Source of the DNA: Ardenticatenia bacterium
GTDB taxonomy: Bacteria; Chloroflexota; Anaerolineae; 4572-78; NAK82
NCBI GenBank assembly: GCA_003130875.1
Contig: QEXY01000103.1
Location: forward strand, 1 to 35,472
Direction: 5' to 3'
Length of the DNA stretch: 35,472 nt
Shown piece after piece: positions 1 through 35,472 of this stretch. Numbering within the stretch: the first letter of the stretch is position 1; every line of letters starts with the position of its first letter. The notes below the pieces were generated by a model. That model searched no databases and was not told the DNA's origin. It saw only the letters and a program-made list of their open reading frames with translations. Both the position numbers and the translations under genes were made by a program.

Positions 1-2
1 AT

Positions 3-554
3 ACAGCATTGTTTGATTTAGGTTGCCTGCTGATTGCATTGTCCGTCCAGGGAACCCATGGAGCCTTGGTGTTGTATGCCAGTTTAGCAACAAGGGCACT
101 GGGTCTGGCGTTGTTGGGCATCGCGACAGAAGCGCTCTTAAAGGAGTCCAGTGAGGATTCTTTGACCAGCTTACGCAGCATAGGGCGACTTCAGCCGTTG
201 GCTGCTGTTGCTCTGATGATAGGGGGCTTCACGATAGCCGGTACTCCTTTGGCCGCCGGGTTCGCCGAACGTTGGCTTATGCTGCGCGATCTGGCCCAGT
301 TAGACGAGCGATGGGCATGGCTGGTTGTGTTGGCAGGTTTAGGGGTGGTGATCGCCTATCTGCGCGCATTATTCGCGTTACTACGAGCTGATGAAGCCGG
401 CTCTCGCATATTACGCCCCATATCGATCCTCTGGATACCCAGTGCGGTGTTGCTGCTCCTCTCGCTGGCATCTGTCACACTGGGCGTTTTTCCCAATCCT
501 ATCCTGCATATAGCGTCTGTATTGGTCGTCCTCTACCCGCTACCCCAATTTTAG
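3..554 (+). CDS. Complex I / Mrp antiporter-like membrane subunit, 3' end only
   Basis: The 5' end lies outside the window: the frame stays open to base 3, so the TTG at 9 is not the real start. About 183 C-terminal residues are visible and very hydrophobic, with about four membrane segments. A stretch near residues 60-90 (GGFTIAGTPLAAGF) matches the conserved segment of proton-translocating subunits of complex I (NuoL/M/N) and Mrp/hydrogenase-4-type antiporters, where a Gly/Pro-rich loop follows a broken helix. Such subunits conduct protons or cations across the cytoplasmic membrane. It converges on rsmI, 23 bases away, and a small palindrome (CAAACT/AGTTTG, 557-569) sits between them. I cannot tell NuoN from MrpD or HyfB from this fragment. 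Confidence 0.7.
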   Translation, partial: TALFDLGCLLIALSVQGTHGALVLYASLATRALGLALLGIATEALLKESSEDSLTSLRSIGRLQPLAAVALMIGGFTIAGTPLAAGFAERWLMLRDLAQLDERWAWLVVLAGLGVVIAYLRALFALLRADEAGSRILRPISILWIPSAVLLLLSLASVTLGVFPNPILHIASVLVVLYPLPQF

Positions 555-577
555 CACAAACTGAGTTTGAGCCATCG

Positions 578-1417
578 TCAATCTCTTTCGTGCTGAGAGC
601 TGTCCTGTATCGCCAATGCGTATACAGCCCTCCTGGACCAACCGGATGCACGCGCGACCTCACGCGCTGCAGCGCTGCGGTCAAACCCCTGGGCCAGGAG
701 CGAAGCGAGGGCCTCGCGGACGCGTGCTTCGTCCCAAGCCGTGGGTGGCAGTGCACCACCCACCACCAAGGTAAACTCACCACGAGGTTGGCGCTCTCGC
801 CATTCTGCATGGGCCTCTGCCAACGTACCTCGCCAAACTTCTTCATGGAGCTTGGTCAGTTCGCGGCAGATGGCACAAGGACGGTTGCCGCCCAAGATGA
901 CCTCCATGTCGGCCAGTGTCTGACGCAAACGGTGGGGCGCTTCGAAACAAACCAGTGTGGCGCGTACGCCGCTCACCTCGTGCAGTAAGGCACGGCGTGG
1001 GGCCGCACGTCGCGGCAGAAAACCCAAGAAGAAGAAACGGTCGCTTGGCAACCCGCTTACCGCAAGCGCGGTAATAATTGCCGATGGACCGGGTATGGGC
1101 ACCACCGCTATTCCATGCTCCAGAGCGGCGCGTACCAATTCATAACCAGGATCAGAAAAAAGCGGCGTACCTGCTTCACACACGAGCGCCACGTTTCCAT
1201 AGCGCAGTGTCTCGAGCAGCTGGTCGAGACGTTGGAGCTCGTTGTGCTCGAAGTAGCTCAGCATGGGCTTTTCGATCCCGAAGTGTGCCAACAGCCGGCC
1301 TGTCGTGCGGGTATCTTCTGTTGCGATCAGGTCACACTCGCGCAACACGCGCAATGCGCGCAGCGTAATGTCTTCGAGGTTTCCGATCGGTGTGGCAACA
1401 AGATAGAGGATGCCCAT
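578..1417 (-). CDS. rsmI: 16S rRNA (cytidine(1402)-2'-O)-methyltransferase RsmI
   Basis: This 279-residue protein (E. coli RsmI is 286) should 2'-O-methylate C1402 in the 16S rRNA decoding centre using S-adenosylmethionine. Family motifs are in order: LVATPIGNLEDIT at the N-terminus, EDTRTTGRLL, a Gly-rich segment GTPLFSDPG, and PGPSAIITAL with the tetrapyrrole-methylase fold, then a helical C-terminal tail. I placed the start at the ATG at 1417, because residues upstream of MGILYLVATPIGN are not family-like and this ATG shares one base with the selA stop (TAATG). That indicates translational coupling at the end of the membrane protein-selA-rsmI operon. Confidence 0.95.
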   Translation of the reverse strand: MGILYLVATPIGNLEDITLRALRVLRECDLIATEDTRTTGRLLAHFGIEKPMLSYFEHNELQRLDQLLETLRYGNVALVCEAGTPLFSDPGYELVRAALEHGIAVVPIPGPSAIITALAVSGLPSDRFFFLGFLPRRAAPRRALLHEVSGVRATLVCFEAPHRLRQTLADMEVILGGNRPCAICRELTKLHEEVWRGTLAEAHAEWRERQPRGEFTLVVGGALPPTAWDEARVREALASLLAQGFDRSAAAREVARASGWSRRAVYALAIQDSSQHERD

Positions 1418-2835
1418 TAGTGCGTCACAGATGGTGTTGCAAAGTCGCAAAGTGCCAGACGCAGCATAGCCAGCAATTCTTCATCCTGCTCGGGAAGTAC
1501 CGTACGTGCGTCGAGCAGGACATGTCCTTCTTCTATGCGGGCAACCACAGGCGTCTTCCCTCGGGGTGGCTGACGCAGGTGATATGCTAGGCTGTCTGGT
1601 GAGGACACAGCCAACGCCAGAGCCCAAGAGGGTAACTGCTGACCGGGCAGGCTGCCGCCGCCCACTGTCGCCTGAGTGGATATAATGGTAGTGTTCTTCA
1701 CGCCCCAGGCTTGCAGACGGCGCCGCCACCTTTGTACCCGTTGATGCAACGCCTCCGGCTGTGCAGCGATCATGCGCCACACGGGCAGCTCTTCCAGCGC
1801 CCGCCCTTCCAGGTAGCTGAGGAGCGTTGCTTCTAACGCCGCAAGGGTTGTCTTGTCCACTCGAACCGCACGGGCCAAGGGATGACGACGCAGGCGCGCG
1901 ATGAACTCCGCCTTCCCCAGAATCAAACCCGCCTGGGGACCTCCCAGCAGTTTGTCCCCGCTGGCGGTGACCAGTGCTGCGCCGGCAGCAATGCTCTCTT
2001 GAAGAGTGGGCTCGTGAGCCAGACCAAATTGCTGCGTGTCCAGCAAGCTCCCGCTGCCCAAATCGTCCATAACCGGTACTCCATGCTCTTCGCCCAACGC
2101 CACCAATTCCTTCAGAGTCGGTTCATAGACAAATCCACTCAATGTGAAGTTGCTGTGATGTACGCGCAGAATAAGCGCTGTGTTGACCGGATGCAAAGCC
2201 TCCGCATAATCGCGCACATATGTGCGGTTTGTGGTGCCAACCTCGACCAAGCGGGCGCCACTTTGACGCATCACATCCGGAATCCGGAAGCCACCGCCGA
2301 TCTCAACCAGTTGCCCACGGCTGATCAAAACCTCGCGGTCGCGCGCCAACGCACTTAGCACCAGCAAAACTGCCGCGGCATTGTTGTTGACCACGAGGGC
2401 ATCCTCAGCGCCGGTGAGTTGTTTCAATAAACGTGCAGCGTGGACGTAGCGCGAACCTCGCTCACCTTCCGTCAGATCATATTCCAGGTTACAGTAGCCG
2501 GCTGCGATACCAGCAGCCGCGCGGCGCGCACGCTCAGAAAGTGGAGCGCGGCCTAGATTCGTGTGAATGATCACTCCACTTGCGTTGATGACAGGCACTA
2601 GACTGGGGGTCAGCGCCATAGACAGCCGTTGCGCAGTATCCGCCAAGAGCGCTTCGTGGGATGGCGCAATGTCTCCCGCCTGAATCGCCTGGCGCGCCGC
2701 TTGCAATGCCGTGCGCAATGCTTCGGTCACGCGCGCATGTCCATATTGGGCAATGAGCTCCCGTGCCTCAGGCAGTTCCAGCAAACGGGACACAGCAGGA
2801 AGCTTGCGCAACTCTTCCACACTCATCGCATCCAT
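1417..2835 (-). CDS. selA: L-seryl-tRNA(Sec) selenium transferase SelA
   Basis: SelA is a PLP enzyme that converts seryl-tRNA(Sec) to selenocysteinyl-tRNA(Sec) using selenophosphate, so this genome probably makes selenoproteins. The protein is 472 residues (E. coli 463). It has the N-terminal helical start LRKLPAVSRLLELP, the INASGVIIHTNLGRAPL segment, and the PLP lysine in SGDKLLGGPQAG, which falls at about Lys295. I chose the ATG at 2835, two bases past the stop of the upstream membrane-protein gene and preceded by GGAGAG; the ATG at 2826 is an alternative. It is the middle gene of a leftward operon. No selB, selC or selD is visible in the window, and I saw no in-frame TGA selenoprotein gene here. 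Confidence 0.95.
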   Translation of the reverse strand: MDAMSVEELRKLPAVSRLLELPEARELIAQYGHARVTEALRTALQAARQAIQAGDIAPSHEALLADTAQRLSMALTPSLVPVINASGVIIHTNLGRAPLSERARRAAAGIAAGYCNLEYDLTEGERGSRYVHAARLLKQLTGAEDALVVNNNAAAVLLVLSALARDREVLISRGQLVEIGGGFRIPDVMRQSGARLVEVGTTNRTYVRDYAEALHPVNTALILRVHHSNFTLSGFVYEPTLKELVALGEEHGVPVMDDLGSGSLLDTQQFGLAHEPTLQESIAAGAALVTASGDKLLGGPQAGLILGKAEFIARLRRHPLARAVRVDKTTLAALEATLLSYLEGRALEELPVWRMIAAQPEALHQRVQRWRRRLQAWGVKNTTIISTQATVGGGSLPGQQLPSWALALAVSSPDSLAYHLRQPPRGKTPVVARIEEGHVLLDARTVLPEQDEELLAMLRLALCDFATPSVTH

Positions 2836-2837
2836 CC

Positions 2838-3224
2838 TCACTCTCCGCCACGCGTCAGAAAGAACGTTTCGGTCAACATCAATACCCCACCGATGATCAA
2901 CACCAAGGTGAGGCTGAGAAACCCCTCTTTTTGCAGCCAGCTGCATAAAACGCCAAATAACGCCACACTCACTCCCTCGCGCAGCAGGCGCAACGGATCT
3001 TTGCGCAACCAGTTTGGATGCGCAAAACGTTGATTCAGCACCCCAGCGACGGCCAGAGTAAGCCCTGCCAGGGCAATGGCCAATAAGGTCAAGAACAACC
3101 CTTGCATCAGCTCAGTGGGATAGGTGTGTATCACGAGGTACCATATGCCCACTGAGCTTACCCCAAAGCTGAGCACACCGATGGCAATCCAAGCTCCCAG
3201 TGTCACTTGCCTGCCTTCCCCCAT
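2838..3224 (-). CDS. Small integral membrane protein of unknown function
   Basis: I do not recognise this protein. From the ATG at 3224 it is 128 residues with about four hydrophobic helices. Two lie in the first 60 residues (GAWIAIGVLSFGVSSVGIWY, then LFLTLLAIALAGLTLAVAGV), followed by a basic loop (NWLRKDPLRLLREG) and two helices at the end. The frame stays open upstream to 3329, but the upstream residues read like non-coding sequence and a promoter lies inside that stretch, so the shorter start is favoured. It is the first gene of the operon with selA and rsmI, ending two bases before selA. Nothing ties it to selenium metabolism beyond position. Confidence 0.65.
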   Translation of the reverse strand: MGEGRQVTLGAWIAIGVLSFGVSSVGIWYLVIHTYPTELMQGLFLTLLAIALAGLTLAVAGVLNQRFAHPNWLRKDPLRLLREGVSVALFGVLCSWLQKEGFLSLTLVLIIGGVLMLTETFFLTRGGE

Positions 3225-3262
3225 CGGAATATAGCGTTGTCGAGAAGGAATACCTATAAGGC

Positions 3263-3291
3263 AGTATAACCCAAAATGGAGGGAAAGCCAA
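3263..3291 (-). promoter_or_regulatory. Sigma-70-type promoter for the membrane protein-selA-rsmI operon
   Basis: On the minus strand, TTGGCT (3286-3291) and TATACT (3263-3268) are separated by exactly 17 bases. Transcription would begin near 3256, giving a leader of about 30 bases before the ATG at 3224. Confidence 0.65.
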
Positions 3292-3346
3292 CGGGATTCG
3301 CCACCCCAGAATAGAACAGCAAGACACACTTCTGTCGTTCACTTTG

Positions 3347-3355
3347 TGCTACAAT
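3347..3355 (+). promoter_or_regulatory. Possible extended -10 promoter for trmFO
   Basis: TG-C-TACAAT is an extended -10 element, with TG at 3347-3348 and the hexamer at 3350-3355. The -35 region is weak. It lies about 48 bases before the trmFO start and is divergent from the selA operon promoter. Confidence 0.4.
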
Positions 3356-3402
3356 AGCGGCGATGCAACGCGAAATCCGAGTTGCCACGGATGGGAGTGG
3401 CT

Positions 3403-4761
3403 ATGGACTATGAGCTAATGGTCATTGGGGGTGGTCTGGCAGGGTGTGAAGCGGCCTGGCAAGCGGCACGCTGCGGGGTTCGCGTCACCCTGATCGAAAT
3501 GCGCCCGCTGCGGCGTACACAAGCCCATACCACCGATCAGTTAGCTGAGCTGGTGTGTTCCAATTCACTAGGCGCACGAGCGATCGATCGTGCATTGGGT
3601 TTGCTCAAGGAAGAGATGCGCCGTATGGGGTCATTGATCATCGCTCAGGCGGAACACACCGCGTTGCCAGCGGGGGATGCATTGGCAGTCGACCGCGAGC
3701 GCTTTGCGGAGGCGGTCACCGCATGCATTACGACGCACCCATATATTGATTTACAGCGTGTTGAGGCAACGTCGATCCCAGATGTGCCCATCATCATCGC
3801 CAGCGGGCCGCTTACCACAGAAGCACTGGCGCGTTCACTTGTGCAGCTCACCGGCGAGGAAAACTTATATTTCTTTGATGCGATGGCACCCATTGTCACC
3901 GCCGAATCAATCAATATGGAAATCGCTTTTCGCGCCAGCCGCTACGGACGCGGTGAGCAGGAAGAAGGAGATTATATCAACTGCCCTATGACCGAAGCGG
4001 AGTACGACCGCTTCTTGAATGCTCTGCTTTCCGCAGAACGGATCCCGCTGCGCGATTTCGAGCAATCGGATGCCCGTTTCTTCGAAGCGTGCCTTCCGGT
4101 GGAGGTCTTGGCGGCACGAGGACGGGATGCCTTGCGCTATGGACCATTGCGACCTGTGGGTCTGATCGACCCACGCACAGGGCAACAACCCTTTGCGGTG
4201 GTCCAACTACGCCAGGACAACCTGGCAGCGAGCTTATACAACATAGTGGGCTTTCAAACCAACCTGCGCTGGTCGGAGCAGGAGCGCGTCTTCCGTCTCA
4301 TTCCAGGGCTGGAAAGGGCCGAGTTTGTGCGCTTCGGACAGATGCACCGCAACACCTTCGTCAATGCGCCACGAGTGCTGGATGAGTCCCTGCGCGTGCG
4401 TACATTGTTGACGAAACGTGATACGCCGGTGTGGTTGGCAGGACAGATCACTGGCAGTGAGGGGTACGTGGGCAGCGCCCTGACCGGCCTGGTGGCCGGG
4501 CTGAATGCAGTATGTTACCTGCGAGGACTGCCCCCACTGGAGTTCCCCCATACCACTATGACAGGCGCCTTGCTGCACTACTTGACCCATGCAGACCCCC
4601 GCCATTTTCAGCCGATGAAGGCGAACTTCGGACTTCTGCCGCCGCTGGAACACCCTCCCAGACGTAAACGCGAACGGCATCGGGCACTAGCACAGCGTGC
4701 CCTGCACGACCTGGAGGCTGTGTTACAAACCATAGCACACTTGCGCGCGTCAAGTGGATGA
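3403..4761 (+). CDS. trmFO: Methylenetetrahydrofolate-tRNA-(uracil-5-)-methyltransferase TrmFO
   Basis: TrmFO makes 5-methyluridine at position 54 of the tRNA T-loop, using methylenetetrahydrofolate as carbon donor and FADH2 as reductant. The protein has the N-terminal FAD-binding [14 protein letters not shown], then [25 protein letters not shown], the [14 protein letters not shown] stretch with the family cysteine, and [18 protein letters not shown] near residue 350. I chose the ATG at 3403 (452 residues) because it is preceded by GGGAG and yields the standard [11 protein letters not shown] start. In-frame starts at 3382 and 3391 are possible. It stands alone and ends on a hairpin shared with the convergent gene. 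Its presence is typical of Firmicutes, Chloroflexota and some other bacteria rather than enterobacteria, which use TrmA. Confidence 0.95.
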
Positions 4762-4791
4762 TCCTGGTGGTACCCGCTACAGGGATCATCC
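4756..4791. terminator. Bidirectional hairpin between trmFO and the PLP-enzyme gene
   Basis: Perfect 9-bp arms GGATGATCC (4756-4764) and GGATCATCC (4783-4791) with an 18-base loop overlap the trmFO stop codon, between two convergent genes. There is no clear T-tract on either side, so it may be a weak or factor-assisted terminator. Confidence 0.5.
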
Positions 4792-4807
4792 ATATCCCGG
4801 TCGTCAG

Positions 4808-6067
4808 TCACTGGCTGGCACGCAAGGCTTGATCCAGATCTTCTTGCAAGTCAGCGACGTGCTCAAGGCCTACGGACATGCGAAATGTCCCAGGCAAGAT
4901 ACCCAACGCATTCAGCCGCTCTGGTCCCAACCAGCGATGGGTGCTGGTAGCCGGATTGACAATGAGTGAGTAACAATCTCCCAGCGTGGTGGCGGGTAAG
5001 ATGATGCGCAGAGCGTCGAGAAAACGTGCAGCGCGTGCTTGATCACAGTTGGTGATGTCGAAACTCAGCATTGCCCCATAGCGCCCCGGCTCGAAAATGC
5101 GCCGGGCGATGGCGTGCTGGGGATGGTCAGGCAAACCAGCGTAACGCACCCGATCCACTAATGGATGCGCAGCTAAGAATTGCGCAATCTCTTGAGCGTT
5201 GGCGCAATGACGTTCCATACGTAGCGCAAATGTCTTCAGGCCGCGTAATGCGAGCCAGGCTTCATTCGGGCCTAAGGGACAGCCTACTTGTGTCAGCAGT
5301 GAGTGAAGCATGTCGAAGTCATCTCTGGCACAGCACACCGACCCGGCCAAAACATCCCCGTGTCCGGAGAGAAACTTGCTGACACTGTGCACGACGAAGT
5401 CAGCGCCCAACCGGAAGGGTTTCATAAGATAAGGGGTCGTGAACGTGTTATCCACCACCACCCGTGCGCCATAATGGTGCGCCATCTCGATCACAGCAGG
5501 TGCGTCGATAATCCTGGTCAGCGGATTGGTCATCACCTCGAAATAGACCACTCGTGGCCTGAACGCGCGCATGGCTTCCTCCAGCCGGTTGAGGTCGGTG
5601 AAGTCGGCGAAGGCGGTCGGTGCACCTAGGTGGGGAAACACATTTTCCACCATCGTGTATACACTGCCATATACATCGCTGGAGCAGAGGATACCACCTT
5701 TTGCGCCGGCGCCGGCAGCAAGCAGCGCTAGATGACTGGCTGCCATCCCTGATGCACATACATGCGTGGTCTCAGCGGCTTCGAGAGTGGAGATGGCACG
5801 TTCCAGAGCAGTGCTTGTCGGCGAGCCTTCGCGGGAATAGACGTAACCGGGCTTGCGATAAAACAGACGGTCTTCCAGCTGAGCATAATTATCGTAGAGG
5901 AAGGTAGTAGCGTTATAAATGGGCGTACTGGAGCTCCAAAAATCATATTTCTCCCACCGCTCGCCGGCGTGGAGGCACTGAGTTTCCATGTAGCGATGAA
6001 GATAGCGTCCATCCGCCTGGCGATTTTCTGCATGACGTCGTAAGGTGGCGTTATGATGCTCGTTCAT
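4808..6067 (-). CDS. Cys/Met-metabolism PLP enzyme (cystathionine gamma-synthase / methionine gamma-lyase type)
   Basis: This 419-residue protein belongs to the PLP fold-type I transsulfuration family, which makes or breaks C-S bonds at the gamma carbon of homoserine- or cysteine-derived amino acids. Visible motifs: ETQCLHAGERW near residue 27, YSREGSPTSTALE, SGMAAS, the PLP-phosphate and Asp region VVVDNTFTTPYL, and the Schiff-base lysine in SVSKFLSGHGD (Lys231). The C-terminus has the family's GDCYSLIVNPATSTH. An N-terminal extension of about 26 residues precedes the usual start, and an internal ATG at 5989 is an alternative. Synthase, gamma-lyase and O-acylhomoserine sulfhydrylase cannot be separated by eye. 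It follows the MttB-family gene by 52 bases on the same strand, so it is probably co-transcribed with glpK and that gene. Confidence 0.85.
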   Translation of the reverse strand: MNEHHNATLRRHAENRQADGRYLHRYMETQCLHAGERWEKYDFWSSSTPIYNATTFLYDNYAQLEDRLFYRKPGYVYSREGSPTSTALERAISTLEAAETTHVCASGMAASHLALLAAGAGAKGGILCSSDVYGSVYTMVENVFPHLGAPTAFADFTDLNRLEEAMRAFRPRVVYFEVMTNPLTRIIDAPAVIEMAHHYGARVVVDNTFTTPYLMKPFRLGADFVVHSVSKFLSGHGDVLAGSVCCARDDFDMLHSLLTQVGCPLGPNEAWLALRGLKTFALRMERHCANAQEIAQFLAAHPLVDRVRYAGLPDHPQHAIARRIFEPGRYGAMLSFDITNCDQARAARFLDALRIILPATTLGDCYSLIVNPATSTHRWLGPERLNALGILPGTFRMSVGLEHVADLQEDLDQALRASQ

Positions 6068-6119
6068 TTAGCCGCTCGCTTTCCAGAATGTGATATGAAA
6101 ATAAGGTGGTACAGGGGGC

Positions 6120-7568
6120 TCAACTGTTCCCCAATTCTCGTTCTGCACGCAAAACCACTTCGCGTAGTGCACGCTTGACATCCTCGGACAGAGAAGATGG
6201 ACGGTGCTCAGCCAAGATCGCCTCCACCCGTTGCGCCGCTCGCATTTCCATCGAGGTTGCCCCGTGAGAAGCCCAAACAGCATAGACATTCTTATCGGTC
6301 AGCCGTGAATAATGCGCCTCACGGAAGTGACGCAGAGTGTGGGGATGCTCGAGATAGCTTCCGGTTGGCCCCAACTCCTCAACCACTTCAAGTGCCAGCG
6401 TTTCGTCATCCACGCGAACCCCTTTAGTGGCAGCACGTAGAAAGCTCAGGATATCATCGGCGACCACCATTAAGGCCAAGGAACCCTGCATGCCGGCGTC
6501 CATAAAGCCCACATCATGGACGAAGTTGGCCCCGTGCAGCAACGCTGTCATTAGACTGAGCGTGACCTCGAAACCACATTGCTGGTCAAGCACCTTGGAA
6601 TCGGTGGCACCCCCCAGCCCAAAGACGGGAAGGTCGTAAAATTTCCCCATTGCGGTTGCCACTCCCTGTTCCTCAGCCAAGACGTAATTGCCCACCATCG
6701 TTTGCAGATTGTAAGGACCACCGTTCCAGCCGGCCACAGCCACCGGCGCCCCCTCGCGTATCAATTGCGTCAGGACAATGCCCAACAGAGTGCCGGCGTT
6801 CAGCATCGCCATACAACCGGCGGTGGTGACCGGCGCATTGACCCCTCCCGCATTAAGAGGGATATACATCTGAGGCAGGCCACGTTCCGCCAGATATATG
6901 GATTTCTGCAAGGCTTCGGCGTTGGCGATCAGGCCGGAGGTCAGATTAATGTAACATGCTGCGAACGGACGCTCCTGGAACGCTTGACGACTGCCCGCCA
7001 CAATTTCGCACATTTCCACTGCCGCCACGCAACCGGCGAGATCGGGGGTCACGAATACAATCGGTTTGGTCGTGTGATTCAGCATGGCTTCCATCTGATA
7101 GCGGTCGTAAATGCGACCGTCCACATCTGAGGGCAGAAACATCGACATGACAAAATCGATCTCAGGTAGCGCATCCTGGACGATCGCTGCTTCGATGACA
7201 TCCTGAAGCACCGCTTTGCGGCGCGTTCCGGTGCGATGATCGAGCACGTAGAGGCAATCGGAGCCACCACCAAAATAGCAACGATACCCGCCTGCCCGGA
7301 TCACCACACGTCCATTACGGTCACACAGGCGCATCTGATGGGGCACCGTACTCAATGCACGCTGCACCATGGTCTCCGACAGACGCACCCGAATGCCGTC
7401 CACCCGCGCGCCACCGCGTCGGAGCAATTCGCGCGCTTCTGCGTAGTGCACATCCACCCCTACCCGATCGAGGATTTCCAAGCTGGCTGCATGGATGTGT
7501 TCGCATTCTTTTCTGCTCAAACGGCTGTACGGGGCACTGGCAATAGGTACTTGGTGAGCCTCAATCAT
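6120..7568 (-). CDS. MttB-family (trimethylamine methyltransferase-like) protein, non-pyrrolysine, copy 1
   Basis: Members of this superfamily move a methyl group from a quaternary or tertiary amine to the cobalt of a partner corrinoid protein. The frame has no internal TAG, so it is a non-pyrrolysine member, the class that includes glycine-betaine, carnitine and proline-betaine methyltransferases. It has the N-terminal repeat-like CEHIHAASLEILDRVGVDVH, TTKPIVFVTPD, the GGATDSKVLDQQCGFE segment, and the C-terminal LGPTGSYLEHPHTLRHFRE signature. The frame extends far upstream into glpK sequence; the ATG at 7568 gives 482 residues, the normal family size. It lies 28 bases after the glpK stop. 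Its substrate is unknown, and no corrinoid-protein gene is adjacent. The C-terminal motif fits the canonical subfamily better than copies 3 and 4 do. Confidence 0.85.
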   Translation of the reverse strand: MIEAHQVPIASAPYSRLSRKECEHIHAASLEILDRVGVDVHYAEARELLRRGGARVDGIRVRLSETMVQRALSTVPHQMRLCDRNGRVVIRAGGYRCYFGGGSDCLYVLDHRTGTRRKAVLQDVIEAAIVQDALPEIDFVMSMFLPSDVDGRIYDRYQMEAMLNHTTKPIVFVTPDLAGCVAAVEMCEIVAGSRQAFQERPFAACYINLTSGLIANAEALQKSIYLAERGLPQMYIPLNAGGVNAPVTTAGCMAMLNAGTLLGIVLTQLIREGAPVAVAGWNGGPYNLQTMVGNYVLAEEQGVATAMGKFYDLPVFGLGGATDSKVLDQQCGFEVTLSLMTALLHGANFVHDVGFMDAGMQGSLALMVVADDILSFLRAATKGVRVDDETLALEVVEELGPTGSYLEHPHTLRHFREAHYSRLTDKNVYAVWASHGATSMEMRAAQRVEAILAEHRPSSLSEDVKRALREVVLRAERELGNS

Positions 7569-7596
7569 AGAAAGATCTATCCCTTCGTGAAAGGAT

Positions 7597-9108
7597 TTAC
7601 TCAAGCCATCCGATGGCACGTTCGACCGCTTGTAGCCAGCGTCGGTAGAGGCGTTCCCGTCGCGTGGCATCCATGTGAGGCTGCCAACACTGATCGGAGA
7701 TCCATTGAGCACGCAGCGCGTCCGTCGAGCTCCACAGCCCTGCTGCCAGGCCCGCAGCATAAGCGGCGCCCAGAGCAGTGGTCTCGCTGACCCGTGGACG
7801 CACCACCGGCACACCTAAGATATCGGCCTGGAACTGCATCAACAGCGCGTTGGAGACCATACCCCCATCCACCTTGAGCAGCTGGATGGCTATGCCGGTG
7901 TCGCGCTGCATCGCCTCCAGGACGGCACGCGTCTGAAAAGCTGTTGCCTCCAGTGCGGCCCGGGCTAGATGACCCTTATGGGTATGACGCGTCAATCCGA
8001 TGATGAGTCCACGCGCATCCGCACGCCAATAGGGCGCAAACAAACCCGAGAATGCCGGCACGAAGTAGACATCGCCGTTGTCCTCAACCGTGCGTGCCAG
8101 GGTCTCCACCTCAGCTGAGGTGGAGATGATGCCCAAGTTGTCACGCAACCACTGCACCAGTGCTCCGGCAATGGCGACGGAACCCTCCAGAGCGTACACC
8201 ACCGGTTGATCACCCAAACGATAGGCCACCGTGGTGAGCAATCCGCTCGATGAGGGCAAAACCGCATGACCGGTGTTCAGCAACATGAAATAGCCAGTGC
8301 CATAGGTGTTTTTCACCTCACCCACCGAGAAACAGGCCTGACCCACCAAAGCAGCTTGCTGATCTCCCAGAATGCCGCACACGGGTAATGTGGCATCGAA
8401 AGGACCTCGCCGCTCAGTATAGGCGTTTGTCTTCGGATCGGCAGAGGGCACAATGCGCGGCAGCATCTGGCGTGGAATGCCAAACAAGCGGAGAAGCTCT
8501 TCATCCCAATCAAGGGTGTGCAAATTCATCAGCAGGGTACGGCTGGCATTAGTCACGTCGGTGATGTGTATGCCGCCATACGGGCCGCCGCTGAGCCACC
8601 ACACGAGCCAGCTGTCCACCGTGCCAAAAAGAGCATCACCGCGTTCTGCATCGGAACGGAGTCCGGGCACGTGCTCCAGCAACCAATACAGTTTGGGAGC
8701 CGAGAAATAAGTAGTGAGGGGCAGGCCGGTTATAGCGCGCAGATGGTCCTGCACTCCCTCCTCCGCCAGCCTTTGACAGATTTCGCGGGTACGTGTGTCC
8801 TGCCACACGATTGCGGGATAGTAGGGTTTCCCCGTGTGGCGATTCCATACGACGATGGTCTCGCGCTGATTGGTGATGCCCACCGCGGTCAATGCCTGAG
8901 GTGCCACGTTTGCTATAGCGCGTGCCTCGCGGATTACTTCTTGAGTAGCTTGCCAGATTTCTAAAGGGTCATGTTCAACCCAGCCGGGTTGTGGGTAAAA
9001 TTGGCGATGTTCCCGCTGGACTATGGTGCGCAAATGACCGTTTTGATCGAAAAGCGCACAGCGTGTACTGGTGGTACCTTGATCGATGGCTACGATAAAC
9101 GCGTTCAT
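7597..9108 (-). CDS. glpK: Glycerol kinase GlpK
   Basis: GlpK phosphorylates glycerol to sn-glycerol-3-phosphate with ATP in the cytoplasm. The 503-residue protein matches family length (E. coli 502). It shows the FGGY-kinase N-terminal phosphate loop [17 protein letters not shown], the glycerol-binding [18 protein letters not shown] and IVWQDTR segments, [11 protein letters not shown] in the ATPase core, and [19 protein letters not shown] in the C-terminal domain. The start [10 protein letters not shown] at 9108 is standard; the open frame upstream lacks family sequence. A 7-bp hairpin lies in its leader, and no strong promoter or ribosome site is obvious. It is the first gene of a leftward cluster with an MttB homologue and a PLP enzyme. 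No glpF or glpD is nearby. Confidence 0.93.
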
Positions 9109-9129
9109 AAAATGGTGCCTGCGCACTCC

Positions 9130-9148
9130 GCGCGAGAGAAGCTCGCGC
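9130..9148. other. GC-rich hairpin in the glpK leader
   Basis: Perfect 7-bp arms GCGCGAG (9130-9136) and CTCGCGC (9142-9148) with a 5-base loop lie 21 bases before the glpK start. It could influence translation, but nothing else supports a role. Confidence 0.4.
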
Positions 9149-9234
9149 CGAATGTTAATACATCTCAGAAAGACGAGCAACCGCTCCAGGTGATGGAGTG
9201 TGCCTCTCTTCACAACGAGCGCTGGAAAGTGCAT

Positions 9235-9340
9235 GCACTTCTGAGGGTGTTGAAAAAGTCCATCGACCGCTCAGATTTTCATAGGAAAACGGGCCAATAA
9301 AGCGGGTAACTAAAGGGTTTTTCAACACTCTCGCACTTCT
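9235..9340. mobile_element. MITE-like 90-bp inverted-repeat element with 8-bp target duplication
   Basis: The element itself is 9243-9332. Its ends are 15-base terminal inverted repeats, GAGGGTGTTGAAAAA (9243-9257) and TTTTTCAACACTCTC (9318-9332), matching at 14 of 15 positions. It is bracketed by an exact 8-base direct repeat GCACTTCT at 9235-9242 and 9333-9340, as a transposase-made target duplication would leave. It is too short to code for anything, so it would have to be moved in trans by a transposase elsewhere in the genome. No second copy was seen in the window. I do not assign it to an IS family. Confidence 0.8.
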
Positions 9341-9345
9341 AGCGC

Positions 9346-9373
9346 TTGACAAATGGGGCATTTGTGCTAAAAT
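9346..9373 (+). promoter_or_regulatory. Strong sigma-70-type promoter upstream of the sugar ABC operon
   Basis: A perfect TTGACA (9346-9351), a 16-base spacer ending in TGC (an extended -10), and TAAAAT (9368-9373). It starts 6 bases after the right target duplication of the MITE-like element and points to the binding-protein gene about 645 bases downstream. Confidence 0.7.
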
Positions 9374-9375
9374 AT

Positions 9376-9388
9376 CAGGTATGACCTG
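9376..9388. promoter_or_regulatory. Palindromic operator overlapping the transcription start
   Basis: CAGGT-ATG-ACCTG is a perfect 5-3-5 inverted repeat placed 2 bases after the -10 hexamer, where a bound repressor would block initiation. The core GT-N3-AC resembles half-sites of FadR-subfamily GntR regulators. That assignment is an inference; no regulator gene is in the window. Confidence 0.5.
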
Positions 9389-9421
9389 TAAGATGGTATT
9401 GCCACAACTCCTTCGGCATAG

Positions 9422-9850
9422 TATGTCGAGCCCATAGAAAATTTCCAAAGGTGCCCCGATGGTTCATTCCACAGACCCTTTTCTTGCGGAAATCGGGTTG
9501 ACCAGACAGGTTTCGAAGCCCTTTGGAGAGATTGCCTGGAAACATCCGAGCTCCCCTTCTATCGTTGTGTCACTTTGCTGCGCGAACTCTTATAGCCGAA
9601 GGCCTTGTCCGGCATTTCCCTTTGTAATCCCTTGTCACCTATATAAAGAGGAAAGTACAATGTGCTCGATGTCGACACAGGTGAGGAAATCATCCGTACG
9701 CTCATTAAGAGTGGTATCAACGGGATGAGTCGTCAACCTTTCAATGCTTTTGTATACCTTATTTGCCCAAAGGCACAAGGGGGGCTTCCACTCCCTCTAA
9801 ACATCCACCCCTTTTTTGCTGTTTGCTCTTCTAGGTGCTGCCGGTTCTGA
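9422..9850 (+). other. Gene-poor leader with possible decayed coding remnant
   Basis: The 910 bases between glpK and the binding-protein gene hold the MITE-like element, promoter and operator at the left, and no convincing gene. One frame (codons beginning at 9422) looks protein-like in patches, FEALWRDCLETSELPFYR at about 9509-9562 and VLDVDTGEEIIRTLIKSGIN at about 9662-9721, but stops at 9593-9595 and near 9646 interrupt it and no start fits. GAGGAAAG sits before an ATG at 9660, which opens only a 22-codon frame. This may be the remains of a lost gene or simply a long leader. I could not identify the patches. Confidence 0.3.
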
Positions 9851-10018
9851 TGCAGGATTGCCACCTTGTGACTGAGCAGTTATGCAGCAAATTGCCACAA
9901 CAGAAAGGAGGGATGCCAGGCACCATCGGACACCTGAAAACAAGATTGGCGAAAGAGTATTGTCCTTTGATATGCTACTCTAAGTCCAATGAGTCAATCA
10001 GGAAGGAGGAAAGGAAAA

Positions 10019-11380
10019 ATGTCTGGTGAGGTTCTGCGCATTTCGCGACGTGACTTTATCAAGCTGGCAGCCAGCAGCGCGATCGCGGCAGGCATCTACC
10101 CATTTATGCGGGGTGCCCCAAATACGGCATGGGCTGCGGGAGAGAATCTCCGGATGTGGTGGTGGGGTGAACAAGAAGCACCCGGCCTGGAGAAATGGGT
10201 TAAAGACAGCGTCGCTATGTTCGAAAAAGAAACGGGTGTGACCATCGAGGTGACCTTGCAGGATACCACGACGGTTATCTCCGAGTTTCAAACCGCTTCA
10301 GCAGCTGGTAACGCGCCAGACATCCAGTTCCTGTGGAACGGCATTTACCATATGGAAAGTGTTTGGTTGGGTTACCTTGAACCACTCAACGGCCTCATCT
10401 CCGATGAGCTGCTCAAGGAAGCGGATGCAACCGTGCTCAGCATCTACCAGGGCAAGCAGTATCGACTGGGTTGGTATGCTGCCTCCCCTATGTGGCTCTA
10501 CAACAAGGAGATGTTTGACAAAGCGGGCCTGAATGCGGACGAACCACCCACTACTTGGGAAGGGTTGCTGGATGCCTGTGACAAGCTCAAGTCCAAAGGG
10601 TTTACCCCCATCGTGGGTGGTCTGAAAGATGGCCCTTGGGGGGAGTGGTATATGGGGCACGCACTCGGCCCGAATCTGGACACCCCCGCTGAGGCGCTCC
10701 AGCTGTTCATTGGCGAGCTGGATTGGCGTGAACCCAAATACCATGAGCACTGGACCAAGCTGGAGCAACTTTGGAAAGCCGGTTACATGAATGAGGATAT
10801 GAACTCAATTGATCTTTACCCGGGCATGGACTATTTCGGTGCCGGCAAAGGCGCAATGACTGCTATTGTCATCCCCACCTTGGGAAAGCAAGCCAGCATG
10901 TTAGGGGCAGAGAAAGTCGGATTGATGGTCTTCCCCGCAGGCGGCAAGGGCAAGATGAACAACAAGCCCATCCGGGATCTGCAGGGATTAGGGATTTCAT
11001 CGCAGAGTCAGTATAAAGAGATCGCGGCGAAGTTCCTTGAGTTTCTGCACACCCCAGAACGCGTCCAGGCCATTTGGACTGACTCGAAAGCACTGCCTAC
11101 TGATGCCTCATGGGATGGCACTGCCATCGAGGATCCCCTGTTCCGCGAAGCTTGGAAGACCTGGGTAGTAAACCCGGACGCTGTGCCTTACATTTCTAAC
11201 TTGATGCCCGTGATGTTTTGGACCGACGCGATGTTTGTTAACTCACAGAAGATCATAGCCGGAGAATACAACGGCGAACAGGCCGGTGAAAACGCCCAGG
11301 CGGTCGCGACCAAGTGGCGCGAGCAGAATCCGGACTTGCTGGAGCACTACCAAATCTGGGCTGAGGACTTGAAGCTATAA
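10019..11380 (+). CDS. Sugar ABC transporter substrate-binding protein, Tat-exported
   Basis: This is an extracytoplasmic family-1 (MalE-like) solute-binding protein of 453 residues. The N-terminus has a twin-arginine signal (SRRDFIKLAASSAIAAG) followed by a cleavage-like APNTAWAAG, so it is probably exported folded. The mature part shows the family's FEKETGVTIEV, APDIQFLWNG, YNKEMFDKAGL and PPTTWEGLLDACDKLK. I chose the ATG at 10019 because AAGGAGG lies 9 bases upstream and the signal peptide follows directly; the ATG at 9989 would bury it. Two permease genes follow, but no ATPase, so a shared MsmX/UgpC-type ATPase must serve it. The ligand is unknown; the downstream enzymes suggest a sugar or sugar acid. 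A hairpin separates it from the permeases. Confidence 0.92.
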   Translation: MSGEVLRISRRDFIKLAASSAIAAGIYPFMRGAPNTAWAAGENLRMWWWGEQEAPGLEKWVKDSVAMFEKETGVTIEVTLQDTTTVISEFQTASAAGNAPDIQFLWNGIYHMESVWLGYLEPLNGLISDELLKEADATVLSIYQGKQYRLGWYAASPMWLYNKEMFDKAGLNADEPPTTWEGLLDACDKLKSKGFTPIVGGLKDGPWGEWYMGHALGPNLDTPAEALQLFIGELDWREPKYHEHWTKLEQLWKAGYMNEDMNSIDLYPGMDYFGAGKGAMTAIVIPTLGKQASMLGAEKVGLMVFPAGGKGKMNNKPIRDLQGLGISSQSQYKEIAAKFLEFLHTPERVQAIWTDSKALPTDASWDGTAIEDPLFREAWKTWVVNPDAVPYISNLMPVMFWTDAMFVNSQKIIAGEYNGEQAGENAQAVATKWREQNPDLLEHYQIWAEDLKL

Positions 11381-11397
11381 CACCTCCCTCTGTCTTG

Positions 11398-11430
11398 GCT
11401 CCCCTTCCCCAAAACTGAAGGAAGGGGAGC
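11398..11430 (+). promoter_or_regulatory. Intercistronic hairpin that hides the permease ribosome-binding site
   Basis: Perfect 11-bp arms GCTCCCCTTCC (11398-11408) and GGAAGGGGAGC (11420-11430) with an 11-base loop. The right arm contains the GGGGAG Shine-Dalgarno sequence of the permease gene that starts at 11434. It could both cap the binding-protein transcript and reduce permease translation, which suits the excess of binding protein that ABC importers need. Confidence 0.65.
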
Positions 11431-11433
11431 TCG

Positions 11434-12345
11434 ATGATCACATTGGGAAAAACGGAGCGACGTGCGCGTATGTTGCGGACTAAACCATGGACGCCCTACT
11501 TATATCTCGCACCGGTATCCCTGCTGATGCTGTTTGTGTTCGGCTATCCTCTGATAGCTATCTTCGACTTCAGCACGCGGCGCATTCGGGGAGCCAGCGG
11601 ACCTTTCATCGGGTTGGAGAATTACCGCCAGATCTTCAAGGATGAAGTCTTTCAACAGGCAATTTTGCACAACGCGCAGCTGCTACTGGCTGTGCCCATC
11701 CTGGTTATTGTGGGTATCGTGCTAGCCGTGTTGCTCTATGAGCGCGTAGCAGGTTGGCGCATCTATCGCACGATTCTCTTTGCTCCCTTCATTATAGCGA
11801 TACCGGTCATCGGGATCGTCTTCAGCAACATGCTCTCTCTAAACGGTGCCGTCAACGAATTGTTGCGTGCAGTGGGATTGGATTTTCTGGCATTGGACTG
11901 GCTGGGAAGCGCCCAAATGGCATTGTGGTCAGTGATGGCAATTATCATCTGGCATGAAATGGGCTTTGGCGTGGTGCTTTTTCTGGCGCGATTGCTGAGT
12001 CTCAATGAGGAGATTCAGGAGGCAGCCCGAATTGATGGCGCTGGTTGGTGGCAACGTTTGTGGTATGTCACCATTCCGCAACTCAAGGACGTCACAGAGT
12101 TCTATGCTGTGGTCAGTGTCATCACTATGCTAGCGTGGGTCTTCCCGTTCGTATATGTGATGACGCGGGGTGGCCCAGGCAACGCCACACAAGTGATGGA
12201 GCTCTACATCTTCAACTTCGCCTTTCGCAACTCGTTACCAGGGATCGCCTCGGCCGTAGCGGTCATCCTATTCCTGATTACGCTGGCATTGATGATACCC
12301 CTCTTCCAGCTGCGTGCCCGAACTGAGATGGAAGGAATCGAATGA
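11434..12345 (+). CDS. Sugar ABC transporter permease, MalF type
   Basis: This 303-residue inner-membrane permease has about six hydrophobic helices, the first at LYLAPVSLLMLFVFGYPLI. The cytoplasmic EAA loop, EAARIDGAGWWQRLWYVTIP, lies around residues 193-212; this is where the transporter's ATPase docks. Size and motif fit the MalF-like subunit of carbohydrate importers (CUT1). The start at 11434 uses the GGGGAG that sits inside the upstream hairpin; an internal ATG at 11470 is a possible alternative. Its stop overlaps the next permease start by 4 bases. Confidence 0.93.
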   Translation: MITLGKTERRARMLRTKPWTPYLYLAPVSLLMLFVFGYPLIAIFDFSTRRIRGASGPFIGLENYRQIFKDEVFQQAILHNAQLLLAVPILVIVGIVLAVLLYERVAGWRIYRTILFAPFIIAIPVIGIVFSNMLSLNGAVNELLRAVGLDFLALDWLGSAQMALWSVMAIIIWHEMGFGVVLFLARLLSLNEEIQEAARIDGAGWWQRLWYVTIPQLKDVTEFYAVVSVITMLAWVFPFVYVMTRGGPGNATQVMELYIFNFAFRNSLPGIASAVAVILFLITLALMIPLFQLRARTEMEGIE

Positions 12346-13235
12346 GCGTGCGAGAAATGCGAGCCACCTTGGAAGAGGTGCACAGCGCGACGCGTGTCAG
12401 CGTGTCGAGACGTCGATTCGACTGGTCAGTCATTATCAAACAGCTGGTGCTGCTGCTGGCTGCTTTCACGGTTTTATTTCCTGCCTATTTCATGGTGATC
12501 ACCCCCCTCAAAACTCAAGAAGCTTACTCGCTCAGCAAGCTGGGATTCCCTACTCAGATATACTTGGGCAACTTTGAGACGGCACTGCGCGGCGGTCGCT
12601 TCTTCCTGTGGTTCGGTAACAGCATCATCCTGTCGGTGGGAGCTGTGGCACTCTCGACGCTGGTCGCCGCTATGGGAGCTTTTGCGACTTCACGGATGAA
12701 CTTCCGTGGACGCAATTTGTTGCTCTCGCTCATTAGCTCTTTGATGGTGATCCCACCAGTGGTAATGCTTATCCCACTCTTCTTACTCTTGACCCGGATC
12801 AAGATGACCAGCACTTATCCAGGTGCTATCCTGGTTTATGCTGGCCTGCTTGCCCCCTTCTCGGTTTATCTGCTCAACAATTTCTTCCGCACCATCCCGC
12901 ACGAGATCATCGAATCGGCACTGATGGATGGCGCCTCACCGCTGGATATTCTCTTTCGTATTATGCTTCCCCTTTCGGCGCCAGCATTGATGACGCTGAT
13001 CACGGTAAATATGCTGTGGGTCTGGAATGACCTTCTAATCGCCCTGGTCTTGTTGCCCGAAGACAGCATGCGCACCCTGATGGTGGGTATCACCGTGTTC
13101 GGCTCACGTTACAACGCAGATGTTCCAGTATCTATGGCGGGCATGTTAATGGCCAGTGTTCCCATCTTCTTGATCTACCTGTTCGGACAACGTTACTTCA
13201 TTCGCGGCTTGGTAGCCGGCGCCATCAAGGGATAG
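12342..13235 (+). CDS. Sugar ABC transporter permease, MalG type
   Basis: The 297-residue partner permease begins at an ATGA overlap with the MalF-type gene. It has about six membrane helices after a charged cytoplasmic N-terminus of about 28 residues. The EAA-type loop [20 protein letters not shown] lies at about residues 188-207, and the ending [13 protein letters not shown] is the classic C-terminus of CUT1 MalG-like subunits. With the upstream protein it should form the heterodimeric channel for the Tat-exported binding protein. Confidence 0.95.
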
Positions 13236-13254
13236 TCGGGAGGGAACAAGTTCT

Positions 13255-14073
13255 ATGGAAGCCGCTGTCGTCACAGGTGCCAGTAAGGGGATCGGCTATG
13301 CGATTGCTGAGTGTCTCCTGCAAGAAGGTTGGCAGGTGGTCGGCGTTGCTCGACATTACAATGAAGGGCTGCAAAAGATGGAGGCCACCTATGGAAGCGC
13401 TTTTCGCACCGTGTTGGGTGATGTGCGCTTTCGCGAAACTCACGAGCGCGCCGCTGAGGCAGCCCAGCAGATGGGCCGGCTAAGCGGTTGGGTGAACAAC
13501 GCCGGCATCGAAATCCAAACGCGTGCCCACGATTTGAACGAAGCGGATATGCACGAAATCCTGCAGGTCAATTTGGTGGGCTACCTGCTGGGGTGTTCGG
13601 TGGCCTGCGCTGTGTTCGTCCGGGAACGCACTCCAGGCTCCATTGTCAACATTTCCTCGATCCGCGCCATTGTCTCTTTTCCTTCTGGCTTTGTGTACGA
13701 GGCAGCAAACGGTGGACGTGATGCCTTGACACGTTCGGTGGCCGTGCAATACGGCCATTTAGGCATCCGTTGCAATGCCGTGCGTCCTGGCAATATCCTC
13801 ACTCCTCTCTCGTTGCTCGATCTCGAGCGCGCACCTGATCCAGCGGCGCTACGCGCGAAGTGGAACGATGAACAACCGTTGCGTCGTGTGGGCAGACCGG
13901 AGGAAGTGGCCCATCTGGTCGCTTTTCTCCTTTCACCCAAAGCGTCCTTCATAACCGGCGCCTGCATCAACGTGGACGGCGGTGCTACGGCGCGTTCGTA
14001 TCCTTACCCGCCTGATCACAACATCCCTAACATGCCGGGTTGGCCACCCACATCCGAGGGAGAGCCACAGTGA
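13255..14073 (+). CDS. Short-chain dehydrogenase/reductase with catalytic Lys replaced by Asn
   Basis: This 272-residue protein of the classical SDR family should bind NAD(P). It has the dinucleotide loop TGASKGIG (residues 7-14), NNAG at 81-84, the catalytic-serine segment NISS, a C-terminal INVDGG, and an extended Pro-rich tail. The catalytic YxxxK is changed: Tyr148 is followed by Glu-Ala-Ala-Asn, so the lysine position (codon 13708-13710, aac) holds asparagine. Because that Lys positions the nicotinamide ribose and lowers the Tyr pKa, activity may be reduced, altered or absent. It lies 19 bases after the MalG-type permease gene and overlaps the DUF4432-like gene, so it belongs to the sugar operon, perhaps as a polyol or sugar dehydrogenase. 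Confidence 0.9.
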
Positions 14074-15149
14074 CGATGAAGCGTGCTTGCCTGGTCCAAG
14101 AGGTGTTGTTGGGGCGCACGTTGCGTGCATTGCGCCTCGAAAATGATCAACTGCGCACCACCGTTCTGCTCGACAAGGGGGCAGACATCTACGAGCTCCT
14201 TTACAAACCGTTTGGTGTAGACGTGCTGTGGAAGACACCCTGGGGATTGCGGGAACCCGCGCGCGGCGCTGCGCTGAGCCTGGATACGGAGACCACCTGG
14301 CTGGAATATTATCCCGGTGGTTGGCAGGTGTTGTTTCCCAACGGAGGTGATGAGTGTCACTACGGTGGTGTCCGATTGAACATGCACGGCGAGGCATCGC
14401 TGATCGCATGGGAATGCTGTGGAATCTTTCAGGGGGCAACGTTTGTCGAAGTGCAGCTCGAGACGCGCCTGTTCCGCAGTCCATTTCGCATGCGCCGGAC
14501 CTTGCGCGTTGAAAAGGGACAGCCAGCGCTATTCATATATGAGCGCGTCACCAACGAAGCGGGTGAGCGGATGGATTACATGTGGGGGCACCACCCGGCA
14601 TTCGGAGCACCATTTCTGAGCGGGGCTTGCTGGGTTGACACCGCAGCGCGCACTCTGTTGGCAGACGAAGTGCTCACTGGGACGCATAACCCATTGGAGG
14701 GGGGACAGCGTTACACTTGGCCGCTGGTCGAGACGGCAAGCGGTCTAGTGGATATGTCCCGCGTGCCCGGCTCGAACGAACCACGCTATACCCTGGGTTA
14801 CCTGGCCGACTTTGAGGCAGGCTGGTATGCGATCACAAACCCCGAGCTGGGCTTCGGTGTCGGCTTGAGTTGGCCGGTGGATGTGTTCCCTTACGCCTGG
14901 CTGTGGCAGGAGATGCATGCTTCTGCCGGCTTTCCCTTTTACAAGAATTGCTACACGATGGCCATCGAGCCCAACACAAGCATTCCTGGTCGGGGATTGG
15001 CCACCGTGATGCAAGAGATGGCTACGCACCGCACCTTGGCACCGGGTCAATCTGCCGAGGTGACTCTGTGTGCGGTGTTTTACCCGGCAAACGGCCGCGT
15101 GCAAAGGATCGATTTGGATGGAACTGTCCATCCAGCGCACAATCGATAA
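14070..15149 (+). CDS. DUF4432 / aldose 1-epimerase-like protein
   Basis: This 359-residue protein resembles the galactose-mutarotase beta-sandwich fold, in the DUF4432-type branch often found in sugar catabolic operons. It shows [20 protein letters not shown] near residue 30, [15 protein letters not shown] near 80, the histidine pair in [12 protein letters not shown] near 175, and a conserved glutamate region ([11 protein letters not shown]) toward the C-terminus. Epimerases of this fold interconvert alpha and beta anomers. I chose the GTG at 14070, which forms a 4-base GTGA overlap with the SDR stop and has GGAG 7 bases upstream; the ATG at 14076 is the alternative. Its role as a mutarotase is inferred from fold and context. 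Confidence 0.75.
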
Positions 15150-15223
15150 AGTTGTCAAATGCCTGGGTCTCTTCTCATACACCCAGCAACCATGACGCTT
15201 AAGATGTGTGGGAGGAAACTTCT

Positions 15224-16087
15224 ATGGCAGAACCGGTCAAAATGTTGATGGCACGTGAGGATTTCGTCACCTTTAGCTATGGCAAAGATCATTGCGAGTG
15301 CGTCGCTTGGGGGCCGGATGGCTACATCTATGCCGGCGGCGAAGCGGGGCAGATCTACCGCGTCAATCTAGAAGACGGCGCCACAGAGGTCATCGCCAAT
15401 CTAGGTGTGGATGCGTTGGGTATCTGCATCGACGCGCATGCCAATTTATATGTGTGTAGCGAAAACGGACACGCTGTTTTTCGCGTGACTCAACGCGGCG
15501 AAGTGTCGGTCTACTCACAAGGCGCGCCAGAGCGGCCGATGCGCCTGCCCAACTATCCCGTCTTCGACCGCACCGGCAATATGTACGTCTCCGATTCGTC
15601 CGACTGGGAAGGTGCCAACGGTTGTATTTATTGCATCGCACCGGATGGACGTACCCGGGTGGTCAGCGCAACCGATTTGCGCTTTCCCAACGGCATGGCA
15701 CTTTCTCCCGAGGGTGACGCCTTGTACTTTATCGAGTCAAACCTGCCGGGTGTCAGAAAGGCGGAAATCTTGCCCGATGGTTCGTTGGCTACACCGGAAA
15801 CCGTGGTAGAGATGCCCTACACCGTGCCGGATGGATTGGCGTTCGACGTGGCGCATAATCTATACATCTCGTGCTATGTACCGCACCGTCTCTATCGACT
15901 GTCCCCCGATGGGCGCCTGGAGATCATGTTCGACGACTGGCAAGGCACGCTGCTCAACGCGCCCACCAATATCGCATTTGCCGGTCCAGACCTGTGCACG
16001 ATGGTGTTCGCCAATCTGGGAGGCACGTGGTTGACCAAGGCACAGATGCCATTGGCCGGCATCCCGCTATGTTATCCGCGCCTGTGA
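15224..16087 (+). CDS. SMP-30 / gluconolactonase-like beta-propeller protein
   Basis: This 287-residue protein has the repeated blades of the SMP-30/gluconolactonase/LRE-like propeller: GPDGYIYAGGEAGQIYRV, NLYVCSENGHAVFRV, PNGMALSPEGDALYF and GLAFDVAHNLYISC. Such enzymes hydrolyse sugar lactones with one divalent metal, and the likely metal residues (Glu, Asn, Asp) fit the NGMALS and PDGLAFD positions. The ATG at 15224 has GGAGG 8 bases upstream, so it is preferred over the in-frame start at 15206. Beside an SDR and a mutarotase-like protein, it could hydrolyse the lactone formed when the imported sugar is oxidised. Confidence 0.85.
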   Translation: MAEPVKMLMAREDFVTFSYGKDHCECVAWGPDGYIYAGGEAGQIYRVNLEDGATEVIANLGVDALGICIDAHANLYVCSENGHAVFRVTQRGEVSVYSQGAPERPMRLPNYPVFDRTGNMYVSDSSDWEGANGCIYCIAPDGRTRVVSATDLRFPNGMALSPEGDALYFIESNLPGVRKAEILPDGSLATPETVVEMPYTVPDGLAFDVAHNLYISCYVPHRLYRLSPDGRLEIMFDDWQGTLLNAPTNIAFAGPDLCTMVFANLGGTWLTKAQMPLAGIPLCYPRL

Positions 16088-16162
16088 AATAGATAGGCAA
16101 TCTAGCACTATGACGTTCCTGACCGGCAGGACGAACGAGCAGAGGGTGTAGTATAGCAATCT

Positions 16163-17101
16163 ATGGAATGGAAAGAATCAATTCCGACCCGATACGCCTA
16201 TGGTGAGGAGTTGGTCGTATTGGGGCATGAGCTTCCCAATCTGGTAGTATTGGAAGCGGACATCTCCAAGTCCACCCAAACCTACCGCTTTGCCAAAGTG
16301 TTTCCTGAACGTTTCTTTCAAATGGGGGTAGCTGAGTCCAATATGATGATGGTTGCAGCCGGTCTTGCTACCACTGGCAAGATCCCCTTCGCCAGCACGT
16401 ATGCCGTCTTCGGCACGATGCGTGCCTGTGAGCAGGTGCGCACGTTCATCGCGCATACCCATCTGAACGTCAAGATCGCCTGTAGCCATGGCGGCGTGAC
16501 ACCGGGCAACGACGGGGTGACCCATCAGGCGACCGAAGATCTGGGTATTATGCGCACCATTCCACGGATGACCGTGATTGTGCCGGCCGATTACTACGCC
16601 ACGCGCAAGCTGGTGCGCGCAGCGGCCTACCATGTGGGACCTGTGTATCTCCGCTTTACCCGTGATCCGGTGCCGGTGATCTACTCTGCTGAAGACGAGT
16701 TTGTCATCGGCAAAGGAAAGCTGTTGCGCTCCGGCGACGACGTGTCGCTGATCGCCATCGGAGACATGGTGGCCATTGCTCTGGAAGCACACGAGCAATT
16801 GGCACAACAAGGCATCCATGCCGAGGTGATCGATATCCATACACTCAAACCGATTGACCGTGCGCTTATTGTTCAGACGGCGCGCAAAACACGCCGCGTG
16901 GTAACTCTAGAAGATCACCAGATTCACGGTGGGCTCGGCAGCGCTGTGGCGGAGGTGTTAGGCGAAGAATCTCCCACGCCGATGCGTCGCATTGGCCTGC
17001 GGGATACTTTCGCCGAATCAGGCGAGTATCGCCTGCTGTTGCAGAAGTACAGTATGGATAGCGCCGCCGTCATAGCGGCCGTCAAGGAACTAATGTCATA
17101 G
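16163..17101 (+). CDS. Transketolase, C-terminal subunit (split enzyme)
   Basis: This 312-residue protein carries the Pyr and C-terminal domains of transketolase: YAYGEELVVLGHELPNLVVL, the conserved catalytic glutamate in MGVAESNMMMVAAGLA, THQATEDLGIMRTIP, and the C-terminal EDHQIHGGLGSAVAEVL. With the next gene product it should form a two-chain transketolase that moves a two-carbon ketol unit between sugars using thiamine diphosphate and Mg. It comes before the N-terminal subunit, the reverse of the usual order. Paralogy to DXP synthase and pyruvate dehydrogenase beta is ruled against by length and pairing. The ribosome site is weak. Confidence 0.92.
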   Translation: MEWKESIPTRYAYGEELVVLGHELPNLVVLEADISKSTQTYRFAKVFPERFFQMGVAESNMMMVAAGLATTGKIPFASTYAVFGTMRACEQVRTFIAHTHLNVKIACSHGGVTPGNDGVTHQATEDLGIMRTIPRMTVIVPADYYATRKLVRAAAYHVGPVYLRFTRDPVPVIYSAEDEFVIGKGKLLRSGDDVSLIAIGDMVAIALEAHEQLAQQGIHAEVIDIHTLKPIDRALIVQTARKTRRVVTLEDHQIHGGLGSAVAEVLGEESPTPMRRIGLRDTFAESGEYRLLLQKYSMDSAAVIAAVKELMS

Positions 17102-17136
17102 TGCGATCGACACGAAGCTAAGGAAGCTAAGAGAAG

Positions 17137-17991
17137 ATGCCCATCTCCCAAGAGACGGTCGAATTTCTCGAGCATCAGGCGCGAGTCATTCGTCGCCGCA
17201 TCATCCACATGATCTATGCCGCCCAATCAGGACATCCAGGCGGTTCTCTCTCGGCGGCGGATATTGTGACGGCACTCTACTTTCACTTCATGCGGGTAGA
17301 TCCCAGCAACCCACAATGGCCGCAGAGAGATCGTTTCATCCTTTCCAAAGGACATGCCTGTCCGGTGTGGTATGCCGCACTTGCCGAGCGCGGCTTCTTC
17401 CCTGTTGAGGAGCTGGTGACGCTACGCCAGATCAATGGGCGTTTGCAAGGGCACCCCGATATGGAGAAGACTCCCGGTGTGGATATCAGTACCGGTTCGC
17501 TAGGGCACGGCCTCTCTGCCGGCGTCGGGATGGCGCTTGGGCTCAGAATGGACGGTTATGATGCGCGCGTCTATGTCGTCTTGGGCGACGGTGAGCTCAA
17601 CGAAGGTGAAATCTGGGAAGCGGCCATGGCTGCCGCCAAGTTCCAACTGGACAACCTCATCGCCTTCGTGGACTACAACAATCTCCAGCTGGACGGATGG
17701 TGCAGCGAAGTAATGCCCATCGAGCCGCTGCGGGACAAATGGCGCGCGTTCAATTGGGAGACGTTTGAAATCGACGGGCACTCCATGCGACAAATCGTGG
17801 ACACAATTGAAGCAGCGCAGCACGTGCATGGCCGACCGAGTGTAATCATTGCCCATACGATCAAGGGCAAGGGTGTGTCCTTTATGGAGAACCAATGCGA
17901 TTGGCACGGTCGCGCACCCAACAAAGAGGAATACGAGCGGGCTATGGCAGAGCTGGAAGATGGACCAACCGCCGCAAAGCCGATCCTTTAG
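17137..17991 (+). CDS. Transketolase, N-terminal subunit (split enzyme)
   Basis: This 284-residue protein carries the thiamine diphosphate pyrophosphate-binding half of transketolase. It has QSGHPGGSLSAADIVTAL, ILSKGHACPVWYAAL, DISTGSLGHGLSAGVGMALG, and the diphosphate/Mg motif beginning GDGELNEGE and ending DYNNLQLDG. It follows its C-terminal partner by 35 bases. No phosphatase, kinase or isomerase for a pentose phosphate route is in the operon, so the split enzyme either replenishes the general pool or handles an intermediate specific to this pathway. It is the last gene of the operon. Confidence 0.94.
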   Translation: MPISQETVEFLEHQARVIRRRIIHMIYAAQSGHPGGSLSAADIVTALYFHFMRVDPSNPQWPQRDRFILSKGHACPVWYAALAERGFFPVEELVTLRQINGRLQGHPDMEKTPGVDISTGSLGHGLSAGVGMALGLRMDGYDARVYVVLGDGELNEGEIWEAAMAAAKFQLDNLIAFVDYNNLQLDGWCSEVMPIEPLRDKWRAFNWETFEIDGHSMRQIVDTIEAAQHVHGRPSVIIAHTIKGKGVSFMENQCDWHGRAPNKEEYERAMAELEDGPTAAKPIL

Positions 17992-18002
17992 CAACACGTA
18001 CA

Positions 18003-18025
18003 CCAAGAAGCCTTGGAATCTGTTT
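18003..18025 (+). terminator. Possible weak terminator after the sugar operon
   Basis: A 5-bp stem CCAAG/CTTGG with a 4-base loop (18003-18016) is followed a few bases on by TGTTTTT. The stem is short. It lies just after the transketolase N-subunit gene. The rest of 17992-18295 holds the next operon's promoter and a leader of about 185 bases in which I see no gene and no known riboswitch. Confidence 0.35.
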
Positions 18026-18075
18026 TTGTGCGGTTTACGTGGTCATACCTGTAGTACAATCTGAGCAAAAATCTA

Positions 18076-18104
18076 TTGACACAAATACGCGATCATGATA
18101 TACT
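18076..18104 (+). promoter_or_regulatory. Near-consensus promoter for the isomerase/methyltransferase island
   Basis: TTGACA (18076-18081), a 17-base spacer, and TATACT (18099-18104). An 8-base palindrome ATCATGAT (18092-18099) sits in the spacer and touches the -10. The start codon of the next gene is about 190 bases on, so the leader is long. Confidence 0.75.
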
Positions 18105-18295
18105 TGCTGCAAATTCAGGCCCCTGCGCTGCTCAAGATAGAGATGCAATGGGTGCTTGAAAGCCTCGTTCATAGCGAGTGTTTTCAATTGGATGACCCCG
18201 CGTTGGTATCCAAGCTGTGCTTCATCACAAAGTGATCCGTCGAAACTGGAGCGATTGGCATTTTACAGGTATCCGAAAGTGCAGGAGCTGCGTCA

Positions 18296-19663
18296 ATGTC
18301 GATAACGCCGACTGAACAGCCGACAAGTCACAAGTTACGTCCACGGGTGGGATTTGTCGTGTCCAGCTGGCCTCATGAGGACGGCGCTGAATTTGCGCGT
18401 CAGTTGCCCCAGATGCTCCCGGATGTGGCACCACACGAAGAATTGGAAGCGATCGTCTATCCCCAGCCCTACACACATGAGCGCGAAATCTCCAAAGTGG
18501 TGCGTTACTTCGCCGATAAACAGCTGGATGCGCTCTGCGTCGTCCCGGGCAACTTTACGCTGGATCATATCATCCCCCTTTTAGTTGAAGCCATAGGTTT
18601 ACCGGCAGTTCTCTGGGGATTAGCTGACCGCGAGGCATGGGGAGCATTAGTGGGCTTGCAACAGGCCCTGGTGCCCTTCAAGGAACTAGGCATGCCCTAC
18701 CGCTTCATCGTGGGCTACTTGTGCGACCGAGAAAGCTGGGACAAGATGTTGCTCTATGCGCGTGCTGCCGCTTTGAAACAGCGGATGAAAGGGATGCGCA
18801 TCGGACTGATGGGCTTTCGCGCCGAGGGTATGTCCGATGTGATGTTCGACGAGCTCGCTCTGCGCGAGACGTTTGGCATTCAAATCGTGAACGTTGGCTT
18901 GACGCGCTATCAGCGCACCGTGGAAGCGATCCCGGCTGCTGAGGTAGAGGCGACTTGGAATGCCCTGGCGCACGGATTTGACCCCGGTCCTACACCACGC
19001 GAGGTGATCCTGTACGGCGTGCGCAGTCATCTGGCATTGCAACGCATCATCGCCGAGGAAAATCTGCAAGCTTTCTCGGTGGAATGTTTCCACGACCATC
19101 TGGGTGGTCCGTGCCTGGGCAAGAGCATCGCCAACGACATGGGTGTAGCTGCTTCCTGTGAGAGCGACATCCCTGGTGCCGTGATGATGGCCGCTATGCA
19201 GCTGCTGTCCGGCGAACCCACTTTCCATTCTGATTTCATCCGCATCAACTTTGAAGATAACAGCGGCATTCTGCACCATTGCGGCAATCTGCCGCGACGT
19301 CTGGCAGCACAGCCCGAGCAGTTGGGACTGCTCCCTATCCCGGAGCATATCGGTCCGGGCGCATATGGTCCGGTCATCCAGGCGACGATGAAGACAACGC
19401 CGGTCACCTTGACCAACCTGGTAGGGCGGCGCGGGACATTGCGCATTGCTGTTATGGAGGGTGAGTCGGTGCCGTATCAGCTCGAGTTTCCAGGCTCGGC
19501 AGCGAAGGTGGTCTTCCCCTTCAATCTAGGTTCTGCCCTGGAGGAGTGGGGCAATGCCGGCTTTGGTCACCACTATGCCGTCGTAGTAGGACACGTAGCG
19601 CGCGAGGTGCGCGAATGGTGTCAGCTGGTGGGCGTGCCCTTCCGACAGTTTGGTGACGTATGA
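18296..19663 (+). CDS. L-fucose/L-arabinose isomerase-like protein
   Basis: This 455-residue protein resembles the FucI/AraA-like sugar isomerase superfamily: an N-terminal Rossmann-type region (RPRVGFVVSSW, VVPGNFTLDHIIPLLVEA), a middle domain (KGMRIGLMGFRAEGMSDV), and a C-terminal metal-site region with ESDIPGAVMMAA followed by NFEDNSGILHHCGNLP. In this superfamily Glu, Asp and His residues hold a divalent metal for ketose-aldose interconversion; the candidates here are the Glu-Ser-Asp and Glu-Asp/His-His residues. The ATG at 18296 has AGGAG 8 bases upstream. It heads an operon with a peptide-type importer and MttB genes rather than a sugar kinase, so its substrate may not be fucose. Specific activity is not established. 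Confidence 0.75.
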   Translation: MSITPTEQPTSHKLRPRVGFVVSSWPHEDGAEFARQLPQMLPDVAPHEELEAIVYPQPYTHEREISKVVRYFADKQLDALCVVPGNFTLDHIIPLLVEAIGLPAVLWGLADREAWGALVGLQQALVPFKELGMPYRFIVGYLCDRESWDKMLLYARAAALKQRMKGMRIGLMGFRAEGMSDVMFDELALRETFGIQIVNVGLTRYQRTVEAIPAAEVEATWNALAHGFDPGPTPREVILYGVRSHLALQRIIAEENLQAFSVECFHDHLGGPCLGKSIANDMGVAASCESDIPGAVMMAAMQLLSGEPTFHSDFIRINFEDNSGILHHCGNLPRRLAAQPEQLGLLPIPEHIGPGAYGPVIQATMKTTPVTLTNLVGRRGTLRIAVMEGESVPYQLEFPGSAAKVVFPFNLGSALEEWGNAGFGHHYAVVVGHVAREVREWCQLVGVPFRQFGDV

Positions 19664-19678
19664 CAGGCGGTGGAAGTG

Positions 19679-21748
19679 ATGCAACCCAACGGCCCACTGA
19701 TCGAAATCCGTAACTTGACAGTCGAATACTGGCAAGGTGATCGATGGAACCCGGTTATAGAGGGTCTTCATCTGCATATTAACCCGGCCGAGACGCTGGG
19801 TCTGGTGGGCGAATCGGGTTGTGGCAAGTCCACCACAGCGAATGCGCTGATGGGATACCGACCCCGTGGCGCACGCTATCGTTCCGGACAGGTCCTCTTT
19901 GCAGGCCAGGATCTGTTGCGTCTTTCGAACCGTGCCCTGCAACACATTCGCGGACGCCAGATCAGCCTGGTGCCGCAGAATCCCACCACGGCTCTGAGCC
20001 CCGGCATTCACGTCGGCGACCAGATCGTCGAGACGCTCATGGTGCATCGCTACAGCGCGACAGTCCGCGAAGCGCGAGAGCGTGCTCTGGACTTGCTCGT
20101 ACGCGTGGGGCTGCCCAACCCGCCGATAATTTACAAGCGCTATCCTCATCAACTCAGTGGAGGCCAGCAACAGCGCGTCATTATCGCTATGGCACTTGCC
20201 TGCGATCCGCAGCTGATCGTGCTGGATGAGCCCACAACGGGCCTGGACGTCACGACACAGGCTCAAATCCTCGACTTGCTGATGGACTTGCAGGCGAGCT
20301 ATGGACTGGCCATGTTATATGTGACCCATAACCTGGGTGTGGTGGCGCAGATCTGCACCCGCATCGGGGTAATGTACGCCGGTCAACTCGTCGAGGTCGC
20401 TCCACGACAGACGATTTTCAAACAACCACTGCATCCCTATACGCAGGGGTTGATTGCTTCCGTACCCCGCATCACGGCTCCCAAACAAGTGCGCTCGTTG
20501 CTGCTCAAGGGATTGCTCAAGCGGAGTGATCTCCCGCCGGGTTGTCCATTCGCCCCCCGCTGCGATTTTGCCCGGGAGCGCTGCCTTGTCGAAAAGCAAC
20601 ATCTGACCGAAGTGGGCGAAAGCCACGCCGTCGCGTGCTGGCGTTGGCAGGAGATACCTTCCTTTGCCCAGCGGATCGCAGAGACCCAGAGCGCTGTTTT
20701 CCAGAAATGTGAAACGGTGGGCTGCAAGGCAGGTGAGATCTTGCTCAAAGTTGATAATCTGTGTGCTGCGTATACATTTGACCATCCACGTCCATTTGCC
20801 CGCCCTCTGCCACGGTTGATTGTCGATGGTGTCTCGTTTGAGATCCAACCGGGCGAGACCTTCGCACTGGTGGGCGAATCGGGCAGCGGTAAGAGCACGA
20901 TCGCCCGGGCACTGAACGGTTTCATCCCCTACGTGACTGGCGAGCTGCGTTTTGACGGGAAATATGATTTGACCATTCCGGTGGACAAACGTACACGCGA
21001 CTTGTTGCGAGAGCTGCAATTGGTCTTTCAGAATCCCGATGCTTCGCTCAATCCGCGCCAGCGCATCTCTCAGATTATTGGGCGGCCGTTGCAAGTCTTC
21101 TTCGGATTGTCAGGCGCGGCGTTGCGCCGGCGCGTGGAAGCCCTGCTAGAAGATGTGCGATTGGATCGCAGCTACTACGACCGCTATCCGGACGAGCTCA
21201 GCGGTGGTGAGCGGCAACGTGTGGCGATCGCACGCGCGCTGGCCGCCGAGCCCAAGCTGATGTTATGCGATGAGGTACTCTCTGCGCTGGACGTCTCGGT
21301 ACAGGCAAACATTATCGAGCTACTTGCAGATTTGCAGGCGAAGCGCAACATTGCTTATCTGTTTATCTCCCACGACCTGGCGGTAGTGCGCTCTCTGGCA
21401 CATCGGGTAGGCGTACTGTATTGGGGTTGTCTGTGTGAAGTGGGTACCACCGAGGAGGTCTTCACACCTCCCTTCCATCCTTACACCTATCTGCTGCTCA
21501 GCGCCGTTCCCGAGGCAGACCCGGACCAGGTGATGCCCGAAGCACGCAAAGACATCGGCTTAGTTGTGAGCGAGGAGAAACCAGCGTGTCCGTTTGCTTT
21601 GCGCTGTCCGTGGAAGGACCCGATGCATTGCAATGACGAACCGCCACCCTGGCAAACGCTCAGTCGTACCCATATGTTGCGCTGCCACATCCCTATCGAG
21701 GAGCTGCGCCAGCATGACATATGGGCAGACCGCTTTGGGAGGGTATAG
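19679..21748 (+). CDS. Fused two-domain oligopeptide-type ABC ATPase (OppD-OppF-like)
   Basis: The protein is about 689 residues and combines two ABC ATPase domains. The first has Walker A GESGCGKST (near 44-52), signature LSGGQQQRV (near 157) and Walker B LIVLDEPTTGLD (near 178). The second has GESGSGKST (near 398), LSGGERQRV (near 505) and LMLCDEVLSALD (near 525). Each domain ends in the Cys-rich C-terminal extension of the Opp/Dpp family (CPFAPRC near 288, CPFALRC near 636). It powers import with the DppB/C-like permeases downstream. A Glu-Val-Leu replaces the usual Glu-Pro-Thr after the second Walker B Asp-Glu; the catalytic Glu is kept. It starts 15 bases after the isomerase-like gene. 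The ATG at 19679 is preferred, with the GTG at 19670 possible. Confidence 0.93.
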   Translation: MQPNGPLIEIRNLTVEYWQGDRWNPVIEGLHLHINPAETLGLVGESGCGKSTTANALMGYRPRGARYRSGQVLFAGQDLLRLSNRALQHIRGRQISLVPQNPTTALSPGIHVGDQIVETLMVHRYSATVREARERALDLLVRVGLPNPPIIYKRYPHQLSGGQQQRVIIAMALACDPQLIVLDEPTTGLDVTTQAQILDLLMDLQASYGLAMLYVTHNLGVVAQICTRIGVMYAGQLVEVAPRQTIFKQPLHPYTQGLIASVPRITAPKQVRSLLLKGLLKRSDLPPGCPFAPRCDFARERCLVEKQHLTEVGESHAVACWRWQEIPSFAQRIAETQSAVFQKCETVGCKAGEILLKVDNLCAAYTFDHPRPFARPLPRLIVDGVSFEIQPGETFALVGESGSGKSTIARALNGFIPYVTGELRFDGKYDLTIPVDKRTRDLLRELQLVFQNPDASLNPRQRISQIIGRPLQVFFGLSGAALRRRVEALLEDVRLDRSYYDRYPDELSGGERQRVAIARALAAEPKLMLCDEVLSALDVSVQANIIELLADLQAKRNIAYLFISHDLAVVRSLAHRVGVLYWGCLCEVGTTEEVFTPPFHPYTYLLLSAVPEADPDQVMPEARKDIGLVVSEEKPACPFALRCPWKDPMHCNDEPPPWQTLSRTHMLRCHIPIEELRQHDIWADRFGRV

Positions 21749-21997
21749 CTGCCAAAGTGTGCTCCAATCACCTCCCAAGTTCTCGGAAGCACCCTTTGGC
21801 GTTATCCTTTACAAGAGTTTCACAGGATTTGTGGGCTGGCACGTTAAGAGTGCGCCTGACGTGCTGGCGCCGATTGCCGAGGGTGCACAGAAAGGAGGGC
21901 GAGAAACAGAGCGACAGAGAGGTCACTTCAGTTCGGTTGATAGGCCAAGTGATAGTGGATTGGACAGCGCCATTCCAAGGGAAAGGAGAAAGATGAG

Positions 21998-23596
21998 ATG
22001 TTTCGTAAACAGCTGCGATTTGTCACACTTTTGATCCTATTCGGGCTCATCACCGCGGTCGTGGGCGTCCGCCCGTGGGTTGCAGGCGCATTGCCGCCTG
22101 AGGTGAAGGCGGCAGAGCCACTCATCATCAAGTTTGCCTATACCGACCCCGGCGGCGAGGCCAACTCGATGGATCCTATCAACCAGCCATCTGGTGAGAA
22201 CCATGTCATGGTTAACATGTCCTACAACCGCTTGACCGACTTGACCGATGACTTTGAGGTGATCCCAGAGCTGGCGGAACGCTGGGAATCCAACGAAGAT
22301 GCCACCGAATGGACCTTTTACCTGCGCAAGGGGGTGAAGTTCCATGACGGGCATGAGCTGACCTCGGAAGACGTGGTCTATACGTTCAAGCGGTTGCTCG
22401 ATCCCAAACGAGCCGGTGATGACACAGTAGCCGGTTCGGAGGGCGCTTCCCAGTTGGCTTTCCTGAACTACGACGGCATCATCGCAGCCGACAAGTACGT
22501 GGTGAAGTTCAAACTGGACGCGCCTGCCGCCGAGCTGCCGATGATGATTTCCATCAAGAATACCTGGATTGTACCTGCCGGAGCGAAGTTCGCCGATCTG
22601 CACACCTCTGGCAACGGCACTGGTCCCTTCATCCCGGTGGACTTCAAACCGGTGGACTCCCCGCACCGTTTCGTCAAGTTCAAGGATTACTGGGAGGAAG
22701 GCTTGCCGCTTGCGGATGAAATCCATCTCTACCCGCTGGTCGAGGCAGCGACGCGTGCCCAGGCCATCAAGTCCGGTGAGATGGACTTCGTACAGATCAT
22801 CGACTTTGCCAACATCGCCGAGCTGGAGAACGACCCCAACGTAACCCTGCTCAAGAGCGGCCCCTCGACCTCGATGCTGGGCATCATGTGGGTGGACACG
22901 CCGCCCTTCGACGACAACCGCATCCGCCAGGTGTTCAAGATGATCTATAACAAGCGGGAAGTGGTGGATGTTTGCTGGCTGGGTTATGGTGTCATCGGCG
23001 ATGACAACCCCATCAACCCGCAGCTGCCTTTCGCCTGGCGACCGGAAGAAGAGGTGCCGATCGGCCCCGATTATGAGACAGCGCGGAAGCTGTTGGCCGA
23101 AGCGGGCTACGGTCCGGATAACCCGCTCAAGGTGGAGTTCTATGTGAGCGAGCAGTTCCCCGGCTTCACCTGCTTTGCTCAATTGCTGCAGCAGGGCGCC
23201 AAAGAAGTGGGCATTGACTTCCAGATCATCACCAGTCCGGTGCAGGAGTACTGGGACAATGTCTGGCTGAAAGTGCCCTTCATGATGTCGGCACACGTGC
23301 AGCGCCCGCCGTTCAGTGGTCTGTCCATCAGCCATGCCTGTAACTCCAAGTATCCGGAGACTCATTGGTGTAAGCCAGAATATGACGAGCTGCTGCTCAA
23401 AGCTAGCCGAACACTGGACCCAGATGAGCGCCTAGCCCTCTACCGCAAGGCGATGCGTTGGCTGACAGAGGAAGGTGGGGACATCTTCGAGGGCAAGTTC
23501 TTCACCGTGGCAGCCGCGCGTTCGAACTGCACCGGCTATGTGCCGGACATCGAGATCTCCCGCTTCGATGTGCGTCGCGTCACCTGCAAGCGCTGA
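21998..23596 (+). CDS. Peptide/nickel-type ABC substrate-binding protein (SBP family 5)
   Basis: This 532-residue family-5 binding protein has an N-terminal signal with a hydrophobic core (LRFVTLLILFGLITAVVGV) and a probable cleavage site near residues 30-38. The mature part shows ELAERWESNEDATEWTFYLR followed by KGVKFHDGHELTSEDVVYTF, the family signature, then RQVFKMIYNKREVVDVCWLG. Family 5 members bind oligopeptides, nickel, oligosaccharides and other solutes, so the ligand is open. GGAG lies 9 bases before the ATG at 21998. A 249-base gap separates it from the ATPase gene; I saw no clear promoter there, though GAGGG and AAGGAGGG purine-rich runs occur. A strong hairpin follows the gene. 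Confidence 0.92.
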   Translation: MFRKQLRFVTLLILFGLITAVVGVRPWVAGALPPEVKAAEPLIIKFAYTDPGGEANSMDPINQPSGENHVMVNMSYNRLTDLTDDFEVIPELAERWESNEDATEWTFYLRKGVKFHDGHELTSEDVVYTFKRLLDPKRAGDDTVAGSEGASQLAFLNYDGIIAADKYVVKFKLDAPAAELPMMISIKNTWIVPAGAKFADLHTSGNGTGPFIPVDFKPVDSPHRFVKFKDYWEEGLPLADEIHLYPLVEAATRAQAIKSGEMDFVQIIDFANIAELENDPNVTLLKSGPSTSMLGIMWVDTPPFDDNRIRQVFKMIYNKREVVDVCWLGYGVIGDDNPINPQLPFAWRPEEEVPIGPDYETARKLLAEAGYGPDNPLKVEFYVSEQFPGFTCFAQLLQQGAKEVGIDFQIITSPVQEYWDNVWLKVPFMMSAHVQRPPFSGLSISHACNSKYPETHWCKPEYDELLLKASRTLDPDERLALYRKAMRWLTEEGGDIFEGKFFTVAAARSNCTGYVPDIEISRFDVRRVTCKR

Positions 23597-23619
23597 TAAG
23601 CCAAGGAAATGTGCACCGG

Positions 23620-23653
23620 GATCGGACTGCCCATAACCAAGGGCAGTCCGATC
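23620..23653 (+). terminator. Strong hairpin between the binding-protein and permease genes
   Basis: Perfect 13-bp arms GATCGGACTGCCC (23620-23632) and GGGCAGTCCGATC (23641-23653) with an 8-base loop, followed by TTTC. Placed after a binding-protein gene and 32 bases before the permease start, it probably acts as a partial terminator or a 3'-end stabiliser that raises binding-protein expression over the permeases. Confidence 0.65.
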
Positions 23654-23684
23654 TTTCAATCATATCACAGATGAGTCAAGAAGG

Positions 23685-24638
23685 ATGATTATCCTCAGAG
23701 TGTTGCTCTTACGCGTTCTATGGGCGCTTGTAACCCTGTTGGTCGTTTCATTTATTATCTTCACGGCCATCGAGATCTTGCCCGGAGACATTGCGGCGCG
23801 TGTTTTAGGACGCTACGCCACCGAAGAAATGAAGGCAGAGTTCCGTCGTATGCGCGGTCTCGACCGGCCGATGCTGGTGCGCTACGGAGAATGGCTCTCT
23901 GGCGTGGTGCGAGGTGACTTCGGTGACTCGCTGGCGAGCGAGTTCAACGTCGCCGAAGTGGTTCTGCCCAAACTGCGGAACACCTTGTTGTTGGCCTTGT
24001 ACGCCTTTATTCTCTACATTCCCTTCTCCATCATATTGGGTTCTCTAAGCGCCGTTTTTCGCGAGGGTGTCCTGGATACCATTTTATCGAGCTTGACCCT
24101 GATCGGGCTTTCTATACCGGAATTTGTTATGGGCACTCTGCTTGCCTTCATCTTCGGGGTCGTGCTGGCAGCATTTCCGGTGGTGGTGGCTATCAATATG
24201 GCACGTAGCTTTGGAGAAGCCGTGCATATGATGACCCTGCCAGCTGTGACATTGGCCATCGCGATGGCCGTATACGCCATACGGATGCTGCGCGATAACC
24301 TGATCGAAGTGCTGGAATCGGACTATGTCCGCATGGCCATCCTGAAAGGAGTGCCGATGCATCAGGTGGTGCTGCGCCACGCGTTGCCCAATGCGTTAGT
24401 GCCCGCGTTGAACGTCACGGCGCTGAATTTAGCCTATCTCATCGGCGGTGTGGTCGTAGTGGAAAAAGTGTTTGCCTTTCCGGGAATCGGCACTCAGTTG
24501 ATCGACTCGGTCTTCCTGCGCGATGCGCCAGTGGTGGAAGCTTGCGCGTTGATCGTCTCAGCGGTGTACATCATAGCGAACCTGTTTGCCGATGTGATAA
24601 CGATTCTGCTCAACCCGCGTTTGAGGACAGCGAAATGA
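23685..24638 (+). CDS. Oligopeptide-type ABC permease, DppB-like
   Basis: This 317-residue permease has the DppB/OppB layout: an N-terminal helix LLRVLWALVTLLVVSFIIF, an ILPGDIAARVLGRYATEE external segment, RYGEWLSGVVRGDFGDSL, further helices, and the EAA loop SDYVRMAILKGVPMHQVVLRH around residues 212-232. The C-terminal VVVVEKVFAFPGIGTQLIDS and LNPRLR are family hallmarks. It should pair with the DppC-like protein, whose start overlaps its stop. The ATG at 23685 has only a purine-rich AAGAAGG immediately before it, so the exact start is uncertain. Confidence 0.94.
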   Translation: MIILRVLLLRVLWALVTLLVVSFIIFTAIEILPGDIAARVLGRYATEEMKAEFRRMRGLDRPMLVRYGEWLSGVVRGDFGDSLASEFNVAEVVLPKLRNTLLLALYAFILYIPFSIILGSLSAVFREGVLDTILSSLTLIGLSIPEFVMGTLLAFIFGVVLAAFPVVVAINMARSFGEAVHMMTLPAVTLAIAMAVYAIRMLRDNLIEVLESDYVRMAILKGVPMHQVVLRHALPNALVPALNVTALNLAYLIGGVVVVEKVFAFPGIGTQLIDSVFLRDAPVVEACALIVSAVYIIANLFADVITILLNPRLRTAK

Positions 24639-25528
24639 CCGACCTTGTGATCGCTCGCAAATCCGTCGCTCTCACCGGTCTGAGCAGAGGCCTGGGCCGG
24701 ATACGCCACCTTCCGTGGACGTTGGTACTGGGCAGTGTTCTACTAACCATATACCTGCTCGTAGCCATCACAGGACCGCTCTGGGCACCCTATCCTTACG
24801 ACCGGGTGGGCACTGGCAAACCGTTCGCCGCTCCTAATCCGAAGAATTTGCTCGGCACCGATCAGATGGGACGCGATCTCTTCAGCCGAGTGGTACACGG
24901 CGCTAGCCATGAGCTGTTTATGGCGCTTACTAGCACGGCTATCGCAGTCATATTGGGCGGTTTTCTCGGACTGCTAAGCGGATTCATCGGCGGCTGGCTC
25001 GATGTGCTCATAATGCGCCTGTTTGAGATATTGATCAGCATCCCTGTGTTGGTCTTTGCCTTGTTGGTCATTATGGCGGTCGGGCTGGAGGCATCCGGCA
25101 ACGAGCTGTTGCTTATCGGTGTAGTAGCGTTGGTCTATCTGCCCCGCACGGGGCGTATGGCACGCTCTGTGGCCATCGACTTGGTGACGCGCGACTATGT
25201 CATGGTTGCCCGTGCGCGCGGCGAGTCGGCATGGTCCATCGTGTGGCGGGAGTTGTTACCGAATGCCACCGGGGTGCTGCTAGTGGAGTTTGGGGTGCGC
25301 GCCGGATATGCGCCGATTCTGATCGGGTCGTTGGGCTTCTTGGGCTTGGGGGTACGTCCACCGACACCGGAATGGGGACTGATGATCAGCGAGAATCGCG
25401 CCAACCTGGTAGCAGCACCGTACACGGTGTTGGCGCCGGCGCTGGCCCTATCCGGTCTGGTGATCAGCCTTAACATGTTCACCGATGGCCTTGCGCGTGT
25501 GCTGGGACGCCAGGTGAAACGGGTCTAA
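24635..25528 (+). CDS. Oligopeptide-type ABC permease, DppC-like
   Basis: This 297-residue permease has the DppC/OppC hallmarks: after one N-terminal helix, the LLGTDQMGRDLFSRVVHGAS segment, several helices, and the EAA loop TRDYVMVARARGESAWSIVW near residues 189-208. It ends with LGFLGLGVRPPTPEWGLMIS and the usual C-terminal helix. The start at 24635 gives an ATGA overlap with the DppB-like stop. A longer open frame reaches back to 24542 but is not family-like. It is 45 bases before the first MttB gene of the island, indicating one transcript. Confidence 0.94.
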   Translation: MTDLVIARKSVALTGLSRGLGRIRHLPWTLVLGSVLLTIYLLVAITGPLWAPYPYDRVGTGKPFAAPNPKNLLGTDQMGRDLFSRVVHGASHELFMALTSTAIAVILGGFLGLLSGFIGGWLDVLIMRLFEILISIPVLVFALLVIMAVGLEASGNELLLIGVVALVYLPRTGRMARSVAIDLVTRDYVMVARARGESAWSIVWRELLPNATGVLLVEFGVRAGYAPILIGSLGFLGLGVRPPTPEWGLMISENRANLVAAPYTVLAPALALSGLVISLNMFTDGLARVLGRQVKRV

Positions 25529-25573
25529 TGCTCGTACGAGTGTGCAGGATACGATGGAAGGAGGCTCGTTACA

Positions 25574-27051
25574 ATGAAAAAAGGGCCTGCAGGGTGGCTG
25601 GCTAAACTATCTCTCGGACAATGACTTGGAACGAATCCACCTTGCAGCATTAGCACTCTTGGAAGATCCCGGTATCTTCAGCGACTCGGAGGTTATCCTC
25701 GAAATCTTCGAGCGTGGTGATGCATGGGTGGACCGTGAATCGCGTACTATCCGCCTTCCAGCCGAACTGGTGGGAAACGCCCTGAAAACCGCCCCTTCTA
25801 CCTTATGTGCTGCATGGTCGTGAGCCAGCAATGGACCTCTTGCTCGAGCCAGGGCGTGTGTACTATGGCATGGGTGGTACTTCAGAACCTTATTTCTGGG
25901 ATTACGCCGCCGGAAGGCCACGCACACCAACTAGTGCCGACATGGTATCCGCTACACGCGTCGGACAGGCGTTGCCGAGCGTGGATTTCATTATGGCATT
26001 ATGTTCGGCGGGCGACAGGCCGAAGGAGGTGGCCTTCTTTTACGAGTACGAGGCTATATTCCGCAATACGACCAAGCCAGTAGTGGTTAGCTCGTTGGGC
26101 CGACGAGCAGTCGCTAGGTTTTTGGAAATGGCGATCGCGGTTTCAGGCGGAGAAGACAAGCTTCGGCAGCGACCATGGGTGGCGATATATGTGACACCGT
26201 TATCACCGCTCCGAGTCACCAAATTGAACGAGGGGATGATCGAGGCAGCGTACTATGGCTGTCCCATCGTGTATTCGCCTGCGCCGCTGTTGGGCGCCAC
26301 TGGCCCGGTAGACCTGCGGGGCGAACTGATTCAAGCAACAGCCGAAGCCCTGTTTGGTCTAGTGATGTCGCAGATGCTCAAGCCAGGCATCCCTTTCATT
26401 TTCGCTCCGCATACACCAGCAATGGACATGCGCACTATGCAAGTCACCTATGCTAGCGCCGAACAAGCAGTCGGGCGTGCGGCAGTAGCGCAGCTGGGGC
26501 GCCACTACAACCTGCCCACATTCAACACTGGCGCTGGCATCGAGTCGAAACTGCCCGATGCAGCCGCAGCGGCTGAAGCAATAATGGGTATGCTGTTGAA
26601 TGCCCTGTCCGGAATGACCCTTACTCAGTGTATGGGCACACTGGCAAGTGGCATGTATGGTTCACTTGAGATGCTGGTCATCTGCGATGAGATGGTACGT
26701 ATGATAGCACGCGTCACCCAAGGTGTTCCAGAGAATGATGAGACCCAGATGATTGAAATGATTCGCCAAGTGGGACACCGGGGCAGTTTCCTCGAGCACG
26801 AGTATACGGCACGGCATTTCAGGCAGGCGATGTTCTTCCCGGAGCTTTTCGGACGTCAAACTATCACACAATGGATCGAAAAGGGAGCAAAGTCCATCAC
26901 AGACGTAGCTCACGAGCGCGTACAGGAGATTCTGGCCACGACCGGTCCGGCGCCGCTGCCAGATGGAGTGGATCAAGCGCTCGATCGAGTTCTGCGCCAG
27001 GTGATTGATGAGTTTCAGACCACGAAGATCAACGAGACCACGTGCCTATGA
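25574..27051 (+). pseudogene. MttB-family methyltransferase, copy 2, with two apparent +1 frameshifts
   Basis: An ATG at 25574 with GGAGG about 9 bases upstream opens MKKG and then stops at 25622. The frame one base over continues the family N-terminus (GGWLNYLSDNDLERIHLAAL) until it stops at 25821-25823. A third frame, open from about 25807 to 27051, supplies the rest. Removing one A from the A6 run at 25577-25582 and the A at 25805 restores one 491-residue protein, with LVGNALKTAPST joined to VLHGREPAMDLLLEPG. That matches the same junction in the other copies. The long third part has SFLEHEYTARHFRQ and VGHRGSF in place of the usual VGPxG. It is either a damaged gene, a sequencing error in two A-rich spots, or, less likely, recoding. 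A restart at GTG 25807 would make a 414-residue protein lacking the N-terminus. Confidence 0.8.
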
Positions 27052-28130
27052 TGAACTCACACGAGCGGGTTATTGCGGCGTTGCAACGCCAAGTTCCAGA
27101 TCGCGTGCCGATCCTGGAGTGGTTCGTTCACCCCAAAGTATATCAGACCATCATACCGGGATCGAATTGGGCCGATTTCGTGGACCAAATCGGGTTAGAC
27201 GCAATCGTGGCCCACTTCATGTTTGAGGGTACCTTCAAAGAAGAACGTATAGATGACAAGACACTTGTTAATGAATGGGGCGTTGTATTTGGTGTAACCG
27301 CTGAGCACAAGGCTCCCATCGAGGGGCCAATCAAGACCTTGGCAGATTTGCGCCGCTATACACCCCCAGATCCACAGGCACCGCATCGGTTGGGTAACCT
27401 GCCGGACTATGTGAAGCGATTCAAGGGTAAGAAGGCTATCGTGTGGTGTCAACGTGCCGAGTTCATGTGGGCAGCTGAGTTGTGCCGATTAGATGACTTC
27501 CTTGCCTTCATGATCGAACAACCCCGTTTAGTGCACGAAGTGCTGGATATGGTGAACGAATTTGCCATTGCTCTGGCAAGACGGGCAGTGCGTGCCGGAG
27601 CTGAAGTGATCATGTTGGGCGATGACATCGCCTATCGTACCGCGCCGATGATCTCGCCCCAAATGTATAATGAGTTTATTCGGCCACGCCTAGCACGCAT
27701 TGTCCAGGCGATCCACGACGAGGGTGCCTTTGTTGTGAAACACAGCGATGGGAACCTGTGGCCAATTCTCGATATGATAATCAGCACCGGAATTGATGCC
27801 ATTAACCCGCTTGAGCCAGTAGCTGAGATGGATATCGGCGAAGTCAAGCGCAGATATGGCGATCGTGTGTGTCTGATCGGCAACATTGATTGCGGTGATT
27901 TGTTAAGCTATGGCACACCTGATCAGGTACGACGCATGGTGCGCGAAACGATCCGGACGGCTGGGGTCGGAGGTGGCTACATCGTTTCATCAAGCAACAC
28001 AATCCACTCCGCAGTTAAACCGGAGAACTACTGTGCAATGATCGAGGAGACACATCGTGTTGGGACGTACTGTCCTGACCACCAAGGTCAGCTCCTGTTG
28101 TGGTGTGACCACCAAAGAGAAGAGTTATGA
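27048..28130 (+). CDS. Uroporphyrinogen-decarboxylase-family (MtaA-like) protein, copy 1
   Basis: This 360-residue protein has the URO-D-fold layout of the MtaA/CmuA-like methyltransferases rather than of haem synthesis: N-terminal HERVIAALQRQVPDRVPI, GDDIAYRTAPMISPQMYNEF in the middle, then KHSDGNLWPILDMII and the C-terminal TAGVGGGYIVSSSNTIHSA. In MtaA-type enzymes the zinc site uses H-x-C and a later Cys. Here the first is His232-Ser-Asp-Gly-Asn and the later Cys position is Ser/Asn, so the site differs. The start at 27048 forms an ATGA overlap with the upstream MttB frame. In methylotrophic systems such proteins remethylate a thiol or pterin from a corrinoid; the acceptor here is unknown. 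Confidence 0.85.
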   Translation: MMNSHERVIAALQRQVPDRVPILEWFVHPKVYQTIIPGSNWADFVDQIGLDAIVAHFMFEGTFKEERIDDKTLVNEWGVVFGVTAEHKAPIEGPIKTLADLRRYTPPDPQAPHRLGNLPDYVKRFKGKKAIVWCQRAEFMWAAELCRLDDFLAFMIEQPRLVHEVLDMVNEFAIALARRAVRAGAEVIMLGDDIAYRTAPMISPQMYNEFIRPRLARIVQAIHDEGAFVVKHSDGNLWPILDMIISTGIDAINPLEPVAEMDIGEVKRRYGDRVCLIGNIDCGDLLSYGTPDQVRRMVRETIRTAGVGGGYIVSSSNTIHSAVKPENYCAMIEETHRVGTYCPDHQGQLLLWCDHQREEL

Positions 28131-29584
28131 CTTTGCAAACAGGTCCAGGTGATCCGCTTCGGCTGCAATTGCTCTCCCAAGTACAAGCCCAGGCCATTCA
28201 TGAAGCCAGCCTGCGGGTTTTGCAGGACGTCGGCTACCACGTGCCAGTCGATGAAGCGCGGGAATTGCTCGCCTCAGCAGGTGCCAGGATTGACGGCCAG
28301 CGCGCGTACATTCCCGCAGATCTGGTTGAACGGACACTACAGACGCTTAAGCCCGTGACACTTTACAATCGGCTAGGCGCACCAGTCCTGTCGCTAGCGG
28401 AAGGCAAGGTGACCTTCGGAGCTCTGGCTGATACTGTGTTCGTGCGCGATCCTTACACGTGTTCCAATCGCCCTTATCGCAAGGCCGATCAGGTATGGTT
28501 CACTACTTTGCTCGACGCATTGCCCAACATTGACTACATTCAGTGTGTGGGACAAGCAGCGGACGTACCAAATGCCCTGCAGACTCAGGTGGCGGTACTG
28601 CAAACCGTGTGTCATACCAGTAAGCCGATCTGGGTGCTTCCGTATGACCGACAGGGCCTGTTGGACACACTGGACTGCGTTGAGATTGTGGCTGGCGGAC
28701 GTGGCCCGTTGCGCGAAAGGCCTTTTATGATATGCGTTAGCGTACCAGCAGCGCCGCTATACGGCACCCGCGAAAACATCGAGGTGCTCCTCACCTGTGC
28801 TGAAACCGAAACACCTTTGATAACCTATTCCTGTCCCGCTTTAGGCGGCAACAGTCCTTGCAGCGTAGCAGGTGCGCTCGTGTTGAGCAATGCCGATTGG
28901 CTGGCAAATGTGGTGATGCATCAGCTAAAGCATCCTGGTGCACCAATGTGCACCGCTGGGTTCACCGTGCAGGTGATGGACATGCGTTCCACACTCTGGT
29001 CCTATTGCGCTCCTGAGGTGTTCCTGGCCTATGCCGCTGTGACTGATCTGGCACACTGGTACAGGATGCCCGCCTGGGGCCTGGAATTATGCAGCGACAG
29101 CCCGCAGCCAGACGCACAGGCAGGTGCGGAGATGTTCGCCGAATGCATGTTTGCTTTCTTGAGCGGTGTTGAAATGGTGCACAATGCCGGCATCATCGGC
29201 GCTGGCAAGCTGGGTGCTGCCGAGGGCGTTGTGCTGGCCGATGAGATCATTGAATACACCAAAGCAATGTTCCAACTCCCTGCGTTTGATCATATGCAGT
29301 TGACCGAGATGGTTAAAATGATCGCCGAAGTCGGTCCAATGGGTAACTACCTCGAACATCCTCATACACTGGGTCATTGTCGCAACATGTGGTATCCCCA
29401 GGTATTCGATCGCTCTATGTTCGATCCAGTGCGCAAAGAACAAGGCGTCGACCTTATGCAACGGCTGAACGCACGTGCGCGTCAGCTGATCGAAACCCAT
29501 ACACCTCTTCCCTTACCTGATGAAACGCTGGTGGAACTAGAGCGTCTGAAAGCAAGCTGGTATCGACGCATGTCTAATCATTGA
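28127..29584 (+). CDS. MttB-family methyltransferase-like protein, copy 3
   Basis: This 485-residue member has the family N-terminus (QAIHEASLRVLQDVGYHV, ARELLASAGARID), the central KPIWVLPYDRQGLLDTLDCV, and the C-terminal VGPMGNYLEHPHTLGHCRNM. There is no internal TAG. Its start overlaps the URO-D stop (ATGA), so the two are coupled in translation. Its central TIM-barrel-like part diverges from copy 1: the segment corresponding to SDSKVLDQQCG reads SDSPQPDAQAGAE, and many Cys residues occur. That may indicate a different substrate or loss of one canonical function. The other copies and the corrinoid partner needed for activity are discussed elsewhere. Confidence 0.85.
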   Translation: MTLQTGPGDPLRLQLLSQVQAQAIHEASLRVLQDVGYHVPVDEARELLASAGARIDGQRAYIPADLVERTLQTLKPVTLYNRLGAPVLSLAEGKVTFGALADTVFVRDPYTCSNRPYRKADQVWFTTLLDALPNIDYIQCVGQAADVPNALQTQVAVLQTVCHTSKPIWVLPYDRQGLLDTLDCVEIVAGGRGPLRERPFMICVSVPAAPLYGTRENIEVLLTCAETETPLITYSCPALGGNSPCSVAGALVLSNADWLANVVMHQLKHPGAPMCTAGFTVQVMDMRSTLWSYCAPEVFLAYAAVTDLAHWYRMPAWGLELCSDSPQPDAQAGAEMFAECMFAFLSGVEMVHNAGIIGAGKLGAAEGVVLADEIIEYTKAMFQLPAFDHMQLTEMVKMIAEVGPMGNYLEHPHTLGHCRNMWYPQVFDRSMFDPVRKEQGVDLMQRLNARARQLIETHTPLPLPDETLVELERLKASWYRRMSNH

Positions 29585-29650
29585 CATGGTCATATCGATA
29601 TTATTCATTTCTTGACTAATCACAGAGAGTGAAGGGAGGGTTGCATCATT

Positions 29651-31093
29651 ATGGCGCGTGTCCATCTGCAGTTCCTTTCCGATGTAGAGAAAGCGCATAT
29701 CCAAAATGCCGCGTTAGAGTTGCTCGAAAAAGTTGGCTTGCGCATTGTGGATGCCGAGGCTCGTGCCATCATGGCCGACGCAGGCGCTCAGGTGGATTCC
29801 AGCACGCAGCGCGTACGTTTCCCCAGCCATCTGGTGGAAAGTGCGCGCCAGAAGGTGCCATCCGAGTTCACTCTGTACGGACGCGATCCTCAGGACCAGA
29901 AGCGGGTTATACATTTGAAGCCGGGCAACGTTTACTACAGCACCAACGGTTACGCAGTGCACTGGTACGACCCAGAGAGTGAGGTGCGACATCCCATCAC
30001 CCAGGAGGATCTCGCATGGATTACTTGTCTAGCCGACGCACAGGAACAGCTGGATATCATGGCGACCATTGGCACACCGGTCGACGCACCAGCAGAGACC
30101 AATGATCGCTATCAGCAGATTATTTCTCTGCTCAACTCGACGCGACCGATCCTGAACACAGCATATGGCAAGCAGGGAGTGCGCGACAACTTGGAAATTG
30201 CCACGATTGTCCGTGGTAGCCGTGAAGCGTTGCGGCAATACCCCCTATGGGTGGTCGACCTGACCACGCTCAGTCCGATGGAGCTGGATGAACGGCAGGC
30301 CAGCACGATGGTAGAGGCAGCGCGACAGGGAGTGCCGATTGGGATCAGCCCAGGTCCCATCGCCGGCGCGACTGGACCGGTGACGCTGGCCGGTAACACT
30401 GCCATGGCGACCGCCGAGCTGCTGGGCGCGATCACGCTGGTGCAGACAATACGACCTGGCACGCCTGTGCTGTACACCAGCTACACACGGAGCCTGGATA
30501 TGAGCAGCGGGCAATTGGCGATGGGCGGCCCGGAGTTTGCCTTGCAGCGCATCGCCACGGCTGAAATGGCGCGTTATTTTAACATCCCCTCACGCGGAGG
30601 CGGCCTCATCACAGATGCCAAGGCAGTGGACACCCAGTTGGGCGTTGAAAAGCTGCTAGGCTGCTTGCTCCCGTCCCTGGCAGGCCTGACCGTGGTGGCT
30701 GGGTTCGGTATGGTGGATTCGCTTAACACGGTGCGACCCGAAGTATTCCTGATCGACAACGAAATCGTGAGCGCTGTGCGTCATACGCTTAAGTCATTTG
30801 AGGTGAACGAAGACACAATGCCCTACGATGTCATTGCCGAGGTCGGGCCGGGTGGCAATTTCCTCACCGCCCAGCACACGTTGGACCACTTCAAGCGCGA
30901 GCTGTGGTTCACTCGACTCTGGGAACGCAGAGCTTGGGAGGTTTGGGAGCGAGAGGGGCGGTTGGATGTAGCGCAACGTGCCTGGAAGATGATCCGCTCG
31001 CGCACATATACAGTGCCTCCGCTGGAAGAACAAATGGTGCGCGCGATGTGGGAAGTGGTGCATGCCGCTGATAGACAGGTCGGAGCGTCATAG
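29651..31093 (+). CDS. MttB-family methyltransferase-like protein, copy 4
   Basis: This 480-residue protein has ALELLEKVGLRIVDAEARAI at the N-terminus, PSEFTLYGRDPQ, a GATGPVTLAGNTAMATAELL central stretch, GGGLITDAKAVDTQLGVEKL, and the C-terminal VGPGGNFLTAQHTLDHFKRE. No TAG is in frame. The ATG at 29651 follows GGGAGG about 10 bases upstream, in a 66-base gap that also holds the palindrome ATATCGATAT (29592-29601). Copies 2 and 4 share the PST-FVLHGRE / PSEFTLYGRD junction and the GATGPV stretch, so they look like closer relatives than copy 3. It ends 104 bases before the DUF89 gene. Confidence 0.86.
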   Translation: MARVHLQFLSDVEKAHIQNAALELLEKVGLRIVDAEARAIMADAGAQVDSSTQRVRFPSHLVESARQKVPSEFTLYGRDPQDQKRVIHLKPGNVYYSTNGYAVHWYDPESEVRHPITQEDLAWITCLADAQEQLDIMATIGTPVDAPAETNDRYQQIISLLNSTRPILNTAYGKQGVRDNLEIATIVRGSREALRQYPLWVVDLTTLSPMELDERQASTMVEAARQGVPIGISPGPIAGATGPVTLAGNTAMATAELLGAITLVQTIRPGTPVLYTSYTRSLDMSSGQLAMGGPEFALQRIATAEMARYFNIPSRGGGLITDAKAVDTQLGVEKLLGCLLPSLAGLTVVAGFGMVDSLNTVRPEVFLIDNEIVSAVRHTLKSFEVNEDTMPYDVIAEVGPGGNFLTAQHTLDHFKRELWFTRLWERRAWEVWEREGRLDVAQRAWKMIRSRTYTVPPLEEQMVRAMWEVVHAADRQVGAS

Positions 31094-31139
31094 TGCTCCG
31101 CATGGTCACCATTCCCTTAGTGCAAGAAATTCCAGGATT

Positions 31140-31167
31140 TTGACAAACATAGACAGTCTGGTACTAT
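31140..31167 (+). promoter_or_regulatory. Promoter for the DUF89-URO-D pair
   Basis: TTGACA (31140-31145), a 16-base spacer ending TGG (extended -10), and TACTAT (31162-31167), 31 bases before the GTG start at 31198. It is preceded by a short stem CGGAGC/GCTCCG (31081-31100) over the stop of copy 4, suggesting an internal transcript boundary. Confidence 0.65.
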
Positions 31168-31197
31168 CTCTGCGCGAACCATACAGGGAGTTGAATC

Positions 31198-32097
31198 GTG
31201 AGAACGTACCTGGACTGTTTCCCATGTTTCCTACGACAGGTTCTTGATTCGGCACGCGTTGCTGGACTGAATGAGACACAACAGCACGAGCTGTTACAGC
31301 GTGTCTTGGTAGAAGCACAACACTACGACACCCGCTACACACCTTCCGAGATGTCCTCGCGCATCCAGGAAATGGTGCGCCGGGCAGCGCGCAATGGAGA
31401 CCCGTACCGGCGCGCTAAGGATGAAAGCACACAAAGGGCGCTGGCCCTGTTGCCGCGCCTGAGAGAATTGCTACGGCAAGCTCCGGACCCGCTGGAGATG
31501 GCTGTCCGGCTCAGCATTGCCGGAAATATCATCGACCACGGTGTGGTGAAGAAGTTTGACCTGGAAAGCACGGTGGAGCGGGTGCTCGTCGAGCCATTTG
31601 CCATTGATCACTTGCCAGCACTGCGCAGCGCGTTAGTGCGGTGTCGAAATGTGCTCTATCTGGCGGATAACGCTGGAGAGACAGTGTTTGACCGCCTGTT
31701 GATCGAGCAGATCTCCGCTCCGGTCACCTATGTAGTCAAGGCGGCTCCGACCGTTAACGATGCCACGCGCGAGGACGCCATAGCAGCGGGTATCCACGAA
31801 GTCGCTACTATCGTGGATAACGGGAGTGATTCCCTGGGCACTCTGCTCTATCGTTGTTCTCCAGAATTCATCGAGCAGTTCTGGGCTGCTGACCTGATCA
31901 TTGCCAAGGGTCAGGCGAACTTCGAAAGCATCGATGGCAGCGGTGCGCCGGCATTTTATCTGCTCCAGGCAAAATGTGAAGTGCTGGCAAAGCATCTGGG
32001 CGTCCCTCAGTACGGGATGGTGGTGAAACAAGAGCCAACACAAAGTGAGATGACGGAAAGGGAGCTGCACAATGAACCGGCGAGAACGTGTCCTTAA
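31198..32097 (+). CDS. DUF89 (damage-control phosphatase-like) protein
   Basis: This 299-residue protein belongs to DUF89, a metal-dependent phosphatase family proposed to clear damaged or surplus phosphometabolites. It has the prokaryotic Cys motif (MRTYLDCFPCFLRQ, Cys7 and Cys10), GNIIDHGV, the catalytic Asp-Asn-Ala-Gly-Glu at about 157-161, and KGQANFES. The GTG at 31198 has GGGAG 7 bases upstream. It has its own promoter and overlaps the following URO-D gene by 26 bases, so it is translated with that gene. Its substrate is unknown; the neighbourhood suggests a step tied to the methyl-transfer pathway. Confidence 0.88.
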   Translation: MRTYLDCFPCFLRQVLDSARVAGLNETQQHELLQRVLVEAQHYDTRYTPSEMSSRIQEMVRRAARNGDPYRRAKDESTQRALALLPRLRELLRQAPDPLEMAVRLSIAGNIIDHGVVKKFDLESTVERVLVEPFAIDHLPALRSALVRCRNVLYLADNAGETVFDRLLIEQISAPVTYVVKAAPTVNDATREDAIAAGIHEVATIVDNGSDSLGTLLYRCSPEFIEQFWAADLIIAKGQANFESIDGSGAPAFYLLQAKCEVLAKHLGVPQYGMVVKQEPTQSEMTERELHNEPARTCP

Positions 32098-33193
32098 GGC
32101 AATTCGCCACGAAGAACCTGATTATGTGCCTTATAATTTTCACGCCACGGCGAGCGTCTATGAAAAGGTACGGCGCCATTATGACCTGCCCGATAACGAG
32201 GCACTGATCGAATTCATCGGCAACCACATTGTCAAAGTCGGCAGCGACTTCAACGTCAACCCTTGGGCAGAGAACGTAAAGGTGGAGCTGGTGCCCAGCG
32301 GTGGCCCAGTGATGTCATCCCTGGATGCGCAGGGCGGCTTGCATACCGATGAGTTCGGCTGTGTTTGGGATCGACGTGGAGGTATGCCACACCCCGTCGC
32401 GCATCCACTAGCAGAAGATCATCGGCTGCTTGAAACCTATCGCATGCCTGACCCCTATCGCAGTGGCCGTTTTGACGCAGCGCGCAAACTGGCCGACCGC
32501 CATCGGGGCAAGCGTTTCATCTTTGGTAAGCTGGGCATGGCTCTGTTCGAGCGTGCCTGGGCGATTCGAGGGATGCAAGAGCTGCTGGTCGACATGGCCG
32601 TGCGGCCCGAATGGGTGGAGGAGCTGCTGGACCGGATCCTCTACGAATGGAATTTGCCCATCATCGATCAGCAGATCGCATTGGGCATTGACGGTTTCTA
32701 CTTCGCCGATGATTGGGGCTCGAAAACCAGTCTGCTCTTCAGTCCTGCTATGTGGCGCCGTTTCATCAAGCCGCGTATGGCAATCTGTTATCAGCGGGTA
32801 AAAGAACACGGCTTGGTGGTCGGGCAACACTCCGACGGCAATATATTGAAAATCCTGCCCGACTTGATCGAGATCGGCCTGGACGTGTTTAACCCGCTAG
32901 AACCACAAGCCTATGACATTTATGCTGTCAAGGAACAATATGGTGACAAGCTCACCTTCTATGGCGGCATCGATGTAGAGCGCACACTGCCACATGGAAC
33001 TCCCCAAGAGGTACGAGCGGAAATCTTCGAGCGCGCCGAACGTCTGGGACGCGGTGGTGGCTACATCTTGCAAAGCTCACACACCATCTTAGATGACGTG
33101 CCGATGCAGAACATCGTGGCATACATCGAAGCGTGCCACGAGCTGGCCGGCATTGACACCCAGCAAGCGCTCAGCGAAGCGCGCGGCCTTTAG
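32072..33193 (+). CDS. Uroporphyrinogen-decarboxylase-family (MtaA-like) protein, copy 2
   Basis: This 373-residue protein is a paralogue of the 27048 gene. It starts NRRERVLKAIRHEEPDYVPY and carries FADDWGSKTSLLFSPAMWRRF, GQHSDGNILKILPDLI (His253-Ser-Asp) and GRGGGYILQSSHTI. Like copy 1, it has Asp where MtaA-type zinc enzymes have Cys after the conserved His. The ATG at 32072 lies inside the DUF89 gene, with AAAGGGAG upstream, giving a 26-base overlap. It ends the rightward island and is followed by a bidirectional hairpin. The function within the URO-D superfamily is not known. Confidence 0.86.
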   Translation: MNRRERVLKAIRHEEPDYVPYNFHATASVYEKVRRHYDLPDNEALIEFIGNHIVKVGSDFNVNPWAENVKVELVPSGGPVMSSLDAQGGLHTDEFGCVWDRRGGMPHPVAHPLAEDHRLLETYRMPDPYRSGRFDAARKLADRHRGKRFIFGKLGMALFERAWAIRGMQELLVDMAVRPEWVEELLDRILYEWNLPIIDQQIALGIDGFYFADDWGSKTSLLFSPAMWRRFIKPRMAICYQRVKEHGLVVGQHSDGNILKILPDLIEIGLDVFNPLEPQAYDIYAVKEQYGDKLTFYGGIDVERTLPHGTPQEVRAEIFERAERLGRGGGYILQSSHTILDDVPMQNIVAYIEACHELAGIDTQQALSEARGL

Positions 33194-33210
33194 CATTCCG
33201 AACACGAATC

Positions 33211-33242
33211 GCTGGCCTGCCCGCGCTTCCGATCAGGCCAGC
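33211..33242. terminator. Bidirectional hairpin between convergent genes
   Basis: Perfect 9-bp arms GCTGGCCTG (33211-33219) and CAGGCCAGC (33234-33242) with a 14-base loop, between the URO-D gene on the left and the YjbQ-family gene on the right, touching the latter's stop codon. No T-tract on either side. Confidence 0.55.
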
Positions 33243-33658
33243 TACTCTCCGATGATCTGTACAATGATCTGGCGCGATCGTGCACGGGTATCGAAGTTGA
33301 TAAACACGATCTGCTGCCAGGTGCCGAGCATCAGGCGGCGCTGGGCAAATGGCACGCTGAGCGAAGGACCCATCAGCGCTGCACGCACATGGGCAGCGCC
33401 GTTGTCATCTCCCCAACGACGGTGATGCTGATAATCGCGCCCGTAGGGTATCAACTCGTCCAAAATCTGCTTCAAGTCCGCTATGGCGCCACTTTCATAT
33501 TCGATCGTGGTCAGACCACCGGTGGAGCCAGGGCAAAAAATGATAGCGACACCCGCTTGTAAGTTGGAGGCTTCAACCGCTTTCTGCACCTGTGTTGTGA
33601 TATCCACCACATCGCATTTCGCCTGAGTGGAGATTTGGAATTGGTGTGTGAAGACCAT
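33242..33658 (-). CDS. YjbQ / UPF0047 family protein
   Basis: The 138-residue protein has the compact YjbQ fold signature: GSTGGLTTIEYESGA near 45-59, then HHRRWGDDNGAAHVRAALMG near 78-97 with conserved His and Asp residues, and LMLGTWQQIVFINFDTRAR at the end. Family members are annotated as secondary thiamine-phosphate synthases from complementation data, but their true role is unclear. The ATG at 33658 follows AAGGAGG 9 bases upstream. It stands alone on the minus strand, convergent with the URO-D gene and divergent from the next SDR gene, and has a promoter. Confidence 0.92.
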   Translation of the reverse strand: MVFTHQFQISTQAKCDVVDITTQVQKAVEASNLQAGVAIIFCPGSTGGLTTIEYESGAIADLKQILDELIPYGRDYQHHRRWGDDNGAAHVRAALMGPSLSVPFAQRRLMLGTWQQIVFINFDTRARSRQIIVQIIGE

Positions 33659-33697
33659 GGGAGATCCCTCCTTAGATGCGAATGTGCACAGAATTCA

Positions 33698-33725
33698 ATT
33701 TTAGCTCTTTTTACCTGCAAGCCAA
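33698..33725 (-). promoter_or_regulatory. Probable promoter of the YjbQ-family gene
   Basis: On the minus strand TTGGCT (33720-33725) and TAAAAT (33698-33703) are separated by 16 bases, about 40 bases before the start at 33658. The -35 region lies beside the ribosome site of the divergent SDR gene. Confidence 0.5.
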
Positions 33726-33737
33726 AAGGAGATCAGG

Positions 33738-34439
33738 ATGACACAACGTATCGCATTGGTGACAGGCGCCAACCGTGGCCTGGGCTTTGAGATTGCCCGC
33801 CAATTGGCACAGCGCGGCGTGCACGTTGTGCTCACCGCACGTTCAGCGGAGAAGGGACAGGCCGCTGCAGAACAACTGCGTGCCTCTGGTTGGGATGTCT
33901 CATTTCAGCGGCTCGATGTGACACAACCTGAAAGTATCCGAGACGCTGTGGATGCAGTCTGCACGCGCTTCGGCCGCCTGGATATTCTGGTCAACAACGC
34001 AGCTGTGCTGATGGGCCACACCACGCCTGGACTGCAGTTTCCGGTTGCGTTGATCCGTGAATTGATGGAAGTGAACACCTATGGACCGTTGTTGATGTGT
34101 CAGGCAGTCATCCCGATGATGCAACAGCAGAACTACGGGCGCGTCGTGAATGTCTCAAGCCGTGCTGGCCAATTGGCTTCGATGAGCGGAGGGTCACTCG
34201 GCTATCGGATGTCGAAGGCAGCCCTCAACGTGATCACCCGCGTGCTGGCAGCCGAAGTGCACGACTATAACATCCTCATCAACAGCATGTCGCCGGGGCA
34301 CATTCGTACCGATATGGGCGGTCCCCAAGCACCACGGTCGCCTGAACAAGGTGCTGACACGGCGGTCTGGTTAGCGTTGTTGCCGGATGGCGGCCCGAGC
34401 GGACAATTCTTCTTCGAACGTGAGCCAATCGCTTGGTGA
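33738..34439 (+). CDS. Short-chain dehydrogenase/reductase (carbonyl-reductase-like)
   Basis: This 233-residue classical SDR has TGANRGLG (residues 9-16), NNAA, NVSS with the catalytic Ser, and an intact YRMSK (Tyr156, Lys160). The sequence RLDILVNNAAVLMG and the SPGHIRTDMGG stretch are like carbonyl reductases and related NADPH enzymes. AAAGGAG lies 6 bases before the ATG at 33738. It is separate from the methyl-transfer island and is followed by a long regulated gap. Unlike the SDR at 13255, all catalytic residues are present. The substrate is unknown. Confidence 0.92.
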   Translation: MTQRIALVTGANRGLGFEIARQLAQRGVHVVLTARSAEKGQAAAEQLRASGWDVSFQRLDVTQPESIRDAVDAVCTRFGRLDILVNNAAVLMGHTTPGLQFPVALIRELMEVNTYGPLLMCQAVIPMMQQQNYGRVVNVSSRAGQLASMSGGSLGYRMSKAALNVITRVLAAEVHDYNILINSMSPGHIRTDMGGPQAPRSPEQGADTAVWLALLPDGGPSGQFFFEREPIAW

Positions 34440-34592
34440 AAGGCGATGGTCTCCCTGAAAACCCAGCTTTTAAGTGCATCCAAGAAGAGATAAACCTTGC
34501 CTGCATCGGGCATCTCAGGTCATAGATAGGCCCCAAAAAGTCGTTCTAAAGAAGGCAAAAACAAAATTGTCCGCTTTTTCCCTGTGCCAAAC

Positions 34593-34620
34593 TGGACAGA
34601 AACTAGAGATGTGTTATAAT
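34593..34620 (+). promoter_or_regulatory. Promoter for the downstream sugar ABC binding protein
   Basis: TGGACA (34593-34598), a 16-base spacer, and a perfect TATAAT (34615-34620). The next gene starts at 34793. Between 34440 and this promoter I see no gene. Confidence 0.7.
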
Positions 34621-34634
34621 ATATAAGCGGTTAA

Positions 34635-34657
34635 TGGTGAATGGTCACCACTGTGAC
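34635..34657. promoter_or_regulatory. Three interleaved half-sites after the -10, likely operator
   Basis: TGGTGA-ATGG-TCACCA (34635-34650) is a perfect inverted repeat, and GTCAC-CACT-GTGAC (34644-34657) is a second one sharing the middle arm. The cores GTGA, TCAC, GTGA recur every 8 bases. A dimeric repressor could bind either pair, or the RNA could fold two ways. Confidence 0.55.
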
Positions 34658-34792
34658 GAGCTATGTCGGTAAGGATTTGAAAGGAGGTGGTGCCTAGGGA
34701 AATTCAGGTTGTCTCATATGTGGCACCTGGTATGTACCCGCTGTGCATGCCTGCAAAGGCGCATTTTGGTTTAAAGCAAAGGAGGAACGGCA

Positions 34793-35472
34793 ATGAAAAG
34801 GGTATACCTGTGTGTCAGCTTGTTCATAATCCTTTCTCTGTTTGTGTTGCCACTAAGTGTGCTGGCGAAGGGGGCCGATCAAGAGAGCGGCAAGGAGCTG
34901 ATCGTTTATCACTGGTGGACTGCCGGTGGTGAGCGAGAGGCGATGAACAAGATCTTCGAGTGGTTCAACAAGAAGAACCCTGACATCAAGATCGTGGATA
35001 ACCCCATCGCCGGTGGTGGCGGGATCACGCTTAAGACGGTGCTACTGGGTTTGTTGGCCGCTAAAATGCCCCCCGACACCTTCCAGTCCCTGAGCGGCGC
35101 CGAGTTGAAAATGTATGTCGACGGCAACTATATCGACCCAGTCGACGATATCTGGCAGGCCAACAATCTGGACGCTAACTATCCGCCTGTGATCGGCCGG
35201 ATGACCTTGTTCAACGGCCATCATTATGGCATCCCGATGAATGCGCACCGCGCCAACTGGCTCTTCTATAGCAAGAAGCTCTTTGACGAGTTGGGACTGC
35301 AGCCACCTCAGGACGTGGACGAGATGATCGCGGCCGCCAAGACGATCAAGGAGAAGAAGCCGGATGTCGCCCCCATTGGTATTGGCACACGCGAGAAGTG
35401 GCCGGCTGTCTTCTTGTTTGACGTGGTGTTGTTGTCAGTGGGCGGCCCAGATGCTTACGAGAAGTTCTATAC
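34793..35472 (+). CDS. Sugar ABC transporter substrate-binding protein, 3' end cut by the window
   Basis: The first 226 codons of a family-1 binding protein are visible and the frame is open at the edge. It has a Sec signal (VYLCVSLFIILSLFVLPLSVLA with a cleavage-like LAKG), then ELIVYHWWTAGGEREAMNKI, AGGGGITLKTVLLGLLA, FNGHHYGIPMNAHRANWLFY and FDELGLQPPQDVDEMIAAA. This is the pattern of glucose- or mannose-type (GtsA-like) binding proteins. The ATG at 34793 has AAAGGAGG 7 bases upstream. A leader of about 170 bases with an operator precedes it, so it is probably the first gene of a regulated sugar importer operon outside the window. Confidence 0.9.
   Translation, partial: MKRVYLCVSLFIILSLFVLPLSVLAKGADQESGKELIVYHWWTAGGEREAMNKIFEWFNKKNPDIKIVDNPIAGGGGITLKTVLLGLLAAKMPPDTFQSLSGAELKMYVDGNYIDPVDDIWQANNLDANYPPVIGRMTLFNGHHYGIPMNAHRANWLFYSKKLFDELGLQPPQDVDEMIAAAKTIKEKKPDVAPIGIGTREKWPAVFLFDVVLLSVGGPDAYEKFY

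Follow-up and report, generated by a model that had tools for sequence, protein, structure and literature searches.

Upstream of a sugar operon in an Ardenticatenia bacterium, a short repeat-bounded element lies next to a promoter, and the locus raises the question of whether the insertion made the promoter or the promoter attracted the insertion. The window, i.e. the whole stretch of 35,472 nucleotides analysed here, is the entire contig C59 of the assembly G000, which contains 3,489,151 bases in 195 contigs. An earlier note on this DNA had described a MITE-like insertion that may have created or changed the promoter region of the operon. The first part of that description is fully borne out and the creation of the promoter is not, so that the interpretation as a whole is partly supported.

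The element and its family

The element is a 90-bp MITE at 9243..9332 on the + strand. Its ends are GAGGGTGTTGAAAAA and TTTTTCAACACTCTC, and the 15-bp terminal inverted repeats (TIRs; 9243-9257 and 9318-9332, within the + element) agree at 14 of 15 positions. The 8-bp target-site duplication (TSD) GCACTTCT stands unstranded on either side, at 9235..9242 and, as an exact duplicate, at 9333..9340, confirming what had been noticed from the letters. The TSD is followed on the + strand by a 5-bp spacer (9341..9345), the -35 hexamer TTGACA (9346..9351) and, after a spacing of 16, the -10 hexamer TAAAAT (9368..9373). The perfect -35 reported in the earlier note is present, and the gap before it, 5 bases, agrees to within one base with the 6 given there. 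The promoter presumably drives the first three genes of the sugar operon (9989..13235, +), which encode a solute-binding protein (9989-11380, +) and two ABC permeases (11434-12345 and 12342-13235, +). Elsewhere in the window, genes for two members of the trimethylamine methyltransferase (MTTB) family and for SelA (selenocysteine synthase) lie at 6120-7814 (-), 25807-27051 (+) and 1417-2946 (-).

A search with a 39-bp core and up to three mismatches finds 79 copies in the 3.49-Mb assembly and none for the reversed control pattern, which rules out a chance hairpin or duplication; the further copies that the earlier note had proposed to look for are thus abundant. Sixty-three copies with both ends are exactly 90 bp long and differ from the family consensus at 1.7 positions on average, while the window copy has 5 differences. 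An exact TSD of 5-9 bp flanks 43 of the 69 copies having both ends, the lengths being 5 bp (2 copies), 6 bp (11), 7 bp (21), 8 bp (7) and 9 bp (2). The elements are short, non-coding, bounded by TIRs, flanked by TSDs and dispersed in multiple copies. Judged from these sequences, this is a genuine MITE family that has been recently active. Close copies are absent from the 60 relatives searched, and the two genomes of the same genus (G001 and G002) contain only diverged copies with 72-83% identity. An exact search of a genome contig database with the MITE pattern gave no match, and plasmid searches found nothing.

In being short, non-coding, TIR-bounded, high in copy number and mostly intergenic, the family resembles the bacterial MITEs Correia, ERIC, BOX and MITEAba12 (review PMC10969869). 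However, those elements are described as bringing promoters along or as generally intergenic (PMC10969869), whereas the MITE studied here lies at a base-exact distance from a pre-existing -35.

Position of the insertions relative to promoters

Promoter calls throughout this work are consensus matches to TTGACA and TATAAT, i.e. predicted promoters, and the offset is the number of bases from the element end outward to the start of the -35. A match of at least 5/6 to TTGACA begins at offset 12 in 24 of 148 flanks and at offset 13 in 8 of 148, compared with 0-5 at any other offset, and the TATAAT peak then falls at offsets 34-36. On at least one side, 40 of the 69 complete copies have a promoter scoring at least 9/12 at offset 10-15; the same score is reached at 1.4% of random places and, in the same flanks, at 0-3% for shifted offsets.

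The offset follows the length of the TSD. Duplications of 5, 6, 7 and 8 bp correspond to offsets of 10, 11, 12 and 13, so that the offset minus the TSD is 5, and the window copy conforms with an offset of 13 (8 + 5). Of the 22 flanks that have both a promoter score and an exact TSD, 15 show this difference, and in the other 7 it is scattered between -6 and 0; the spacer between TSD and -35 is accordingly constant in most copies whatever the TSD length. When no promoter score is used, 29 of the 43 TSD copies show TTG exactly at TSD+5 in one or both flanks; for nine other shifts the count is 0-3 of 43. The TSD+5 rule is strong but not absolute, TTG being missing from this position in 14 of the 43. 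Insertions in the own genome have hit the promoters of tRNA genes (tRNA-Ala, tRNA-Leu, tRNA-Asn and tRNA-Val) and that of a TPP riboswitch; for some of these, namely tRNA-Leu, tRNA-Asn and tRNA-Val, the promoter is closer than TSD+5.

A few sites (L130, L145, L146, L115 and L166) show the -10 about 11 bp, or one helical turn, closer, and the -10 peaks fall 28 and 17 bases beyond the TSD. A second insertion register in this genome is possible, with too few sites to be firm.

Related insertion sequences and the transposase

The left 18 bp of the window MITE, GAGGGTGTTGAAAAAGTC, are common to the MITE and to insertion sequences (ISs) in the same genome. In the latter, the start of a transposase (MGTKRFKET...) follows the left end (GTCGGT), and a transposase C-terminus precedes the right end (GTCCGC). 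The earlier note had suggested searching for a full-length IS with the same ends; ISs with these ends exist, although no intact copy is assembled in this genome: only fragments at contig ends are visible because the contigs break inside these repeats. Many contigs (e.g. C92, C106, C168 and C184) stop within an IS or MITE of this kind, which makes the family a main cause of assembly fragmentation. A promoter-like -35 stands at offset 11-15 for about 9 of the 22 IS ends visible in this genome. Since the MITE and the IS have only the end sequence in common and no intact IS is available, the transposase is assigned to the MITE on the basis of shared ends and shared register.

The transposase fragments of the own genome match DUF772 and IS1182/IS5 models; one query, of 111 residues, is a reading across a frameshift. 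Other families of the class contain relatives with ~44-54% identity, retrieved by a protein query. Three complete relatives carry DUF772 and DDE_Tnp_1, as IS1182/IS5 elements do, with no Mutator-type model among the family matches. They pass the NCBIfam IS5_4 model (NF033581) with 146-152 bits against a cut-off of 140, but not the IS1182 model (NF033551), for which they reach 187-213 bits against 270; no protein of the own genome exceeds the latter cut-off either. The transposase profile has no relative in the PDB. In the genome contig database, the fragment query yields just 32-33% relatives, from Oligella and Shewanella, and it has no match among viral contigs. A profile search across the phylum yields three relatives outside the class, and near these no such ends with the promoter register were seen. 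Palindromes serve as targets for some members of IS1182, and IS1272 takes the place of an inverted repeat (PMC5678879), unlike the 5-9 bp TSD and promoter register described here. The literature searched, with few subscription journals and no ISfinder, contains no account of IS5/IS1182-type elements that target promoters.

These observations can be accommodated in one model, which we consider likely as a whole. A DUF772+DDE_Tnp_1 transposase of the IS5/IS1182 superfamily, encoded by an IS with the same 18-bp ends, would move the MITE in trans, and the insertion complex would dock on sigma70-type promoters. The promoter-proximal cut would be locked exactly 5 bp 5' of the -35 hexamer, while the distal cut would float 5-9 bp farther upstream. 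A fixed proximal cut and a variable distal cut would leave the promoter intact, with the element ending TSD+5 bp before the -35. The -35 would be read by the transposase or by a complex of transposase and RNA polymerase.

It is quite possible, if short of probable, that the transposase follows promoter-bound RNA polymerase or sigma instead of reading the DNA. A -10 (at least 4/6) occurs at the correct spacing of 16-18 bp in 21 of the 29 copies with TTG at TSD+5, far above the 13 of 125 TTGACA sites found as background in the fetched DNA of the own genome. Such correct spacing at most sites favours guidance by the polymerase, and the presence of tRNA promoters among the targets points in the same direction. 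On the other hand, TTGACA stands at TSD+5 in L111 and L130 but no -10 follows at the right spacing, and L146 and L115 have TTGGAG/TTGAGA at TSD+5, with the apparent promoter in a different register. Sites of this kind, in which the -10 is misplaced or absent, favour direct reading of the TTG.

The transposase would have to be of another kind if the MITE were moved by a Mutator-type (ISKra4/ISLre2) enzyme, the type known to choose such targets (PMC3942029). The nearest published parallel found is that of the TnGBS conjugative transposons, ISLre2 and some ISKra4-group ISs, whose transposases are prokaryotic Mutator-like DDE enzymes (p-MULT 3 and 4) and which insert 15-17 bp from the -35 of sigmaA promoters (Guerillot et al. 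2014, PMC3942029). The likeness is considerable, as those elements also insert at a fixed distance upstream of a sigmaA/sigma70 -35, keep the promoter intact and use either orientation when the TIRs are nearly symmetric, as they are in this MITE. However, the distance here is 10-14 bp, set by TSD+5 with a TSD of 5-9 bp, and the elements are mostly 90-bp MITEs instead of ISs and ICEs. In addition, the ISs with the shared ends encode DUF772/DDE_Tnp_1 rather than a Mutator-like transposase and matched no Mutator-type model, and no ISKra4-family protein is found in the own-genome assembly, which is incomplete, ISLre2 lying outside the search. A Mutator-type mover is thus very unlikely, and we retain the DUF772/DDE_Tnp_1 transposase as the probable one.

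The same register is found in other genera of the class. A search for the TIR pattern in ten genomes gave 5 to 231 matches each and none for the reversed pattern. Among 99 end flanks from these genomes, 40 have a promoter at offset 10-15, compared with 0, 1 and 5 at shifted offsets. TTG stands exactly at TSD+5 in 6 of 11 elements with a TSD and at ±1 or ±2 in none. In a set of 26 ends from other genera, which includes 2 of these 11 elements, 14 have a promoter of at least 9/12 at offset 10-15, whereas shifted offsets give 0-2. Two of the three complete transposase relatives belong to ISs with readable TSDs that end in GAGGGTGTTGAAAAA-like repeats and illustrate the arrangement: L185, upstream of a tRNA-Leu gene, has the 8-bp TSD CGCTGAGC, L188 has the 8-bp TSD CATGTGGG, and in both the -35 begins at offset 13. 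G126 and G084, which belong to other families of the class, contain 231 and 110 terminal-repeat matches; the small elements bounded by such ends form large families there that are apparently undescribed.

The recurrence of the register bears on another account, in which insertion is random, or merely biased towards AT-rich or intergenic DNA, and the copies near promoters are the survivors of selection. The copies do avoid coding sequence, as stop-to-stop frames of at least 200 aa cover 15 of 56 insertion sites against 748 of 1000 random places. Survival, however, explains neither why the register is exact to the base and follows the TSD length nor why it recurs in other genera. The coupling of register to TSD length leads us to reject this account as highly improbable.

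The promoter before the insertion

The promoter region of the sugar operon is conserved in both genomes of the same genus, with the solute-binding protein gene conserved 3' of it. In G001, the orthologous operon is preceded by TTGACA-N16-TATAAT with no element. In G002, the promoter is TTGACA-N17-TACAAT-like, and immediately 5' of it, as with the window copy, lies a heavily degraded MITE relative (contig C208, L073; alignment score 89 against a best of 60 in 300 shuffles). The decayed copy could be an older ortholog that goes back to one insertion common to both genomes, or this promoter could have been hit twice independently. Farther 5', the DNA is unrelated among all three genomes, and because of this difference G001 and G002 offer no clean empty site for the window copy.

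The comparison with relatives proposed in the earlier note thus fails at the window locus itself but succeeds at another copy. At C181:135733 (L170), the own genome reads CTTTCACAGAAA, the MITE and then ACAGAAAATGGATTGACGG, and G002 has the uninterrupted CTTTCACCGAGAATGGATTGACGG, a clean empty site. The promoter TTGACG-N16-TATAAT is found there both in the own genome with the MITE and in G002 without it. That the insertion created or supplied the promoter is hardly credible, even though the element abuts an excellent one, as the -35 and -10 lie outside both element and TSD and a promoter is present where the element is missing, both in G001 and at the other copy's empty site.

On these comparisons causality is reversed, the promoter being the target of the insertion and not its product. 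The MITE may nevertheless modulate the promoter, through a UP-element-like A/T tract or by insulation. Just 3' of the -10, at 9377-9387 and 9394-9404, are two palindrome-like boxes, AGGTATGACCT and TGGTATTGCCA, which are kept in G001 and G002 and look like a GntR/FadR-type operator of the sugar operon.

Insertion at a fixed spacing from promoters has been described as an unusual trait of two Mutator-like lineages (PMC3942029). If it also holds in an unrelated DDE superfamily, promoter-directed insertion arose more than once. It seems to us on balance probable that a clade of the IS5/IS1182 superfamily evolved this behavior independently of the Mutator-type TnGBS/ISLre2/ISKra4 elements, with a transposase that probably reads the TTG of the -35, and has decorated promoters with its ISs and their MITEs across the class. 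The TSD+5 rule provides a base-exact handle on the mechanism, in which one cut would be anchored and the other flexible. Inserted at this spacing, the MITE spreads beside working promoters without breaking them. This suggests a possible route for inserting DNA next to active promoters while leaving genes unbroken, and the insertions may serve as an in-genome promoter map for uncultured bacteria.
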